Shown one piece after another: positions 1 through 64,000 of a DNA stretch of 64,000 bases. The notes beneath the pieces were generated by a model. The model worked only from the letters and a program-made list of their open reading frames with translations, searched no databases and was not told where the DNA came from. The stretch comes from a bacterium (GTDB lineage: Bacteria > UBA8248), in the NCBI GenBank assembly GCA_022825065.1, contig JAJDYR010000039.1:62001-126000 (forward strand), read 5' to 3'. The position numbers and the translations under genes are program-made. Within the stretch, counting starts at the first letter, position 1, and each line of letters opens with the position of its first letter.

Positions 1-2
1 CG

Positions 3-677
3 GAGGAGTTTATCGCCGCCATCCGAAAGCTCTGGGAGCGGCCCGAACCGGTCAGCTTCGACGGGAAGTTCGTGAAGCTGAGCGACGTGCACTGCTCGCC
101 CGGCCCGGCGGGAGAGACGCCACAGTTCTATCTCGGCGGCGCGTCCCCCGCCGCGCTCAAGCTCGCGGGCACGCAGTCGGACGTCTATCTCGGCTGGATA
201 GGGCCGGTGGAGGAGACCAGAAAGCACCTGGAGCGCGCGCGGGCCTCTTTCTCCGAGGCGGGGCGCGCGCCCGTCTTCGGCGTGCGCTCCCACCTGGTGA
301 TGCGAGACTCCGAGGACGAAGCGTGGGAGGAGACGCGCGAGCTTTTGAGCCGCGCGGAGGATTCCGTGAAGGCGCAGCGCGGCGCGCTGGTCGCCGGCAC
401 GGCCATGGTGGGGGCCGCCGCGCAGGCGCGCGCGTTCGAGGATTTCCGGGTCGGGCCGCATCTTTGGAACGGCATCTCCCAGGTGCGGGTGAACTGCGGC
501 TCCGCGCTCGTGGGAACGCCCGCGCAGATCGCAGAGGAACTTCTCGGCTACTGGCGGCTGGGCATCGACGAGTTCATCCTCTCGGGCTACCCCCACGTGG
601 AGGAATGCCACCGCGCCGCGCGCGACCTCATCCCCCGAATCAAGGAGATGATCGAGCGAGAGCGTACCGCGGCGTAA
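3..677 (+). CDS. LLM-class flavin-dependent oxidoreductase, 5' truncated by window edge
   Basis: C-terminal part of a luciferase-like (bacterial luciferase fold) FMN- or F420-dependent oxidoreductase. The frame is already open at base 3, and the first residues (LW.RPEPVSFDGKFVKL) are a typical internal LLM segment, so the start lies outside the window and the GTG at 72 is not a real start. FYLGGASPAALKLAG and the Y..G.DEFIL.GYPHVEE segment near the end match the family's barrel C-terminus. The substrate cannot be inferred. A separate full-length LLM gene of a different subgroup lies at 22901-23959. No terminator is obvious in the 94 bp before the next gene. Confidence 0.85.
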   Translation, partial: EEFIAAIRKLWERPEPVSFDGKFVKLSDVHCSPGPAGETPQFYLGGASPAALKLAGTQSDVYLGWIGPVEETRKHLERARASFSEAGRAPVFGVRSHLVMRDSEDEAWEETRELLSRAEDSVKAQRGALVAGTAMVGAAAQARAFEDFRVGPHLWNGISQVRVNCGSALVGTPAQIAEELLGYWRLGIDEFILSGYPHVEECHRAARDLIPRIKEMIERERTAA

Positions 678-771
678 GACCGGCGCAAGGTTTTGCGCTT
701 TCATGGGCGGGAGGCGTTTTCCGTTCTTTACCCTGTCAGGCAATCCATACTGATCATATGAAGGAGAGATC

Positions 772-1755
772 ATGCGAGCCGTCTGGTATGAAGCGTATGG
801 CCCGGCGAAGGAAGTGCTGAAATTCGGTGAACTCGAAACCCCCGAGCCCGGCGCGGGCGAGGTGCGCGTGAGGCTCCACGCCTCGGGCGCGAACCCCTCG
901 GACTACAAGGCGCGCCTGGGTTCGCGCGGCGAGATGGGCTGGCCGAGAGTCATTCCCCACTCGGACGGCGCGGGCGTCATCGAGAGCGCGGGCGATGGCG
1001 TGGACGCGGCCCGCGTGGGCGAGCGCGTCTGGATATTCAACGGACAGTGGCAAAGGCCTTACGGCACGGCGGCCGAATTCATCGTCGTGCCCGAGCGGCA
1101 GGCCGTGCCGCTGGCGGATTCGGTGGATTTCGCCCAGGGCGCGTGTCTGGCGATTCCGGCGATGACCGCCCACAGGGCGCTTTTTCTCGACGGACCGATC
1201 ATCGGGCAGACCGCGCTCGTCACCGGCGGGGCGGGAGCGGTGGGGCGCTACGGCGTGCAACTCGCCAAGTGGGGGGGCGCCGACGTCATCGCCACGGTGA
1301 GCAGCGAGGAGAAGGCGCGGATCGCGCGCGAGGCGGGCGCGGACCACGTGGTGAACTACCGCGATGAGGACGCCGCTGCGCGCATCATGGAGATCACAAA
1401 CGGGGCGGGCGTGGACAGGATCTGCGAGGTGGATTTCGGCGAGAACCTCGAAATCACCCGCAAGGTGCTCAAGGGCAACGGAACCGTCGCGGCCTACGGC
1501 TCCACGCGGGTTCCCGAACCCGTGCTGCCCTGGTACCAGATGATGCCCGAGAACACGGCCATCCGCATGGTGTTCGTCTACACCATGCCGGATTCCGCCA
1601 TCGCCCAGGCCTGCGCCGACATCAACGCCGCGTGCGGGGCGGGCGCGCTCACCCACCACATCGGCGCGCGTTTCTCGCTGGAGGAGACCGCCGCCGCGCA
1701 CGAGATCATGGAGAATTTCGCGAACGTCGGGAACGTGGTGGTGGAGATCGATTGA
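772..1755 (+). CDS. NADPH:quinone oxidoreductase-like MDR protein (zinc-free type)
   Basis: Medium-chain dehydrogenase/reductase of 327 aa, the usual length for quinone oxidoreductases (zeta-crystallin type). The N-terminal GroES-like domain includes SGANPSD (about 38-44) and HSDGAG (63-68). The Rossmann domain carries GGAGAVG (152-158) followed by a YGVQLAKW helix. Catalytic and structural zinc cysteine motifs are absent, which favours a quinone or enone reductase over an alcohol dehydrogenase. Expected to use NAD(P)H in the cytosol; substrate unknown. The start is supported by AAGGAGAG ending a few bases before ATG. It appears monocistronic. Confidence 0.88.
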   Translation: MRAVWYEAYGPAKEVLKFGELETPEPGAGEVRVRLHASGANPSDYKARLGSRGEMGWPRVIPHSDGAGVIESAGDGVDAARVGERVWIFNGQWQRPYGTAAEFIVVPERQAVPLADSVDFAQGACLAIPAMTAHRALFLDGPIIGQTALVTGGAGAVGRYGVQLAKWGGADVIATVSSEEKARIAREAGADHVVNYRDEDAAARIMEITNGAGVDRICEVDFGENLEITRKVLKGNGTVAAYGSTRVPEPVLPWYQMMPENTAIRMVFVYTMPDSAIAQACADINAACGAGALTHHIGARFSLEETAAAHEIMENFANVGNVVVEID

Positions 1756-1968
1756 GGCGGTCGGGGCCGCCTGCGCGCGGAATCTCCTTGAAAGATGGCG
1801 CATGAGGGCCTATATTTGAAACAGACCATAGGGGGTTGATGGAGTGATGAAGTCTAGTCCCCTGAAGCAGCGCGCCGGCCTCTCGGGGGATGTCAAAAGA
1901 TAGTCGGCGCAAGGCATCCGGAAGGCCATCGCGCGAAGCGCAGGCGGAAAAACAAGACCGATCCTGAA

Positions 1969-1996
1969 AGCGGGGCCTCCGGAGGCTCCGCTTTTT
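1969..1996 (+). terminator. Rho-independent terminator upstream of the stress-protein gene
   Basis: Near-perfect 12-bp stem (AGCGGGGCCTCC paired with GGAGGCTCCGCT, one G-T wobble) followed by five T. It ends about 50 bp before the universal stress gene and over 200 bp after the oxidoreductase, so it probably closes either a long 3' UTR or a small RNA made from the 1800-1970 stretch. Confidence 0.7.
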
Positions 1997-2049
1997 GCTT
2001 GGCGCACGGACGGGCACATTGCATTTCATTCATATCGGAGGGAAACGTC

Positions 2050-2562
2050 ATGCGAATATATGACCCCAAGAAAGTTCTGGCAGCCGTGGATTTCTCTGAA
2101 CTGAGCCGAGGCGTCCTGAAAGTCGCGGCGGAGATCGGTGAGAACCGCAACGCCGAAGTCATGGCCATCCACGTGGCGAGAAATCCCGACTACGCGGCCA
2201 AATACGGCGGCTACGGCGCGGAACTCGTGGGCACCATCTCTCCGAGCAAATTGCTCGAAGATACGCGCGTCGAACTGGAGAGCAACCTCGACGTAATGAC
2301 GAAACAAATCGAATCGGCCGTGCCCATCGAAACCCTCGTTGTTTTCGGCGAACCGGTGAAGGAGATCGTCCAATTCGCCGACACGGGGGATTTCGACCTC
2401 CTCGTCATGGGTACGCACGGCCACAACATGGTGAGCCGATTCCTGATCGGCAGCGTCTCCGAGCAGGTTCTCCGGCGCGCGCCCTGCCCGGTGTTCCTGC
2501 TGAGGGACAAGGTGGCCCTGAAAAAGCTGGAGGAAATGGACGCTGAATCGGTCGAGAGCTAG
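2050..2562 (+). CDS. Universal stress protein (UspA family)
   Basis: 170-aa single-domain Usp protein. The N-terminal VLAAVDFSELSRGVLK matches the first strand and helix of the fold. The ATP-binding motif G-2x-G-9x-G-S is complete (G121, G124, G134, S135), followed by APCPVFLL, so this is probably an ATP-binding rather than a UspA-type non-binding member. ATG 2050 is chosen because GGAGGGAAACGTC precedes it; an in-frame upstream TTG would add 17 residues of non-family sequence. It is a single gene between two terminators. Role: cytoplasmic stress or energy-status adaptation, by family knowledge only. Confidence 0.92.
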   Translation: MRIYDPKKVLAAVDFSELSRGVLKVAAEIGENRNAEVMAIHVARNPDYAAKYGGYGAELVGTISPSKLLEDTRVELESNLDVMTKQIESAVPIETLVVFGEPVKEIVQFADTGDFDLLVMGTHGHNMVSRFLIGSVSEQVLRRAPCPVFLLRDKVALKKLEEMDAESVES

Positions 2563-2598
2563 ATTCCAGCCGCACCGCATCGCCCTCTCCGGCATAGA

Positions 2599-2626
2599 AA
2601 CCGCGCCGGGGAGGGCGGTTTTTTTC
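2599..2626 (+). terminator. Terminator of the universal stress gene
   Basis: Hairpin AACCGCGCC / GGCGGTT with a short GC loop and a run of seven T, starting about 37 bp after the stop codon. Confidence 0.8.
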
Positions 2627-2723
2627 GCCGTCCGCGGCTGCTGAACAACCCCTCGATGGGAAGTATCGCTTTTATCCCCCTTGCGCGGGCTGTTGAAAAA
2701 GCCCCCCTCCTCAGGGGATAAAA

Positions 2724-2836
2724 GCAACCCCCCCTACCCCCCCTTGGCAGGGGGGCAAGAAGAACCAAAACCCCGCTCCACCGGTGGAGGGGTTGCCTTT
2801 TTTACCCCCCTGACAAGGGGGGGTAGGGGGGGTTGC
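2724..2836. repeat. Long inverted-repeat element, copy A
   Basis: Begins GCAACC and ends GGTTGC. The outer arms are C-rich (CCCCCCCTACCCCCCCTTG, with its complement at the far end), around a central segment containing GCAAGAAGAACCAAAACCCC. Related copies occur at 17664, 20690, 45608 and 54307. It carries no coding capacity and has the form of a MITE or REP-like hairpin element. The centre of this copy has diverged from the others. Confidence 0.85.
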
Positions 2837-3009
2837 CTTTCCCGTAGGGTGGCCGCCCGTATCGAAGGTGTCTATTTTTGTGGCTGTCCTTCGTCAGGAC
2901 AGGCACGGAGGCCACGGACAGGCGCAGGGGCCCGTCCGCTACGGTGAACAATCTCGAAGGCCGATTAACGAGGATTCGACGCGGCCGTGGAGGGGGCGGG
3001 TTTTGTAGG

Positions 3010-3028
3010 GGACGCATAGTATGCGTCC
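3010..3028. repeat. Perfect palindrome GGACGCATA-G-TATGCGTCC
   Basis: Nine-base arms around one G. Similar CGCATA/TATGCG palindromes occur near 31145-31165 and 31190-31210, so this is a dispersed short repeat rather than a gene-specific operator. Confidence 0.7.
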
Positions 3029-3062
3029 CGGCTTTTTCGACGGTGGAACTCGGGCCGCATAT

Positions 3063-3086
3063 ATGTCGGACATATATGTCCGACAT
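3063..3086. repeat. 24-bp perfect palindrome
   Basis: Perfectly self-complementary 24-mer built from ATGTCGGACATA and its reverse complement. It lies about 280 bp upstream of the ABC-transporter promoter. It could be a regulator site or another hairpin repeat; the distance to the promoter favours a repeat. Confidence 0.6.
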
Positions 3087-3338
3087 ACAATCCCTTCGGC
3101 AAGGCGGTATCCCATTGTCGGTATTGCAGGGTTTTTCAACAGCCCCCTCGAGGGGAGAGGAACACTTCTCTTTCGTCGATTGGCAATGCTGTTCAAGGAA
3201 GTAATCCGCAACCTCGCTGGCGGGGTGGTGGAAGCATTCCGAGCAATAAGGCTTTTTCAACAAGCCTTTGCCAGGGGGACTTTTTCAGCAGCCCCCTTCG
3301 AGGCGCTTTCACATTTGCCGACGGCCTCGCTTCGCTTG

Positions 3339-3366
3339 TTGACAAAAATCTTCGCTTCCCTAAAAT
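3339..3366 (+). promoter_or_regulatory. Sigma70-like promoter for the ABC-importer operon
   Basis: TTGACA (3339-3344), 16-bp spacer, TAAAAT (3361-3366), five of six matches at -10. Predicted transcription start is near 3373, giving a leader of about 140 nt before the substrate-binding protein gene. Confidence 0.65.
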
Positions 3367-3513
3367 GCCCTGTTACAAAGGCATTATGAGTTGCATATAC
3401 GGGCCGTGGGGCGGGTTTATCCATCCAGCGGCGGGTGTCTCATCTTTCGATGGGCGCTCGGCGCAGATTTTTTCGCCTCCCGGCCACCCCAAGAATGAAG
3501 GAGGAACACCCAG

Positions 3514-4962
3514 ATGAGCGAGAAGCAGATCAAAAGAAGAAGCCTCCTCAAGGCCGGTCTGGCCACCGCCGTGGCGGGTCCAGCCGTACTCGGCGCCGGG
3601 AAGGCCCACGCAGGTCCCGAGGAGGACGCCGTCATCAAAGCGGCGAAGAAGCTTGGAGGCGCCAAGCTGAACGGGATGATGTGGGGCCTCTACTGGCGCA
3701 ATTATCCCGACCTCAACAAAGAATTCATGAAAGCCACCGGCATCTCGATGGACAAGGTCAGTGACGTGCCCAACCTGCAGATTCCCCAGCGCGCTATGGC
3801 CGAGGCCATCACGCGATCGGGCAAGTTCGACATCTTCCACGTGGAATCCATGATGATCCCCTCCCTCGCGGCGGCGGGAATGCTCGAACCACTCGACGAT
3901 CATATGAAATCCGTCGGCTTCGACCTCAAGATGGTGGGGAACTTCGAGACCTTCATGCAGTATCAGGGCAAGACCTACGCTATGCCCACGGACGGCAACG
4001 TCTGCCCGCAGTTCATCCGCAAGGACCTGTTCGACAATCCAGACGAGCGCAAGGCCTTCGCCGACAAGCACGGCAAGGAACTCAAGTGGCCTGTCACCTG
4101 GGAAGACGAACTCGAGGTGATGAAGTTTTTCCACAGGCCCGACAAGGAGCTCTACGGCTTCGGCGGCCTGCGGGACAAGGCGAACAGCAGCTTCTGGTAC
4201 TGGATGTATCTCTACAGCGCGGGCGGATTCCCGTTCGATGACGACGCCAACCCCACGCTGAACACGCCCGCGGCTGAATACGCCTTCGACACCTGGCTCG
4301 CGCGCAAGCAGGTTTCCCACCCCGAGGCGGCCGCCTGGGGTTCGCCGCAGATGATCCCCCGGATCCGCAACGGCAAGATTTTCTCCTGCCAGTACTGGGA
4401 CGGGATTATCGCGCTCATCGAAAGCCCGACGGCGAAGACGAAGACCAGGGGCATGTGGCATTACGGCCTGGTGCCTGGTTCGAAGTTCTCCGGCAAGCTC
4501 ATCCACCGCTGCTTCTCCGCTCCGGTGATGGCCATGGTCGTGAACCGGCACAGCCCGCGCAAGAAGCAGGCCGCCGCATGGGCCATGTACATGAGCACCT
4601 ACAAGAACAGCGCTGAAGTTGTCGGCCATCCGCTCTTCACCTTCCACGATCCCTGGCATCCCAAGCACATGACCGACCCGCAGGTGACGAAGGTCTACAC
4701 CAAGCCGGGCATCAAGTCCGTGAGGGACAACCTCCTCGTCACCGCGCCGCCGCCGTACGTGACCGGCTACCAGGAGTTCAAGGAAGTCGTCGACCGGAAC
4801 CTCTCCGAGGCCTACGCGGGCCGCAAGAAGGGCGCGAAGAAGGTCATGGGCGACATCCAGAACGAATGGGCCAAGATCATCCGCAAGGTCGGCAAGCGCA
4901 AGCTCAAGAGGGAGATTCCCTTCTACAAGGGCATGATGCCGAAGGTGGACAAGCCCTCGTAG
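3514..4962 (+). CDS. Tat-exported ABC solute-binding protein (family 1, carbohydrate type)
   Basis: 482-aa extracytoplasmic solute-binding protein of the sugar ABC importer class. The N-terminus has a twin-arginine signal (KRRSLLKAG, R8-R9) and a likely cleavage after AHA at about residue 33, so it should be exported folded by Tat (tatB-tatC lie at 45783-46984). The body shows the family pattern: a periplasmic two-lobe protein with VESMMIPSLAAAGMLEPLDD and W-rich ligand-cleft segments. Start supported by GAAGGAGG upstream. First gene of an importer operon with two permeases and an ATPase. The ligand is not identifiable; a sugar, glycerol-phosphate or polyol is most likely for this permease type. 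Confidence 0.88.
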   Translation: MSEKQIKRRSLLKAGLATAVAGPAVLGAGKAHAGPEEDAVIKAAKKLGGAKLNGMMWGLYWRNYPDLNKEFMKATGISMDKVSDVPNLQIPQRAMAEAITRSGKFDIFHVESMMIPSLAAAGMLEPLDDHMKSVGFDLKMVGNFETFMQYQGKTYAMPTDGNVCPQFIRKDLFDNPDERKAFADKHGKELKWPVTWEDELEVMKFFHRPDKELYGFGGLRDKANSSFWYWMYLYSAGGFPFDDDANPTLNTPAAEYAFDTWLARKQVSHPEAAAWGSPQMIPRIRNGKIFSCQYWDGIIALIESPTAKTKTRGMWHYGLVPGSKFSGKLIHRCFSAPVMAMVVNRHSPRKKQAAAWAMYMSTYKNSAEVVGHPLFTFHDPWHPKHMTDPQVTKVYTKPGIKSVRDNLLVTAPPPYVTGYQEFKEVVDRNLSEAYAGRKKGAKKVMGDIQNEWAKIIRKVGKRKLKREIPFYKGMMPKVDKPS

Positions 4963-4968
4963 CACGAA

Positions 4969-5006
4969 AACCTCCTCTCCCCGGGGCGTTGCTCCGGGGA
5001 GGGGTT
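4969..5006 (+). terminator. Intra-operon hairpin after the binding-protein gene
   Basis: Strong stem CTCCCCGG / CCGGGGAG (4977-4984 with 4994-5001), extended by AACC/GGTT, and no clear T-run. Such a hairpin between binding-protein and permease genes usually stabilises or partly terminates the mRNA so that the binding protein is made in excess. The function here is inferred from position. Confidence 0.6.
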
Positions 5007-5127
5007 CCATGTTTCGGCGGCCGGGGCCGGCGGGGAATCGCCCGCCCCGGCCGCCGACGCGATTATCGCTTCCGAATGGTTCCCGGCGTACGCTCCGATT
5101 CATTCGATACCGCAGGAGTTTTGTTGA

Positions 5128-6090
5128 ATGGCGACGGCCACGATAGCGCAGCCCAAGGGTAGACGCTCCACGCGCGCCCGTGGCGTGCGCGTATTCAAAT
5201 GGAGCGTGCTTTCTCCGCTGATACTCCTTTTCGCGTTCCTGATACCGGTTTTTCTCCTTCAGATATATTTTTCGTTCCATTCCTGGACGGTCTATCTCTC
5301 CACCTGGTTCGACGCGGAATACGTGGGGCTGGAGTTGTTCCAGGAGGTGTTGACCGAAGGGCGTTTCTGGAGAGCCATGGGACGCTCGCTCCTGTTCGCG
5401 GGTCTCTCGACGCTGGGTTGTTTCATATGCGGCTTTGCGCTGGCGCTCTTGATGTACAAGCCCTTCCGGGGGCAGGCGTTCTTCTACATTCTCTTCATCC
5501 TCCCCATGCTGACGGTGCCGGTTGTGATCGCCTACACCGCCGACATGCTCTTGTACGAGAAAGGGCCCATCAACGGGTTTTTGAGCTATTTCCTGCCGGG
5601 GGACCTCTCGAAGTTCACCTGGCTGGCGAATCCCGATGTCGCCATCTTCACGATTATTCTTCTTGAAATCTGGAACTGGACGCCTTTCGTCTTCATCATC
5701 ATGCTGGCGGGTCTCTCCTCGCTGCCGACGGAGCCGGTGGAGGCGGCCCGCATCCTGGGTGCGAACCGCCTGCAGATATTCCGCGAGATTCAGCTTCCGC
5801 TTTTAAGGCCCGTCATATTCCTGGCGCTCATCCTGCGCTTCCTGGAGGCGATGGCGGAATTTCCGAAAACGTGGGGCCTCATCCAGGGAGGGCCCGGCAC
5901 CGCCACGGAGACGATACCCATCTATCTCTATTTCACGACCTGGGTGTCGTTCGACATATCGAAGGGCGCGGCGATGTCCTACGTCGTCATGGTCATCATG
6001 ATATTCATCGTTCTCACGGCGATCTACGTGCTGCGCCGCGAGAAGCGGGCGCTCGACGCCCTGCATGAAACGTCGCGCGCGGAGGCCTAG
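5128..6090 (+). CDS. ABC transporter permease, MalF/UgpA type
   Basis: 320-aa inner-membrane permease with an N-terminal membrane anchor (about 25-50) and five further hydrophobic segments. The cytoplasmic EAA loop, which docks on the ATPase, is clear: EAARILGANRLQIFREIQLP (about residues 205-225). It forms a heterodimer with the next gene, whose ATG follows 2 bp after this stop. Length and order (binding protein, MalF-type, MalG-type, ATPase) are those of the CUT1 importer family. Confidence 0.9.
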   Translation: MATATIAQPKGRRSTRARGVRVFKWSVLSPLILLFAFLIPVFLLQIYFSFHSWTVYLSTWFDAEYVGLELFQEVLTEGRFWRAMGRSLLFAGLSTLGCFICGFALALLMYKPFRGQAFFYILFILPMLTVPVVIAYTADMLLYEKGPINGFLSYFLPGDLSKFTWLANPDVAIFTIILLEIWNWTPFVFIIMLAGLSSLPTEPVEAARILGANRLQIFREIQLPLLRPVIFLALILRFLEAMAEFPKTWGLIQGGPGTATETIPIYLYFTTWVSFDISKGAAMSYVVMVIMIFIVLTAIYVLRREKRALDALHETSRAEA

Positions 6091-6092
6091 AC

Positions 6093-7001
6093 ATGAACCG
6101 AGTACAGAAGGCGCGCCTGTTCACCATCTTCCGCTACGCCATGCTTTTCATATGGTCGGTGATCGTGGCGTTCCCGATTTTCTGGATCGTTTCCACTTCG
6201 TTCAAGCCCGACTGGGAGTGGCACGCCTGGCCGCCGGTATACTGGTCGCAAGAGGCCTCCTGGGCCAACTACCGGGCGGTGTGGGGGAGAACACAAAGTC
6301 CCCGGGCCACCTCCGGGGAAAAAGTAGCAACAGAGACGGCCCGCTACGAGTCGCACTCGGCCAACAAACCCTGGCAGGCGCTGTGGAACAGCCTCTACAT
6401 CGCCATCACCGCCACGGCGCTCTCGGTCGCCTTCGGCGCGATTCTGGCCTACGGGGTCTCGCGCTACCGGATACTGTCGGAGATACGGATGTTCCAGCTC
6501 CTCGTGCTCAGGATGATTCCGCCCATCGTGGTGGCGGCGCCGCTGACGCTCTACTACTCGGCGATCCATCTGATGGACACGGCGCTGGGGCTGATTATCG
6601 TCTATTTCATCACCACGCTGCCGTATTCCGTCTGGATGACGAAGAGCTTCGTGGACGAGGTTCCCGTCGAGATCGAACAGGCCGCCGAGATCCTCGGCGC
6701 CACCAAGTGGCAGGCGATCCGCGAGGTGATATTCCCGCTCATACGCTCCGGCATCGTGGCGACGTTCCTGTTCATCCTCATCCTGACGTGGAGCGAATAC
6801 CTGCTCTCACTCATGCTGTCAAAGGTGGACGTGGTGACGCTGCCCGTCCAGTTGGCGAAATACGAAGGCTCCGACGAGGGCCGCGTCTACGGCCACCAGG
6901 CCGCTCTGGCGGTGGGGATCACGCTGCCGCTCATGATCATCGGCATCTTCATTCGAAAACACCTGGTGCGAGGTTTCACATTCGGAATGGTGAAGAGGTA
7001 A
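6093..7001 (+). CDS. ABC transporter permease, MalG/UgpE type
   Basis: 302-aa partner permease. It starts with an N-terminal membrane segment (MLFIWSVIVAFPIFWIVSTS) and contains the EAA loop AAEILGATKWQAIREVIFP in its second half. An extra hydrophilic stretch (about residues 60-90, rich in Arg, Ser and Thr) lies between TM1 and the transport core, where CUT1 MalG-type proteins have a periplasmic loop. It is followed after 7 bp by the ATPase gene, so the three membrane-complex genes are probably translated together. Confidence 0.9.
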   Translation: MNRVQKARLFTIFRYAMLFIWSVIVAFPIFWIVSTSFKPDWEWHAWPPVYWSQEASWANYRAVWGRTQSPRATSGEKVATETARYESHSANKPWQALWNSLYIAITATALSVAFGAILAYGVSRYRILSEIRMFQLLVLRMIPPIVVAAPLTLYYSAIHLMDTALGLIIVYFITTLPYSVWMTKSFVDEVPVEIEQAAEILGATKWQAIREVIFPLIRSGIVATFLFILILTWSEYLLSLMLSKVDVVTLPVQLAKYEGSDEGRVYGHQAALAVGITLPLMIIGIFIRKHLVRGFTFGMVKR

Positions 7002-7008
7002 AGGGACA

Positions 7009-8082
7009 ATGGCGAGAATCGAACTCAAGGGTTTACGCAAGGTATTCGGCAGGAACATCGAGGCCGTGAAGAACCTCGACTTTACGATCGAGGAAGGCGA
7101 GTTCGTCGTCATCGTCGGCCCTTCGGGATGCGGGAAGACGACCACGCTGCGCATGATCGCGGGTTTTGAGGAGCCCACCGCTGGCGAGATCGAAATCGAC
7201 GGGCGGCTCGTGAACGACGTCGACCCCGGCGACCGCGGCGTCGGCATGGTCTTCCAGACGCACGCCCTGTTCCCGCACAAGACGATAGCGGAGAACATCG
7301 AGTTCGGCCCGCGCATGAAGAAGGTGCCCGAGGAAACGCGCAAGCAGAAAGTGCGCGAGGTGGCCGACATGGTGCGCATCACGCACCTGCTCCATAAGCT
7401 GCCCGTCGAATGCTCGGGCGGCGAGGCGCAGCGCGCCGCACTGGCCCGCACCCTCATCACCGACCCCACCGCTTTCCTGCTGGACGAGCCGCTCTCGAGC
7501 CTCGACGCCAAGCTCAGGCGCGAGATGCGCGCCGAGATCGACAGGCTCCACGAGGAACTCAAGAAAACATTCGTCTACGTCACCCACGATCAGGAGGAGG
7601 CCATGACGCTGGCCGACCGCATCGTGGTGATGCGCGACGGCGTTATCGAGCAGGTGGGGACGCCGCTCGAAATCTACAACGACCCGGTCAGCTACTTCGT
7701 GGCCGATTTCTTCGGCAGCCCCTCCATGAACCTCATCGCGGGAGCGGTGGAGGGCTCGAACGGCGCCGCCGCCTTCTCCGGCGCCGGCATCGAGTTCAAG
7801 CTCCCCGACGCCTACGCGGGCGTATCATCAGGGGAGTACACCCTCGGCGTACGGCCCGAGCACATCGTGGTGGGGAGTCAGGATGCCGCCTTCTCGTGCG
7901 ACATTCAGCTCGTCGAGCCCCTCGGCAAGGACACGCTGCTCTACTTCGAGCACGGCGCCGAGCGTCCGACCATCGCCGTCATCGAGGCGAGCGATCGCTT
8001 CAAGGAAGGCGAGCGGTTGAACGTCACCTTCGACCCCGCGCACGTCTACCTCTTCGAACCCGACGGAACGCGCGTTCGCTAA
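7009..8082 (+). CDS. ABC transporter ATPase, MalK/UgpC type
   Basis: 357-aa ATPase energising the importer. Walker A is GPSGCGKT (37-44), followed by the Q-loop in VFQTHALFPH, signature CSGGEAQRAAL (135-145), Walker B FLLDEP (156-161) and the H-loop in VTHDQEEA. The C-terminal third (from about 235) is the MalK-type TOBE/OB regulatory region (YTLGVRPEHI). The signature is a variant: CSGGEAQ instead of the usual LSGGQQQ. ATG 7009 is preceded by AAAGGGAC. Last gene of the operon. Confidence 0.92.
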   Translation: MARIELKGLRKVFGRNIEAVKNLDFTIEEGEFVVIVGPSGCGKTTTLRMIAGFEEPTAGEIEIDGRLVNDVDPGDRGVGMVFQTHALFPHKTIAENIEFGPRMKKVPEETRKQKVREVADMVRITHLLHKLPVECSGGEAQRAALARTLITDPTAFLLDEPLSSLDAKLRREMRAEIDRLHEELKKTFVYVTHDQEEAMTLADRIVVMRDGVIEQVGTPLEIYNDPVSYFVADFFGSPSMNLIAGAVEGSNGAAAFSGAGIEFKLPDAYAGVSSGEYTLGVRPEHIVVGSQDAAFSCDIQLVEPLGKDTLLYFEHGAERPTIAVIEASDRFKEGERLNVTFDPAHVYLFEPDGTRVR

Positions 8083-8229
8083 TCACGCTCCTCCGCAAGC
8101 GTTGGAAGAAGTCTTGCGTCTCTCGCGCCCGTGTAACGGCGCGAGTCGGCAGCCGCTCCTGCGTTCATCTCATCATCCGCAAATCTCACCGCGAGAGGCT
8201 GTTTTCCGGGGTCTTCCGCTCATTTTCCC

Positions 8230-8257
8230 TTGACTCAGTCCAGATGTTGAATATATC
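8230..8257 (+). promoter_or_regulatory. Candidate promoter for the DUF1302 cluster
   Basis: TTGACT (8230-8235) with an AT-rich block AATATATCTT centred about 17 bp downstream. The -10 is imperfect (TATATC, 16-bp spacing). It lies 80 bp upstream of the DUF1302 start in an otherwise featureless gap. Confidence 0.4.
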
Positions 8258-8339
8258 TTGCAAAGCGCACATCAAAAAATGAACGAATGGATATCCAGGA
8301 ATTAAAAAACCTTGATCGCAAGAGGGGGAGGCCTTCGGC

Positions 8340-10553
8340 ATGCATCCAGCCCGCTCCAGCCACTTCGCCCGTCGCACCCGCGTCAGGCGACCAATGAACA
8401 GCCTCTCCCGGGGGGGCGGTTTCGAATCCATCTCCCGCCCGTTTCGTATTGCGGCCTGCGCAATAGCCCTGGTCTTCGCCTTGTGCGCCGCTCCTGCGGG
8501 TGCGGAGGATTTTAACCACGGCGAGCTTGAGGGCAGCCTCGACATCACGCTCTCGCACGGCGTCACCTTCCGGGGCGGAGATCGCAGCGACAGCCTGATT
8601 GGCGTCACGAACGGCGGCACGGCGACCTCCGTCAACGCAGACGACGGGAACCTCAACTACGACACGGGCATCGTGAGCAACACCTCGAAATTCATCGGAG
8701 AGCTCGACCTCAACTACCGGAACTTCGGGGCCTTCGCCCGCGTACACGGATTTTTCGACTTCGAGAACGAAAACGGCGACAGGGCGCGGGGCGAACTCTC
8801 CGACGAGGCGAAGGATCTGGTCGGAAAAGATTTCGAAGTGCTCGATCTCTACCTCACAGGCTCGTTCGACTTGGGCGACACGGCGGTGGATCTCAGGCTC
8901 GGCAATCACGTCATCAGCTGGGGCGAGAGCACCTTCATCCAGAACAGCATCAACGTCATCAACCCCTTCGACGTGACGAAGCTGAGAACGCCTGGCGCGG
9001 AGTTGCGCGACGGGCTCGTGCCGGTTCCGATGGTCTCCTTCTCGGCTGCGCTGCACCAGGATCTCTCCGTGGAGGGCTTCTACCAGGTGAAGTGGGAGAA
9101 GACGGAGATCGACCCGCCCGGCAGTTTCTTCTCGACGAGCGATTTCGTCGGCGCGGGCGGGAGGAGGGTCGTACTCGGCTGGGGCGCCATCCCCGACACC
9201 GGTCAAGGGTTTGGTCCCGTCACGGCGGCGATCAATGCCGACCTCAGGGGCTTCCGGATTCCCAGCCCCGCGGCGCCGGGAGCCCTGACGCCCCTGCCCC
9301 AGAGAGCGCAGCCGGACTTCGACCCCCATTTCCTGAACGTGTTCCGCAACCCGGACAACGAACCCGAAGACTCCGGCCAGTGGGGGGTCGCGCTGCGCTA
9401 CCTCGCCGAGGGCCTGAACAACACCGAGTTCGGCTTCTACTTCGTCAACTACCACAGCCGCCTGCCCGTTTTGAGCGGGCGCACGGGCACCGTGCAGGGG
9501 ATACAGGACGGCCTCTTCGCGGCGGCGGCGGTCGGTTCGCCCACTTCCACGACCGCACAGGCGCTGACGCAGGCGGTAACGCAGGCGGTAACACAGCAGG
9601 TCACCGCTGCGGTCACGGCGCAAGTTCCGCCCGGCACGCCGCCTGCGGCCATTCAGGCGGAAGTTCGAAGACAGGTCGCCGGCATCGTCCCCGGCCAGGT
9701 CGCCAGTCAGGTCGCCACCATCGCCGGCTCCCTCGCCATCGACCGCTACTCGAAGACGGCAAGCTACTTCGCCGAATATCCCGAAGACATCCAGCTCTTC
9801 GGCCTGAGCTTCAACACCGTGCTCGGAACCTCGGGCTGGGCGCTGCAGGGCGAATATTCCCACCGTCTCGACGCGCCCCTGCAGATAGACGACGCCGAAG
9901 TGTTCTTCGCGGCCCTGACGCCGCTCACCATCGACCCCACGACCGGCAGGCCTTGCTCGAATAGCTTCAGCTACTGCCGGAACCAGGTCGGCGTCTTCGC
10001 CCCCGAAACCTACGTCCAGGGCTACATCGAGCGCGACGTGAGCCAGATCCAGGCCACGGCCACCAAGGTGTTCGGCCCGACGCTTGGGGCGGACAGCCTG
10101 GCGTTCGTCGCGGAGGCGGCGCTCATGTACGTGCACGACATGCCCGACAGGAGCGAACTCCGCCTCGAGGGGCCGGGCACGCAGACCAGCGGGGAGCCCT
10201 TTCACTCCACGCCTGCGGGCGCGCACGCCGGTCTGCCAACCGATCCGCTGGATCGGTTCGCGAGCGCCACCTCCTACGGCTACCGCCTGGCGGCGCGTCT
10301 GTCGTACCTGAACGCCATCGGCGCGGTGAACATTTCGCCTCGCGTGTCGTTCCAGCATGACGTGAAGGGCACCAGCCCCGGTCCGGGGGGGCCGTTCATA
10401 GAGGATCGATTCGCGGTGACCCTCGGGATGGGCGCGAGCTATCTCAACCGCTGGCATTTCGACCTGAGCTTCACCATGTTCGGCGGCGCCGACAGGCACA
10501 ACCAGGTGAACGACCGCGACTTCGTCTCCGCCACCGTCAAATACCTGTTCTGA
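8340..10553 (+). CDS. DUF1302-family outer-membrane protein
   Basis: 737-aa exported protein. A long N-terminus leads into a hydrophobic core (IAACAIALVFALCAAPAGA) with cleavage near residue 55. The mature part is rich in alternating aromatic/polar strands (LYLTGSFDLGDTAVDLRLGNHVISWGEST) and ends in YLF, an outer-membrane insertion signature. A central Ala/Gln/Val segment (TAQALTQAVTQAVTQQVTAA) is the low-complexity region seen in DUF1302 proteins. ATG 8340 follows GGGGGAGG; an ATG 17 codons later (8394) would give a more normal signal length. Predicted large beta-barrel or channel working with the next three genes. Function unproven. Confidence 0.82.
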   Translation: MHPARSSHFARRTRVRRPMNSLSRGGGFESISRPFRIAACAIALVFALCAAPAGAEDFNHGELEGSLDITLSHGVTFRGGDRSDSLIGVTNGGTATSVNADDGNLNYDTGIVSNTSKFIGELDLNYRNFGAFARVHGFFDFENENGDRARGELSDEAKDLVGKDFEVLDLYLTGSFDLGDTAVDLRLGNHVISWGESTFIQNSINVINPFDVTKLRTPGAELRDGLVPVPMVSFSAALHQDLSVEGFYQVKWEKTEIDPPGSFFSTSDFVGAGGRRVVLGWGAIPDTGQGFGPVTAAINADLRGFRIPSPAAPGALTPLPQRAQPDFDPHFLNVFRNPDNEPEDSGQWGVALRYLAEGLNNTEFGFYFVNYHSRLPVLSGRTGTVQGIQDGLFAAAAVGSPTSTTAQALTQAVTQAVTQQVTAAVTAQVPPGTPPAAIQAEVRRQVAGIVPGQVASQVATIAGSLAIDRYSKTASYFAEYPEDIQLFGLSFNTVLGTSGWALQGEYSHRLDAPLQIDDAEVFFAALTPLTIDPTTGRPCSNSFSYCRNQVGVFAPETYVQGYIERDVSQIQATATKVFGPTLGADSLAFVAEAALMYVHDMPDRSELRLEGPGTQTSGEPFHSTPAGAHAGLPTDPLDRFASATSYGYRLAARLSYLNAIGAVNISPRVSFQHDVKGTSPGPGGPFIEDRFAVTLGMGASYLNRWHFDLSFTMFGGADRHNQVNDRDFVSATVKYLF

Positions 10554-10582
10554 TCAACAGCGATGAAAATGGGGTAACCGCC

Positions 10583-11941
10583 ATGAAAACCATCTTTTTG
10601 AGAGCCATCGCCGCGATGCTTTGCACCCTCGTGGCGACCAGCGCCTCCGCCGCGATTTCCGCCAGTGAGATCGCCCGGCTCGGCAAGGACCTGACCCCCC
10701 TCGGCGCGGAGCGGGCGGCCAACGCCGAGGGAACCATTCCGGAGTGGAAGGGCGGCATCACGACCCCGCCGGCGGGCTACAAGGTGGGCGACCACCATCC
10801 CGACCCCTACCCGGGCGACAAGCCCCTGTTCACCATCACCCGCGCGAACCTGGACAAATACCGGGGGAAACTCTCGGCCGGGCTCCAGAAGATGGTGGAG
10901 CTTTACCCGACGCTCCGGCTGCCCGTCTATCCGACCCGCCGCAGCGCCTCCGCTCCGCAGCGCATCTACGACGCCACCCGGCGCGTCGCCGCCACCGCGA
11001 AACTCGCCGCGGGGGGCAACGGCGTCACGGGCGCCGTGATCGGGATCCCGTTCCCGATTCCCAAAAACGGCGCGCACGTGATCTGGAACCACCTGCTGCG
11101 CTTTCGGGGAGTGGCCTCCTCGCGGGTCATCGGCCAGGCCGCCGTCACCCGGAGCGGCGACTACACGCTCGTCCGGCTTGAAGACGCATTCCTCATACGC
11201 TATTCGCAGCCGGGCATGACGGAGGCGAAACTCGACAACCGGATGCTCCTGTTCCGCCAGAAAGTGGCGGCGCCGGCGCGGCTGGCGGGCCGGATTTTGG
11301 TGGCCTACGAGACGCTCAATCAGGTCGCCGAACCGCGCCACGTCTGGGTCTACAATCCCGGCCAGCGCCGGGTGCGGCGCGCCCCGAACATCGCCTACGA
11401 CAATCCCGGCACCGCCTCGGACGGGCTCAGGACGAGCGATCAGTTCGACATGTTCAACGGGGCCATCGACCGCTACGACTGGAAGCTCCTCGGCAAGCGC
11501 GAGATGTACGTTCCCTACAACAGCTACAAGCTGCACAGCGACAAGATCACCTTCGCCGACGTTTTGAAGCCCCTGCACCTCAACCCGAAGTATCTGCGCT
11601 ACGAACTGCACCGGGTCTGGGTGGTCGAGGCGACGCTCAAGGAAGGAGCGCGCCACCTCTACAAGAAACGGGTGTTCTACGTGGATGAGGATTCCTGGAC
11701 GGTTCTGCTCGCTGACATCTACGACAACCGGGGGCAGCTCTGGCGCGTGTCGGAGGGCCACGTCGTCAATTATTACGAGGAGCCCCTGCTGTCGACGACT
11801 CTCGAGGTGCACACCGACCTTCAGGCGGGGCGCTACCTCGCCCTGGGTCTCAAGAACGAGTTCCCGATCGGCACCTTCAACCCCAAGCTCACGGAAAGGG
11901 ATTTCACGCCGTCGGTGTTGCGCCGCATGGGCAGGAGATGA
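10583..11941 (+). CDS. DUF1329-family periplasmic/outer-membrane protein
   Basis: 452-aa protein with a cleavable signal peptide (MKTIFLRAIAAMLCTLVATSASA). The mature sequence begins ISASEIARLGKDLTPLGAERAAN and contains YNPGQRRVRRAPNIAYDNPG, both hallmarks of DUF1329, a family related to LolA/LolB-like outer-membrane lipoprotein-sorting folds. It sits 29 bp after the DUF1302 gene and overlaps the next gene by 4 bp (ATGA), so these are one transcription unit. It probably binds a hydrophobic ligand or lipid in the periplasm together with the DUF1302 barrel. That role is inference from fold class and partners. Confidence 0.82.
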   Translation: MKTIFLRAIAAMLCTLVATSASAAISASEIARLGKDLTPLGAERAANAEGTIPEWKGGITTPPAGYKVGDHHPDPYPGDKPLFTITRANLDKYRGKLSAGLQKMVELYPTLRLPVYPTRRSASAPQRIYDATRRVAATAKLAAGGNGVTGAVIGIPFPIPKNGAHVIWNHLLRFRGVASSRVIGQAAVTRSGDYTLVRLEDAFLIRYSQPGMTEAKLDNRMLLFRQKVAAPARLAGRILVAYETLNQVAEPRHVWVYNPGQRRVRRAPNIAYDNPGTASDGLRTSDQFDMFNGAIDRYDWKLLGKREMYVPYNSYKLHSDKITFADVLKPLHLNPKYLRYELHRVWVVEATLKEGARHLYKKRVFYVDEDSWTVLLADIYDNRGQLWRVSEGHVVNYYEEPLLSTTLEVHTDLQAGRYLALGLKNEFPIGTFNPKLTERDFTPSVLRRMGRR

Positions 11942-12912
11942 CGGCGGCGACCTCCGGGGCTTTGAGCGGATGGCGTAGACGGCTGCTGCTCGGTCTGGTC
12001 GCCTGCCTGCTGCCCTTTGGAGCAGCGAGCGCCGGGCCGGCCATTCAGGCGCGCCTTGCGCCCGAATCCCTCCTTCTCGACGGAGCCGCCGCCGGCGCGC
12101 GCCTGGTGGTGGTCGGCGAGCGCGGCCACGTGCTGCTCTCGGCAGACGGCGGCGTGAGCTGGAAGCAGGCCCGCGTTCCCGTCCGCGCCCTGCTGACCGC
12201 CGTGCACATGCACGATGCGCGCCTCGGCTGGGCCGTCGGGCACGACGCGGTCATCCTCCGAACCGAAGACGGCGGCGCGACCTGGAGCGTGGTCCATCAC
12301 GCGCCCGAAGAAGAACGCCCCCTGCTCGACGTCTGGTTCCGCGACGAACGCGACGGCTTCGCGGTCGGGGCGTACGGTTATTTTCTGAGCACCACCGACG
12401 GCGGCCGCACCTGGAAGCCGCGAACGATCGACAAGGATGATTTCCACCTGAACGCCATCGTCCCCGCAGGAGCCGGGCGGTTGTTCATCGCAGGCGAGGC
12501 GGGCGCGATCTACCGCAGCGACGACGGCGGCGACACCTGGCGCAAGCTCTCCTCGCCCTATACGGGCTCCTGGTTCTCGGCGCTCGCGCTCGATGCGGAC
12601 AGGCTGTTGCTGTTCGGCTTGAGAGGCACCATGTTTCGCTCCGAAGACGGCGGCGAGAGCTGGACGCGGGTGCCCACGCGGACGAAGGCGACCCTGACGG
12701 GAGCGCTCCGTGTGGAACCCGGTCTCATGCTCGTCACCGGCCTCGAGGGCACCCTGCTCGTCAGCCGCGACGGCGGGCGCAGCGTATCAGTCGACGCCGC
12801 CTTGAAGCCGCTGACCTCCCGCCAGGGAATCTCGACGGCGCTCGCGCTCACGGACGGCGGGCTGCTGCTCCTGGGAGAGTTCGGGGCCAGGCGCCTGCCC
12901 CGGGCCGAATAG
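11938..12912 (+). CDS. YCF48/BNR-repeat beta-propeller protein
   Basis: 324-aa exported protein (signal LLLGLVACLLPFGAASA) composed of repeated Asp-box blades: SADGGVSWKQ, TEDGGATWSV, TTDGGRTWKP, SDDGGDTWRK, SEDGGESWTR and SRDGGRS. This is the pattern of the YCF48/photosystem-II-assembly-like propeller family, here clearly not photosynthetic. It overlaps the DUF1329 stop by 4 bp and precedes the RND gene by 10 bp. Likely a periplasmic scaffold for the same export or import complex. Confidence 0.85.
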   Translation: MTAATSGALSGWRRRLLLGLVACLLPFGAASAGPAIQARLAPESLLLDGAAAGARLVVVGERGHVLLSADGGVSWKQARVPVRALLTAVHMHDARLGWAVGHDAVILRTEDGGATWSVVHHAPEEERPLLDVWFRDERDGFAVGAYGYFLSTTDGGRTWKPRTIDKDDFHLNAIVPAGAGRLFIAGEAGAIYRSDDGGDTWRKLSSPYTGSWFSALALDADRLLLFGLRGTMFRSEDGGESWTRVPTRTKATLTGALRVEPGLMLVTGLEGTLLVSRDGGRSVSVDAALKPLTSRQGISTALALTDGGLLLLGEFGARRLPRAE

Positions 12913-12922
12913 ACTCTCACAG

Positions 12923-15268
12923 ATGCCGGACGCCTCCTCCTCTCCCGGGACATTTTCCATCGCATCGTGGCTGGAGCGCGCGCTGTTCTCGCGCCGCAAG
13001 CGGGTGCTCGCTGCGTTCCTCATCGTCACGCTGGCGATGGCCTGGCTGGCGACGGGGCTGCGCGTCGATGCGGGCTTCACCAAGCTGGTGCCGCTCGAAC
13101 ACGACTACATGCGCACCTTCCTCAAGCACCGCGCCGCTTTCGGGGGCGCGGACCGCGTGGCGGTGGCGCTCGTCGCGCGGGAGGGCGACATCTTCACCCC
13201 CGAGTTCTTCGCCCTGCTTCAGAAGGTGAACGACGCCGTATTCTTCGTGCCGGGCGTGGACCGCACCCAGGTCTACTCGATAGTGACGCCGAACGTGCGC
13301 TACAACGAGGTGGTGGAGGACGGCATCGTCGCCGGCAACGTGCTGCCCGCGGACTTCAAGCCGACCAGGGCCGGCTTCGCGCGGGTGCGCGAGAACATCA
13401 TCAAGGCGGGGGTCGTGGGCCGGCTCGTGGCGAACGATTTCTCGGGCGCGCTCGTGAGCGCGAGACTCCAGGAATTTCACCCCGACACCGGCGAGCGGCT
13501 CGACTACCTCGAAGTCGCGCGCGCGCTCGAGGTCATCCGCCGGGACGCGGAAGCGGGCGGCGTCGCGAAAGCCCACATCATCGGGTTCGCCAAGGTCGTG
13601 GGCGAGATAGCGGACGGCGCGGCCCAGGTGCTGCTCTTCTTCGGCCTGGCCGTCGTGATCACCGCGCTTTTCGTGTACGCCTACACCCGGTCGGTCCGTC
13701 TCACGGCGATGCCGCTGGCGTGCTCGCTCGTCGCGGTCGTCTGGCAGCTCGGCGCGCTCACGGGTCTGGGCTTCGGCGTCGACCCGATGTCGATCCTGGT
13801 GCCCTTTCTGGTGTTCGCCATCGGGGTCAGCCACGGGGTGCAGATGGTGAACGCGGTGAGGGCCGAAGGAGGAGGCGGCGTCCGCGCCGCGCGGGCGAGC
13901 TTTCGCCGCCTGCTGCTGCCCGGCTCCGTGGCGCTTGCGTCCGACGCCATCGGCTTCGTGGCCATCGCGCTCATCCCCGTGCGCGTCATCCAGGAGATCG
14001 CCGTCACCGCCGGCCTGGGCGTGGCCGCGATCATCCTCACGAACTTAGGATTACTGCCCGTTGCGCTTTCCTATCTCAAAGCGGATACGGCAGGGGAGCG
14101 CACGGCGTCAGCCGGATTTCCGGATGCCCTGTGGCGGCGCGCGGCGCGCCTGGCCAGGCCGCGGCCCGCCATCGTGACGATAGCCGTCGCCGCCGTCCTG
14201 CTCGCTCTCGGCGTGCGCTACGCGCCCGAGGTCCGCGTGGGCGACCAGCACCAGGGCGTGCCGGAGTTGCGCGCGACTTCCACTTACAACCGCGATACCG
14301 CCGCCATCGTCGAGCGCTTCAACATCGGCGTGGACGTGCTGACGGTGATCGTGGAGACCATACCGCAGGGGTGCGTGGATTACGGCGTGATGCGCCGGAT
14401 CGACGAGTTCGAGTGGCGCATGCGGAACGTGGAGGGCGTGCGCTCTGTGGTCGCCCTCGCCGGCATCGTCCGCAAGCTGAACGCCGGCTGGAACGAGGGG
14501 AACCTCAAGTGGCGCGAACTCCCGCGCAACCGCCACGCGCTCGCCGAATCGGTCTCCCTCGTGCCTACGAGTACGGGTCTTCTGAACGGCGACTGCTCGG
14601 CGATGCCCGTGCTCATCTACACGGCCGACCACAAGGCGCAGACCATCAGCCGGGTCGTCGCCGCCGTGAAGGCGTTCAACCGGACGGAACGCGACGAGCG
14701 CACCGCCTTCCGCCTCGCCGCGGGGAACGTCGGGGTGATGGCGGCGACGAACGAGGAGATAGAGGCTTCGCAGTTCCCGATTCTGGGCTACGTCTACGCC
14801 GCGGTCATCCTGCTGTGCCTGCTGTCTTTCCGCTCGTTAGCGGCGACCGCCTGCATCGTCGCGCCCCTGGCGCTCGTTTCGCTCCTCGCCTACGCGCTGA
14901 TGGCGTTTCTGGAGATCGGCCTCAAGGTCTCGACGCTTCCCGTGGTGGCCCTGGGGGTCGGCATCGGCGTGGATTACGGGATATACATCTGCGGGCGGCT
15001 TCTCGCCTATATGAGGGAGGGGCTCGATTTCGCCGCGGCTTATGAGCGCACCCTCGCCACAACGGGGGCGGGCGTGGTGCTCACCGGTTTCACGCTGGCC
15101 GTGGGTGTGGTGACCTGGATTTTCGCGGCGCTCAAGCTCCAGGCCGACATGGGCACGGTGCTCTCGTTCATGTTCCTGGTCAACATGGTCGGCGCCATCG
15201 CGCTCCTCCCCGCCCTGGGCGCGTTCCTGATGAAGGCGAAGAAGAAGGAAGCGCCAACACGGGAGTAG
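12923..15268 (+). CDS. RND/MMPL-family transporter
   Basis: 781-aa inner-membrane transporter with the duplicated RND layout: one TM (about 30-50), a large periplasmic domain, five or more TMs (about 230-370), a TM near 415-430, a second periplasmic domain, then the last TM group (about 610-770). VVALGVGIGVDYGIYI and LVFAIGVSHGVQM are the paired sterol-sensing/MMPL-type TM4 and TM10 motifs with the acidic or polar proton-relay position. The family includes HpnN (hopanoid) and MmpL (lipid) exporters. As last gene of the DUF1302-DUF1329-YCF48 cluster it probably supplies energy for moving a lipid-like compound. Confidence 0.87.
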   Translation: MPDASSSPGTFSIASWLERALFSRRKRVLAAFLIVTLAMAWLATGLRVDAGFTKLVPLEHDYMRTFLKHRAAFGGADRVAVALVAREGDIFTPEFFALLQKVNDAVFFVPGVDRTQVYSIVTPNVRYNEVVEDGIVAGNVLPADFKPTRAGFARVRENIIKAGVVGRLVANDFSGALVSARLQEFHPDTGERLDYLEVARALEVIRRDAEAGGVAKAHIIGFAKVVGEIADGAAQVLLFFGLAVVITALFVYAYTRSVRLTAMPLACSLVAVVWQLGALTGLGFGVDPMSILVPFLVFAIGVSHGVQMVNAVRAEGGGGVRAARASFRRLLLPGSVALASDAIGFVAIALIPVRVIQEIAVTAGLGVAAIILTNLGLLPVALSYLKADTAGERTASAGFPDALWRRAARLARPRPAIVTIAVAAVLLALGVRYAPEVRVGDQHQGVPELRATSTYNRDTAAIVERFNIGVDVLTVIVETIPQGCVDYGVMRRIDEFEWRMRNVEGVRSVVALAGIVRKLNAGWNEGNLKWRELPRNRHALAESVSLVPTSTGLLNGDCSAMPVLIYTADHKAQTISRVVAAVKAFNRTERDERTAFRLAAGNVGVMAATNEEIEASQFPILGYVYAAVILLCLLSFRSLAATACIVAPLALVSLLAYALMAFLEIGLKVSTLPVVALGVGIGVDYGIYICGRLLAYMREGLDFAAAYERTLATTGAGVVLTGFTLAVGVVTWIFAALKLQADMGTVLSFMFLVNMVGAIALLPALGAFLMKAKKKEAPTRE

Positions 15269-15577
15269 GGCGGCGGCGCGGGTTCATCCGTTTTTCGTTT
15301 TTGTCCTTCATTCCATGATTGTTTGCCGGGATTCCGTTGGGCACGGCGGGACGTAGGGACAGGCCCCTGTGCCTGTCCTCGCCAGGGACAACCACGGGGG
15401 GTTGTCCCTGAATTCCACATTCTTCAATCAGCAAACCGCAATTGCTCCCTCGTCAGTCGCGTTTGACTTACGCGCCTGCGAGCGCCGTATTGTTGCCGTC
15501 GTATCGAATGGGAAGTCGTTGCAGCATGGACTTGAGCGCTTGCTCATCCGGGCGATGGTTGTTTGTTTCACGTCGCC
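15269..15577. other. Non-coding gap with GGGACAGGC repeat
   Basis: About 300 bp with no gene. Positions 15353-15410 hold a TAGGGACAGGC repeat followed by the inverted pair GGGACAACCAC / GTTGTCCC. The remainder leads into the toxin-antitoxin promoter. Confidence 0.65.
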
Positions 15578-15598
15578 ATGCCATCATAATGATGGCAT
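15578..15598 (+). promoter_or_regulatory. Palindromic operator of the toxin-antitoxin operon
   Basis: Perfect inverted repeat with 10-bp arms (ATGCCATCAT / ATGATGGCAT) around a single A. A CATAAT -10-like hexamer (15585-15590) lies inside the palindrome, so binding would block RNA polymerase. The site ends 27 bp before the antitoxin start, the expected place for autorepression by a ribbon-helix-helix antitoxin/toxin complex. Confidence 0.72.
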
Positions 15599-15625
15599 TT
15601 GTTTCTGAGGAAAAAGGAGAATGCG

Positions 15626-15886
15626 ATGGCGACGCTCAATGTGCGGCAACTCGACGACGACGTAGTTCGGCGCCTCAAGCGGCGCGCCGCCGCCAACAAC
15701 CGTTCCTTGGAAGGCGAGGTGCGCCACATTCTCGAAAACGCGGTCGAAGATGACATTGCGGCGAAACGCGCATCCTTCCCGGCTTTGGCCGAACGGCTGC
15801 AGCGGGAGACCGAAGGCCGCGCGCAAACGCCTTCGGAGATCCTGATTCGCGAAGATCGCGAACGCGGACATCGCGTCATTCAATGA
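15626..15886 (+). CDS. FitA/VapB-type ribbon-helix-helix antitoxin
   Basis: 86-aa antitoxin. The N-terminus (MATLNVRQLDDDVVRRLKRRAAANNRS) is a ribbon-helix-helix DNA-binding fold: a short strand followed by two helices, as in FitA and Arc-like antitoxins. The C-terminal half (PSEILIREDRERGHRVIQ) is the charged toxin-neutralising tail. ATG 15626 is chosen for the AAAAAGGAG upstream. The stop overlaps the toxin start by 4 bp (ATGA), ensuring coupled synthesis. It should repress its own promoter through the palindrome at 15578-15598. Confidence 0.88.
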   Translation: MATLNVRQLDDDVVRRLKRRAAANNRSLEGEVRHILENAVEDDIAAKRASFPALAERLQRETEGRAQTPSEILIREDRERGHRVIQ

Positions 15887-16314
15887 GTCTCGTGGTCGAC
15901 GCCAGCGTTGCGGTCAAATGGCTGGTTGCGGAAGAGGATTCGGAATCGGCGAATCGACTGGCGGTGGGCGCCGAGGATTTGCTCGCACCGCGCCTGATGG
16001 CCTCGGAGGTGGCCAACACGCTTTGGCGCAAGGCCCGGCTCGGCGAGATAGGACGCGACCGGGCCGGCGTATTGATGGCCGCTTTAACGGAGATGCCCGT
16101 TCGCTGGAACGTCGACGAAACGCTTTGCGCGGACGCGATTCGTCTCGCGCTGGCGCTCGACAGGCCGGTTTACGATTGCGTCTATCTGGCGCTGGCGCAT
16201 CGTGTCGGCGCGCAAGTGATTACGGCGGATGTGCGTTTCGCGAATGCGCTGGCAAGGACCGAACACGGCGGCTCGGTGGTGACGCTGACGGATTATGTGG
16301 AAGAACATCTCTGA
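15883..16314 (+). CDS. PIN-domain ribonuclease toxin (VapC/FitB type)
   Basis: 143-aa PIN-domain toxin, normal length. The acidic metal-binding quartet is present: D6 (VVDASVAVKW), E42 (SEVANTLW), D98 (PVYDCVYLALA) and D116 (ITADVRF). All catalytic residues are intact, so the toxin is presumably an active RNase held by the upstream antitoxin. Members of this family cut tRNA or rRNA; the target cannot be predicted here. It is located in a repeat-rich accessory stretch. Confidence 0.9.
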   Translation: MSLVVDASVAVKWLVAEEDSESANRLAVGAEDLLAPRLMASEVANTLWRKARLGEIGRDRAGVLMAALTEMPVRWNVDETLCADAIRLALALDRPVYDCVYLALAHRVGAQVITADVRFANALARTEHGGSVVTLTDYVEEHL

Positions 16315-16411
16315 GGTGGAATACGCGGCGGTTCCCCTTTCTACCACGCCGGCGGCCACAAACCCTCATCCCGAGTAGGCGCGCTCGCGCGCCGTATCGA
16401 GGGACGCCGAC

Positions 16412-16431
16412 GGACAGGTCGCGACCTGTCC
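16412..16431. repeat. 20-bp perfect palindrome (GGACAGGTCG/CGACCTGTCC)
   Basis: Perfect palindrome in the gap between the toxin gene and the convergent creatininase gene. The same GGTCGCGACCTGTCC string recurs near 54455-54475, so it belongs to the dispersed GGGACAGGC repeat set and may act as a bidirectional 3' hairpin. Confidence 0.65.
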
Positions 16432-16493
16432 CTACACCGCTCTGCGCGAAATCCTCGAAAACATTACGGGCCGTGTGGTGTTTTCTTCCCGTT

Positions 16494-17318
16494 CTAAAGC
16501 GGCGGGGCGGTCGCCTTGATGGAGACGGGCGTCTTCTGGAAGGTCTTCACGAACCTCGTCGTGTTCGCGGCGATGGCCTCGAAGATTTTCTCCCCCTTCT
16601 CCGCCGATGCGAAGGTCGCCGCTCCGCCGACGCCCATCGCCTCCCGGTTCTTCGCGTATTCCTCTATCGTCGGCGGATAGGAGAGCTTCGGGTTTTCGAC
16701 GCGGTTGACGGCGTGGTCCACGGACACGAAGCGGTGCTCGAATTCGCCCACTTGGGGTATGGCGTCCACCGCGCGCTCCATCCGCACCTGATCGCCGTAC
16801 TTATGGAGCATGAAGGAGGTCTCGGATTCGCACCCGTGGCCCACGCCGCCCGGGGGGCTCTCGCAAACGTCGCGAATCTCCTTGCCGGCGATGAGCGCGA
16901 GGTCCACGATGGCGACGGCCGCGCCCGTCGTGTTCCTGACCCTGACGACGGCGATCTCGAGCGGCGGGAGGTTCGCGACACGGTGCCCGTTCAGGATCAC
17001 GATGTGCCGGAAGCCGTGGATCACGAGGCTGTTGCACACGTCCTCGACGACGCGCGTGAGCGTCTCCGCGGCGAGCGATATCGTCCCCGGGAACGCGAGG
17101 TGATGGGGCGACCAGCCGAACCACAGGGGCGCGGCGACCAGGGCGTCCGCGCGCTCCGCCACTTCCTCTGCGGTCGCGATGGCCTCGGCCGCGTCCGTTC
17201 CGATGGGGCAGTGCGGCCCGTGCTGCTCCGTGGCGCCGACGGGCACGAGCGCCGTACTCCCGCGCTTCAGGTATTCCTCCACGTCCGGCCAGGTGAGTTC
17301 CTGTATCCAGCGGCTCAT
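16494..17318 (-). CDS. Creatininase (creatinine amidohydrolase)-family metal hydrolase
   Basis: 274-aa metal-dependent amidohydrolase. Family motifs in order: VGATEQHGPHCPIGTD (E31, H33, D42 as metal ligands), HLAFPGTI (73-80), LNGHRVAN (109-115) and HGCESETS (161-168, E164). The usual NGHGGN is changed to NGHRVAN, an unusual replacement beside a metal-ligand His. The family includes creatininase, MftE-like peptidases and formamide/riboflavin-pathway hydrolases, so the substrate is open. Start supported by GAGGAGGAATGATT before ATG. It reads toward the toxin-antitoxin pair. Confidence 0.83.
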   Translation of the reverse strand: MSRWIQELTWPDVEEYLKRGSTALVPVGATEQHGPHCPIGTDAAEAIATAEEVAERADALVAAPLWFGWSPHHLAFPGTISLAAETLTRVVEDVCNSLVIHGFRHIVILNGHRVANLPPLEIAVVRVRNTTGAAVAIVDLALIAGKEIRDVCESPPGGVGHGCESETSFMLHKYGDQVRMERAVDAIPQVGEFEHRFVSVDHAVNRVENPKLSYPPTIEEYAKNREAMGVGGAATFASAEKGEKIFEAIAANTTRFVKTFQKTPVSIKATAPPL

Positions 17319-18086
17319 GAATCATTCCTCCTCGTTTTCCCGAGACGCCCCCGTGGGGGCTGTTGATTAACCCCCTGAGAGGGTAATGGCAACATCCCTG
17401 AAAGTGAAGCCCCATAAAAGCACCCCACCTACCCCCCCCTTGTCAGGGGCCAATTCCGAGCGAGGAGCGAGGAATTGCGAACTGATGTTTTTCACCAATG
17501 GCTCTTGCAAACGCTCGTTCCTCACTCGCGTTTGACCCCTGACAAGGGGCTGTTGAAAAAGGCTCCTTTCCGCTTCACCCTGAGTAGCGGCGAAGCCGCG
17601 TATCGAAGGGCTTGTCCTGAGCCTGTAGAAGGGGCGCTCCCTCGTTCTCCCTCGCCCTGAAAAGCAACCCCCCCTACCCCCCCTTGTCAGGGGGGCAAGA
17701 AAAAGCAAAACCCCCTCAGTCCGGCGGAGCGCATCGCCTCTTTATACCCCCCTGACAAGGGGGGGTAGGGGGGGTTGCCTTTCGAGGAGGGAGGTCGGGG
17801 GGTTCGCGCGAAAGCGCCGTATCGAAGGTTCGACCCGACCGAAGAGAGAGGGTCAAAAGGCGTCTCCCGGCCGGCGGAGCAATCGCTTCCGGATTGGGCG
17901 CGATTGTCCTTCGATACGCCGCCCTTCGACAAGCTCAGGACAGGCTCTTCGGCGGCTACTCAGGATGAGGAAGACGGGGGGCGGAGCCTGCCCCGAGCGA
18001 AGTCGGGGGAGCCTGTCCTGAGCCTGTCGAGGGGCCGCTACCCGGGATGAGGGAGATGCGAGGACTTTTCGGGCAGCCCCCTGTGG
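17319..18086. other. Repeat cluster between two minus-strand genes
   Basis: About 770 bp without a supported gene. It contains TGTTGATT/TGTTGAAAAAG motifs (about 17355 and 17548), the inverted-repeat element (17664-17778), and a set of CTTCGACAAGCTCAGGACAGG / GAGCCTGTCGAAGG-type repeats at about 17600-17640, 17924-17955 and 18000-18035. The mixture of at least four repeat families suggests an insertion hot spot. Confidence 0.75.
17664..17778. repeat. Long inverted-repeat element, copy B
   Basis: Same layout as the other copies: GCAACC start, C-rich arm, GCAAGAAAAAGCAAAACCCC core, CGCATCGCCT, complementary G-rich arm, GGTTGC end. The arms pair over roughly 35 bases. Confidence 0.88.
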
Positions 18087-18554
18087 CTACGCTTCGGGCT
18101 CCACCCAGCCCGGCCAGCTGCGCCTCAAGGCCTCGCATTCGGCCACCCGGACCCCGGTGACGAGCTCCACGGTCTGGTTCCCCATCTCCAGGAGTTTCTC
18201 GACGGAATAGTCTCCATAATCGGTCCGCCCCATCTCGGCGTGGCGCGCGCCCAGGACGAGCGTTTCGACCTTCGCCAGGACGATGGACCAGCAGCACATC
18301 GGGCAGGGCTCCATCGCCGTGTAGAGCGTGGCGCCTGCCAGGTCGGGCGCGCCCAGTTCGCGGCAAGCGTTCCGGATGGCGTCGGTCTCGCCGTGGCAGG
18401 TGGGGTCGTTGTGGGAGACGGCGCGGTTCTGCCCCCTGCCGATGATTTCGCCGTCCCTGACGATGATGGAGCCGACGGGCGGGTTCCCCGCCTCCATCGC
18501 AAGGCGCGACTCCTCGAGCGCCAACCCCATGAAATGGTGATGGTCTTCGGCCAT
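18087..18554 (-). CDS. Zinc-dependent nucleoside/nucleobase deaminase (CDA family)
   Basis: 155-aa member of the cytidine/deoxycytidylate deaminase superfamily (tRNA-adenosine, guanine or cytosine deaminase type). The zinc site is complete: CHGETD (H54, catalytic E56) and PCPMC (C84, C87). GNPPVGSIIV is the substrate-pocket segment typical of guanine deaminase/TadA-like proteins. TATA-like insertions are absent. The start at 18554 is chosen for the CTGGAGGAACTGC ribosome site; a longer frame would add 32 basic residues of no family resemblance. The single gene gives no pathway context. Nucleobase salvage is the likeliest role. Confidence 0.85.
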   Translation of the reverse strand: MAEDHHHFMGLALEESRLAMEAGNPPVGSIIVRDGEIIGRGQNRAVSHNDPTCHGETDAIRNACRELGAPDLAGATLYTAMEPCPMCCWSIVLAKVETLVLGARHAEMGRTDYGDYSVEKLLEMGNQTVELVTGVRVAECEALRRSWPGWVEPEA

Positions 18555-18835
18555 TGCAGTTCCTCCAGGCTTAAGGCGGATGAAAAAGCGCCGGCCCCGG
18601 CGCGCCCGCCGATGGATGTTCCCTCGATGCGTAATCGCCCCAGGATACACGCCCGGAAGTCCAGGCGTTCTTCCGGCCTTCGCCCGGGGCCCGTGAGACG
18701 CAAGCCGTATTTTCCCACCGAACGGGTTGTAATGCGAACGGGCGCGGTTCCCGCCTCCCGGCTCAGGGATGTCTATGGGCTTGAACTCATGAACGAGGGC
18801 TCGTCGCGACCGAAGAGGAAGTCAATCCGATTGCA

Positions 18836-18857
18836 GGGGTCGTTCGCGAACGACCCC
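18836..18857. repeat. 22-bp perfect palindrome
   Basis: GGGGTCGTTCG followed directly by its complement. Same style as the CGCATA/TATGCG palindromes elsewhere in the window. Confidence 0.65.
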
Positions 18858-18905
18858 TACGGAAACTTGCGGTTCTCGATTTGGTTCGTCATTCTGGCTC
18901 CTTTT

Positions 18906-18935
18906 TTTACTTATCAGTCAAAATACTTGTATGAT
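18906..18935 (+). promoter_or_regulatory. Candidate promoter for the metalloprotease-like lipoprotein
   Basis: TTTACT (18906-18911), 18-bp spacer, TATGAT (18930-18935, five of six). The leader would be about 145 nt. The surrounding bases are markedly AT-richer than the neighbours. Confidence 0.42.
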
Positions 18936-19086
18936 GAGCCGCAATGACCACAGAACAACGTCGTTCCGGATGACGGCTTCCTCCCGGGAGTCCGCGCTCC
19001 CTGGCCGCGGCTCTCCCGGGCGCATCGCCGTCTTTTGAGAATAGCGCTGAATTTTCAGGGCGCCGGATAAGAACAGGGAGGAGACA

Positions 19087-20556
19087 ATGAAGGTTCCGGC
19101 TGCTTTTCTGTCGTTCGTTCTTGCGCTCTACGGCTGCGGCGGGGGAGGGGGCGGCGGTTTCCTTCCCGTCCCCGCCGCCGTCGTGAACACCGCGGGGGTG
19201 GACATTCGGGATACCTGGAAATCGACCGACCCGATCGCCACCTATTTCGGCCTTTCTGGAGGCGGCAATCTTCCCCAATTCGAGGGACTGGACGCGTCGG
19301 GGTATTCCGTTCTGGGTTCGAAGAACGGGATAACGTACGCGCGGCGGATGTCTGGTCCGACGGACACCATCGATATCGACTTCACCGGGGATTCTGAAGG
19401 GTATTTTGATTCGTTGCCGGATTTCGTGCGGGGAACCATCGAGCGAGCGGGAAAGGCCTGGTCTCACAGGCTCAAGGATGTACTCGGCCCCTACCAGTCA
19501 ACAGATGGAGTGGTGATACGCAAGGGATTGGATGAGAACGGGCAACAGATCCCTCGTCTGGTGGACGGGATTCTCCTTGATTTCGAGACTGATTACAGGA
19601 ATCCCAAATTTAAGGATAATCCTTGGCGGGGTTCCAGGGGGACGTATCGGTACGGTCAGACGGTAGGAGAGGACTTTACTGTCAGGACGGGTTGGTTCGA
19701 GGTGGCGGCAAGAAGCATCACCAGAGAACCATTGTGGTTCGCTGATATCGCCGCCCATGAGATCGGCCATGCAATCGGGCATGATATGGGACACGAATAT
19801 AGCCCCTTGCCGGAGACGATAGCCCGTTATGTGGACGTCGAGCGGGGGGTGTGGACCGGCCCGGCGCTGACGGCGGCCAACGGGGGCCGGAACGTGCCCT
19901 TCCAGAAGGAGCGCAACGGCGAACCCGATCTTGGTCATCTGGGCTCCTGCCCGATGAGCATGTCCTATTGTGGTCGCCTGATGGCGATTCCGCATGAAAT
20001 GGATTTCGCCTACATGAAGGATATCGGATACACCGTGGCGGATGAATATCCTTCGGAGCCCGAGCTCTACAGCTACGGCGCATGGGCGAAGCATTCCGCA
20101 TGGGTGGTGACGGCGGCCCGGCACATGAGCTTCACCACCACGCGCATCACCGATCATATCGCGGTGGAGGCGGACGTTTACGGGAATCCGGCAGTTACGG
20201 ATTTCGCCGGCGCGCACACGGGGACGCTGACGTGGAGGGGCTCCCTGCTGGCGACCGATATGGAAAAGTTCGCTCCGGTGTTCGGCGAGGCGGAAATCGT
20301 TCTCTCGACCGAGGCGCTCGAGGGCGCGGTGCGGTTCCTGAACCTTCGCACGGCAGTAGACGTGGAAGCGCGGGCGCGGCTCACTGGATGGCGGAAATCC
20401 GGCCTGGCGTATGACGTGACGGTGGAAGAAAACGGGTTCACGGACTCGGACGGAAAGGTGGTGGGCGGGTTTTACGGCCCCAGCCACGAGGAGGCGGCGG
20501 GGGTTCTGGACGATCGGGCGGAGAAGATTCTCGGCGCCTTCGGGGGGAGGAGATGA
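19087..20556 (+). CDS. Surface lipoprotein: zinc-protease-like domain plus TbpB-like beta-barrel domain
   Basis: 489 aa. A signal peptide ends in the lipobox LYGC (C17), followed by a glycine-rich linker, so it is probably an outer-membrane lipoprotein. Residues 200-310 resemble a matrixin/metzincin zinc protease: HEIGH (224-228) with further His at 232 and 236, then a Met-turn-like CPMSMSYCG (288-296) and MKDIGY. The third zinc ligand is displaced: position 11 of the HExxHxxGxxH motif is Met, with His two residues later. The C-terminus (about 345-489) ends GGFYGPSHEEAAG...ILGAFGGRR, the signature of transferrin-binding-protein-B-like barrel domains. Start supported by GGGAGGAGACA. No partner transporter gene is adjacent. 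Confidence 0.72.
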   Translation: MKVPAAFLSFVLALYGCGGGGGGGFLPVPAAVVNTAGVDIRDTWKSTDPIATYFGLSGGGNLPQFEGLDASGYSVLGSKNGITYARRMSGPTDTIDIDFTGDSEGYFDSLPDFVRGTIERAGKAWSHRLKDVLGPYQSTDGVVIRKGLDENGQQIPRLVDGILLDFETDYRNPKFKDNPWRGSRGTYRYGQTVGEDFTVRTGWFEVAARSITREPLWFADIAAHEIGHAIGHDMGHEYSPLPETIARYVDVERGVWTGPALTAANGGRNVPFQKERNGEPDLGHLGSCPMSMSYCGRLMAIPHEMDFAYMKDIGYTVADEYPSEPELYSYGAWAKHSAWVVTAARHMSFTTTRITDHIAVEADVYGNPAVTDFAGAHTGTLTWRGSLLATDMEKFAPVFGEAEIVLSTEALEGAVRFLNLRTAVDVEARARLTGWRKSGLAYDVTVEENGFTDSDGKVVGGFYGPSHEEAAGVLDDRAEKILGAFGGRR

Positions 20557-20689
20557 GGGTGGCCGCGCCGGGTGGAACGAGGGTTGGGATGGAGGGAGCG
20601 CTTTATTCTGCCGAGCATCTCCGTTCCGGGGTTGTTGGAAATGCCTTTTTTCAGGAGGTAGGGGGACGCCCCTCTCGACTGGAAAACCA

Positions 20690-20830
20690 ACCCCCCCTAC
20701 CCCCCCTTAACAGGGGGGTAAAAAAGGCAATTCCCTGACAAGGGGTGATAAAAAGGCGATGCGCCCTCTCCGGACCGAGGGGGTTTTGCTCTTTCTTGCC
20801 CCCTGACAAGTGGGGGTAGGGGGGGACTTT
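20690..20830. repeat. Long inverted-repeat element, copy C (opposite orientation, longer)
   Basis: C-rich arm CCCCCCCTACCCCCCCTTAA, then a core that reads as the reverse complement of the other copies (GGCGATGCGCCC ... GGGGGTTTTGCTC), then GACAAGTGGGGGTAGGGGGGG. An extra CCCTGACAAGGGG unit makes it about 25 bp longer. Its reversed core shows that the element occurs in both directions. Confidence 0.8.
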
Positions 20831-20920
20831 ATGGGATTTCCCTTTCAAGGGGGTTGCCATTACCCTCTCAGGGAGTTTTTCAACAGACCCGTTCTCGCGT
20901 CATCATTCCCTGATTCAGGG

Positions 20921-20957
20921 TTCGAGCCGTCTCCGATCCTGCCGGAGGCGGCTCGAA
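20921..20957. repeat. Strong isolated hairpin
   Basis: Arms TTCGAGCCGTCTCCG and CGGAGGCGGCTCGAA (14 of 15 paired) around a 7-nt loop. No T-run follows. It lies 95 bp before the HNH start and could be a 3' boundary structure or an attachment-like site. Confidence 0.55.
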
Positions 20958-21051
20958 TTCAAGATGAGGCGCTGCCCCAAGAACTGGCTGTTACCGTACT
21001 TTCCCCAGATGGACCAGATGGGCCGCCTTGACGCCGGCGGAGGACAAGCGC

Positions 21052-21573
21052 ATGACCGGATACAAGTACCGGGGGCGGAGCCTCAGCCCAAGCATCATGA
21101 CCGGTCTGATTCTTGAGCTGTTTACGGGTGAAGAGGCTGTGCGTACAAGGACGATCAGGCAGAAATGCGAACAGGAACACCGTCAGCGAGGTGGCGCCCC
21201 GACGCCGGAGAACTCATTGAAAGGTTCGTTCAAGAAGGCCTGCGCGGACCTGAAGGGCGTAGGCGCCATCGAAGACGCCGGACATGGGTACTGGCACATC
21301 ATCGGCTGGTCCTATTCCGAGAACATCCACGACGCAATCAGAAGAAACAGGCCCAAGAGGGCCACCAGGCCCGGCAAGAGTCGCTACTATCTCAAGTTGG
21401 AGATGTACGGAAGGCAACAGGGACGCTGCGCGAAGTGCGATCACCACTTCGATAGGATAGAGGATCTCACAATCGATCACATTGTGCCCAGGGACGCCGA
21501 AGGAAGTGACGAGCCCGAGAACCTTCAACTCCTGTGTCTCACATGCAATTCCGCCAAGGGAAACAGGGCGTGA
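21052..21573 (+). CDS. HNH endonuclease-domain protein
   Basis: 173 aa. The C-terminal HNH nuclease has zinc cysteines C126/C129 (CAKC) and C162/C165 (CLTC), the catalytic core LTIDHIVP (D142-H143), N157 in ENLQLLC, and NSAKGNR at the end. The N-terminal 110 residues are basic with a helical region (TRTIRQKCEQEH...FKKACADLKGVGAIED) resembling a winged-helix DNA reader. ATG 21052 is preferred over a TTG eight codons earlier because GGAGG lies 9 bp before it. It has no methylase or restriction partner and lies between repeats and an integrase fragment, pointing to mobile-element or anti-phage origin. Confidence 0.85.
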   Translation: MTGYKYRGRSLSPSIMTGLILELFTGEEAVRTRTIRQKCEQEHRQRGGAPTPENSLKGSFKKACADLKGVGAIEDAGHGYWHIIGWSYSENIHDAIRRNRPKRATRPGKSRYYLKLEMYGRQQGRCAKCDHHFDRIEDLTIDHIVPRDAEGSDEPENLQLLCLTCNSAKGNRA

Positions 21574-21608
21574 TCGGTCGCTGGTGCGAGTAGGAATTTA
21601 CCCTCAGT

Positions 21609-21938
21609 TTACGGCGGATTTGCAATCGTCGGCATCACCATCGCCCCGGCAACGATATTCCCGACCTTCTTTGCCACTACGACCAAGTGGCCGTCTGCGA
21701 GATGGGCGTAGCCTGCCGTCGTCCGGTGCCGCTTATACCCGAGCAACTTGTCAAACAAGGGAAGATTCTCGCCGGGCATGTTCTTCTTGAGAGGAGTGCC
21801 GGGAATCTCGCCCTCCTCGTCGGGTTCACAGATTCCGCCGGACTTTCTCCGCGCGGCGATCACGGTCTTGACGGAGTCGGCGAGTCGCCCGGGCATCTCA
21901 AAATACTCAGGGGATAGTTCGTCGTTCGGCCTGGTCAT
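21609..21938 (-). pseudogene. Tyrosine-recombinase C-terminal fragment joined to an unrelated N-terminus
   Basis: 109-aa frame. Residues 54-100 (ENLPLFDKLLGYKRHRTTA, then GYAHLAD up to NIVAGAM) match the C-terminal box of phage-type integrases, including the nucleophile Tyr (Y77). The conserved LLGH is LLGY, so the catalytic His is lost, and the R, K and HxxR parts are missing. Residues 1-53 are not integrase sequence. The start has an excellent ribosome site (GGAAAGGAGGATTTTG), which suggests a chimeric gene: the promoter and first codons of one gene fused to an integrase tail. It may still be translated but cannot recombine DNA. Confidence 0.65.
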
Positions 21939-21960
21939 CAAAATCCTCCTTTCCATATCG

Positions 21961-22419
21961 GGTTCGACAACAAGTGAGAAAAACGGCGGCGCCCATCGCC
22001 GCCACTGCGCCCAATGTAGGACGCCCGGCGCCGGAACCCGGCATCGCAAATGCGGGGAAATGCGCACTCGGGGGGATTTTCGGGGCGTTCCGGCTTCGTT
22101 CCGGGAGCGGGCCGGCGGCGCATTTTCGCGCATTTGCCCGTGGCGGCGGGGTTTCCGGTCGGGTATGGTGGCGCTGCGCGCAAGAAGTCGAACCGGGAAA
22201 TGAATTTCCGTACATTTCGGTAAATTTGGATAAATTCACGGGGTATTTCGGTAAATAACCGCAAATTGTTTTTTGGGGGACGAGGCGCCGCCGGGGCGCA
22301 GCACAGGGGAATCCTGCCATAACCCGTGAGCGGCTCGATGACGGCAACTGCGGGGATTTGCGGGGCCGGATTTTCCGGTGTGGTCGGCCTTCGTCGGCCT
22401 CTTTAAGTAGCTGTTCTAT
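21961..22419. other. Non-coding gap with ATTCACGGGG repeat
   Basis: Begins with a GGCGGCGCCCATCGCCGCC hairpin, contains GGCAAATGC/GCATTTGCC motifs, and ends in an AT-rich stretch (TAAATTTGGATAAATTCACG then GGGTATTTCGGTAAAT, about 22211-22255). The AT-rich stretch is related in reverse orientation to 30600-30690. No gene. Confidence 0.6.
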
Positions 22420-22893
22420 ATGAGGTTATTCGTGCGATTCGTATCGGGAACCGGCATCCTCTGCGCCGCCTCGCTCGTCTGGGCGCTGCTCGTGGGCGCG
22501 TCCGCCGCACAGACTTTCGAGCGCGGCGTGGTGCGGATCACCCAGGAGGGGCGCGAGGCTACGCTCCCGGTCGAGATCGCAAGCAGCGCACGCGCCCGCG
22601 CGCAGGGCTTGATGGGCCGGGAGCGGCTGGCTCCAAACGCCGGGATGCTCTTCGTCTACGAGGATGACGCGCGGCGGTTCTTCTGGATGAAGAACACGCG
22701 GATACCGCTTTCGCTCGCCTTCATCGACAAGAGCGGAGAGGTGCTGGAAATCATACACTTACAGCCCCACAGGCCGGGGACGCCGATTCCCTCCTACACC
22801 TCCCGCCACAAGGTTCGCCGGGTGCTGGAGGTGAACCAGGGCTGGTTCCTGAAAAACGGCTTCGGGCTGGGCGCGCGCGTAATCCTGGAGTGA
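22420..22893 (+). CDS. DUF192-family exported protein
   Basis: 157 aa with an N-terminal signal or anchor (GILCAASLVWALLVGASAAQ). Diagnostic DUF192 motifs follow: GLMGRERLAPNAGMLFVY (63-80), FFWMKNTRIPLSLAFID (88-103) and YTSRHKVRRVLEVNQGWF. The family is small, periplasmic and of unknown biochemical function. It stands alone and converges on the LLM gene with an 8-bp gap. The start is not firmly fixed; no strong ribosome site is seen. Confidence 0.88.
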   Translation: MRLFVRFVSGTGILCAASLVWALLVGASAAQTFERGVVRITQEGREATLPVEIASSARARAQGLMGRERLAPNAGMLFVYEDDARRFFWMKNTRIPLSLAFIDKSGEVLEIIHLQPHRPGTPIPSYTSRHKVRRVLEVNQGWFLKNGFGLGARVILE

Positions 22894-22900
22894 GCGCGGG

Positions 22901-23959
22901 TCAGGCTTTCGCCGCCCCGGGCGCTTTCTCACCCAGGGGCAGGAGGGGCATGACCTGCGAGGCGAAGCGCTCCATCTCCTCGAACATGGGATGGAACTGG
23001 AGCAGGAACAGCTCCACCCCCGCCTCGTGAAACGCCATGATGCGCTCGGCGATGGTCCCAGGCGAGCCGACGAGGCCCGTCGCCGTGCCGCCGTTCGAGC
23101 CGACGCCGCCGGCCTTCGCGCTCGTTTTCCTGTGCTGGGCGGCCCTGTCGACTCCCGTGAGCCTGGGCGGCTCGGTGATGAGGGAGAACAGGCGCGCGAG
23201 TTCCGCCCGGGCCTCCTCGTCGGTGTCGCGGCAGACGATGAACGAGCTCATCCCGTGGCGGATGGATCTCCCGCAAGCCTGCGCTTCGTGGTTCACGGCG
23301 GCCATCAACTCCCTCGCGTCCGCGAGCGGGCGGCCGTTGAACAGGAAAACGTCCGCGGCCTTGCCCGCCAGCTTCACGGCAGCGGTCGATTCGCCCCCGA
23401 AATAGAACGTGGGCCAGGGCTTTCGGACGGGTTTGGGCGCGGTGACGCCGTCGGTGATTTCGAAGTACTTGCCCTTGAAGCTGAAGCGCTCCTTCGTCCA
23501 GTAGGATTTGAGGATGTGCATGACTTCTTCGGAGAGATCGTAGCGCTCATCGTGCGGGGGGAAGGGGATGCCCGCCATCTCGTTTTCCAGCGCCCACCAG
23601 CCCGAGACGATGTTGATGGCGAAGCGCCCCCCGCTGATGCAGTCGATGTTCGCCCCCATCTGGGCGACGAGCGAGGGGTGGCGGTAGGCGCTCTTGGCGG
23701 CGATGATGAGTTCGATTTTCTTCGTGATGGGCGCCAGCGCCGCCGCCGTGATCCAGGCCTCCAGAACGGGCGCGCCCAGGCCCTTGATGCTGTTGAGGCT
23801 CCTGTCGAGCAGCAGGGTGCTCTCGAAGCCCAACTCTTCCGCGCGCTGAATGTAGCGCGCATTGTGGGCGAATGAGGCCTCTTTCACCGTCTCGGGCTTT
23901 TCGATCCGCCCCAGAAACGTGCCCCACACGGGCGCCCACACACCCATTCTCAGCGTCAT
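22901..23959 (-). CDS. LLM-class flavin monooxygenase (SsuD/SfnG-like)
   Basis: 352-aa TIM-barrel FMNH2-dependent monooxygenase-like protein. NIVSGWW (116-122) and HDERY (136-140) are characteristic of the alkanesulfonate/dimethylsulfone monooxygenase branch. GGRFAIN and PTFYFGGES (flavin-phosphate region) are also present. It likely needs a separate flavin reductase, which is not nearby. A sulfonate, sulfone or hydrocarbon substrate is possible; no sulfur-transport genes adjoin. It ends 8 bp from the DUF192 stop, convergent. Confidence 0.85.
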   Translation of the reverse strand: MTLRMGVWAPVWGTFLGRIEKPETVKEASFAHNARYIQRAEELGFESTLLLDRSLNSIKGLGAPVLEAWITAAALAPITKKIELIIAAKSAYRHPSLVAQMGANIDCISGGRFAINIVSGWWALENEMAGIPFPPHDERYDLSEEVMHILKSYWTKERFSFKGKYFEITDGVTAPKPVRKPWPTFYFGGESTAAVKLAGKAADVFLFNGRPLADARELMAAVNHEAQACGRSIRHGMSSFIVCRDTDEEARAELARLFSLITEPPRLTGVDRAAQHRKTSAKAGGVGSNGGTATGLVGSPGTIAERIMAFHEAGVELFLLQFHPMFEEMERFASQVMPLLPLGEKAPGAAKA

Positions 23960-24044
23960 GGCGGCTCCTGTCCACGCGGTTTCGATATGGGGAATTTATC
24001 ATCAATCCCGCCCGGAAGTCTTGTGGTGGTTGTCGAGCCACAAC

Positions 24045-24078
24045 AAAAACCCCGCCCGGGCGTCGGCCCAGGCGGGGT
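24045..24078 (-). terminator. thiC terminator
   Basis: On the minus strand: AACCCCGCCTGGGC, CGAC loop, GCCCGGGCGGGGTT, then TTTTT. It starts about 30 bp after the thiC stop. The stem is long and GC-rich; the opposite strand also ends in a short T-run, so it may work both ways. Confidence 0.88.
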
Positions 24079-24107
24079 TTGATGCAGCGCGGTTGTTATC
24101 GTCCGGC

Positions 24108-25970
<1,863 letters not shown>

Positions 25971-26010
25971 TCACATGTCGGCGAAGGGAAACCGGAGGAT
26001 GTGGAAGACC

Positions 26011-26090
26011 TGTCGCTTCCCTACGCCGGCGCTAACCGGTTCAGGTTCGAAGGGTTTGTTCTCAGCCTGCAAGGCACCCCCAGCGAACTT
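26011..26090 (-). promoter_or_regulatory. TPP riboswitch (THI element)
   Basis: Read on the minus strand, the core elements appear in order: GGGGTGCC, GGCTGAGA, ACCCTTCGAACCTGA, CCGGTTAGCGCCGG and CGTAGGGAAGCGA. P1 closes with TCGCT (26082-26086) and AGCGA (26013-26017). It lies about 140 nt upstream of thiC, which it should repress when thiamin pyrophosphate is abundant. Confidence 0.96.
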
Positions 26091-26100
26091 GCGAGGTAGA

Positions 26101-26129
26101 AGATTAGCAGTCGTTTCACCGGGAGTCAA
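26101..26129 (-). promoter_or_regulatory. thiC promoter with extended -10
   Basis: Minus strand: TTGACT (26124-26129), 17-bp spacer, TGC then TAATCT (26101-26106). Predicted transcription start is a few bases before the riboswitch, as expected for a riboswitch leader. Confidence 0.6.
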
Positions 26130-26427
26130 AAGGAAATCTGAACCGTAAAGGCGATTTTATCGACAAATCTCGGTGGCGGGGCGGAAGTTTTGTTGTCATG
26201 ATGGCGGCATGATGATTCGGCTGGCTCTGAAATGACTTGCGCCAAGCCGCGGCACCGGGAGCCTTTTCATGCGGATACCGTTCTATCTCGGGCGGTTGCC
26301 GTCGCCTTGGCGGGAAGCCCGGATGTTCCGATAAGTGATGTGCGGGTTGAGGCGATGGGTTTGGCGAATCATCGGTGCTGCCCGGGTTTGGACGTGACGA
26401 GGGATTGAATTGCGTGTTGGAGGTTCG
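26130..26427. other. Gap between divergent thiC and TMTC-like genes
   Basis: About 300 bp with no gene or repeat recognised. Confidence 0.5.
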
Positions 26428-28323
26428 ATGCAGCCGGTCGTGAAATGGGGTTGGGCCTGCGCCATCGCCGGCGCCGCGTTTTTCATCTTCGCGGGCACGT
26501 TTTCGAACCCGTTTCTGCACGACGACATCGCCATCATCGGCGAGAATCCCCTCGTCCGCGAGAGCGGCCGCCTGCTGGAAGCCTTTCAGCGCGACTACTG
26601 GGCCGTGATAGAGACGAACGAGAGAAGAGACCGCCTCTACCGGCCCCTCACCATAGCCTCCTTTGCGCTGAACCACGCGGTGGGCGGCCTGGATCCGCTC
26701 GGCTACAGAATCATCAACGCCTTGCTTCACGCCCTCGCCTCGCTCGCGCTGTTCTGGCTGTGCATACGTTTCGGACTCTCGCGCGGAGCGGCGGGAGCCG
26801 TTTCCCTGCTGTTCGCCCTTCATCCGGTTCATACCGAGGCGGTGAACGCCGTCGTCGCGCGCGCCGACCTGATGGCCGCCGCCGGCGTGTTCGGGGGATT
26901 GGGCCTGTTGATGGGCGTCGCGCTCCCCGGGATGAAACCGGGCGTCGCGGAGGAAAACCGCGGGAGGGGAGGCGAAGGAGGCCTCTCTTGTCGAGGAGCG
27001 CTCACGCCCGTGGGCCTCACGTGCGCGCTTTGCCTCTTTGCGCTGCTGTCCAAGGAGATCGGCGTCGCCCTGCTGTTCAGCGCCCTTTTGTGGTGGCTAT
27101 GGGGCCGGTACGTGATAAGAGAAAAGGAGCACCCGCCTCTCCGGCGCACGCTCACCGCCGTCTGCGCGCTCGTCCTCGTTCTCGTCGTCTACGTGTGGAT
27201 GCGATATGCCGCCTTAGGCGTACTGGCGCGCCCCTATCCCCCGTCGAAACTCGACAACGTCCTGGCGCTGATGCCGGCCGGCGAGCGAATCCTGGGCGCG
27301 GTCGGCGTCCTGGGCCGCTATTTCAAGCTCCTGGTCTGGCCGTGGCCGTTGAGCATGGATTATTCCTTCGCGCAGATTCCGGTGGAAGGAGTGGAAGCCA
27401 CACTTTGGATGCTGGCCGGGGCACTGGGATTTCTGGCGTGGGGCTACGCCTCCTGGCGTCTGAGGAAAGAGATGCCGTGGGTCGCCTTCGGGCTCGTCGT
27501 TTTCATCGGCGCGTATCTGCCCGTGAGCAATCTGCTGATCCCCATGGGCACCATCATGGCGGAGCGGGTGCTGTATCTCCCATCGGCCGGTTTTCTGATC
27601 GCCCTCGTTCCTACGGCGGGCGTCTTGCTCACGAAAAGGGACTGGCGGATCGCCGCGTCGCTGCTTGTAATCGCCTGCCTGACCTTCGGCGCGCTGACGC
27701 TCAAGCGAAACCAGGACTGGGGCGATGCGCTTCGTTTCTGGCGGCGAACGGCGGAGGTGTCCCCAAACAGCGCGCGCGCGCTCAGGGTGTACGGGCAGGC
27801 CCTGATAGACCGGAACAGGTTCCGGGAAGCGGTAGCGCCGCTCAGGAAATCCGTCGAGATCTATCCCGTTTACGATTACGCCTGGGTGGATTTGGGGATA
27901 GCGCAGATGCAAAGCGGCGATGCGGCCGCCGCCGAAACTTCCTTGAAGCGCGCCCTGCGGCTCAACGATGAGAACGCGGAGGCGCACCTGGCCCTGGGGG
28001 CGCTGCATATGGGCGCTGAGCGCGGCGATCTGGCGAGGCCCCATTTCGAGCGCGCGATAAGCCTCAAGCCCGCGCTGGTGGAAGCGCGATTCAACTTGGG
28101 CACCCTTTACCTCAGGGCGGGCTTGAGGCGCCTGGCGATAGCGCAGTTCAGGGCGGCGCTCAGGCTCGATCCGGGCCATGGCGGCGTCCATCACAATATG
28201 GCGCTGGTCCTGTACCTGGAAGGCGACCGCACCGGTGCGCAAAGACACGCGAGAGAGGCCGGCAGGTTCGGCTCGCCGCTTCACCCGAAACTCAAAAGAG
28301 AGCTGGGACTCACCCGGCCATGA
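26428..28323 (+). CDS. TMTC-like GT-C membrane protein with C-terminal TPRs
   Basis: 631-aa inner-membrane protein. The N-terminal half has about 9-11 hydrophobic segments and the acidic HDDIAIIGENPLV motif in the first external loop, the position of the catalytic DD/DE motif of GT-C glycosyltransferases and of eukaryotic TMTC O-mannosyltransferases. ADLMAAAGVFGG and the DUF1736-like RPYPPSKLDN...YFKLLVWPWPLSMDYSF block support this. The C-terminal 190 residues hold about five TPRs (ALRLNDENAEAHLALGALHM, KPALVEARFNLGTLYLRAG). GGAGG lies 4 bp before ATG 26428. Likely a lipid-linked-sugar-dependent protein glycosyltransferase; acceptor unknown. Confidence 0.8.
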   Translation: MQPVVKWGWACAIAGAAFFIFAGTFSNPFLHDDIAIIGENPLVRESGRLLEAFQRDYWAVIETNERRDRLYRPLTIASFALNHAVGGLDPLGYRIINALLHALASLALFWLCIRFGLSRGAAGAVSLLFALHPVHTEAVNAVVARADLMAAAGVFGGLGLLMGVALPGMKPGVAEENRGRGGEGGLSCRGALTPVGLTCALCLFALLSKEIGVALLFSALLWWLWGRYVIREKEHPPLRRTLTAVCALVLVLVVYVWMRYAALGVLARPYPPSKLDNVLALMPAGERILGAVGVLGRYFKLLVWPWPLSMDYSFAQIPVEGVEATLWMLAGALGFLAWGYASWRLRKEMPWVAFGLVVFIGAYLPVSNLLIPMGTIMAERVLYLPSAGFLIALVPTAGVLLTKRDWRIAASLLVIACLTFGALTLKRNQDWGDALRFWRRTAEVSPNSARALRVYGQALIDRNRFREAVAPLRKSVEIYPVYDYAWVDLGIAQMQSGDAAAAETSLKRALRLNDENAEAHLALGALHMGAERGDLARPHFERAISLKPALVEARFNLGTLYLRAGLRRLAIAQFRAALRLDPGHGGVHHNMALVLYLEGDRTGAQRHAREAGRFGSPLHPKLKRELGLTRP

Positions 28324-28535
28324 GGCGAAACACGGCCTGCGCCTGGACGGACCGGCTTTCCGAATGGACTGATTCAACTTGCTTTCTGCTTCTTACGCGG
28401 TATATTTGAGGGTGTTTGGGGCTTTCTGTCTTCGAAATCATGATATCATATAACGGCTGATTGATTTTCCGGGGCCATGCTCTTTTTCAGGGCGCTGGCG
28501 GCTCGGCCAGAGTCTCTAAAGAACGCATTTCTAAT

Positions 28536-30464
28536 ATGGGGTTTTTCATGTTCTCTCACCTCCTTAAGAAGGCGCCGGCCTTCCTGCTGGCCTTCATGAT
28601 TCTCCTCGGTGCATCCGGCGGCTCGACCCACGCCCAGGAGAACGATTACCGCAAGGCCTTGGGCCTCATCAGCGACAAGCTGCACCAGAGATTCCCGAAT
28701 CTGCGCGGCGCGGTAGTCGCCGTCAGAGGGGCGGATCTCTACTTGAGCCTCGGCGAGAAGGATGAGGTGGTCAAGGGCGTCAAGCTGAACGTCTACCGCG
28801 AGGGCGCGCCGTTTCGCCACCCGACGACGGGCGTCGTTCTCGGCAAGCTGGAAGAGGAGATTGGCGAGATCGAAATCGTCGAGGTGCGGGAGAAATTCTC
28901 CATCGCACGTCTTGTCCGCCTCGCGCCGGGCGGGCGGCTCTCGCCGCGCGTCAAGGACACGGTGCGCATGTCCGCCTCGAAGATTCGCCTGGCGATACTG
29001 CCTTTCGTCAATCAGACGAAAGAAGCCGTCAGCATGGAGACACTCACGAGGGAACTCGGACGCCAGCTCCTGAGGAGCGGGCGCTTCGACGTGTACGACG
29101 TGGACAGGCTCCAGGTATGGCTCCTCGAAACGGGTGTCGCCACCGATGAAATTCTCAAAGGAGAGAATCCCGTCCGCCTTCGGAACCAGGTGCGGAGCGA
29201 CATGGCGCTCGAGAACGAGCTCCGCGAAATCCGGGGGAAGAAGATTCTCTCCACCCGCCTTTTGTCCCTCACCACGAAGGAAGAACTCTTCAAGGCCGTG
29301 GCCATTGCGGATGAACTGCCCTTCGAGCAGGGCCCGCCCACGGTGCAGGAACTCAAGCGGGGCGGCGGCGAGACGCGCGCAGGACCCGCGAACGAGAATT
29401 TCGTGCTCGCCCGCGAGGGCGCGCCCGGCAGGGCCGGCGGCGTCAGGAGTTATTCGTTCGATAAGGTCGCCCTCCGGGGGATGTCCGTGGCGGACGTGAA
29501 CGGGGACGGAAAAAACGAAGTCGTCCTCATCACCCAGACGCAGGTTATCGTCAACCGCTTCGACGGGAACCGGATGCGCGAGGTCGCGCGCTTCGACGAG
29601 GGGGCGGCGAACGACTTCCGCTGGCTCGACGTCGCCGACATGAACGGAGACGGCGCGCCCGAGTTCTACCTCGCCTCTTACCGCTCGAACGAGTTGTTCT
29701 CGCTGATCCTGCAGTTCAAGGGCGGGAAGTTCACCCCCCTCGTCCGGAACGACAGGACTTTTTATCGCCTCATACGGGTGCGGCGGCCCGAGAAGGGCGA
29801 GAAGATTCCCGACGCGGAAGCCTACCTGCTTCTGGGGCAGAGCGAAGGGATCGAGAGCGCTTTCGAAGGCCCCATCCGCAGCTACCGCTGGTCGGGGGGG
29901 AAACTCGCGCCCGCCGCTCCCTATGCGCTTCCGCCGGATTTGACGATACTGGGCTTCGGCTTGTGGGACCTCAACAGGGACGGCTCGCAGGAAGTCATCG
30001 AGGTGGGGAAGGACGACAGGCTGAGGGTGCTCTCGAGGAGCGGTTCGGAGGTCTACTCGAGCTCTGAAAAATACGGCGCGCCCGTCCATAGATTCTTCTC
30101 CCAGGCCGGCGCACAGCGCACCGAAGATCAGGCGGACGCGCCGGATATGCCCATACGCTCGCGCGTGCTGGTGGAAGACCTCGACCGTGACGGTGTGGAC
30201 GAGGTTCTGGTGATCAAGAACGAATACGGCGCCGCCATTGCTCCTGGTCTGGGGGTTTCGGGTGGCCAGATTGCAGGTCTGATATGGGACGGCGGCGGTT
30301 TGACCGAGACCTGGCGCACGAGGAAGTTGAGCAGCGGGGTCGTGGATTTCGCCTTCGGCGACGCGGACAACGACGGCTACGACGATCTGGTGGTGGCGGC
30401 GACGGACTCGGGATTGCTGAAGGGTGAGAAAAGCCGTCTTTTCTTCTACAGGATCAGGGAATAG
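28536..30464 (+). CDS. Exported FG-GAP/VCBS repeat protein with FlgT/CsgG-like N-terminal region
   Basis: 642 aa with a signal peptide (FLLAFMILLGASGGSTHAQ). Residues 20-140 contain an SH3-like strand region (GVKLNVYREG...TTGVVLGKLEEEIGEIEIVEV) resembling the FlgT C-domain. Residues 145-200 (IRLAILPFVNQT...LGRQLLRSGRFDVYDVDRL) resemble a CsgG/FlgT middle domain. The rest is a beta-propeller of calcium-binding FG-GAP blades: DVNGDGKNEVV, DMNGDGAPEFY, DLNRDGSQEVI, DLDRDGVDEVL, DADNDGYDDLV. The start is uncertain: weak ribosome site, with alternative ATG four codons later. It probably sits on the outer membrane or periplasmic face. The 3' end has a similar remnant at 35878-35913. Confidence 0.7.
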   Translation: MGFFMFSHLLKKAPAFLLAFMILLGASGGSTHAQENDYRKALGLISDKLHQRFPNLRGAVVAVRGADLYLSLGEKDEVVKGVKLNVYREGAPFRHPTTGVVLGKLEEEIGEIEIVEVREKFSIARLVRLAPGGRLSPRVKDTVRMSASKIRLAILPFVNQTKEAVSMETLTRELGRQLLRSGRFDVYDVDRLQVWLLETGVATDEILKGENPVRLRNQVRSDMALENELREIRGKKILSTRLLSLTTKEELFKAVAIADELPFEQGPPTVQELKRGGGETRAGPANENFVLAREGAPGRAGGVRSYSFDKVALRGMSVADVNGDGKNEVVLITQTQVIVNRFDGNRMREVARFDEGAANDFRWLDVADMNGDGAPEFYLASYRSNELFSLILQFKGGKFTPLVRNDRTFYRLIRVRRPEKGEKIPDAEAYLLLGQSEGIESAFEGPIRSYRWSGGKLAPAAPYALPPDLTILGFGLWDLNRDGSQEVIEVGKDDRLRVLSRSGSEVYSSSEKYGAPVHRFFSQAGAQRTEDQADAPDMPIRSRVLVEDLDRDGVDEVLVIKNEYGAAIAPGLGVSGGQIAGLIWDGGGLTETWRTRKLSSGVVDFAFGDADNDGYDDLVVAATDSGLLKGEKSRLFFYRIRE

Positions 30465-31244
30465 CGTTCTTTACGCCGCCGGCTCCCGGCGCGGGCAAAT
30501 GCGGGCAAATGCGGGGGCGCCGAAAACTTTTTTCACCGCCTTATCTGAGTGCGCGACGCTCATATTTATATGATAACCCTTTGTATTACAAATCGTTAAG
30601 CGGGAAACGAATTTCAGGAATTTATCGAAAAACCCCGTGAATGTATCGAATTTTATCGAAAATATCATTACTTTCATTTCCGCGCCGTTCCCGAATCCAT
30701 CCTCGCAACGCCTCCTCACGTCGCCGGCTCCCGCATGACGCCATCGCCGGAAATTCGCCCGCTTCATTTTCCTCTCCCCCCCTTCGACGGGAATGTTCGC
30801 TTCTCACGCGCGCGATTCTCGCCCGTCCCGCGAAGGACCCGGTAACCGCAATTGCGGGGAAATGCGGACCCGGCCCCGACCGGGGAGGCGGGATAAAAAC
30901 GCCCTTGAGGGGCTGTTGAAAAAGCCCGAAGATGGAGATTTTGCCGTCATTCCGGTGTCGGAGCCGACCGCTGAGGAAGGGTTCGACGGAATCCAGGCGG
31001 ACGGGAATGGAAGAAAAGCGGGAATGCGGCGATTCGGTGCGGGTGGCGGGATTCCCTGAACCCCGGGTTCTCTCATCAGCTCTGGATTCCGGCATTCGCC
31101 GGAATGACGGCAGTGGGATTCCGCCTTGCCGAAGGGAGTGTAGGGGCCGCATATATGCGGCCCGTCGTTGGAAGGCAAAAAGGCCGGGTCGCATGTATGC
31201 GACCCCTACACGGCAATTTCCCGTTTGCCGAGAAGTTTTCGTTC

Positions 31245-31299
31245 GTCATTCCGGCAATCAATCCCTCCCTCCTCGGTCGGCATTGATTGCCGGAATGAC
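31245..31299. repeat. 18-bp perfect inverted repeat
   Basis: GTCATTCCGGCAATCAAT (31245-31262) and its exact complement (31282-31299) around a 19-nt loop. Related to the widely dispersed CATTCCGG...CCGGAATG repeats; a second example is at about 31090. Confidence 0.75.
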
Positions 31300-31337
31300 G
31301 GTGAACACTCTTGATTGGGGTGCAACAACCTCTTTTG

Positions 31338-31382
31338 GGGACTTTTTCAACAACCCCCTCAAGGGACCGTTGAAAAAGCCTG
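31338..31382. repeat. Inverted pair of TGTTGAAAAAG motifs
   Basis: ACTTTTTCAACAACCCCCTC followed by AAGGGACCGTTGAAAAAG: two copies of the dispersed motif facing each other, forming a long hairpin. It shows the motif's natural paired arrangement. Confidence 0.7.
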
Positions 31383-31571
31383 TTTCGGGGTCGGCGGCAT
31401 GGAGGTTCACGCGGAGCAGGCGCGATGGTTTGTAGGGACAGGCCTCCGTGCCTGTCCTCACGAAGGACAACCACGAAAGGCAGGACAGGCGCGGAGGCCT
31501 GTCCCTGCGGGTCGGAGGACGGACAACGCGAGGAGGCCTTGTCCCCGCGTTTCGTTGCGTTCACCACGCGC

Positions 31572-31602
31572 AAAAAAAACCGGGGGGCCGAAGCCCCCCG
31601 GT
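31572..31602 (-). terminator. Terminator of porin copy 1
   Basis: Minus strand: ACCGGGGGGCTT / CGGCCCCCCGGT followed by eight T. Almost identical to the terminator of porin copy 2. Confidence 0.92.
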
Positions 31603-31644
31603 CGTCGTCCGCGTCAGGTGAGGACGCGAACGTCAATCAAGTTG

Positions 31645-32916
31645 CTAGAAGACGTGGCGCAGCGTCCAGCCGACCGCCCAGCCGTCGTCGATCTCACCCT
31701 CGTCCACGCCTCTGCCGTAGTCGCCGCGCAGGATAACGGCGCCCACCGCGCGAAGCTCGAGGTTCGAGTGGATCTTCCACTTGAAGCCGGCGTTGAGCTC
31801 GGTGCCGAACTCCTTTGCGTCCATCGTGTCCTCCGCGAGGGAAGGTTCGGCGGAATTATAAAGGGATACGCCGCCGGCCAGCGTCAGGGTCTTGCTGACC
31901 TTGAAGTCGGCCAGTCCCTCGATCACGACCGCGCCGTTCATTTTCTTCAGTTCTCTGTCTCTGATGCTGTTGCCGAGAGTCGTCCAGCGGCGCGAACTCA
32001 TGATGTGGCCGCCGACGAACCAGCCGGAGCTACCTCCCCGAGGCGTCAGGAAACTGCCGTCTTCGCCGGACTTGGTGCCGTCATTGCCGGAGAGCATGGT
32101 GAGGTTTCCGCTCAGTTTCAGTTTGCCCATGTTAGCGGAAGTCCTGAGCAGTACGGCCCAACCCGAGAGTTCGGTGCTGGCATTCAGGTCACCCTCCTGG
32201 ATGACGATAGAACCGTTCACGTTCAGGATGCCCACCTTGGTCTTGGCGTGGAGACCGAGGAAGCTGTAGTCATAGCCGTTGACTGCTGCGTCTCTGGTGT
32301 TGGCCGCCCACGGCGTGAGCGTGAGCGTCGGGTTCACCTTGATGCCCATGCCGACGTAGTAATCCGTCTTGTCATCGTTGCTGCCACCCGCGTCTTCTTT
32401 CGATTTGGTCATGAACGCGCTGAGTGACATGTTCTTGCTCAACTTGCCGTAAAGCGCAATGCCCGGCAAACGGTGCTTACCGCCGCTGTCGAAGATTTCC
32501 TTGTCCGGCGAGAAGTAGTCCGTTCGGCCCATGCGAACGCGGAGCGCGCTGCCCGGAACGGCGAAGTCGATCACCCAGCGGTTCGTACCCACATTGTGCC
32601 GACCAGCGGTGCCGAATCCGCCGTTCGCGCCAGCATGCGTATTAGTCGCTAATTCGTTATCATCGTCAAGTTTTCCAGTATACGACGACGAGAAGTCGAG
32701 TTCATATGTGGCCGTGACGGCGCCGCTCTTCATCGTGAAGCGCGGGCGGATGAGCGCGTCCAGATAATTTTTCTTGTCTCCGTCGTCACCTTCGACGTTT
32801 TCGCTGGATCCACGCACCCGGAAGAAGCCGCTGTACTTGAAGTCGGCCGCGTACGAGGGCGCGGTGAACGCCACGACGAGCGCCATCGCGAACAGAGCTA
32901 ACAGAAGTTTCCTCAT
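31645..32916 (-). CDS. Outer-membrane porin-like beta-barrel protein, copy 1
   Basis: 423 aa with a cleavable signal peptide (MRKLLLALFAMALVVAFTAPSYAA). The mature protein starts DFKYSGFFRVRG and ends WAVGWTLRHVF, a typical terminal aromatic for Bam-dependent barrels. Alternating strands run throughout (ATYELDFSSS, GSALRVRMGRTDYF, YSFLGLHAKTKVGILNVNGS). It resembles alginate- or trimeric-porin-like proteins but no substrate family can be named. By eye it is about three-quarters identical to the 410-aa copy at 36493-37725; the main differences are a 13-18-residue loop after TYELDF (SSSYTGKLDDDNELATNTHA) and in other loops. Ribosome site ATGAGGAGAAATACAC. Confidence 0.85.
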   Translation of the reverse strand: MRKLLLALFAMALVVAFTAPSYAADFKYSGFFRVRGSSENVEGDDGDKKNYLDALIRPRFTMKSGAVTATYELDFSSSYTGKLDDDNELATNTHAGANGGFGTAGRHNVGTNRWVIDFAVPGSALRVRMGRTDYFSPDKEIFDSGGKHRLPGIALYGKLSKNMSLSAFMTKSKEDAGGSNDDKTDYYVGMGIKVNPTLTLTPWAANTRDAAVNGYDYSFLGLHAKTKVGILNVNGSIVIQEGDLNASTELSGWAVLLRTSANMGKLKLSGNLTMLSGNDGTKSGEDGSFLTPRGGSSGWFVGGHIMSSRRWTTLGNSIRDRELKKMNGAVVIEGLADFKVSKTLTLAGGVSLYNSAEPSLAEDTMDAKEFGTELNAGFKWKIHSNLELRAVGAVILRGDYGRGVDEGEIDDGWAVGWTLRHVF

Positions 32917-33326
32917 GTGTATTTCTCCTCATTGAGGTTTCACAAAAAATGTTGCCGTCTTCCTTCGTGTTGTGTGTCTGGTTTATCGTGTGTTTCGGCA
33001 TCCGTGCTTCGTCGCCTGCGACAGGGCTTCCCGCTCCCGCATCACCCCCTCTCTTCCATGCCGCCCCGCACGCCGACAAGGTTCCATCTTGCGAACCGGT
33101 ATTCGCCGCTTATGCAGACAATTCCCCATCTGAAAAAACAGCCGTTCCGTGCTTTATCTCTCAAAGAATAGATGTAATACTGAAAGGAACTGATCACTCC
33201 GGGGATGTTGCGACAGAGTGTACTCATGCAATGTAAAGATTTGTTATTATTTGCTTTAATTCGATATTTCCCTTATCGTCGCCTCTTGCGCGCCTGCCGT
33301 GCTTGTGCTTGAATACGCTCACATTC

Positions 33327-33363
33327 GATGCCGCTGATATGCGTTTTGATGACATGTCGAGCG
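33327..33363 (+). repeat. Direct repeat 1 upstream of the integrases
   Basis: 37-bp unit starting GATGCCGCTGATATGCG and ending GACATGTCGAGCG, repeated 78 bp downstream with two differences. Flanking bases (AA-ACGC before the unit) also match, so the true repeat is about 50 bp. Candidate recombinase arm-type sites. Confidence 0.8.
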
Positions 33364-33366
33364 TGA

Positions 33367-33400
33367 GAGAGCGCGCCTGCTTATGCGTAAACGCGCTCTC
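33367..33400. repeat. Inverted repeat between the direct repeats
   Basis: GAGAGCGCG (33367-33375) and CGCGCTCTC (33392-33400), 16-nt loop containing TTATGCGTAA. The placement between two direct repeats resembles the layout of a recombinase core site. Confidence 0.65.
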
Positions 33401-33404
33401 GATT

Positions 33405-33441
33405 GATGCCGCCGGTATGCGTTTTGATGACATGTCGAGCG
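33405..33441 (+). repeat. Direct repeat 2 upstream of the integrases
   Basis: Second copy of the 37-bp unit (GATGCCGCCGGTATGCG ... GACATGTCGAGCG), ending 27 bp before the first integrase start. Confidence 0.8.
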
Positions 33442-33468
33442 AAGGGGCCATGCCCGGCGAGGGGGGCC

Positions 33469-34647
33469 ATGCCCAGGAGGAGTGAGTTCAGGCTCACCAA
33501 GCGCGCTGTCGATGCGCTCAAAACCGAAAACCGGGACACCCTCTTCTGGGATCGGGACCTGGCCGGCTTCGGGGTGCGCGTCCACTCCGCGGGCAGGAAA
33601 TCCTACGTGGTGCAATCCCGCGGGCCCGGGGGGATAAAACGCGTTACTCTAGGCCGGCACGGGGTGTTGTCGACCGGGGAGGCGAGGAAGCAGGCCGCCC
33701 TCGTCATCGATCGCATCAAGCGGGGCGAATACCCCGGGCTTGAGCCGCCCGCGGAGGAGCCCACCCTGGCGGCGGTTGCCGAGCGCTTCATGCGCGTCTA
33801 CGTGGAAAGGCACCTGAAGCCGCGCACCGTCGTGGAGTACCGCACCATACTGGACAAACACGTCCTGCCGGCCCTGGGTGGGATGGTGTTGGGCCGGATC
33901 GGACGGGCGGAACTCACCGCGTTTCAGCACCGCCTCCGCCATACGCCGAGCCGGGCCAACACGTCGATCCATCTCCTGTCGAGGATGTTCAACCTGGCCG
34001 AGGCGTGGGGTCTGGTCCCGCCCGGGCGGAACCCGTGCGGAAGACTGACGCTCTACAGGACGCGCCCGCGCGAGCGGTTCCTGACATCCAAGGAATACCG
34101 CCGCCTGGGCCGCGCGCTCAAAGACGCCGAGGCGGCAGGCTCCGTCTGGCCGCCTGCGATCACGGCGATCAGGCTGCTCATGCTGACCGGGTGCCGGAGG
34201 AGCGAGATACTGAGCCTCAAATGGGACGACGTGGACCGCACGGCGGGAGATCTCAGGCTCAGGGACGCCAAGACGGGCCCCCGCATGGTTCCACTGACGA
34301 ATCCCGTGCGGGGGATTCTCGAAAAGCTGCCCCGGCAACCGGACAACCCATGGGTGGTCATCGGCCAGAAGCCGGGAAAGAACCTCACGGATCTCCACTA
34401 CTACTGGCGGCCTGTCCGGGAGCGGGCGGGGCTCTCCGACCTGCGGCTCCACGACCTCAGACACTCCTATGCGTCGAGGGCTCTGGCGCTCGGCGAGAGC
34501 CTCTACACGATCGGCAAGCTCCTGGGGCACGCGACGGTAACGACGACGGCGCGCTATACGCACCTGATGCTCAAGGCGGAGAAGGAGGCGGCCACCCGGG
34601 TGGGGGGGAGCATAGGCGCCCACCTGACGAACGGGAACCTCGAGTGA
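33469..34647 (+). CDS. Tyrosine recombinase/integrase, first of tandem pair
   Basis: 392-aa integrase with an N-terminal arm-binding DUF4102-like domain (LFWDRDLAGFGVRVHSAGRKSYVVQ, 25-50), a SAM-like core-binding domain (about 98-185) and a catalytic domain. Active-site residues are all present: R243 (TGCRRSE), K268 (DAKTG), H328 and R331 (HDLRHSY), H354 (LLGHATV) and nucleophile Y363 (TTARYTH). ATG 33469 is chosen for GGCGAGGGGGG before it and family alignment; 22 extra upstream codons are not conserved. It ends in GTGA overlap with the second integrase. The two proteins align over their whole length, so they arose by tandem duplication. Confidence 0.93.
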   Translation: MPRRSEFRLTKRAVDALKTENRDTLFWDRDLAGFGVRVHSAGRKSYVVQSRGPGGIKRVTLGRHGVLSTGEARKQAALVIDRIKRGEYPGLEPPAEEPTLAAVAERFMRVYVERHLKPRTVVEYRTILDKHVLPALGGMVLGRIGRAELTAFQHRLRHTPSRANTSIHLLSRMFNLAEAWGLVPPGRNPCGRLTLYRTRPRERFLTSKEYRRLGRALKDAEAAGSVWPPAITAIRLLMLTGCRRSEILSLKWDDVDRTAGDLRLRDAKTGPRMVPLTNPVRGILEKLPRQPDNPWVVIGQKPGKNLTDLHYYWRPVRERAGLSDLRLHDLRHSYASRALALGESLYTIGKLLGHATVTTTARYTHLMLKAEKEAATRVGGSIGAHLTNGNLE

Positions 34648-35816
34648 AAACGGCGAAGCCCACCAGGAAAACGCTCTCGAACCGGGCGGTCGGGAAGCTT
34701 GTGGTTCATAAGGATACGGTATTCTGGGACCGGGACCTCACAGGCTTCGGCGTCAGGGTCTATCCGACCGGCTCAAAGGTCTACGTCGCCCAGGCGCGGG
34801 GGCCGGGAGGACCCAGGCGGGTGGCGGTGGGCCGCCACGGCGTGATCGGTGCCGAGCAGGCGCGCCAAAGGGCGGCGCTCATCATCGCCCGTATCAAGGC
34901 GGGCGAGGAAGCGATCCCGAAGCGGCTGAAGCCCGCGGGCGGGCCCAGGGTGGCGGCGCTCGCCGAGCGGTATCTCACCGAATACATATCGGTGCGCTGC
35001 AAGCCGAGCACCGTCGCGAAGACCAGGGCGGTCGTGCGGAAGCACATCGTGCCCGCTTTGGGCGAGTTGCCGATCATGGCGCTGGAGCGGGCGCAGGTGG
35101 CGGAACTGCACCAGGGCCTTTGCGAGACGCCTGCCGTTGCGAACATGGTCGTCCGGATCCTCCATGCGATGTACAGGCTGGCCGAGAGCTGGGGGCTGGC
35201 GCCCGAGGGGCGCAACCCCTGCCGCCTGATCGTGAAATACCCCGAACGCAAGAGGGAGCGGTTCCTGACGGACGAGGAGTTCACGCGCCTGGGGTCCGTT
35301 CTGGAAGAAATGGAGAGTCAGGGCGGGGCGTCTGCGTCCGCTCTGGCCGCCATACGCCTGTTGATGCTGACCGGGTGCCGGAAGTCCGAAATACTCACTC
35401 TCCGCTGGGAGGACGTGGCGCTGGACGAGGGTGAGCTGAGGCTGCCGGATTCCAAGACGGGCGCGCGGGTCGTCCCGCTTCCGCCGCAGGCGGTCGCGCT
35501 CCTGGCGGCCCTCCCCCGGGTGGAGGGGAATCCCTGGGTCATTTCCGGCAGGAAGCCGGGCGCGCGCCTGAGCAGCCTCGATCACGTCTGGCGGCCCGTC
35601 CGCGCGCGGGCGGGTCTCGGTGACGTGCGGCTCCACGACCTTCGCCATTCCTACGCTTCGAGAGCGCTCGCGCTGGGAGAAGGACTCCCCGTCATCGCGA
35701 AGCTCCTCGGCCACGCCCACGTGCAGACCACGGCGCGTTACGCGCACCTGGCGCGCAATTCCGCGCACGAGGCGGCGGAGCGGGTTGCGGGGAGTATCGC
35801 GGAAGATATATTCTGA
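34644..35816 (+). CDS. Tyrosine recombinase/integrase, second of tandem pair
   Basis: 390 aa starting at a GTG that overlaps the upstream stop (GTGA), so translation is coupled. Same domain order as its neighbour: arm-binding (VFWDRDLTGFGVRVYPTGSK), core-binding, catalytic. Complete active site R246, K271, H331, R334, H357, Y366. The frame continues far upstream as an open shadow inside the first integrase, but the family start is at the GTG. Both active sites intact implies a functional hetero- or alternate-recombinase pair rather than decay. Arm 2 of the inverted duplication starts about 410 bp downstream. Confidence 0.93.
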   Translation: MKTAKPTRKTLSNRAVGKLVVHKDTVFWDRDLTGFGVRVYPTGSKVYVAQARGPGGPRRVAVGRHGVIGAEQARQRAALIIARIKAGEEAIPKRLKPAGGPRVAALAERYLTEYISVRCKPSTVAKTRAVVRKHIVPALGELPIMALERAQVAELHQGLCETPAVANMVVRILHAMYRLAESWGLAPEGRNPCRLIVKYPERKRERFLTDEEFTRLGSVLEEMESQGGASASALAAIRLLMLTGCRKSEILTLRWEDVALDEGELRLPDSKTGARVVPLPPQAVALLAALPRVEGNPWVISGRKPGARLSSLDHVWRPVRARAGLGDVRLHDLRHSYASRALALGEGLPVIAKLLGHAHVQTTARYAHLARNSAHEAAERVAGSIAEDIF

Positions 35817-35877
35817 GAAAGTCGGTTGCCGGATTTCCGGCGATGCGCGGCGGCGGGTTCCGGCTGTTCTCCGCCGG

Positions 35878-35913
35878 GAAAAGCCACTTCTTTTTTCTAC
35901 GATCAGGGAATAA
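35878..35913 (+). pseudogene. Remnant resembling the 3' end of the FG-GAP gene
   Basis: GAAAAGCC ... TTCTAC, GATCAGGGAATA aligns with 30428-30463, the last codons and stop of the FG-GAP protein gene (KSRLFFYRIRE), with small indels. It could be a leftover from duplication or a second attachment site created when an element integrated at that 3' end. The match is short, so confidence is limited. Confidence 0.4.
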
Positions 35914-35978
35914 GATTTCTCGGACGGCCCGAATCACAGGCCGGATGAACGGATACAGGCCGGTTTTTCAGGGGGCGG

Positions 35979-36002
35979 AAGGCGTATTTTGGACGCCTTT
36001 TC
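35979..36002 (+). terminator. Terminator after the integrase pair
   Basis: AAGGCGT, 7-nt loop ATTTTGG, ACGCCTT and a short T-run. Confidence 0.65.
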
Positions 36003-36201
36003 GCCCGGTGAGCGAAAAATTTTTTCTCGGGATGCAAAGGCCTGGGCAGGGCGATAGATTTCACGTCGTTTTTTTATGGCGCGAAATTTTTCGTAAAGGC
36101 TTGATTTCAGGATTGTTAAACCTTTAGTCCCATTCCGGAAGACAGGGGAAGATTCGAATTGTGAGGAAATGATTTTTTTGGATTTCCCTTGGGATTGTTT
36201 G

Positions 36202-36230
36202 TTGACAAAGAGGATCATCTTTTCTATTCT
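36202..36230 (+). promoter_or_regulatory. Promoter of porin copy 2
   Basis: Consensus TTGACA (36202-36207), 17-bp spacer, TATTCT (36225-36230). Predicted 5' leader about 255 nt. Porin copy 1 keeps the TATTCT and following bases (TATTCTTTG) but its -35 region differs, with no TTGACA. Confidence 0.7.
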
Positions 36231-36492
36231 TTGGGAAATGGGGAATGAAATGACGGTTTTCTTCAATGGGAAAGTATTCAAGCGACAAATATCGGTTCGC
36301 TCGATAGGACCTTGTCGACGTGCGGGGCAGCATTGAGGAGAGGGGGTGATGCGAGAGCGAGAAGCCCTGTTGCAGACGACGAAGCACGGATGCAGAAACA
36401 ATTGACAAATCCAAGACATAGAACATCGACATAGAACATGTGAAGGAAGACGGCAACATTTTTTTGTGAAACCTCGATGAGGAGAAATACAC

Positions 36493-37725
36493 ATGAGGAA
36501 ACTTCTGTTAGCACTATTTGCGCTGGCGCTCGTAGTGACGTTTGTAGCGCCCTCGTACGCGGCCGACTTCAAGTACTCCGGCTTCTACCGGGTGCGTGGT
36601 TCCAGCGAAAACGTCAATGCGGACGGGGACGATGACGCAGACGACAAGAGAAATTACCTGGACGCGCTCATTCGCCCGCGCTTCACGGCGAAAAGCGGCG
36701 CCGTAACGGCCGTATACGAGCTCGACTTCGCGCCGGGCGCGAACGACGGCTTCGCAGTCGGCGCCGGTCGGCAGACCGTGGGTACGAACCGCTGGGTGCT
36801 CGATTTCGCAGTCCCGGGCAGCGCGCTCCGCATCCGCATGGGCCGGACGGACTACGTCTCGCCGGACAAGGAAATCTACGACAGCGGCGGCCGGCATCGT
36901 GAGCCGGGTATTGCCATCTACGGCAAGCTCAGCAAGAATCTCTCACTCAGCGCGTTCATGACCAGCACGAATGAAGACCCTTCCCCGGCCAATGACGACA
37001 GGAAGGATTACTACGTCGGCGTGGGCATCAAGGTGAATCCGACTCTCACGGTTACGCCGTGGGTGGCCAACTCCAGAAACGCGGCGGAAGGCGGCTATGA
37101 CTACAGCTTCCTCGGCCTCCACGCCAAGACCAAGGTGGGCATCCTGAACGTGAACGGTTCCATCGTCATCCAGGAAGGTGACCTCTCGAGCGGCGATGAG
37201 CTCTCGGGCTGGGCCGTTCTGGTGAGGACTTCCACGAGCCTCGGCAAACTGAAGCTGAGCGGCAACCTCACGATGCTCTCCGGCAACGACGGCACCAAGG
37301 CCGGCGAAGACGGCCGCTTCAGGACGCCTCAGGAAGGCGGTTCCGGTTGGTTCTTCGGCGGCCACATCATGACTTCGCGCCGCTGGACGACTCTGGGCAA
37401 CGGAATCAGAAGCGTGCACCTGGGCGCCCTGAACGGCGCGACGGTGATCGAGGGATTGGCCGACTTCAAGGTCAGCAAGACCCTGACGCTGGGCGGCGGC
37501 GTATCCCTCTACAACGCAGCCGAACCTTCCCTCGCGGCGGACACGATGGACGCGAAGGAATTCGGCACAGAGCTCAACGCCGGCTTCAAGTGGAAGATCC
37601 ACTCGAACCTCGAGCTTCGCGGTGTGGGCGCCGTTATGTTGCGCGGCGACTATGGCAGAGGCGTGGACGAGGGTGAGATCGACGACGGCTGGGCGGTCGG
37701 CTGGACGCTGCGCCACATCTTCTAG
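36493..37725 (+). CDS. Outer-membrane porin-like beta-barrel protein, copy 2
   Basis: 410 aa, signal peptide MRKLLLALFALALVVTFVAPSYAA, mature start DFKYSGFYRVRG, end WTLRHIF. Paralogue of the 423-aa protein on the other strand: long identical blocks such as LGLHAKTKVGILNVNGSIVI and FKVSKTLTL, with differences concentrated in loops (for example NADGDDDADDKRN and a shorter FAPGANDGFAVGAG loop). That pattern, constant strands and variable loops, is what surface-exposed porins show under immune, phage or ligand selection. Ribosome site ATGAGGAGAAATACAC, identical to copy 1. Strong promoter and terminator. Confidence 0.85.
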   Translation: MRKLLLALFALALVVTFVAPSYAADFKYSGFYRVRGSSENVNADGDDDADDKRNYLDALIRPRFTAKSGAVTAVYELDFAPGANDGFAVGAGRQTVGTNRWVLDFAVPGSALRIRMGRTDYVSPDKEIYDSGGRHREPGIAIYGKLSKNLSLSAFMTSTNEDPSPANDDRKDYYVGVGIKVNPTLTVTPWVANSRNAAEGGYDYSFLGLHAKTKVGILNVNGSIVIQEGDLSSGDELSGWAVLVRTSTSLGKLKLSGNLTMLSGNDGTKAGEDGRFRTPQEGGSGWFFGGHIMTSRRWTTLGNGIRSVHLGALNGATVIEGLADFKVSKTLTLGGGVSLYNAAEPSLAADTMDAKEFGTELNAGFKWKIHSNLELRGVGAVMLRGDYGRGVDEGEIDDGWAVGWTLRHIF

Positions 37726-37766
37726 CAGTATGAAGGACGCTCGCGTCCTCATCTGACGCGACGACG

Positions 37767-37797
37767 ACCGGGGGGCTTCGGCCCCCCGGTTTTTTTG
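37767..37797 (+). terminator. Terminator of porin copy 2
   Basis: ACCGGGGGGCTT / CGGCCCCCCGGT then TTTTTTT. Confidence 0.93.
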
Positions 37798-38109
37798 TGC
37801 GTGGAGAATGCAACGAAACGCGGGAACAGAGCCTCCTCGCGTTGTCCGTCCTCCGACCCGTAGGGGACAGGCCTCCGTGCCTGTCCTGTTGGAGGCCTTC
37901 GTTCCGATGAAGACGAAGGACAACCACGGAGGGCAGGACGACCCATAAGGGTCGTCCCTGTGGGCTCATGCCCGGAATGAAAAGGCCCCCCACGGGTGAT
38001 CCGTGAAGGGCCTTGAAATACATGCCCGCCTACGGGCGTAGCGGATAACGGCGAAAAATCTACATGTGCAAGTATGGAGCGTCAATAGCGGAGGTATCGC
38101 CCCGTTTAT
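37798..38109. other. Gap with GGGACAGGC repeats
   Basis: Repeat family at 37861-37945 (GGGGACAGGCCTCCGTGCCT, then GGAGGCC and GTTGTCC inversions) plus the terminator of the DUF1640 gene. No gene. Confidence 0.6.
37978..38015 (-). terminator. Terminator of the DUF1640 gene
   Basis: Minus strand: AAGGCCC ... CACGGATCACCCGTG ... GGGGCCTT then TTC. A two-tier stem about 95 bp after the stop. Confidence 0.6.
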
Positions 38110-38433
38110 TTACGGGAGCAGCTTGACGAGGGAGACGGTCGCCCCGATGACCGCCAGGGAGGTGGTCAACACCATGCGGTACATGCTCGCGCGCAACTCG
38201 GCGATGTCGGCCTTGAGTTCGGCGCGCAGTTCGCCCATGTCGGCCTTGAATTCGGCGCGCAGTTCGCCCATGTCCGCCTTGAGTTCGGCGCGCAGTTCGC
38301 TCATGTCGGCCTTCGTGGCCACGTTGTCCGAGACGGCGTCTCTCACCGTGGCCACGACGGCTTCCGCCTGGGTTTCCTCGAACCCCGACGCCTTGAGCAG
38401 TTTCGTCGCCTTGAGCGTGTCGAACGCGGGCAT
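38110..38433 (-). CDS. Small DUF1640/CCDC90-like coiled-coil membrane protein
   Basis: 107 aa. N-terminal region MPAFDTLKATKLLKASGFEE...AEAVVATVRDAV matches the DUF1640 head. The middle is four near-identical 11-residue repeats (KADMGELRAEL) forming a coiled coil. The C-terminus is a single membrane anchor (MVLTTSLAVIGATVSLVKLL). ATG 38433 is preferred for GGAGGAACGGCGG before it. The family includes mitochondrial MCUR1; bacterial members are of unknown role and frequently sit near phage or mobile genes. The protein repeat reflects a 33-bp DNA tandem repeat. Confidence 0.82.
   Translation of the reverse strand: MPAFDTLKATKLLKASGFEETQAEAVVATVRDAVSDNVATKADMSELRAELKADMGELRAEFKADMGELRAELKADIAELRASMYRMVLTTSLAVIGATVSLVKLLP
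38188..38316. repeat. 33-bp tandem repeat inside the coiled-coil gene
   Basis: About four units of GGCGCGCAGTTCGCCCATG plus 14 more bases, encoding the 11-residue repeats. In-frame expansion or contraction would change coiled-coil length without a frameshift. Confidence 0.85.
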
Positions 38434-38655
38434 CCGCCGTTCCTCCGGTTCAGAGCGATCCATTATCGGCCGGGCGTCCCGCGCGCGCAAGGGAGCACGA
38501 CGGCGCTCGTCCGTCCTCTCCGCGCGGAGCACATATGCGTAGGTAACCCCGCTTTTCAGACGATATCGCTTGAGGGGTTTGGCGGGGGATGGTATATCCT
38601 TTGGGCGTAGCCGCATGTTCGTCCGCAACGACTCACTTCAGGGAAAGAGCGAAAA

Positions 38656-39795
38656 ATGAACAAGCATCACCTCATGGCTCCCGGTCCCACGCCGGTCCCC
38701 CACCGGGTGCTCGAAGCCATGGCGCGGCCCCTGATCCACCACCGTACGCGGGAGTTCGAGGCGCACTTCGAAGGAGCGCGGCGCGATCTGGAATGGCTCT
38801 TCCGGACGAGCGGCGACGTCATCACCCTCGCCGCTTCGGGGACGGGCGGCATGGAGGCGGCGGTGGCGAACCTGCTCTCTCCGGGAGATACCGCGCTCGT
38901 CATCGAGGGCGGCAAGTTCGGCGAACGCTGGACGGAGCTTTGCGCGGCATACGGGGTCGAGGCGGACGTCCTGGAAGTGGAATGGGGCCGCTCGGTCGAC
39001 TTGAGCGCCCTGGAGGCGCGCCTGGGACGCGGAGGGCGCAAGGCCCTGCTGATGCAGGCGAGCGAGACCTCCACCGGCGCCAAGCACGACGTGCGGGCCG
39101 TCGCGAGGCTCGTCCGCGAGCGATCGCCCGAGACGCTCGTGGTGGTGGACGCCATTACGGCCCTGGGGGTGTACGAGCTCGAGACCGAGGAATGGGACCT
39201 CGACGTCGTGATCACGGGGAGCCAGAAGGCGCTCATGCTCCCGCCGGGGCTGGCTTTCGTCTGGCTGAGCGAGCGGGCCTGGCGCGCCGCGTCGGAATCG
39301 ACCTCGCCGCGATATTACTTCGACCTCGAGATCGAGCGGAAAAGCCAGATGAAGAACACCACCGCCTGGACGCCGGCGATTTCCCTGTTGGCGGGATTGG
39401 CTGTCGCGCTCGGCATGATGCGCGAGGAGGGGCTGGAGAACATCTTTGCGCGCCATGCGAGGCTTGCGCGGGCGACGGGGGCGGCGGCCGAGGCTCTGGG
39501 TCTCGCCATATTCCCCCGCGACTCGAGGAGCGAGGCCGTTACCGCCGTCTGCGTGCCCGAGGGAGTGGACGGAAAAGCGATCCCCCTGAGGATGCAGGAC
39601 GCGCACGGGGTGACCATCGCCGGTGGCCAGGACGCCTTGAGCGGCAGGATTTTCCGGATCGGGCACCTGGGGTACGTGGATTCCTCCGACGTGCTGGCGG
39701 CGGTCGGCGCGCTGGAATCGACCCTCGCCGATCTGGGCTATTCACTCCAGAGAGGATGCGGTCTCGCAGCGGCGCAGGAGGTATTCGACAAATGA
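38656..39795 (+). CDS. Class V aminotransferase (serine-pyruvate/alanine-glyoxylate type)
   Basis: 379-aa PLP enzyme. N-terminal LMAPGPTPVPHRVLEAM and SGTGGMEAAVANLLSPGD (61-78) bind phosphate and substrate. PLP lysine K191 lies in TGSQKAL; D165 (VVVDAITALG) contacts the pyridine. Overlaps serA by 4 bp. In archaea and many bacteria this aminotransferase type, paired with serA, transaminates phosphohydroxypyruvate or serine, so here it likely replaces SerC. An alternative is serine-glyoxylate or small-hydrogenase-subunit-like annotation. ATG 38656 follows GGGAAAGAGC. Confidence 0.88.
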   Translation: MNKHHLMAPGPTPVPHRVLEAMARPLIHHRTREFEAHFEGARRDLEWLFRTSGDVITLAASGTGGMEAAVANLLSPGDTALVIEGGKFGERWTELCAAYGVEADVLEVEWGRSVDLSALEARLGRGGRKALLMQASETSTGAKHDVRAVARLVRERSPETLVVVDAITALGVYELETEEWDLDVVITGSQKALMLPPGLAFVWLSERAWRAASESTSPRYYFDLEIERKSQMKNTTAWTPAISLLAGLAVALGMMREEGLENIFARHARLARATGAAAEALGLAIFPRDSRSEAVTAVCVPEGVDGKAIPLRMQDAHGVTIAGGQDALSGRIFRIGHLGYVDSSDVLAAVGALESTLADLGYSLQRGCGLAAAQEVFDK

Positions 39796-41392
39796 GCCAG
39801 ACGTTTCGCGTACTGATTTCTGAGCCGCTCTCGCCGAGGGCGCACGAGATACTCAAAGACCAGCAGGGCTTCGAAGTCCTCGACCGAACCTCCGCCTCGC
39901 GGGAAGAAGTACTCGAAGCCGTAAAAACCGCGGACGCGCTCATCGTGAGGAGCGGCACGCGGGTCGATGAAGAGCTTCTGGGTACAGGCGAGACGCTCAA
40001 GGTGGTCGCGCGCGCAGGCATCGGGGTGGACAACGTGGACCTGGAAGCCGCCAGCATGCGCGGCATCCTGGTGGTGAACGCGCCCGACGGCAACGTCATC
40101 ACCACGGCGGAGCACACCATCGCCATGATGTTCTCGCTGGCGCGCAAGATTCCATCGGCCGTCTCCTCCCTCAAGGGCGGGAAATGGGAGCGCAGCCGCT
40201 TCGTGGGCAGCGAGCTATCTTCTAAAACCCTGGGCGTGGTGGGGATGGGGCGCGTGGGATCGCAGGCGGCGACGTTCGCCCGCAGCCTGGGCATGAACGT
40301 GCTCGCCTACGACCCCTACATCTCCGCCGAGGTGCTCTCCCAGCGCGGGGTGAGTCCTGTGGACTTCGAGGAGTTGTTGGCCAAGTCCGACTACATCACC
40401 CTGCACGTGCCGAAGAACACCGAGACGGGGAACCTCATCGGGCCTGAGGAAATCGCCATGATGCGCGATGGAGTCCGCATCATCAACTGCGCGCGCGGGG
40501 GGCTGATAAACCAGGAGGCGCTGGCCGAGGCGCTCGACAGCGGAAAGGTCGGAGGCGTGGCGGTGGACGTGTACGAACAGGAGCCTCCCGACCCGAACGA
40601 CCCGCTCATCGGGCGCGACGACGTCGTCTGCACGCCGCATCTGGGCGCTTCGACCGCAGAAGCGCAGGAGAACGTGGCTGTCAGCGTAGCGAAACAGGTC
40701 GTGGCGTATCTGACCGAAGGCGTGGTGGGACACGCCGTGAACCTGCCCTCCCTGAGCCCCGAGATGCTCGAGCAAATCGGCCCCCACCTGGATCTGGCCG
40801 ATCGCCTGGGTGATTTTCTGGCCCAGCTCGCCGGCGGGGGATTGCAGACGCTCGAGGTCGTCTATGGCGGCTCGATCGACATACCCATGAAGGCGCTAGC
40901 CGCCGCCGCCATCAAGGGGATGCTGGGCCGGTTCCTGTCGAGCGTCCGCGTGAACATGGTGAACGGCCTCCTGCTCGCGAAAGAGCGCGGGATCGATGTG
41001 AGGACGACGACTCAGACGGAGAATCTCCTCTATACGGACCTGATCGAGCTTCGCGTGAAGACCGATTCGGGCGAGCGCTCCGTGGCGGGGACTTTTCTCC
41101 GCAAGAACGATCCCAGAATCGTTCGCATCGACGACTATTCGGTCGACGTGGCGCTCAGGGGCTATCTCCTCGTGTTCCGGAACGAAGACCGGCCCGGCAT
41201 GATCGGCAAGATGGGCACCCTGCTGGGGAACCACAACATCAATATCGCCGGCATGCAGTTGGGGAGAGTGTGGCAGCATGATATGGCCGTCGCCGTCCTG
41301 ATACTCGACGACCCGGTGCCCGAGCCCGTCATGGAAGAGGTTCGCGCCATTCCCCACGTCTATGACGCCTGCCTCGTCAGGTTGGGCTTTTC

Positions 41393-41396
<4 letters not shown>
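39792..41396 (+). CDS. serA: D-3-phosphoglycerate dehydrogenase
   Basis: 534 aa, the long form. Catalytic domain with nucleotide motif VGMGRVG (150-156), R235 (NCARGG), E264 and H283 (PHLGAS). It is followed by an ASB allosteric domain (about 310-455) and a C-terminal ACT domain (about 460-534, LLVFRNEDRPGMIGKMGTLLG) for serine feedback. First committed step of serine synthesis. The ATG overlaps the aminotransferase stop and its own stop overlaps hisZ, so serine and purine/histidine genes form one operon. An apparent longer frame upstream is a shadow of the aminotransferase. Confidence 0.97.
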
Positions 41397-44001
<2,605 letters not shown>

Positions 44002-44126
44002 TCCGGATTGTCTGAATCCCGACAACTTCGGTCCGGGTTCTGCTTTCCTGTGCTAGTATGATTTGTCGGGATTCGGAGTAACCGACCGAATCGCGCGCGT
44101 AGCCGCCGGGATTTTGATAGGGGAAA

Positions 44127-45026
44127 ATGATGGCCCCGGAAAACGTCTCCTTGAGCCTGGCTTTCGCGGCGGGGGTGCTCAGTTTCGCCTCCCCGTGCAT
44201 CCTGCCGCTGGTTCCCAGCTATCTTTCCTATCTGACGGGCTTGTCCTACGAGGAAATCAGAGAGAGCGGCGAGGCCGCCCGCGTAAGAAGCGTCATCCTG
44301 ATAAATTCCCTGTTCTTCGTGGCGGGGTTTTCTCTCGTCTTCGTCATCCTGGGCGCCAGCGTGTCCTATGCGGGAAATCTGCTCTTTCAGTACCAGGATC
44401 ACGTCAGGCTGCTGGGCGGCATCCTGATCACCATGTTCGGGCTCTATGTCGGCGACAGGGCCATTGATTTCAGGCTCCAGATGTTTTTCTCCGAAAAACC
44501 GATCGGCGCGAGCGGCGCTTTCGCCGCCCTGGTATTCCTGGCGGGGCTGGTGGGTCTGCAAAAAGGCTACCCCACGCTCGGTGGCGTGCTTACGGCCGTA
44601 GCCCTTTATGTGTTCCTGGCCGTTTTTCTGCCCGTGCTCTCCTCGGAGAACCGCTTCATGCTGAAGAGCAAGCCCGCCGGCTGGCTCGGCAGCATGCTGG
44701 TCGGGATCACCTTCGCCGCCGGCTGGACGCCCTGCGTCGGCCCGATTCTGGGCAGCATCCTGCTGTTCGCAGGCACGCAGCAAACGGCGGGCGAGGGCGT
44801 CGTTCTGCTGGCGAGCTATTCCGCGGGGCTGGGTATTCCGTTCCTGTTGAGTGGCCTGGGCGTGGGTTATTTCTTCCGGTTCTATCAATCGTTCCGGCGC
44901 TATTTCCGTGGAGTCGAAATCGCGAGCAGCGCGATGCTTCTTCTCGTGGGCGTTCTGCTGATCTCGAACTATCTGAACGCCATTTCTTCCTATCTCATCT
45001 TCTGGACGGGGTTTGCGGGCATCTAG
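44127..45026 (+). CDS. CcdA/DsbD-like thiol reductant transmembrane protein
   Basis: 299 aa, about eight hydrophobic segments. The paired membrane cysteines are present: C24 in FASPCILPLVP and C203 in TPCVGPILG, separated by 178 residues instead of about 100 in ordinary CcdA (about 230 aa). The insertion (about 128-183) contains one or two additional hydrophobic segments (AFAALVFLAGLVGL, AVALYVFLAVFLPVL). It moves electrons from cytoplasmic thioredoxin to periplasmic cytochrome-c or Dsb thiols. Converges on the acylphosphatase gene with a 3-bp gap. Confidence 0.83.
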   Translation: MMAPENVSLSLAFAAGVLSFASPCILPLVPSYLSYLTGLSYEEIRESGEAARVRSVILINSLFFVAGFSLVFVILGASVSYAGNLLFQYQDHVRLLGGILITMFGLYVGDRAIDFRLQMFFSEKPIGASGAFAALVFLAGLVGLQKGYPTLGGVLTAVALYVFLAVFLPVLSSENRFMLKSKPAGWLGSMLVGITFAAGWTPCVGPILGSILLFAGTQQTAGEGVVLLASYSAGLGIPFLLSGLGVGYFFRFYQSFRRYFRGVEIASSAMLLLVGVLLISNYLNAISSYLIFWTGFAGI

Positions 45027-45029
45027 CGT

Positions 45030-45311
45030 TTAGCGCACCTCGAACGATGCAGGCTCCCCGCAAGGCGTCATCTGCTCCTCGAAAACGTCATGGACTCTCG
45101 CCAGCGGCGGTCCCTCCCGGCACCAAACCTTGAGGGCTTCGAGCGCGGGACCCTCGCCTTCGGCGACCAGTTCCACGCTTCCGTCGCCCAGGTTTCTCGC
45201 CCATCCGGTGAGACCGAGTTCGCGGGCGACCTCCTGCGCGCTGCCCCGGTACCATACGCCCTGAACGCGGCCCCGGATGATGAGGCGAATCCGCCGCGTC
45301 TCCTCTTTCAT
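45030..45311 (-). CDS. acyP: Acylphosphatase
   Basis: 93 aa, standard length. GRVQGVWYRGSAQEVARELG contains the phosphate-binding loop with catalytic Arg, and GWARNLGDGSVELVAEG holds the catalytic Asn. Hydrolyses acyl phosphates. ATG 45311 gives a normal length; a TTG 12 codons upstream is possible but has no better ribosome site. Confidence 0.9.
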   Translation of the reverse strand: MKEETRRIRLIIRGRVQGVWYRGSAQEVARELGLTGWARNLGDGSVELVAEGEGPALEALKVWCREGPPLARVHDVFEEQMTPCGEPASFEVR

Positions 45312-45782
45312 AATGAGTTGGCGATCATCCGGCTTGTGCGCGGGCAACGGGCTGCGCGCGGATGATTCCGTTGGCGGGGAGCAACTCGGCGCGGGGGTCC
45401 GGGGAATTCAAGAGGGCCTCCTGATTCGCGTCTAAAGAGGGTTGTTGAAAAAGTCCTGTCCGACCATCGAGATTGTTCGCCGTAGGGACAGGCCTCCGTG
45501 CCTGTCCTGCTCTTCGTGGTTATCCCTGGTCAGGACTGGCACGGTGGCCTGTCCCTACGGGGCGGTGCCTCCCCGGTCGGTTCGATTGCCCCCTCATTTG
45601 TTGAAAGGCAACCCCCCCTACCCCCCCTTGTCAGGGGGGCAAGAAAAAGCAAAACCCCCTCAGCCCGGCGGGGGCGAATCGCCTTTTTATACCCCCCTGA
45701 CAAGGGGGGGTAGGGGGGGTTGCCTTTGTCCCCTGACAAGAGGGGCTTTATCAGCCCCTAAAGGCGGGGTGTTCGCCAAACC
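45312..45782. other. Gap holding two repeat families
   Basis: GGGACAGGC family at 45483-45565, a TTGTTGAAAAAG motif at about 45440 and the long inverted-repeat copy D (45608-45723). No gene. Confidence 0.7.
45608..45723. repeat. Long inverted-repeat element, copy D
   Basis: Nearly identical to copy E at 54307 (core AAAACCCCCTCAGCCCGGCG), indicating recent spread or gene conversion. Confidence 0.9.
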
Positions 45783-46550
45783 CTAATCCGCATCATCGTC
45801 CTCGTCGGCTTCCCATTCCTTTTCCCACTCCTCCCGGCGCTTTTTCTTTCGCTTCATGATGATTTTCGAGACGATGATGCTGATCTCGAACAGCACGATG
45901 ACGGGGCCTGCGAGGAACACCTGCGTCACCACGTCGGGCGGCGTGAGCAGAGCGGACATGACGAATGCGCCGACGATGACGTACCCGCGGTTTTTCGAGA
46001 GGAACTCAGGCGTGATGACGCCGATTTGCACGAGCAGAATGGTGACGATCGGCACCTCGAACACCAGGCCGAACGTGAAGATGAGCTTGAAGGCGAAGGA
46101 GATGTAAAAGCCTATCGAGATCTGGGGCGTCAGGGACTCGGTGGCGAAGCTCAGCAGAAATGCGAGGCCGTAAGGCAGAATCAGGAAGTAGCAGAAAAGG
46201 GCGCCTACGATGAAGCTCAGCGTCGAGAAGAACACGAAGGGCACGACGTAGCGTTTCTCCCGGTCCAGCAGCCCGGGGGCGCAGAAGCGCCAGATCTGAA
46301 ACAGGATGATGGGAAGGCTGATGAAGACCGAACAGAAAAACGAGACCTTGATGTGCGCGAAAAAGGCTTCCGTCGGCGAGAGGAAAACGAGTTTCTGATC
46401 GGCGATGGGTCGCTGCATGAAGGTCAGCAGTTCGCCCGAAAAATAATAGGCGCCCACGAACACGACGAGAATCGTGCCGAGGATGTAGAGGATTCTGTTG
46501 CGCAACTCTGTCAGGTGCCCGGTGAGGGGCATGGAACTTTCGCCGCTCAC
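45783..46550 (-). CDS. tatC: Sec-independent protein translocase TatC
   Basis: 255 aa with six transmembrane segments. N-terminal MPLTGHLTELRNRIL and the first-loop F(L)SPTEAFF motif are conserved TatC features that bind the twin-arginine signal. C-terminus ends in a basic then acidic tail (KRKKKRREEWEKEWEADEDD). Overlaps tatB by 4 bp. A Tat client lies in the window (binding protein at 3514). Confidence 0.96.
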   Translation of the reverse strand: MSGESSMPLTGHLTELRNRILYILGTILVVFVGAYYFSGELLTFMQRPIADQKLVFLSPTEAFFAHIKVSFFCSVFISLPIILFQIWRFCAPGLLDREKRYVVPFVFFSTLSFIVGALFCYFLILPYGLAFLLSFATESLTPQISIGFYISFAFKLIFTFGLVFEVPIVTILLVQIGVITPEFLSKNRGYVIVGAFVMSALLTPPDVVTQVFLAGPVIVLFEISIIVSKIIMKRKKKRREEWEKEWEADEDDDAD

Positions 46551-46984
46551 GTCTGCTTGTCGTCCTCTCGTGAGGTTCCGGTCTCATCCTCGGCCGCTTC
46601 GCTCTCCGTGGCGGCGGCCTCCACCTCAGGTGCGGCCTCGCCCGCCCCGGGCGCAGGTTCGTCCGTCTCGGTCTGTTCCTGTTCGCTGGTCTGCTCCGCC
46701 GCCTCGCTTTTTTCCCCGTCGTGGTCTTCCTCGTCGGCGTCTTCTTCGCTTGAATCCTCTCCGTCTGCTTTTTTGTCCTTTTCCTTCGTTTCCTCATCGA
46801 GCACGTCGAGATCGTAGTCGTCTTCCATGCTGAAGCTGTTCTGGAAATCGGACGTGGCGCGCTTGAAGTCGCCCAGGGCCTTGCCGAGCGTACGGGCCAA
46901 GTCCGGCAGGCGCTTGGGCCCGATGACGACCAGGGCGACCACCATGATCACGATCAACTCCGTCATTCCGATGCTGCCGAACAA
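46547..46984 (-). CDS. tatB: TatA/TatB-type translocase subunit with acidic tail
   Basis: 145 aa. N-terminal anchor MFGSIGMTELIVIMVVALVVIGPKRLPDLARTLGKALGDFKR is the TatA/B module; the E in TELI and GPKRLPDLAR favour TatB. The remaining 90 residues are extremely acidic (Glu/Asp runs), longer than usual. Coupled to tatC; no separate tatA is seen nearby. Confidence 0.9.
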   Translation of the reverse strand: MFGSIGMTELIVIMVVALVVIGPKRLPDLARTLGKALGDFKRATSDFQNSFSMEDDYDLDVLDEETKEKDKKADGEDSSEEDADEEDHDGEKSEAAEQTSEQEQTETDEPAPGAGEAAPEVEAAATESEAAEDETGTSREDDKQT

Positions 46985-47102
46985 GTCTGCTCTCCTCAGG
47001 AAAAGGCCACGTCCTTGGGTTATACCAAAACAAGCGCGCCTGGTGAACGAGCGTATGGGTAACAGACTATGATCCTCATGCGCTTTCTGCTACATTCAGA
47101 GG

Positions 47103-49025
47103 ATGTCCATCGACTCACAACCCATGTCTTCACATAAGCGCAGGCCCATGGCTCAGGAAACGATGCGGGAGGAAAGTGTGGCGATTCAAGAGTCGCCCAC
47201 GTTTGAATATCTCCGCAAAGCATTGAACCTTAAAGAGATAGATGATTCGGCGGCGCTCGTTATCCTCGGTCCCCTGCTTGAAAATACCGCCGCGAACGGA
47301 GGGAACGGCTTCATGAGCGCGGAAGAGGCCGCCCGCCTGCTCTCCCGGCCGTATCTTCCCGAGACCACCTTCGCCGTCGTCGACATCGAGACCACCGGCG
47401 GGCGTCCCCCCCAGCACCGGATTACGGAATTGGCCGCGGTCAAGGTTCGCGCCGGGGAAGTGGTGGGCTCTCTCGATGTTCTGGTCAACCCGGGCCGGGA
47501 GATCCCCTGGAACGTCGTTCGTCTGACGGGCATCACCGACGCCATGGTAGCGGACAAGCCGGGGCTGATGGAAGTGCTGCCCGGGTTTCTGGACTTCATC
47601 GACGGGTGCGTGTTCGTCGCCCATTGCGCGAATTTCGACCTCCATTTTCTGCAGTATTACGCGCAAGAGTTCCTGGAGCGTGATTTTTCGCCTCCGGTTC
47701 TTTGCACGTTTGAACTGGCGAACCGGCTCCTGCCGCGTCAAAAACGCTTCAATCTGGGAGAGTTGAGCGCGTCGCTGGGTCTTCCCGATACGGAGGCGGG
47801 AAGGCATCGCGCCTTGAGCGACGCCGAGGCGACGGCGCAGATATTGATCCGCTTTATGCAGATGGGCCGGCTACTGGGATTGGAGAGCCTCGAATCCCTG
47901 CTCGCGTTTCAACAACCGGACGAGGGCGTTTCGCCGCCGATGGCGGAGGGAATCCGGCTCGACCCGTCGATAATCGAATCTCTGCCCCGAGACCGCGGCG
48001 TTTACCGCCTGTATGACAAGGACGAGAAACTCGTGTTCGCGGGCAAGGCCAACGACATACACCGGGCGGTGCGGGACATGTTCTATCCCAAGAACCGCTC
48101 CGCCGGTCGATTCGCCCTCAGGCTCAAGGGCGTGCGCCGCGTGGAGGCGACGAGCCTGCGGAGCGAACTGGCCATGAACGTCGAGGCTTTCCGGGCGATG
48201 CGAAAAGCGAGCCTCATGAACGGGAACCTCGCCGTGGCGGGCGGGGGTTTTTTGAGGCTCTCCGCCGATGACGCCCGGCCGGGGGTCTCCTTCGTCTCCC
48301 GCCTCGCTCGCGACGGCGCCCGCTACTATGGCCCGTTCCGGAAAAAAGCGCAGCTTGCCGATTTGCTGGACGCCATTTGCGCCGCTTTTCCGCTCCCCCG
48401 TGAAGCACCGGAGGAGAATCGCGACGCCAGGAAACGCGGCGGGTCCCCGGGCGGCAAGAGACCGCCCCGCTTGCCGGATGCGGTAAATGCGGAACTCTTC
48501 GGGATGTTGAGGGATATCCTGGAGGGCCGTCTGCAGAAAGAGGATGAGAGCGTATTTACCCTTCTCAAGAAGGCCTGGGGAGAGGAGGGTCCGTCGCCGG
48601 GCAGGCTGAGGCGCCATATCGCCCGTCTTCATCATCTGGTGAGGACGTACGGCCTCTCGGGGCCGTCCGTCGAGAGGAGAAGACTCATCATCGTCGAACC
48701 CGGGCAGACGCGCGAGGAGAGGTATTGTTATTTCATCAGGGAGGGACTCCTCGCTCATGAAGTATCCTTCGAGAGAGGCGCGCCGCCCCTTCGCGCCCTG
48801 GAAGAAAAGATAAACGAGATATTCCTGGACGAGGGTTTCGAGGGCGCAAGGGCTGCTCCGGAAGCTCTGGACGAGGCGGCGGTGTTCGCGAGTTGGATGA
48901 GGCGGGAACTGATGGACGGGTTCATGCTGAATCTCGAAGGCCGCACCCCCTCGGTCCGCGTGATGGAGGCGCTCACCGGCGCGCTCGACGACCCGCAGGC
49001 GGCGGGAACCACGATCACCCTTTGA
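47103..49025 (+). CDS. DEDDh 3'-5' exonuclease fused to a GIY-YIG/UvrC-N-like domain
   Basis: 640 aa. Exonuclease domain (about 88-255) with D94/E96 (VDIETTG), D179 (AHCANFD), H235 and D240 (HRALSDA), as in DNA polymerase III epsilon. After a linker, residues 290-340 resemble a GIY-YIG nuclease: RGVYRLYDKD (GVY) and VFAGKAND where YVGKAxxL is usual, so the second tyrosine is replaced. The remaining 300 residues are variable (UvrC-like linker region). Similar fusions are known in actinobacteria and firmicutes. The start is uncertain (ATG 47103, or 47148/47163). Probable DNA-repair nuclease. Confidence 0.8.
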   Translation: MSIDSQPMSSHKRRPMAQETMREESVAIQESPTFEYLRKALNLKEIDDSAALVILGPLLENTAANGGNGFMSAEEAARLLSRPYLPETTFAVVDIETTGGRPPQHRITELAAVKVRAGEVVGSLDVLVNPGREIPWNVVRLTGITDAMVADKPGLMEVLPGFLDFIDGCVFVAHCANFDLHFLQYYAQEFLERDFSPPVLCTFELANRLLPRQKRFNLGELSASLGLPDTEAGRHRALSDAEATAQILIRFMQMGRLLGLESLESLLAFQQPDEGVSPPMAEGIRLDPSIIESLPRDRGVYRLYDKDEKLVFAGKANDIHRAVRDMFYPKNRSAGRFALRLKGVRRVEATSLRSELAMNVEAFRAMRKASLMNGNLAVAGGGFLRLSADDARPGVSFVSRLARDGARYYGPFRKKAQLADLLDAICAAFPLPREAPEENRDARKRGGSPGGKRPPRLPDAVNAELFGMLRDILEGRLQKEDESVFTLLKKAWGEEGPSPGRLRRHIARLHHLVRTYGLSGPSVERRRLIIVEPGQTREERYCYFIREGLLAHEVSFERGAPPLRALEEKINEIFLDEGFEGARAAPEALDEAAVFASWMRRELMDGFMLNLEGRTPSVRVMEALTGALDDPQAAGTTITL

Positions 49026-49215
49026 TTTCTCTCGCGCTGCGGTCATCAGCGCGTCCGCAAAGTTCTCTTGAAAAAACGTTTTCTTGCACGCCACTCTTCG
49101 GTGTGCTATTTTTTCTGGTGTCCCATTCCGGGATTTTCGACAGCGAATTGAATATGGATTGTGGGGTGCGGGACGGGTTTGTTCGCTTTTCCCTCTACTA
49201 GAAGGTTCCGCGGCC

Positions 49216-50544
49216 ATGGTGGGAAACGGCGATTTTTGGGATCAGCGCATCGAACGCATGGCGCGCGATGAACTCGCCTCCCTGCAACTAGAACGCCTCA
49301 AGCGGCAGGTCCGCCGCTGCCATCAGGAATCCGAATTCTATCGTGAACGCCTGGACGCGGCGGGCGTGGGGCCCGATTCGATCCGCACGCTCGACGACTT
49401 GCGGAACATTCCCTTCGTCACCAAGCAGGAGCTCAGAGACGAGCAGCAGGCGCATCCCCCCTTCGGGCGATACGTCGTCGCTCCGCCCGAGGCGTGGGGA
49501 GAACTCCATCCCTCCACGGGGACGACCGGCGTGCCCGTGAGCACGATCTGGAGCAAGCAGGACGTCGAGAACATCGCGGACTTCACGGCGCGCACGATGT
49601 GGAGCTTCGGCGTGCGGCCGGGCGACATCGTCCAGAACGCGTTCAGCTACGGCCTGTGGGTCGCCGGGATGAGCGTGCACTACGCCACCCAGAAGATCGG
49701 CTGTTTCGTGATCCCCATCGGCGCGGCCATGACGGAGCGGCAGATACTCTATCTCACCACCATCGGCTCCACGGTGCTCCTGAGCACGCCCAGCTATGGC
49801 TTGTACATCGGCGAGAAACTCACCGAGAGCGGCGTGGAACCCGGTGATATCCCTTTGAAAATCGGTTCTTTCGGCGGGGAGGCGGGTGCGCAGAACCCCT
49901 CCACGCGCGCTCGTATCGAGGCCGCCCTCGGCGTCGACGCCTATGATTATTACGGGCTGGGCGAGATCGGGCCGACCTTCGCGAGCGAGTCGGTGGCGAA
50001 ATCCGGCCTCATCTGGGCGGAGGATCACCACGTCATCGAGGTGGTCGACCCCGAGACGAAAAAGCCGACGCCCGAAGGCGAGGTGGGCATTCTCGTCATC
50101 ACGCATCTCACGCGCGAGGCCACGCCCATGCTGCGCTACTGGACGAACGATTTCGCGCGCGTCGACAGCTCCCCCAGCCCTTGCGGCAGGACGCACCTGC
50201 GCTCGCCGGGGGGTATTCTCGGACGCCATGACGATCTCGTCATCTACAAGGGGGCGAAGTTCTACCCCATCCAAGTGGAAGAGGTGGTGCGCAGTTTCGC
50301 AGGCCTCAGCAACGAGTTCCGCGTGGAACTGCATCCGGATGAATCGACGGGGCGGGACCGCTGCGTCGTCGTAGCCGAGGCCGCCGAGGGGGAGGCGAAC
50401 TCGGGCCTGGGCGATAAATTGCGCGACAGGCTCGGGGCGGAGCTCCTGGTGACGCCCGAGGTGGAGGTTTTGCCCGCGGGCTCATTCGAGAGGACGACGT
50501 TCAAGGCGAAAAGGTTCGTGGATTTGCGCGAATCGCGCGTGTGA
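49216..50544 (+). CDS. Phenylacetate-CoA ligase-like adenylate-forming enzyme
   Basis: 442 aa, the PaaK family length. ATP/AMP motif STGTTGVPVSTIWSK, YYGLGEIGPTFASE, and the C-terminal GRHDDLVIYKGAKFYPIQVEE...FKAKRFVDL are the A5 and A8/A10 regions. Activates an aryl or acyl acid to its CoA thioester. ATG 49216 fits family length; longer starts have no conservation. Co-oriented with thiolase and DUF35 genes (spacing 20 and 25 bp), suggesting a CoA-dependent degradation or ligation pathway. Confidence 0.85.
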   Translation: MVGNGDFWDQRIERMARDELASLQLERLKRQVRRCHQESEFYRERLDAAGVGPDSIRTLDDLRNIPFVTKQELRDEQQAHPPFGRYVVAPPEAWGELHPSTGTTGVPVSTIWSKQDVENIADFTARTMWSFGVRPGDIVQNAFSYGLWVAGMSVHYATQKIGCFVIPIGAAMTERQILYLTTIGSTVLLSTPSYGLYIGEKLTESGVEPGDIPLKIGSFGGEAGAQNPSTRARIEAALGVDAYDYYGLGEIGPTFASESVAKSGLIWAEDHHVIEVVDPETKKPTPEGEVGILVITHLTREATPMLRYWTNDFARVDSSPSPCGRTHLRSPGGILGRHDDLVIYKGAKFYPIQVEEVVRSFAGLSNEFRVELHPDESTGRDRCVVVAEAAEGEANSGLGDKLRDRLGAELLVTPEVEVLPAGSFERTTFKAKRFVDLRESRV

Positions 50545-50564
50545 ATACAGCGAGGGGGTGAAAA

Positions 50565-51725
50565 GTGCGCGGCGTATCGATCATCGGAGTGGGCATCACG
50601 CCCTTCGGGGTGCGGGCGGAGAGCCTGGTCGCCCTGGGCGCTATCGCCTGCAAGGACGCGCTCGAGGACGCCGGCCTCGCGCCCGGGCGAATCGAAGCGT
50701 TCTTCCTGGGGAATTTCGCCGGCCATGCCTTCACCGGGCAGAACCACGTGGCGCCCATGGTCGCCCACGCGGCGGGGCTGGGCGCGGTGCCCTGCACCCG
50801 CCTCGAGGGCGCTTGCGCCTCGGGAGGGCTGGCCCTGCGCCAGGGGGTGCTGGCCGTGGCTTCGGGCCAGGTGGATTTCGCCCTCATCGCGGGGGTGGAA
50901 AAGATGACTTCCGCCGAGACGGACGAGACGGCCTCCATACTCGCCGCCGCCGGGGACGTGGCGGTGGAGGCGAGCGTCGGCTCCACGTTTCCCGCCCTTT
51001 TCGGCCTCATCGCCCGGCGCCACATGCACGAGCACGGGACGACGCGCGAGGAGATCGCCCACGTGGCGGTGAAAAACCACGCCCACGGCAGGCTCAACCC
51101 GAACGCGCACATGCAAAAAGACGTGACGCTTCCCCAGGTGCTGGACGCCAGGCCCGTAGCCGAACCGCTCGGGCTTTTCGATTGCTCGCTGATCAGCGAC
51201 GGGGCGGCGGCCGTCGTGCTGTGCCCGTCTGAAACGGCATCGGCGCATCACGAGAAACCGGTCGAGGTTCTGGCGTCGGCGCAGGCTTCGGATTCCCCCG
51301 CGCTCTCCGACAAGCGCGACATCACCTCGTTCTACGCCACGCAGAAGGCGGGGGAGGAGGCCTTCTCCCGGGCGGGGCTGAGCCGCGAGGACGTCGATCT
51401 GGCCGAGATTCACGATTGTTTCACGATGGCCGAGATCATCGCGCTCGAGGATTTGGGGTTTTTCGCCAAAGGCGAGGGAGGCCGCGGCGCCCTCGAGGGG
51501 ATGACGAAGCTCGGCGGCGCGATGCCGGTCAACACCAGCGGCGGCCTGAAATCGAAAGGACACCCGGTGGGGGCGACGGGCGTGGCGCAGATTCATGAAC
51601 TCACGCTCCAGTTGCGCGGAGAAGCGGGCGCGCGCCAGGTTCCGGGCGCCGGGGTGGGGCTGGCCCACAATCTCGGAGGTTCCGGGGCCACGTGCGCCGT
51701 GCATATTCTGGGTGCGACCGCCTGA
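50565..51725 (+). CDS. Thiolase-family enzyme (SCPx/lipid-transfer type)
   Basis: 386 aa, GTG start with GAGGGGG ribosome site. Nucleophile C84 (EGACASGGLALRQG), HDCFT motif and GHPVGATG box give a complete thiolase active site; absence of the classical final CxG cysteine is usual for SCPx-type thiolases. Together with the next gene (DUF35) it matches thiolase-Zn-ribbon/OB complexes known for sterol side-chain retro-aldol and acetoacetyl-CoA chemistry in actinobacteria and archaea. Confidence 0.9.
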   Translation: MRGVSIIGVGITPFGVRAESLVALGAIACKDALEDAGLAPGRIEAFFLGNFAGHAFTGQNHVAPMVAHAAGLGAVPCTRLEGACASGGLALRQGVLAVASGQVDFALIAGVEKMTSAETDETASILAAAGDVAVEASVGSTFPALFGLIARRHMHEHGTTREEIAHVAVKNHAHGRLNPNAHMQKDVTLPQVLDARPVAEPLGLFDCSLISDGAAAVVLCPSETASAHHEKPVEVLASAQASDSPALSDKRDITSFYATQKAGEEAFSRAGLSREDVDLAEIHDCFTMAEIIALEDLGFFAKGEGGRGALEGMTKLGGAMPVNTSGGLKSKGHPVGATGVAQIHELTLQLRGEAGARQVPGAGVGLAHNLGGSGATCAVHILGATA

Positions 51726-51750
51726 GGCGGAGAAGGGTGGATGCCCACGC

Positions 51751-52056
51751 ATGGAGACCTTCGTTTGCGCCGGATGCGGGCGGATTTACCTGGAAAACTC
51801 GCAGCGATGCGGGCATTGCGGCGGCGATCTGGAGGAGAGGCCGGCCTCCGGGCGGGGCATCGTCTACAGCTTCTCGTCGGTTCACATGGGAGCCCGGGGG
51901 ATGCCGACGCCTTATTTGCTCGCGTTGGTGGAACTGGAAGAGGGGGGGCGGATTCTCGCCCGCCTGGCGGATAATGATGAAGGTGAGCCGTCGATCGGCG
52001 ACAAGGTGGTTTTTTCCGGACTTTCGGATACCGGGCCTGTGTTTCGGCTGTTTTGA
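51751..52056 (+). CDS. DUF35 OB-fold protein with zinc ribbon (thiolase partner)
   Basis: 101 aa. Zinc-ribbon cysteines C6/C9 (CAGC) and C20/C23 (CGHC), then an OB-fold with VYSFSSVHMG and ILARLADND. Length is at the short end for the family. The ATG is chosen because the zinc ribbon starts immediately after it. It binds the thiolase subunit and may be needed for substrate loading. 6 bp before the next gene. Confidence 0.9.
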   Translation: METFVCAGCGRIYLENSQRCGHCGGDLEERPASGRGIVYSFSSVHMGARGMPTPYLLALVELEEGGRILARLADNDEGEPSIGDKVVFSGLSDTGPVFRLF

Positions 52057-52062
52057 GGGCAT

Positions 52063-53454
52063 GTGACGGTGAATTTGATCGACAAGGACGCGACTCGCGC
52101 CAAGGCGCTCTTCGTGGGCCACCTGACTCCCGGAAGAGAGGGTTTGCTCGGCGGCTTGCGGAATATCGGCATGGAGACGCTTTACTTCGAAACCCCGAAC
52201 AAAGCGCGCTCGCGCATGAACTGGTGCGATTTCATTCTTTACGGGGCGGCTGAAACCGCCGAAGCGGCTCCGATGCAGAGAATCGCGGAGACGGGAAAGC
52301 CCTTCGCCGCGGTGCTGCGTCCCGAGGACAAGGGATTCACGCCCTCGAGCATCCGCTCGGGCGCGCGCGCCGTTTTCGTCGACGAGGTGCATCCCGAGGA
52401 AGTGTTCCAGTTTTCACGCACCTTGAGCGAGGAGGGCTATCTTCGCAGGGAGCTCAGGTGGCTTCGCACCGAGGCGAGGGAAGAGTCCGGGGGATGGCGG
52501 TTCGAGGGAACGAGTGCGGCGGCCGAGAGGCTGAGGCGTTCGATCCAGCTTGCGGGGCAGAAATACCGCACGATTCTCCTGGAAGGGGAGAAGGGGCTGA
52601 ATTTCAGGCTCGTCGCCCGCGCGCTGCATTCCCAGTATCCCGGCGCCAGGCACCCGTTCCTGCACTGGGGGCCGAAGATGCGGCGCGCCTCGACGCTGGA
52701 GAAGGCCATCAGGCGCATGGAAGAGAGGCGCGGCGAAGAGGGGGACATCGTCGAAAAAGGGGGGACGCTCTTCATCGAGGACGCCCAGCTCATCAGCCGG
52801 GACCTCCAGAAGGCGTTGGCGAAGGCGTTGAGGGGAAAAAGCCTCTCCCGGGAGTTCCGCGTGATATTCGGCTGCACGCACGACCCCGAAAGACTGATAC
52901 AGGACACGATTCTCAAGCGTCTGTACCGCAAGGAAACGACCCGCTTCATCAAGATTCCCCCGCTGCGCGAGCGGAAAAAGGACATTTCGCTCGTGGCCCA
53001 GGGGATTCTGGATGAATTCTCGAGCCGCATCGGGCAGCCGAGGAGGCGGATCACGCCGGCGGCGATGGACTGGTTCTCAAGGCAGAAGTGGTGGGGGAAC
53101 GAGTCCGAACTCGAGATGGCCGTGTGCCGCGCATTCCTCGTGAGCGAGGGCAACTCGATTTCGCTCGATGACTTGAGCCCCACGCCCCGGGGAAAGGGAG
53201 GCGGTGACAACATCGAGGGCTTTTTCCGCGACAGGCTCTCCTCGGTGGTCACCGCCCTGGGTGACGGGGAGAGCAGCGACTTCTACGATCACACCATCCG
53301 CAGCGTCGAAAAACCCCTGCTCGAACTGGTGCTCCGCGAAGCGGGCGGAAACCAGGTGCAGGCGTCGCGCCTGCTGGGCATGAACCGCAACACGCTGAGA
53401 AGAAAACTCCTGGAATTCGGCCTCACCAAGCCTTCCCCCTCCCGCCGGAGATAA
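52063..53454 (+). CDS. Degenerate sigma54-activator-like (NtrC-type) protein with Fis-type HTH
   Basis: 463 aa. Receiver-like N-terminus (14-120) but without a recognisable phospho-acceptor Asp (the CDFILYG position is Tyr/Gly). The AAA+-like middle keeps Walker B GGTLFIED (233-240), LRERKKDISL and WWGNESELE, but Walker A is GEKGLNFR instead of GESGTGKE, and no GAFTGA loop is visible. It ends with a Fis HTH (NQVQASRLLGMNRNTLRRKL). It probably lost ATPase and sigma54 contact and works as a DNA-binding regulator. GTG 52063 or 52069 is possible, with GAGGG just upstream. It is co-transcribed with the thiolase genes. Confidence 0.78.
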   Translation: MTVNLIDKDATRAKALFVGHLTPGREGLLGGLRNIGMETLYFETPNKARSRMNWCDFILYGAAETAEAAPMQRIAETGKPFAAVLRPEDKGFTPSSIRSGARAVFVDEVHPEEVFQFSRTLSEEGYLRRELRWLRTEAREESGGWRFEGTSAAAERLRRSIQLAGQKYRTILLEGEKGLNFRLVARALHSQYPGARHPFLHWGPKMRRASTLEKAIRRMEERRGEEGDIVEKGGTLFIEDAQLISRDLQKALAKALRGKSLSREFRVIFGCTHDPERLIQDTILKRLYRKETTRFIKIPPLRERKKDISLVAQGILDEFSSRIGQPRRRITPAAMDWFSRQKWWGNESELEMAVCRAFLVSEGNSISLDDLSPTPRGKGGGDNIEGFFRDRLSSVVTALGDGESSDFYDHTIRSVEKPLLELVLREAGGNQVQASRLLGMNRNTLRRKLLEFGLTKPSPSRRR

Positions 53455-53459
53455 GTTTT

Positions 53460-54221
53460 TTGGCGCATCGAGGCGATGGGTTCGCCGCCGTCATCCTTGC
53501 GGCCGGCCAGGGCAAACGCATGGGGTCCCCGTTGGCGAAAGTGCTCCATCCGGTCGGCGGGGAGCCCATGATCTGCCACGTCGTGACCACCGCGAGAGAA
53601 TCAGGTGCCCGGCCCATCGTCATCGTCGTGGGCCACCGGGCCCGGGACGTTCAACGGGCGTTTTCGGGCGATGACGCGGATATCGTCTTCGCCCTTCAGG
53701 AAGAACAACTCGGCACCGGCCATGCCGCCGAGGTCGGCTTGTCCGCCCTGTCCGCCGGGGCGGAACATCTCTATCTCCTGTGCGGCGATGCGCCCCTGAT
53801 ACGAACGGCTACTCTGAAGCGGTTGGCGCGCCAGCATGAGGAGGCGCATGCGGCGGCCACCATGCTCACGGCCGTTGCAAAAGAGCCGCACGGGTATGGC
53901 CGCGCCCTGCGCGAGGGGGCGGACCTCATCGGCGTGGTGGAGGAGGCGGACGCGACGGATGCGCAGAAGAGGATTACCGAGATCAACACGGGCGCCTACG
54001 CCTTCGAGGCCGCGTTCCTGCGCGCCGCCCTGCCGAGGATCAGGGCCGGGAACAACCAGGGGGAGTACTACCTGCCCGACGTCTTCCCCATCGCGCGCGC
54101 CGAGGGCCGCGTTGTCCAGGGCCTTGAACTGGCGTCGCCCGAAGAGGCGCTGGGCGTGAACACGCAGGCGGACCTGCGCCGGGCGCGGGAGGTGTACGAG
54201 AAGCACAAGCGAATGGCTTGA
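53460..54221 (+). CDS. GlmU uridylyltransferase domain, free-standing
   Basis: 253 aa, TTG start. The first half of bacterial GlmU only: LAAGQGKRMGSPLAKVLHPVGG (signature and catalytic Lys region), EQLGTGHA, LCGDAPLI, GYGRAL, NTGAYAFE, NNQGEYYLPDVF and GVNTQADL. The left-handed beta-helix acetyltransferase half is absent; a separate protein at 59602-60378 has that fold. Makes UDP-GlcNAc from UTP and GlcNAc-1-P. It is separated from the rest of the cluster by a repeat-filled gap, and by 5 bp from the regulator gene upstream, which may link expression. Confidence 0.85.
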   Translation: MAHRGDGFAAVILAAGQGKRMGSPLAKVLHPVGGEPMICHVVTTARESGARPIVIVVGHRARDVQRAFSGDDADIVFALQEEQLGTGHAAEVGLSALSAGAEHLYLLCGDAPLIRTATLKRLARQHEEAHAAATMLTAVAKEPHGYGRALREGADLIGVVEEADATDAQKRITEINTGAYAFEAAFLRAALPRIRAGNNQGEYYLPDVFPIARAEGRVVQGLELASPEEALGVNTQADLRRAREVYEKHKRMA

Positions 54222-54523
54222 TGCGCGCAAGCCCGCCCGGTTTGGGTTTGTTGAAAAGCCTTTCTAAAAGGAGCAATCCCCCTTACCCCCTTGCCAGGGG
54301 ATAAAGGCACCCCCCCCTACCCCCCCTTGTCAGGGGGGCAAGAAAAAGCAAAACCCCCTCAGCCCGGCGGGGGCGCATCGCCTTTTTATACCCCCCTGAC
54401 AAGGGGGGGTAGGGGGGGGGTGCTTTTGTAGCGGACAGGCTCCTGCGCCTGTCCGAGGTCGCGACCTGTCCCTGCGGACCCCCCTCCCCGGTCGGTTTCG
54501 TCCGCCGAATCACGGAATCGGGG
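54222..54523. other. Repeat-filled gap
   Basis: Long inverted-repeat copy E (54307-54423), GGACAGGCTCCTGCGCCTGT repeat (54428-54478) and a TTGTTGAAAAG motif (54248-54258). No gene. Confidence 0.7.
54307..54423. repeat. Long inverted-repeat element, copy E
   Basis: Same layout as copy D, with GCAC / GTGC termini instead of GCAACC / GGTTGC. Confidence 0.9.
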
Positions 54524-54552
54524 GTTTTTCCACAACCCCGATTTGCTATAAT
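54524..54552 (+). promoter_or_regulatory. Extended -10 promoter of the glm cluster
   Basis: Consensus TGC-TATAAT (54544-54552). The -35 area (GTTTTT, 54524-54529) is weak, which is typical of extended -10 promoters. Leader about 70 nt before the nucleotidyltransferase start. Confidence 0.62.
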
Positions 54553-54628
54553 TTGCCGCGCAAGATAGAAAAAACGGGAGAAAAGCCCGTTCGGGGGCTG
54601 TTTTGAGCGAATTTCAGGAAGGTATCTC

Positions 54629-55834
54629 GTGAGAGCACTGATTCTGGCGGCCGGCCGCGGGGCCGGTTTGTATCCGTTTACGAATACCCGGCCCAAGGCG
54701 ATGCTGCCGATGGCGGGCGAGATGCTCCTGCATTCGGCGCTCAAGAAGATACGCGCCGCAGGCGTCAGCGACCTCGTCGTCGTCGTCGGTCACCGCGCCG
54801 ACAGGATCATCAACGAATTCGGCCAGGGTTCGCGCTACGGGATGACGATTCAGTACATCCGCCAGGAAGAGCCCACGGGCATCCGGGACGCCATCAGTCT
54901 CGCGAAAGGGCACTTCCAGGGGGACGAGTCGTTCCTGCTGGTCTACGCGGACGTGCTGGCGTCGGAGAACATGTACCGGCAGGTCGTTCAGGCGTTCGGC
55001 ACCTTTCACCAGCCCGTGGCGGCGATTTGCCACACCCCCCACGCCCAGAACTACGGCACGGTCTATCTCGGCAAGGACATGCAGATAGAGCGCCTCGTGG
55101 AGAAGCCCGTGGAGCGCGAGGTGGGCAATTACGTGCTGGCCGGCGTGTTCGTCATGCCCTACCGGCTGTTCGATTTGCTCGAAAGCCTCGAGATGGACGA
55201 GGCGTTCAACGAACTGTGCGCGGGCGAGGGGATTCGCTCTTCGATCTGGGAGGAACCCTGGCTGGACGCCCAGCATCCCTGGGACCTGCTCCAGGGCAAC
55301 CGGATGGTCATGGACACCTGGAGCGAGGCCCGCGTGGACGGCAGCGTGCGCCTGCGGGGCGCGGTGCAGTTCCGCGGACCCGTGGTGATCGAGAAGAACG
55401 TGGTGATCGAATCGGGCGCCTCCATCTTCGGGCCGTGCTTCATCGGGGAGAATACGTTTCTGGGCAACGGGGTTCTGGTGCGGCCCTACACGGCCATCGG
55501 CGCGAACGCGACCATCGGCTTCGGCGTGGAGCTCAAGAACTGCATCCTGTTCAACGGCGTCCGGGTGGGGCGCCTCTCCTTCGTGGGCGACAGCGTCGTC
55601 GGCGAGGACGCCGTCGTGGGCTCAGGATCGCTCACGCTGATTCAGAATCTCGACCAGTCCGAAATCGTGGTGCGCATGCCGGAGGGTGAGGTCGATTCGG
55701 GCCTCGACAAGGTGGGCTCCTTCCTGGGCGACGGAGCGATGGTCGGCGCATCGAACACGCTGGCCTCGGGAACCGTCATTCCGCCCGGCGAGGTCATTCC
55801 TCATTACTATACCTATCCCCGGGGAGAGAACTAG
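54629..55834 (+). CDS. Sugar-1-phosphate nucleotidyltransferase with left-handed beta-helix domain
   Basis: 401 aa, GTG start with AGGAAGG ribosome site. N-terminal nucleotidyltransferase (ILAAGRGAGLYPFTNTRPKA, then VYADVLAS) followed from about residue 240 by hexapeptide repeats (GPVVIEKNVVIESGASIFGP). The layout is that of archaeal-type bifunctional GlmU/RmlA-like proteins that make UDP-GlcNAc, or of dTDP-/GDP-sugar pyrophosphorylases. It ends 1 bp before glmS, so it is probably the GlcNAc-1-P branch enzyme in this cluster. Overlap with the split GlmU gene upstream suggests partial redundancy. Confidence 0.83.
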   Translation: MRALILAAGRGAGLYPFTNTRPKAMLPMAGEMLLHSALKKIRAAGVSDLVVVVGHRADRIINEFGQGSRYGMTIQYIRQEEPTGIRDAISLAKGHFQGDESFLLVYADVLASENMYRQVVQAFGTFHQPVAAICHTPHAQNYGTVYLGKDMQIERLVEKPVEREVGNYVLAGVFVMPYRLFDLLESLEMDEAFNELCAGEGIRSSIWEEPWLDAQHPWDLLQGNRMVMDTWSEARVDGSVRLRGAVQFRGPVVIEKNVVIESGASIFGPCFIGENTFLGNGVLVRPYTAIGANATIGFGVELKNCILFNGVRVGRLSFVGDSVVGEDAVVGSGSLTLIQNLDQSEIVVRMPEGEVDSGLDKVGSFLGDGAMVGASNTLASGTVIPPGEVIPHYYTYPRGEN

Positions 55835-55835
55835 C

Positions 55836-57659
55836 ATGTGCGGCATCGCGGGCATGGCGGCGAGCGCTAACGTCTCGCAGAAACTCCTGCGCTCCATCGC
55901 GGCTCTCGAATACCGGGGCTACGACTCCTGCGGCATGGCCGTCCAGAGAAACGGCGCGATAGACATCCGGAAGAACGTGGGCACCGTGGAGGCGGTGAAT
56001 TCTCTCGAGCGCTTCACGGACATGAAGGGGCTGGTGGGCATCGCGCATACGCGCTGGGCGACGCACGGCGGGGTGACGCAGGCGAACGCGCACCCCCACG
56101 CGGACAACGAGAGCCGCCTGGCCGTGGTCCACAACGGCATCATCTCGAACTACAAGGAACTCAGGGAGAGGCTCGCGCGCGATGGCGCGGCGTTCCGCTC
56201 CGAGACGGATTCCGAAGTCATCGCGCACCTGGTGGCGCAGAAAATCGCGCGAAACGGCCAGGACGTGGAGGAGGGCTTCGTCGAGGCGATCGACGAGCTC
56301 GAGGGCACCTTCGCCATGGCGGTCATCTCGGTCGACGCGCCGGGCCGGATCTTCTGCGTGAAGCGCGAATCGCCCCTCATCATCGGCCTGGGGGACGACG
56401 CGAACTACGTGGGGTCGGATTTCAGCGCGTTCTTCGAGTACACCCGCCGGGCGATCATCATGGAAGACGGCGAATACGCGCTCATCACGCCGGAGAGCTA
56501 CGCCGTCAAGAGCCTGCTCACCCGGGAGCGCGTCGACAAGGAAGTCACCGAGATCGAGTGGGACGCGGAGAAGGCCCGCCGGGGCGGCTACCCCCATTTC
56601 ATGCTCAAGGAGATTTACGATCAGCCCACCACCGTCCAGGCCGCCCTCCAGATTCCCAGGGAAGACGTCCAGGCGCTGGCCGGAATGATCCACGAATCGC
56701 GGCAATGCTTCCTGGGCGGCGTGGGAACGACCTATTACATCGCGTCGATGGGGCAGTATTTCTTCAGCCGCCTGGGGGGGAGGTATCTGCCCGTCGTCAG
56801 CACCGACGAGTTCTCCCACATCGCGGAGATCGGACCCGAGGACGGTTTTTGCGCCATAAGCCAGTCGGGGGAGACCTACGACACCCTGAGCGCCCTGCGC
56901 CATGCGAAAACGAATGGCGCCAGGACGGCGGGCATCGTGAACATGATGGGCTCCACCCTGGTCCGCTCGGTGGATGTGCCGATACTCCAAGGCGCGGGGC
57001 CCGAAAAATGCGTCATCAGCACCAAGACGGCCCTGAGCCAGGCGGTCGTCTTGCTGCTCGCCTCGATGGAGCTGGGTCTGCTCGCGGGGCGTCTGAGCGA
57101 GGCGGAGGTCGAGGCGCTGAGAGAGGAGGTCGCCACCTTGTCCGACCTCGTGCTCGAGACGCTCAACGAGCGCTCGGGTTATTTCCACACGGCTGCGAAC
57201 GCGCACCAGCACATGAAGAACTGGCTCTACCTGGGCCGCGGCGTCTATTACCCCGCGGCGCTCGAATGCGCGCTCAAGATGAAGGAAGTCACCTACCTCC
57301 ACGCGGAGGGAATGAGCGCGGGGTTCCTCAAGCACGGCACCATCTCCCTGATCGACGAGAACATGCACACCATCGTCCTGATGCCCACGCCCGAGGAAGC
57401 CGAGCTCCACGCGCTCACCAGGAGCAGCGCGGAAGAAGTCCGCGCGCGCGGCGGCTTCGTCTTGGGCTACCGCTTCGAGGGAGACGAGATGGTGGAAGGG
57501 CTCTTCAGCGAGGAGATCGTGCTGCCGAGGGTATCCGCGCAGCTTGCGCCCTTCCTGCATCTCGTCTCGGGGCAGTTGCTGGCCTATTTCCTCGCGGTGG
57601 CGCTCAAGCGCGACGTCGACAGGCCGCGCGCCCTGGCGAAGTCCGTCACCGTCGCCTGA
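55836..57659 (+). CDS. glmS: Glutamine-fructose-6-phosphate aminotransferase
   Basis: 607 aa. N-terminal nucleophile Cys directly after Met (MCGIAG), glutaminase domain to about residue 220 (HTRWATHGGVTQANAHPH), then two SIS isomerase domains (CFLGGVGTTYYIASMG, SQSGETYDT, LGRGVYYPAALECALKMKE), ending RPRALAKSVTV. The first step of amino-sugar synthesis. ATG 55836 is fixed by the required Cys1. No ribozyme is visible in the 1-bp intergenic junction. Confidence 0.97.
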   Translation: MCGIAGMAASANVSQKLLRSIAALEYRGYDSCGMAVQRNGAIDIRKNVGTVEAVNSLERFTDMKGLVGIAHTRWATHGGVTQANAHPHADNESRLAVVHNGIISNYKELRERLARDGAAFRSETDSEVIAHLVAQKIARNGQDVEEGFVEAIDELEGTFAMAVISVDAPGRIFCVKRESPLIIGLGDDANYVGSDFSAFFEYTRRAIIMEDGEYALITPESYAVKSLLTRERVDKEVTEIEWDAEKARRGGYPHFMLKEIYDQPTTVQAALQIPREDVQALAGMIHESRQCFLGGVGTTYYIASMGQYFFSRLGGRYLPVVSTDEFSHIAEIGPEDGFCAISQSGETYDTLSALRHAKTNGARTAGIVNMMGSTLVRSVDVPILQGAGPEKCVISTKTALSQAVVLLLASMELGLLAGRLSEAEVEALREEVATLSDLVLETLNERSGYFHTAANAHQHMKNWLYLGRGVYYPAALECALKMKEVTYLHAEGMSAGFLKHGTISLIDENMHTIVLMPTPEEAELHALTRSSAEEVRARGGFVLGYRFEGDEMVEGLFSEEIVLPRVSAQLAPFLHLVSGQLLAYFLAVALKRDVDRPRALAKSVTVA

Positions 57660-57673
57660 GGCCGCTCCCCGAA

Positions 57674-59605
57674 ATGCCAGACGCGAAGTTTCAGGGAACG
57701 GACGGGGTTCGCGGCCTCGCCGCCGATGAGGATCACCCCCAGGCGGCGGGCCTCGACGGACGCACGGCCTTCCTGGAGCATGGAATCCTGACGCCCCGGT
57801 TCGTCGAGCACTACGTTTTCGAGGCCGGCGCCTGGCTTCTGGAGCGGGCCTCGGAGCAGCTCATCTCCCCGACCGCGGTGGTGCTGGCCTGGGACCCGAG
57901 GGACGCTGCGGGGGAATTCACTGCCGCGTGCGTGAACGGCCTCCTGCGCGCGGGCGCGCACGCCCTCTCGCTCGGGGTGATGCCGACGCCTGCGGCGGCC
58001 GCCTATCTGGCGGGCGTGGGCGGGGCGGGCGCGGTGGTCCTCACCGCCTCTCACAACCCCGCGGAGCAAAACGGCGTGAAAATCCTGTTGGCCCCCGATT
58101 CGGCCAAGCCCCTGCCGGATGAGGATGAGGCTTTGAGCGCCCGCGTCCGGGCGAGCGAGTGGAGCACGGTCGAGCAGACGCCCGAGAGCGGCCGCGGCGT
58201 GGAAGCGGCCGCCGAGGCGCGCGCGTTTTACGTGGATTACGCCACCCGGCTTCCCAACTGCTGGCTGCGCGCGGGCGACCTCGCCCGGTGGAGCCTCGTG
58301 GTGGATCCGGCGGCGGGTGCGTGGAGTGGACTCGCCGCTCAGGTGCTGGAGGAGTTGACCCCCCTGAGCGTGCGCGAGGTGAACGCCCTGGGTGAGGGCC
58401 GCGTGAACGAGAACGGCGGCGTGGTCGCGCTCGAGGGCAGGCGCATCGTCGAGGGCGCGGACGCCGGCTTCATCGACGGGCACGCGGGCGCGCGCGCGCT
58501 GTTTGAGGCGGGCCGCGCGCGGCGTGAAGATCTGAAAAAAGGCGACGGTCTGGCGGCGGCCTGCGTCCTGGACGCCGACGGCGACAGGGGCTACGCCCTC
58601 GTCTACAATCCGTTCCGGGATGCGCTCCACGTCTTGGACGGGGACGACGCGCTCGTCCTGCAGGCCCGTTTCCTTGAGCGGGAGAATGAACTCCCCGAAG
58701 ACGGCGTGGCCGCCCTGACGATAGAGAGCGATTCGGGCGCGGCGGCGGCCCTGAACGAGGTGGGCTTGCGCGTCGTATTCACCCCCGTGGGGGACAAGTG
58801 GATATTGAACGAGGCGCGCAGGTTCGGGGACCGCTTCGCCCTGGGCGGCGAGGAATCGGGCCACACGGTCGCGCCGGGCCTGCTCTTGAACGCGGTGGGC
58901 GAGGGGCGAAGAATCGCGGTGGGAGACGGCTTGAAAAGTTTCCTCAACACCTGCGCCGCGGTGCGGAGCCTTTTCGAGGAGGCGAACCCCGAAGATGCCT
59001 ATGCGGCAATCGCTGCGCCGTTTCCCCGCGGGTTCAAGAGGTCTTATTATGCCTACCACGTGGAGCGGAGCCGCTTCGCGCCGGGTACGGAGGCGTGGGA
59101 GGCCATCGGCGCGAAATTGATGGAGTGCGCCGAGAGCGTTTTCTCGGGCGCCGCCACCCCGCGCTTTGCGCCTTTGGAGGACGACGCGGGCGTCATGTAT
59201 CTCGCCCTGGAGGATGAGGCGGGCGGGCCGCTGGGCGCGGTTTATGTGAGGAACTCAGGGACAGAGAGCCGGACGGGCGTGGTTCTGAGGGGCCCCGCCG
59301 GGTGGGAAGAAAAACTCTGCGCCGTTGGGGATGAGGTGCTGCGCGAGATTCTAAGGCGCATGAAGGATGACGACGCCCCCGGCGCGCGGGCCGAAGTCTA
59401 CTTGCTCGAAGCGTTGAAAGATCGTGAGATGGACGCGCGGGCGGTCGATGCGCATCTGGACTCGGATGCCGAGACCCGCTTCGGCGCGCCGACGCAAGCG
59501 TCCGGCATACGAAAAGAGGTCCTGCGCGGCGGCCTGACGCGGGAGGAGGCCGGGGTTTTCAGCATCACGCCGCTCGGCGAGTGGTATCTGGAGCAGAAAA
59601 GATGA
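57674..59605 (+). CDS. glmM: Phosphoglucosamine mutase-like protein with C-terminal extension
   Basis: 643 aa, about 190 longer than normal GlmM. Active-site serine S126 (TASHNP), metal loop DADGDR (300-305), sugar-binding GEESGH (392-397) and phosphate-binding RNSGTESRT (526-534). GTDGVRG at the N-terminus is family-typical. Extra segments lie near 12-45 and 140-200. Residues 570-643 form an added domain (YLLEALKDREMD...GGLTREEAGVFSITPLGEWYLEQ), resembling a small winged-helix. Converts glucosamine-6-P to -1-P. Fourteen bp after glmS, overlaps the next gene by 4 bp. Confidence 0.88.
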   Translation: MPDAKFQGTDGVRGLAADEDHPQAAGLDGRTAFLEHGILTPRFVEHYVFEAGAWLLERASEQLISPTAVVLAWDPRDAAGEFTAACVNGLLRAGAHALSLGVMPTPAAAAYLAGVGGAGAVVLTASHNPAEQNGVKILLAPDSAKPLPDEDEALSARVRASEWSTVEQTPESGRGVEAAAEARAFYVDYATRLPNCWLRAGDLARWSLVVDPAAGAWSGLAAQVLEELTPLSVREVNALGEGRVNENGGVVALEGRRIVEGADAGFIDGHAGARALFEAGRARREDLKKGDGLAAACVLDADGDRGYALVYNPFRDALHVLDGDDALVLQARFLERENELPEDGVAALTIESDSGAAAALNEVGLRVVFTPVGDKWILNEARRFGDRFALGGEESGHTVAPGLLLNAVGEGRRIAVGDGLKSFLNTCAAVRSLFEEANPEDAYAAIAAPFPRGFKRSYYAYHVERSRFAPGTEAWEAIGAKLMECAESVFSGAATPRFAPLEDDAGVMYLALEDEAGGPLGAVYVRNSGTESRTGVVLRGPAGWEEKLCAVGDEVLREILRRMKDDDAPGARAEVYLLEALKDREMDARAVDAHLDSDAETRFGAPTQASGIRKEVLRGGLTREEAGVFSITPLGEWYLEQKR

Positions 59606-60378
59606 GCGCGACTGCGACTCAAACCTATTTCAGAAGGCTCGGCGAATTCCCCCACGTCTCCCTCCTCAAAAGCGCGGCGCACGCCTGGGAGGCGGTCGGC
59701 CTGCTGGATGATTTCACCCGGAGACTGGTGGATGAAGCCGATGCGCCTTTGGCCGAGGCCGCAGCGCTTCGGGTGGAGGAGGGCCTCGTCGTGAGCGAGG
59801 GTCTGCTCGCATTGGAAGAAAATCTGAAAATCGCCTCCGTCGGCCTGCTCATCGAGGCGGGCGCGCGGGTCGAGCCGGGCTGCGTCATCAAGGGGCCGAC
59901 GGTGCTTTGCGCGGGCGCGGAAGTGCGGCACGGGGCGTATCTGCGGGGCGGCTGCCTCATCGGGCCGGGCGCCGTCGTGGGCCATGCGACCGAAGTCAAG
60001 AACAGCGTCTTCTTGAACGGCGCGCAGGCGGGGCATTTCGCCTACGTGGGAGACAGCGTTCTGGGCGCGGATGCCAACCTGGGCGCGGGCGCCAAGCTGG
60101 CGAACCTGGAACTCAGGACGGAAGAAGAGAAAAAAACGGGCGCGGTGAAGAACATCGTCCTGCGCGCCGAGGGAGAACGGGTCGACACAGGCCTCACGAA
60201 GTTCGGCGCGGTGGTCGGCGATGACGCAGAGATCGGGTGCAACGTCGTGACGTCTCCGGGCGTGATGCTCGGCCCCGGCTCCTGGGTCGCACCCAACGCG
60301 ACCGTCTCCAAGGGCGTCTATCCTGAGCGCACGCTCATCCGCGCTCCCAAGTCGAGCGTGGGCCGCCGCCGGTTCTGA
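59602..60378 (+). CDS. Left-handed beta-helix acyltransferase-like protein (GlmU C-domain type)
   Basis: 258 aa. Hexapeptide repeats from about residue 75 (IASVGLLIEAGARVEPGCVIKGPTVLCAGAEVRHGAYLRGG...GPGAVVGHATEVKNSVFLNGAQAGHFAYVGDSVLG) match the GlmU acetyltransferase half, including the NAxxGHFAYVGDSxxG block. N-terminal 75 residues are helical and unrelated to the uridylyltransferase. It probably supplies the glucosamine-1-P N-acetyltransferase missing from the 253-aa uridylyltransferase protein. ATGA overlap with glmM. Confidence 0.82.
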   Translation: MSATATQTYFRRLGEFPHVSLLKSAAHAWEAVGLLDDFTRRLVDEADAPLAEAAALRVEEGLVVSEGLLALEENLKIASVGLLIEAGARVEPGCVIKGPTVLCAGAEVRHGAYLRGGCLIGPGAVVGHATEVKNSVFLNGAQAGHFAYVGDSVLGADANLGAGAKLANLELRTEEEKKTGAVKNIVLRAEGERVDTGLTKFGAVVGDDAEIGCNVVTSPGVMLGPGSWVAPNATVSKGVYPERTLIRAPKSSVGRRRF

Positions 60379-60394
60379 GCCGAAAAATAAATCC

Positions 60395-62704
60395 GTGGAC
60401 TATCTGAAAGATTTGAATCCCCAGCAGAAAGAGGCGGTGCTCGCGCCGCCGGGCGCGAACCTGGTGCTGGCGGGCGCGGGTTCGGGCAAGACGCGGGTGA
60501 TCGTTCACCGCATCCTGCGCCTGCTCGAAGAGGGTCTCGCCCCGCACCGGATTCTGGCCATCACGTTCACGAACAAGGCGGCGGGCGAGATGAAAGAGCG
60601 CTTGTTCGCCTCGCTGGAAGATGGCGCGCGGGGCATCTGGGTGGGCACCTTTCACGCCGTCTGCTCGAGGATTCTGAGAGCAGAAGCCGAGGCGGCGGGC
60701 TTATCCTCCAATTTCTCTATCTTCTCGCGCAGTGAGTGCATGACGCTCGTGAAACGCTGCCTGGCGGAGGCGAAGATCAGCGAGGAGCGATACGCGCCCC
60801 GGGCGGTTCTGGAGCAGATAAGCCGCCGAAAGACCTCGCTGGCGGAGGCGGAGGATGCCGATCCGGCCCCCTTCAGCATCGACGCCACCGCCCGGAAAAT
60901 CGCGCCGGCCTATGAGCGCGCCCTGCGCGAGGCGGGCGCCGTGGATTTCGACGACCTGCTCGCGCGCCCCCTGAGCATGTTCAAGCGGCATCCCGAGGTT
61001 CTCAGGAAATACCAGGAACGCTTCGAGGAAATACTCGTCGACGAATACCAGGACACCAACCCCGCGCAGGACGAACTCGTGGCCCTGCTCTCGCGCGTTC
61101 ACGGGCGGGTGTTCGCCGTCGGGGATGACGATCAGGGCATCTACGGCTGGCGGGGCGCGCGGGTGGAGAACATCCTCGATTTCGAGCGCAGGTTCGCGGG
61201 CGCGCGGGTGTTCCGCCTGGAGGAGAACTACCGCTCGAGCGGCGCGATTTTAGGCCTCGCCTCGCGCATCATGGGCGGGGCCGGGGCGCGCCACGAGAAG
61301 CGCCTGTTCACGCGCAAGGCGGCGGGGGAGGCCGTCTGCTATCTAGCGGCGGCGAACGCCGAGGAAGAGGCCGAAGCCGTCATCACGCGCTTGATCGAAG
61401 CGGGAGCGGGCGATGCGATACCCTGGGGGGAGGCCGCCGTCTTCTACCGCATCAACACGCAGTCGCGTCCGCTCGAAGAAGCGGCCCGAAGGCGGGGGAT
61501 TCCCTACCAGGTGGTGAAGGGCCAGCGGTTTTTCGACCGCGCCGAAGTACAGGACCTGGCGGCCTATTTCAGACTGCTCATCCGGCCCGATGACGGCGCG
61601 GCCTTCTCGCGGGTCGTCAACCGACCGCCCCGGGGGCTGGGGCCGGAGCGCTTGAAGGCGATAGCGGGCGAAGGCGCACAGGGCGTCACTATCGCATCTG
61701 CGAAAGACGCCCTGGCCCGGGGCCGCCTCCGGGGAAACGCCGCGCAAATGCTTGCGGACTTGCTCAAGACGCTGGAGTCCCTCGCTTCGCTACAGGCGGG
61801 ACCCGCGCGCCTGATCGAGGAAATACTCGAACGCACGGGCTACCGGGTCTGGCTTGAGGGCGCAGCGCAAAGGAGCACGTCGCCGGAGCGCCGCCGCGCC
61901 GCCGCCAGGGCGCTTGAGGGCGCAAAAGAGTTCGCCGCCGCCGCTCGCGCGTTCGAGGAGCGGATTACCGAAGAAGAGGGCCTCCCGCCCGAATCGGATG
62001 AGGCCAGGAGCTTGTTTTTAGAGGAGCTGACGCTCATGGGCGAGGCGGATGAGATGTCCGGTGAGAGCGGTGCGCTCTCCCTGATGACGCTTCATGCGGC
62101 CAAGGGCCTGGAGTTCGCCGCCGTGGGCGTCGCCGGCGTGCAGGAGGGGCTGATCCCGCACAGCCGGTCCCGCGATGAGCCGGCGGCTTTGGATGAGGAG
62201 AGGAGGCTCCTCTACGTGGGCGTCACGCGGGCGAAGGAATTTTTAACTCTCTCGTGGGCGAAGGAGCGGCGGCCCGATGGGGCGAAGGAAAGCTGGGCGG
62301 CGCGCCCGAGCCGCTTTATGGAGGGGCTCGGATCCGAGTTCATAAAGCGCATAGGCGATCACGCGCAGACGCGCAGGCGCGCCCCGCGCGGTTTCAAGGC
62401 GCCGCGCGATTCCACCGACTCGCGCTACGCCGACATTCTGGCGGAGGCGAAAACCGCTCCTTCCCGGAAAGAGAAGAGCCCGCCCGCCGTACCCGCCGCA
62501 GCGCTCGGCCCGTTTGCGCCCGGCGCGCGCGTCAGGCACAAGAAATTCGGCCTGGGCGTCATCCGCAAGCGCGAGGGAACCGGAGACCGCACGACGGTGA
62601 GCGTGGAGTTCGAGAACGCGGGCCCCAGGAAGCTGGTCCTGAAGTACGCGCCGCTCTCGCCTGCGGATGAGGGCGTTGACGCGGGCGAGAACCGGGCGGT
62701 ATAA
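60395..62704 (+). CDS. UvrD/PcrA-type DNA helicase
   Basis: 769 aa, GTG start. Superfamily 1 motifs: LNPQQKEAV (Q motif), GAGSGKT (27-33), ILAITFTNKAAGEMKER, VDEYQDTNPAQ (motif II), GDDDQGIYGWRGA (III), LEENYRS (IV), and VTRAKEFL (VI). The C-terminal RVRHKKFGLGVIRKREG is the Tudor-like tail of PcrA/UvrD that contacts RNA polymerase. Role in nucleotide-excision and mismatch repair. It lies 16 bp after the beta-helix gene. Confidence 0.95.
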   Translation: MDYLKDLNPQQKEAVLAPPGANLVLAGAGSGKTRVIVHRILRLLEEGLAPHRILAITFTNKAAGEMKERLFASLEDGARGIWVGTFHAVCSRILRAEAEAAGLSSNFSIFSRSECMTLVKRCLAEAKISEERYAPRAVLEQISRRKTSLAEAEDADPAPFSIDATARKIAPAYERALREAGAVDFDDLLARPLSMFKRHPEVLRKYQERFEEILVDEYQDTNPAQDELVALLSRVHGRVFAVGDDDQGIYGWRGARVENILDFERRFAGARVFRLEENYRSSGAILGLASRIMGGAGARHEKRLFTRKAAGEAVCYLAAANAEEEAEAVITRLIEAGAGDAIPWGEAAVFYRINTQSRPLEEAARRRGIPYQVVKGQRFFDRAEVQDLAAYFRLLIRPDDGAAFSRVVNRPPRGLGPERLKAIAGEGAQGVTIASAKDALARGRLRGNAAQMLADLLKTLESLASLQAGPARLIEEILERTGYRVWLEGAAQRSTSPERRRAAARALEGAKEFAAAARAFEERITEEEGLPPESDEARSLFLEELTLMGEADEMSGESGALSLMTLHAAKGLEFAAVGVAGVQEGLIPHSRSRDEPAALDEERRLLYVGVTRAKEFLTLSWAKERRPDGAKESWAARPSRFMEGLGSEFIKRIGDHAQTRRRAPRGFKAPRDSTDSRYADILAEAKTAPSRKEKSPPAVPAAALGPFAPGARVRHKKFGLGVIRKREGTGDRTTVSVEFENAGPRKLVLKYAPLSPADEGVDAGENRAV

Positions 62705-62723
62705 GGGCGCAAAGGGGGGAGAG

Positions 62724-63008
62724 ATGTCCATTTCACGCGAAGACGTGGTTCACGTGTCCAGGCTGGCGCGGCTGAACCTCAGCGAGGATGAGATCGAGAA
62801 ATTCACCGGGCAGCTCGGCGCGATTCTGGAGCACATCGCCAAGCTGAACGAGGTGGACACCGAAGGCGTGGCGCCCACCTCGCACGTCCTCGACATCACG
62901 AACGTGTTCCGCGAGGATGCGGTCACCGACCCCCCCATCGAGAACATGGAGAAGATGGCGCCCGATTTCGCAAAGGGCCATTTCCGCGTTCCCAAGGTCA
63001 TCGAATAG
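62724..63008 (+). CDS. gatC: Aspartyl/glutamyl-tRNA amidotransferase subunit C
   Basis: 94 aa. SREDVVHVSRLARLNLSEDEIEKFTGQLGAILEHIAKLNEVDT is the diagnostic helix-turn pattern, with VFREDAV and FRVPKVIE at the end. It stabilises the GatA-GatB complex for tRNA-dependent Gln/Asn formation. AAGGGGGGAGAG before ATG 62724. gatA and gatB are not adjacent, unlike the usual gatCAB operon. Confidence 0.94.
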   Translation: MSISREDVVHVSRLARLNLSEDEIEKFTGQLGAILEHIAKLNEVDTEGVAPTSHVLDITNVFREDAVTDPPIENMEKMAPDFAKGHFRVPKVIE

Positions 63009-63023
63009 TTTTCCCCGAAAATC

Positions 63024-64000
63024 ATGGCGTACGCCTCCCTTAAAGAATTCGTCGATGCCCTGGAGCGCGCGGGTGAGTTGCGCCGCGTTAGGGTTCCGGT
63101 GGATATCGAGCTCGAGATCACCGAGATCGCCGACCGCTCGGTGAAGAGCGGCGGCCCCGCCCTGTTGTTCGAAAAGCCGGTCGATCCCGACGGGCGCGAA
63201 TACGACATACCCGTCCTCATCAACGCCTACGCCTCGGACCTTCGGATGAAGCTGGCCCTCGGCGTCGACAGCATGGACGCGGTGGCGGACGAGGTGGCGG
63301 AGCTTCTGGAGATCAAGCCGCCCGAGGGCATCATCGAGAAGGTGAAGATGCTGCCCAAGCTCGCGCGGCTCGCGTCTTTCTCGCCCAAGTCGGTGAGCTC
63401 GGCGCCGTGCCAGGAGATCGTCGAGACCGAAAACCCGAACCTCTTCTCGATTCCCGCCATCAAGTGCTGGCCGGAGGACGCGGGACGCTACATCACTTTC
63501 GGGCACATCTACTCGCGAAACCCCCGGACGGGCCGCAGGAACGTGGGCCTCTACCGCGTGCAGTTCTTCGACGAGAAGACCGCCGGCATGCACATGCACC
63601 TGCATCACGACGGGGCGCAGAACTTTCAGGACAGCACGAAGATGGGCGCGCGCATGGAGATGGCGATAGCCCTGGGCGGCGACCCCGTCTACGTCTACGC
63701 GGCGAGCGCGCCGCTCCCGCCCGCGATTGACGAGTTGAACCTCGCCGGTTTCCTGAGGAGAAAGAGCGCCGAACTCGTCAAGTGCAAGACGGTGGACGTG
63801 GAGGTGCCCGCGGATTCGGACATCGTGGTCGAGGGCTACCTGAACCCCGGCGAGTTGAGGGAGGAGGGGCCCTTCGGCGATCACACGGGCTGGTATTCCC
63901 TGGCGGACGATTACCCCGTCTTTCACGTCACGGCCATCACCAGAAAGCGCGAGGCCATCTACCCCACCACCATCGTGGGCAGGCCCCCGATGGAGGACTA
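63024..64000 (+). CDS. ubiD: UbiD-family decarboxylase, truncated by window end
   Basis: 325 codons visible. N-terminal YASLKEFVDALERAGELRRV, then SIPAIKCWPEDAGRYITFG, RNVGLYRVQFFDEKTAGMHMH, and the catalytic Glu motif EEGPFGDHTGWYSL. Prenylated-FMN-dependent reversible decarboxylase acting on 4-hydroxybenzoate-like (quinone synthesis) or other aromatic acids. It needs the UbiX flavin prenyltransferase, not in the window. ATG 63024 is 15 bp after gatC. Confidence 0.93.
   Translation, partial: MAYASLKEFVDALERAGELRRVRVPVDIELEITEIADRSVKSGGPALLFEKPVDPDGREYDIPVLINAYASDLRMKLALGVDSMDAVADEVAELLEIKPPEGIIEKVKMLPKLARLASFSPKSVSSAPCQEIVETENPNLFSIPAIKCWPEDAGRYITFGHIYSRNPRTGRRNVGLYRVQFFDEKTAGMHMHLHHDGAQNFQDSTKMGARMEMAIALGGDPVYVYAASAPLPPAIDELNLAGFLRRKSAELVKCKTVDVEVPADSDIVVEGYLNPGELREEGPFGDHTGWYSLADDYPVFHVTAITRKREAIYPTTIVGRPPMED

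Follow-up and report, generated by a model that had tools for sequence, protein, structure and literature searches.

A resident porin locus beside a two-integrase insertion with an inverted second porin: sequence evidence for exchange of porin bodies within conserved flanks

The window, i.e., the whole stretch of 64,000 nucleotides analyzed here, belongs to genome G000 and contains two porin genes which face outward from a middle segment with two tyrosine recombinase genes, int1 and int2 (Table 1). Porin A occupies slot A and porin B the resident slot B. In the initial annotation, both porin units were described as an inverted repeat of about 1.7 kb, and this repeat is real: pairwise alignment of arm B with the reverse complement of arm A gave 81.4% identity over 1,729 columns, and a terminator hairpin was found in each arm. 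The longest exact runs in common are 63, 52, 44, and 37 nt. The spacer of approximately 3.05 kb with both recombinases was likewise confirmed between the arms (33173–36222). An assembly artefact is unlikely, since a second genome, G003, independently has the same order and the arms share only 81% identity. Slot-A-type sequence was also found 3′ of the porin B terminator.

Table 1. Features of the porin locus and of the adjoining insertion, in order of their position in the window.
Feature	Position	Strand	Basis or remark
FG-GAP/LpoB-like gene, insertion target at its 3′ end	28461..30464	+	ORF; FG-GAP_3 and LpoB matches
Putative attL, left flanking direct repeat, last codons of the FG-GAP gene	30438..30463	+	repeat search
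Left part of the insertion: dispersed repeats and remnant of another integrase module	30464..31480	.	
Remnant, upstream end of a left-facing integrase module	30645..30717		sequence comparison
Arm A	31481..33172	-	-10 box, leader, porin A, terminator, trailing repeat
Porin A terminator, mirror copy of that of porin B	31578..31603	-	hairpin found
Porin A, slot A, 423 aa	31645..32916	-	intact ORF
Porin A -10 box region	33161..33172	-	A-B homology ends here; -35 absent at 16-18 nt
Two 64-nt direct repeats, 83%	33300..33363 and 33378..33441	+	int1 upstream region
int1, tyrosine recombinase, arm-binding domain	33469..34647	+	ATG at 33469; domain search
int2, tyrosine recombinase, arm-binding domain	34644..35816	+	GTG start; 4-nt overlap with int1
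Putative attR, repeat of the FG-GAP 3′ end	35817..35912	+	57/81 identities with own FG-GAP 3′ end
Porin B promoter, TTGACA-17-TATTCT	36202..36230	+	promoter scan; kept in 8/8 slot-B units
Arm B	36223..37888	+	alignment to arm A
Porin B, resident slot, 410 aa	36493..37725	+	intact ORF
Porin B terminator	37766..37791	+	hairpin found

Searches for relatives of the two porins gave few hints. In Pfam, porin A had no match and porin B two, both under the cut-off, and a sequence search against solved structures yielded a single match (E 0.19) covering the first 25 positions only. An AlphaFold2 model of porin B has 18 strands at a mean pLDDT of 75. Using Foldseek, AlgE was the top hit of the porin model and Campylobacter jejuni MOMP was found at rank 16 (TM 0.65 by query). 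When the differences between porins A and B were placed on the porin B model, gaps counted, 41 of 144 positions differed in long loops, 31 of 219 in strands and none of 24 in short turns (odds ratio for the loop excess 2.4, p = 0.0012); loop 2 of porin A has an insertion of 18 residues relative to porin B. The earlier statement that the arms diverge most in their loops holds for this pair, but not in general: the excess is significant in four of the seven porin pairs compared, with p values of 0.069, 0.22, and 0.4 in the other three.

Both integrases matched Arm-DNA-bind_3, Phage_int_SAM_3, and Phage_integrase (the int1 query started at 33451, ahead of the annotated ATG), and the R…HxxR…Y residues are visible in their sequences, in agreement with the complete active sites assigned before. 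The “direct-repeat array” reported alongside them shrinks to the two copies listed in Table 1. The pair is present in all seven genomes of the genus, and the genome of the window itself has four intact pairs, one with a porin and three without. Towards G003, G006, and L079, dS of int2 is 0.13–0.15 vs. 0.20–0.41 in neighbouring genes, as expected if the element has moved more recently. For int1, the rows of G006 and L079 were dropped, as they match int2 instead because a contig end cuts int1. A model of tyrosine-type DNA invertases (NCBIfam NF007371) scored about 20 bits against a cut-off of 222. Judged by these sequence comparisons, the pair is a mobile module of the dispersed integrative-element type. 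A dedicated invertase was rejected on account of this dispersal and of the similarity of both integrases to integrative-element types.

In four genomes of the same genus (G001, G002, G004, G005), the site is uninterrupted: the FG-GAP gene, one porin and an aminotransferase gene are contiguous, and the FG-GAP gene is followed directly by the intergenic region of the resident porin. The insertion in the window comprises approximately 5.4 kb with porin A, int1, and int2. In its left part, 30645–30923 matches G003 at 93.6% over 280 columns, and the conserved integrase module stops close to the int2 stop codon. The FG-GAP 3′ end is repeated 3′ of int2 in the window, G003, and L079; the copy in G003 is in frame through to the stop codon, that in the window is imperfect and none is recognisable in G006. 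The score of the putative attR in the window was reached by none of 1,000 base shuffles. In a total of 15 comparisons of FG-GAP 3′ ends with 1,000 shuffles each, the score was never reached in 14 and was reached by three shuffles in one. Flank repeats were also searched for at 22 int copies, the window’s included, and one int2 fragment (left flanks of 444 bp to 14.5 kb; three further copies were too short), and a repeated gene end was found in the window only. At G005C206 the flanks match at 20 of 20 positions, with letters resembling a dispersed repeat. Joined-flank queries for the int pairs C3 and C27 revealed no clean empty site; both flank genes of C3 are present in G001, G002, and G005, always on different contigs, and both flanks of C27 are present in G004 only, on two contigs. 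Taken together, the uninterrupted relatives and the repeated target indicate that the 3′ end of the FG-GAP gene was the insertion site of a two-integrase element.

Integrative elements of the P4/island type insert at gene 3′ ends. The insertion resembles them in its Arm-DNA-bind_3 integrases, in the second copy of the target 3′ end at its distal border and in the uninterrupted relatives, but it has two overlapping integrases instead of one, and the porin is its only other clear gene. Adjacent or overlapping tyrosine recombinases within a dispersed unit are also a property of RIT, GInt, and SE. RIT has three overlapping recombinase genes (PMC3414803), GInt consists of ginABCD with three integrases and the small helix-loop-helix protein ginD (PMC5385486), and SE, the strand-biased circularizing element, has intA-tfp-intB and srap (PMC10214605). 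Compared with these descriptions, RIT and GInt were rejected, as the window has two recombinases, which lie between the two porins, and not three; SE was rejected because the position of tfp is empty, the overlap of int1 and int2 leaving no gene between them. A literature search on two-integrase units found nothing relevant among the titles searched.

The promoters of the two slots differ. The -35 box was found in all eight resident units and in neither of the two slot-A units (window and G003), which match the porin B promoter from the -10 box onward only. The promoter scan detected no promoter using the -10 of porin A. The initial annotation had overlooked that the only porin-type -35 box of the locus lies between the arms, adjoining porin B, 15 nt inside the arm boundary. 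A promoter-like match on the strand of porin A (9/12) was found within int1 at 33673–33646; six matches of 9/12 were counted in the scanned stretch vs. 2.2 expected by chance. Cut off from the porin -35 box, slot A is probably silent or weakly expressed. On the other hand, it may be expressed, since porin A is intact and has a dN/dS of 0.33–0.38.

Leaders and bodies of the porins group differently. In the leader tree, the AU test rejected a grouping of the window’s porins A and B (p 0.004), and in the body tree it rejected a grouping of the window’s porin A with that of G003 (p 2e-5). The slot-A leaders of these two genomes cluster together; their bodies do not. In windows of 100 columns, the two slot-A units are 79–96% identical in the leader and the start of the signal peptide, 33–79% in the body and 79–87% in the terminator. 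Towards G001 and G002, each with a single porin in the resident slot, body identity is about 50% and the porin has a dS of 0.86–0.87, and the neighbours show 0.16–0.40, four neighbouring genes having 92–97% protein identity. The FG-GAP gene was omitted from this range, as dN above 2 for G004 and G002 was taken as a codon-register artefact and the dN/dS value for G001 spans only 95 codons. These results indicate that porin bodies are exchanged within conserved leader and terminator frames, in both slots and with unchanged surroundings, and that the history of the leader is incompatible with that of the mature gene. The confinement of the -35 box to porin B and this conflict of histories are additions to the initial annotation. 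Hypervariable major porins have variable surface loops, and their bodies are exchanged under conserved flanks. The porins described here share loop variation and body exchange with them, but differ from known major porins in sequence, with about 9–17% identity to solved structures among the matches listed and 48.8 bits for both porins with DESULF_POR1 (NCBIfam NF033939), below the curated cut-off of 250.

The initial annotation had proposed an invertible or exchangeable cassette or gene conversion. Exchange or repeated gene conversion is supported by the leader/body conflict and by the bodies of G001 and G002; inversion was not observed. In switches of the sap/slp type, one promoter serves two related surface-protein genes of opposite orientation whose 5′ ends are conserved, and the second copy is without a full promoter. 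The locus is similar to Campylobacter fetus sapA and Lactobacillus acidophilus slpA/slpB in that its two related surface genes point outward and have a conserved 5′ end each, and in that one complete porin-type promoter lies inside the inner segment, besides the weak match in int1. Unlike them, it encodes a beta-barrel porin, its middle segment holds the integrase pair of a mobile element that is dispersed, and one orientation was observed. Works on Campylobacter fetus and by Boot et al. are cited in PMC4902306, and slpB switching is treated in PMC7858073. If 33173–36222 were an invertible promoter cassette with its own recombinases, a flip between the inverted arms, either RecA-type via the leaders or site-specific by int1 and int2, would move promoter activity from B to A, and porin bodies would also be refilled from other strains. 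The geometry would suit this, as the genes face outward, the sole porin -35 box lies inside the segment, and a matching -10 box, leader, and ribosome-binding region lie on both sides; exact runs of 30–63 nt are on offer for recombination. The position of the -35 box and the sap-type layout keep an inversion switch by homologous recombination in consideration. Nevertheless, we regard it as improbable. A survey of gene order in related genomes revealed the int pair in the same chromosomal orientation in all four occupied loci (two of them partly covered) and in both loci with both porin slots visible; in this small sample, four alike are expected one time in eight under 1:1 switching. Past the arm boundary, no similarity fit for a recombinase core was seen by eye, and the pair occurs at many places, in its own genome also without a porin. 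Equally doubtful is that the cassette would be a sap-type porin switch, assembled via insertion of the mobile integrase pair and alternating two antigenically different porins. A porin inversion system of this layout was not found among the titles searched.

Somewhat less improbable, yet still unlikely, is an ordinary static duplication, with porin A as a horizontally acquired or duplicated cargo paralogue, a second expressed or slowly decaying copy without a special role for slot A. With a dS of 0.33, porins A and B, whose dN/dS is 0.34, are about as distant as porins of different species (dS 0.26–0.45 for the class-1 B porin pairs computed), and several other genomes of the family, e.g., G010, G011, and G012, have more than one porin locus. 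The slot-A unit in G003 has the int pair on one side and, on the other, the beginning of a second int1 that faces away and is cut by the contig end, as might be seen for cargo, and the promoter-like match in int1 would also fit. In contrast, the missing -35 box in both slot-A units and the conflict of leader and body trees for G000 and G003 speak against it, as this conflict requires that the body in slot A was replaced at least once.

We favour, as reasonably probable, a resident hypervariable porin locus with an adjoining two-integrase insertion carrying an inverted second porin, the bodies being replaced by recombination. Slot B would be the resident outer-membrane porin locus, beside which the mobile element would have used the 3′ end of the FG-GAP gene upstream as its target, its integrases accounting for the insertion. 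The insertion now holds the inverted slot A, separated from the porin -35 box. The sequences themselves show the insertion, the repeat of its target, the absence of the -35 box from slot A, and the disagreement between leader and body histories. In both slots, homologous recombination within the conserved leader/signal-peptide and terminator segments would replace the bodies, resulting in surface variation. Slot A might act as donor or reserve, and selection might favour surface escape from phage or host.

A little-known lineage gains a concrete locus for following surface variation, in which one expression slot is fixed, another is missing the full promoter that is usual here, and the leaders are conserved above bodies that are swapped. 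Were inversion demonstrated, single-promoter inversion switches would extend from S-layers to a porin, and the locus would show how a mobile integrase pair can seed such a switch.

The arrangement is real and unusual. Both porin units and the two tyrosine recombinase genes between them (int1 and int2) lie where the initial annotation had placed them, and pairwise alignment bore out the inverted arms, each comprising a −10 box, leader, porin, terminator and trailing repeat, at 81.4% identity over 1,729 columns. The longest exact runs common to both arms are 63, 52, 44 and 37 nt, with the terminator hairpin inside the 37-nt run, and the reading frames of porin A (second, inverted slot) and porin B (resident slot) are both intact. 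The supposed direct-repeat array turned out to be just two 64-nt copies. The trailing ends of both arms also have clusters of other dispersed repeat families, of the CCTTGAGGGG..TTGTTGAAAAAG type and a GGGACAGGCCTCCGTGCCTGTCCT palindrome.

Features of the porin locus and of its surroundings in the window
Feature	Position	Strand
FG-GAP gene	28461-30464	+
Remnant of an int1 upstream end	30645-30717	
Dispersed repeats at arm trailing ends	30896-31380, 31432-31508, 37864-37964	
Arm A	33172-31481	-
Porin A	31645-32916	-
int1	33469-34647	
Promoter-like match within int1	33673-33646	-
int2	34644-35816	
Relatives' intergenic sequence picks up (relative-dependent)	35923-36085	
Arm B	36223-37888	+
Porin B	36493-37725	+
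ORF for a coiled-coil protein (CCDC90-like match)	38110-38628	-
33-nt direct repeats, three in-register copies, within this ORF	38189-38313	
Palindromic dispersed repeat, five copies	2720-2842, 17656-17783, 20667-20825, 45603-45722, 54308-54418	

An AlphaFold2 model of porin B built on a 17-sequence alignment (mean pLDDT 75, pTM 0.74) has 18 strands with long loops alternating with short turns, and its nearest solved folds are AlgE, followed by Campylobacter jejuni MOMP and the OccK channels (TM by query 0.57–0.68). The earlier claim that the arms differ most in loops held for porin A versus porin B, which differ at 28% of long-loop, 14% of strand and 0 of 24 turn positions of this model (loops versus strands, p = 0.0012), but the excess was significant in just four of the seven porin pairs compared.

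The ancestral gene order was read from blast comparisons of the window with same-genus loci. Four genomes (G001, G002, G004, G005) have the FG-GAP gene, approximately 0.55–0.6 kb of intergenic sequence, one porin and an aminotransferase gene; everything in the window between the stop of the FG-GAP gene and the resumption of the relatives' intergenic sequence is additional, porin A and both recombinase genes included. Immediately 3′ of int2 comes a repeat of the FG-GAP gene's 3′ portion (57/81 identities with the window's own gene; 53/69 for the repeat of the same-genus genome G003 against G001), and for both comparisons none of 1,000 base shuffles scored as well. In G003, the frame of the repeat is still open to the stop. 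The repeat is recognizable in the related contig L079 (26/30 to G002) and not recognizable in same-genus genome G006; of 15 comparisons the weakest was L079 versus G004, for which 3 of 1,000 shuffles scored as well. Such a repeated 3′ end is the trace expected of integration at the end of a gene. The source contig of L079 is labelled Chloroflexi, a label we suspect to be wrong since the gene order is kept at 87–96% protein identity.

Both recombinases carry Arm-DNA-bind_3, SAM-like and catalytic domains, and the two genes share a 4-nt overlap. The own genome has four intact pairs (C4, C2, C3, C27) and fragments, porins being found only at the pair in the window, and close relatives of int2 are present in all seven genus genomes. 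Among the matches listed, copies at unrelated sites lose similarity near the end of int2 (about 50 bp before it to 35 bp past it); on the int1 side the limit lies, for one subfamily, mostly 200–227 bp upstream, and a few pairs share more. The pair acts as a module. Comparing the window with G003, G006 or L079, int2 has a dS of 0.13–0.15 and neighboring genes 0.20–0.41, which fits later movement of int2 from one lineage to another. In G003, another int1 start, cut by the contig end, lies on the other side of porin A and faces away from it, and the window retains a remnant of such an upstream end; slot A may therefore have moved as cargo between two modules. The genus genome G002 has 31 int2 matches, broken and distant copies counted, and the pair seems to have expanded there. 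The palindromic dispersed repeat (approximately 100–150 bp, MITE-like) is also found near several int pairs on other contigs. Two own-genome contigs open with 92%-identical genes (L017:41-2542, L019:41-2515) that lie a few kb away from an int pair and, in our view, resemble conjugative relaxase/helicase genes; such repeats may explain the contig ends.

A TTGACA-17 nt-TATTCT promoter precedes the leader in all eight slot-B units. In both slot-A units (window and G003), similarity to B starts at TCTATTCTTTG and no −35 box was found upstream, where int1-region sequence stands instead. A consensus scan recovered the B promoter (10/12) and found none using the −10 box of porin A. Some transcription of porin A is possible, because one 9/12 match lies on its strand within int1 (six such matches found, 2.2 expected by chance). 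Three tried 8-mers of the −10 region occur upstream of int1 in the window and G003 copies and are absent from 20 other integrase copies and one int2 fragment, so this box is porin-derived rather than part of the element end.

Comparing the slot-A units of the window and G003 in 100-column windows gave 79–96% identity in the leader and signal-peptide start, 33–79% in the body and 79–87% in the terminator. The leader (287 columns) groups the two slot-A units best, rejecting the pairing of slots A and B within the window (AU p 0.004) and not rejecting it within G003 (AU p 0.057). For the body (1,345 columns), the slot-A grouping is rejected (AU p 2e-5); pairing A with B of the window is compatible (AU p 0.45), yet not the best tree. 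The resident slot shows the same discontinuity with its surroundings: between the window and G001, the porin has a dS of 0.86 at 49% identity, the aminotransferase, SerA, HisZ and PurA genes 0.16–0.23. The raised dS suggests that a diverged allele took the porin's place, rather than fast amino-acid change alone. Past the B terminator, the window carries slot-A-type sequence (83% to G003 slot A, 161 columns), from which, by eye, the other seven B units differ; therefore, the slots probably exchanged sequence at least once. Porin A of the window is under slightly weaker constraint (dN/dS 0.33–0.38 against B units; 0.21–0.29 in class-1 slot-B comparisons). The highest dN/dS of 14 pairs computed, 0.75, belongs to the resident porins of G006 and G001 (L082:2367-3674, L086:9098-10456), a hint of diversifying selection.

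A promoter-inversion switch is a possible alternative, as recombination in the leaders would transfer the −35 box of B to A. The layout is similar to single-promoter switches of Campylobacter fetus and Lactobacillus acidophilus. Switching of slpB is described in PMC7858073. However, no shared half-site was seen by eye beyond the arm boundary, and in each of the four loci that have the int pair it is aimed at porin B and the aminotransferase gene; G000 (the window's genome) and G003 show both slots, G006 and L079 only int2 and slot B. This uniformity is weak evidence against inversion, because one orientation in all four is expected 1 in 8 times under free switching. The best explanation is insertion at the porin locus: an integrative element beside the porin gene would have created a second slot with a truncated promoter, and the porin bodies at the locus would be swapped by recombination.
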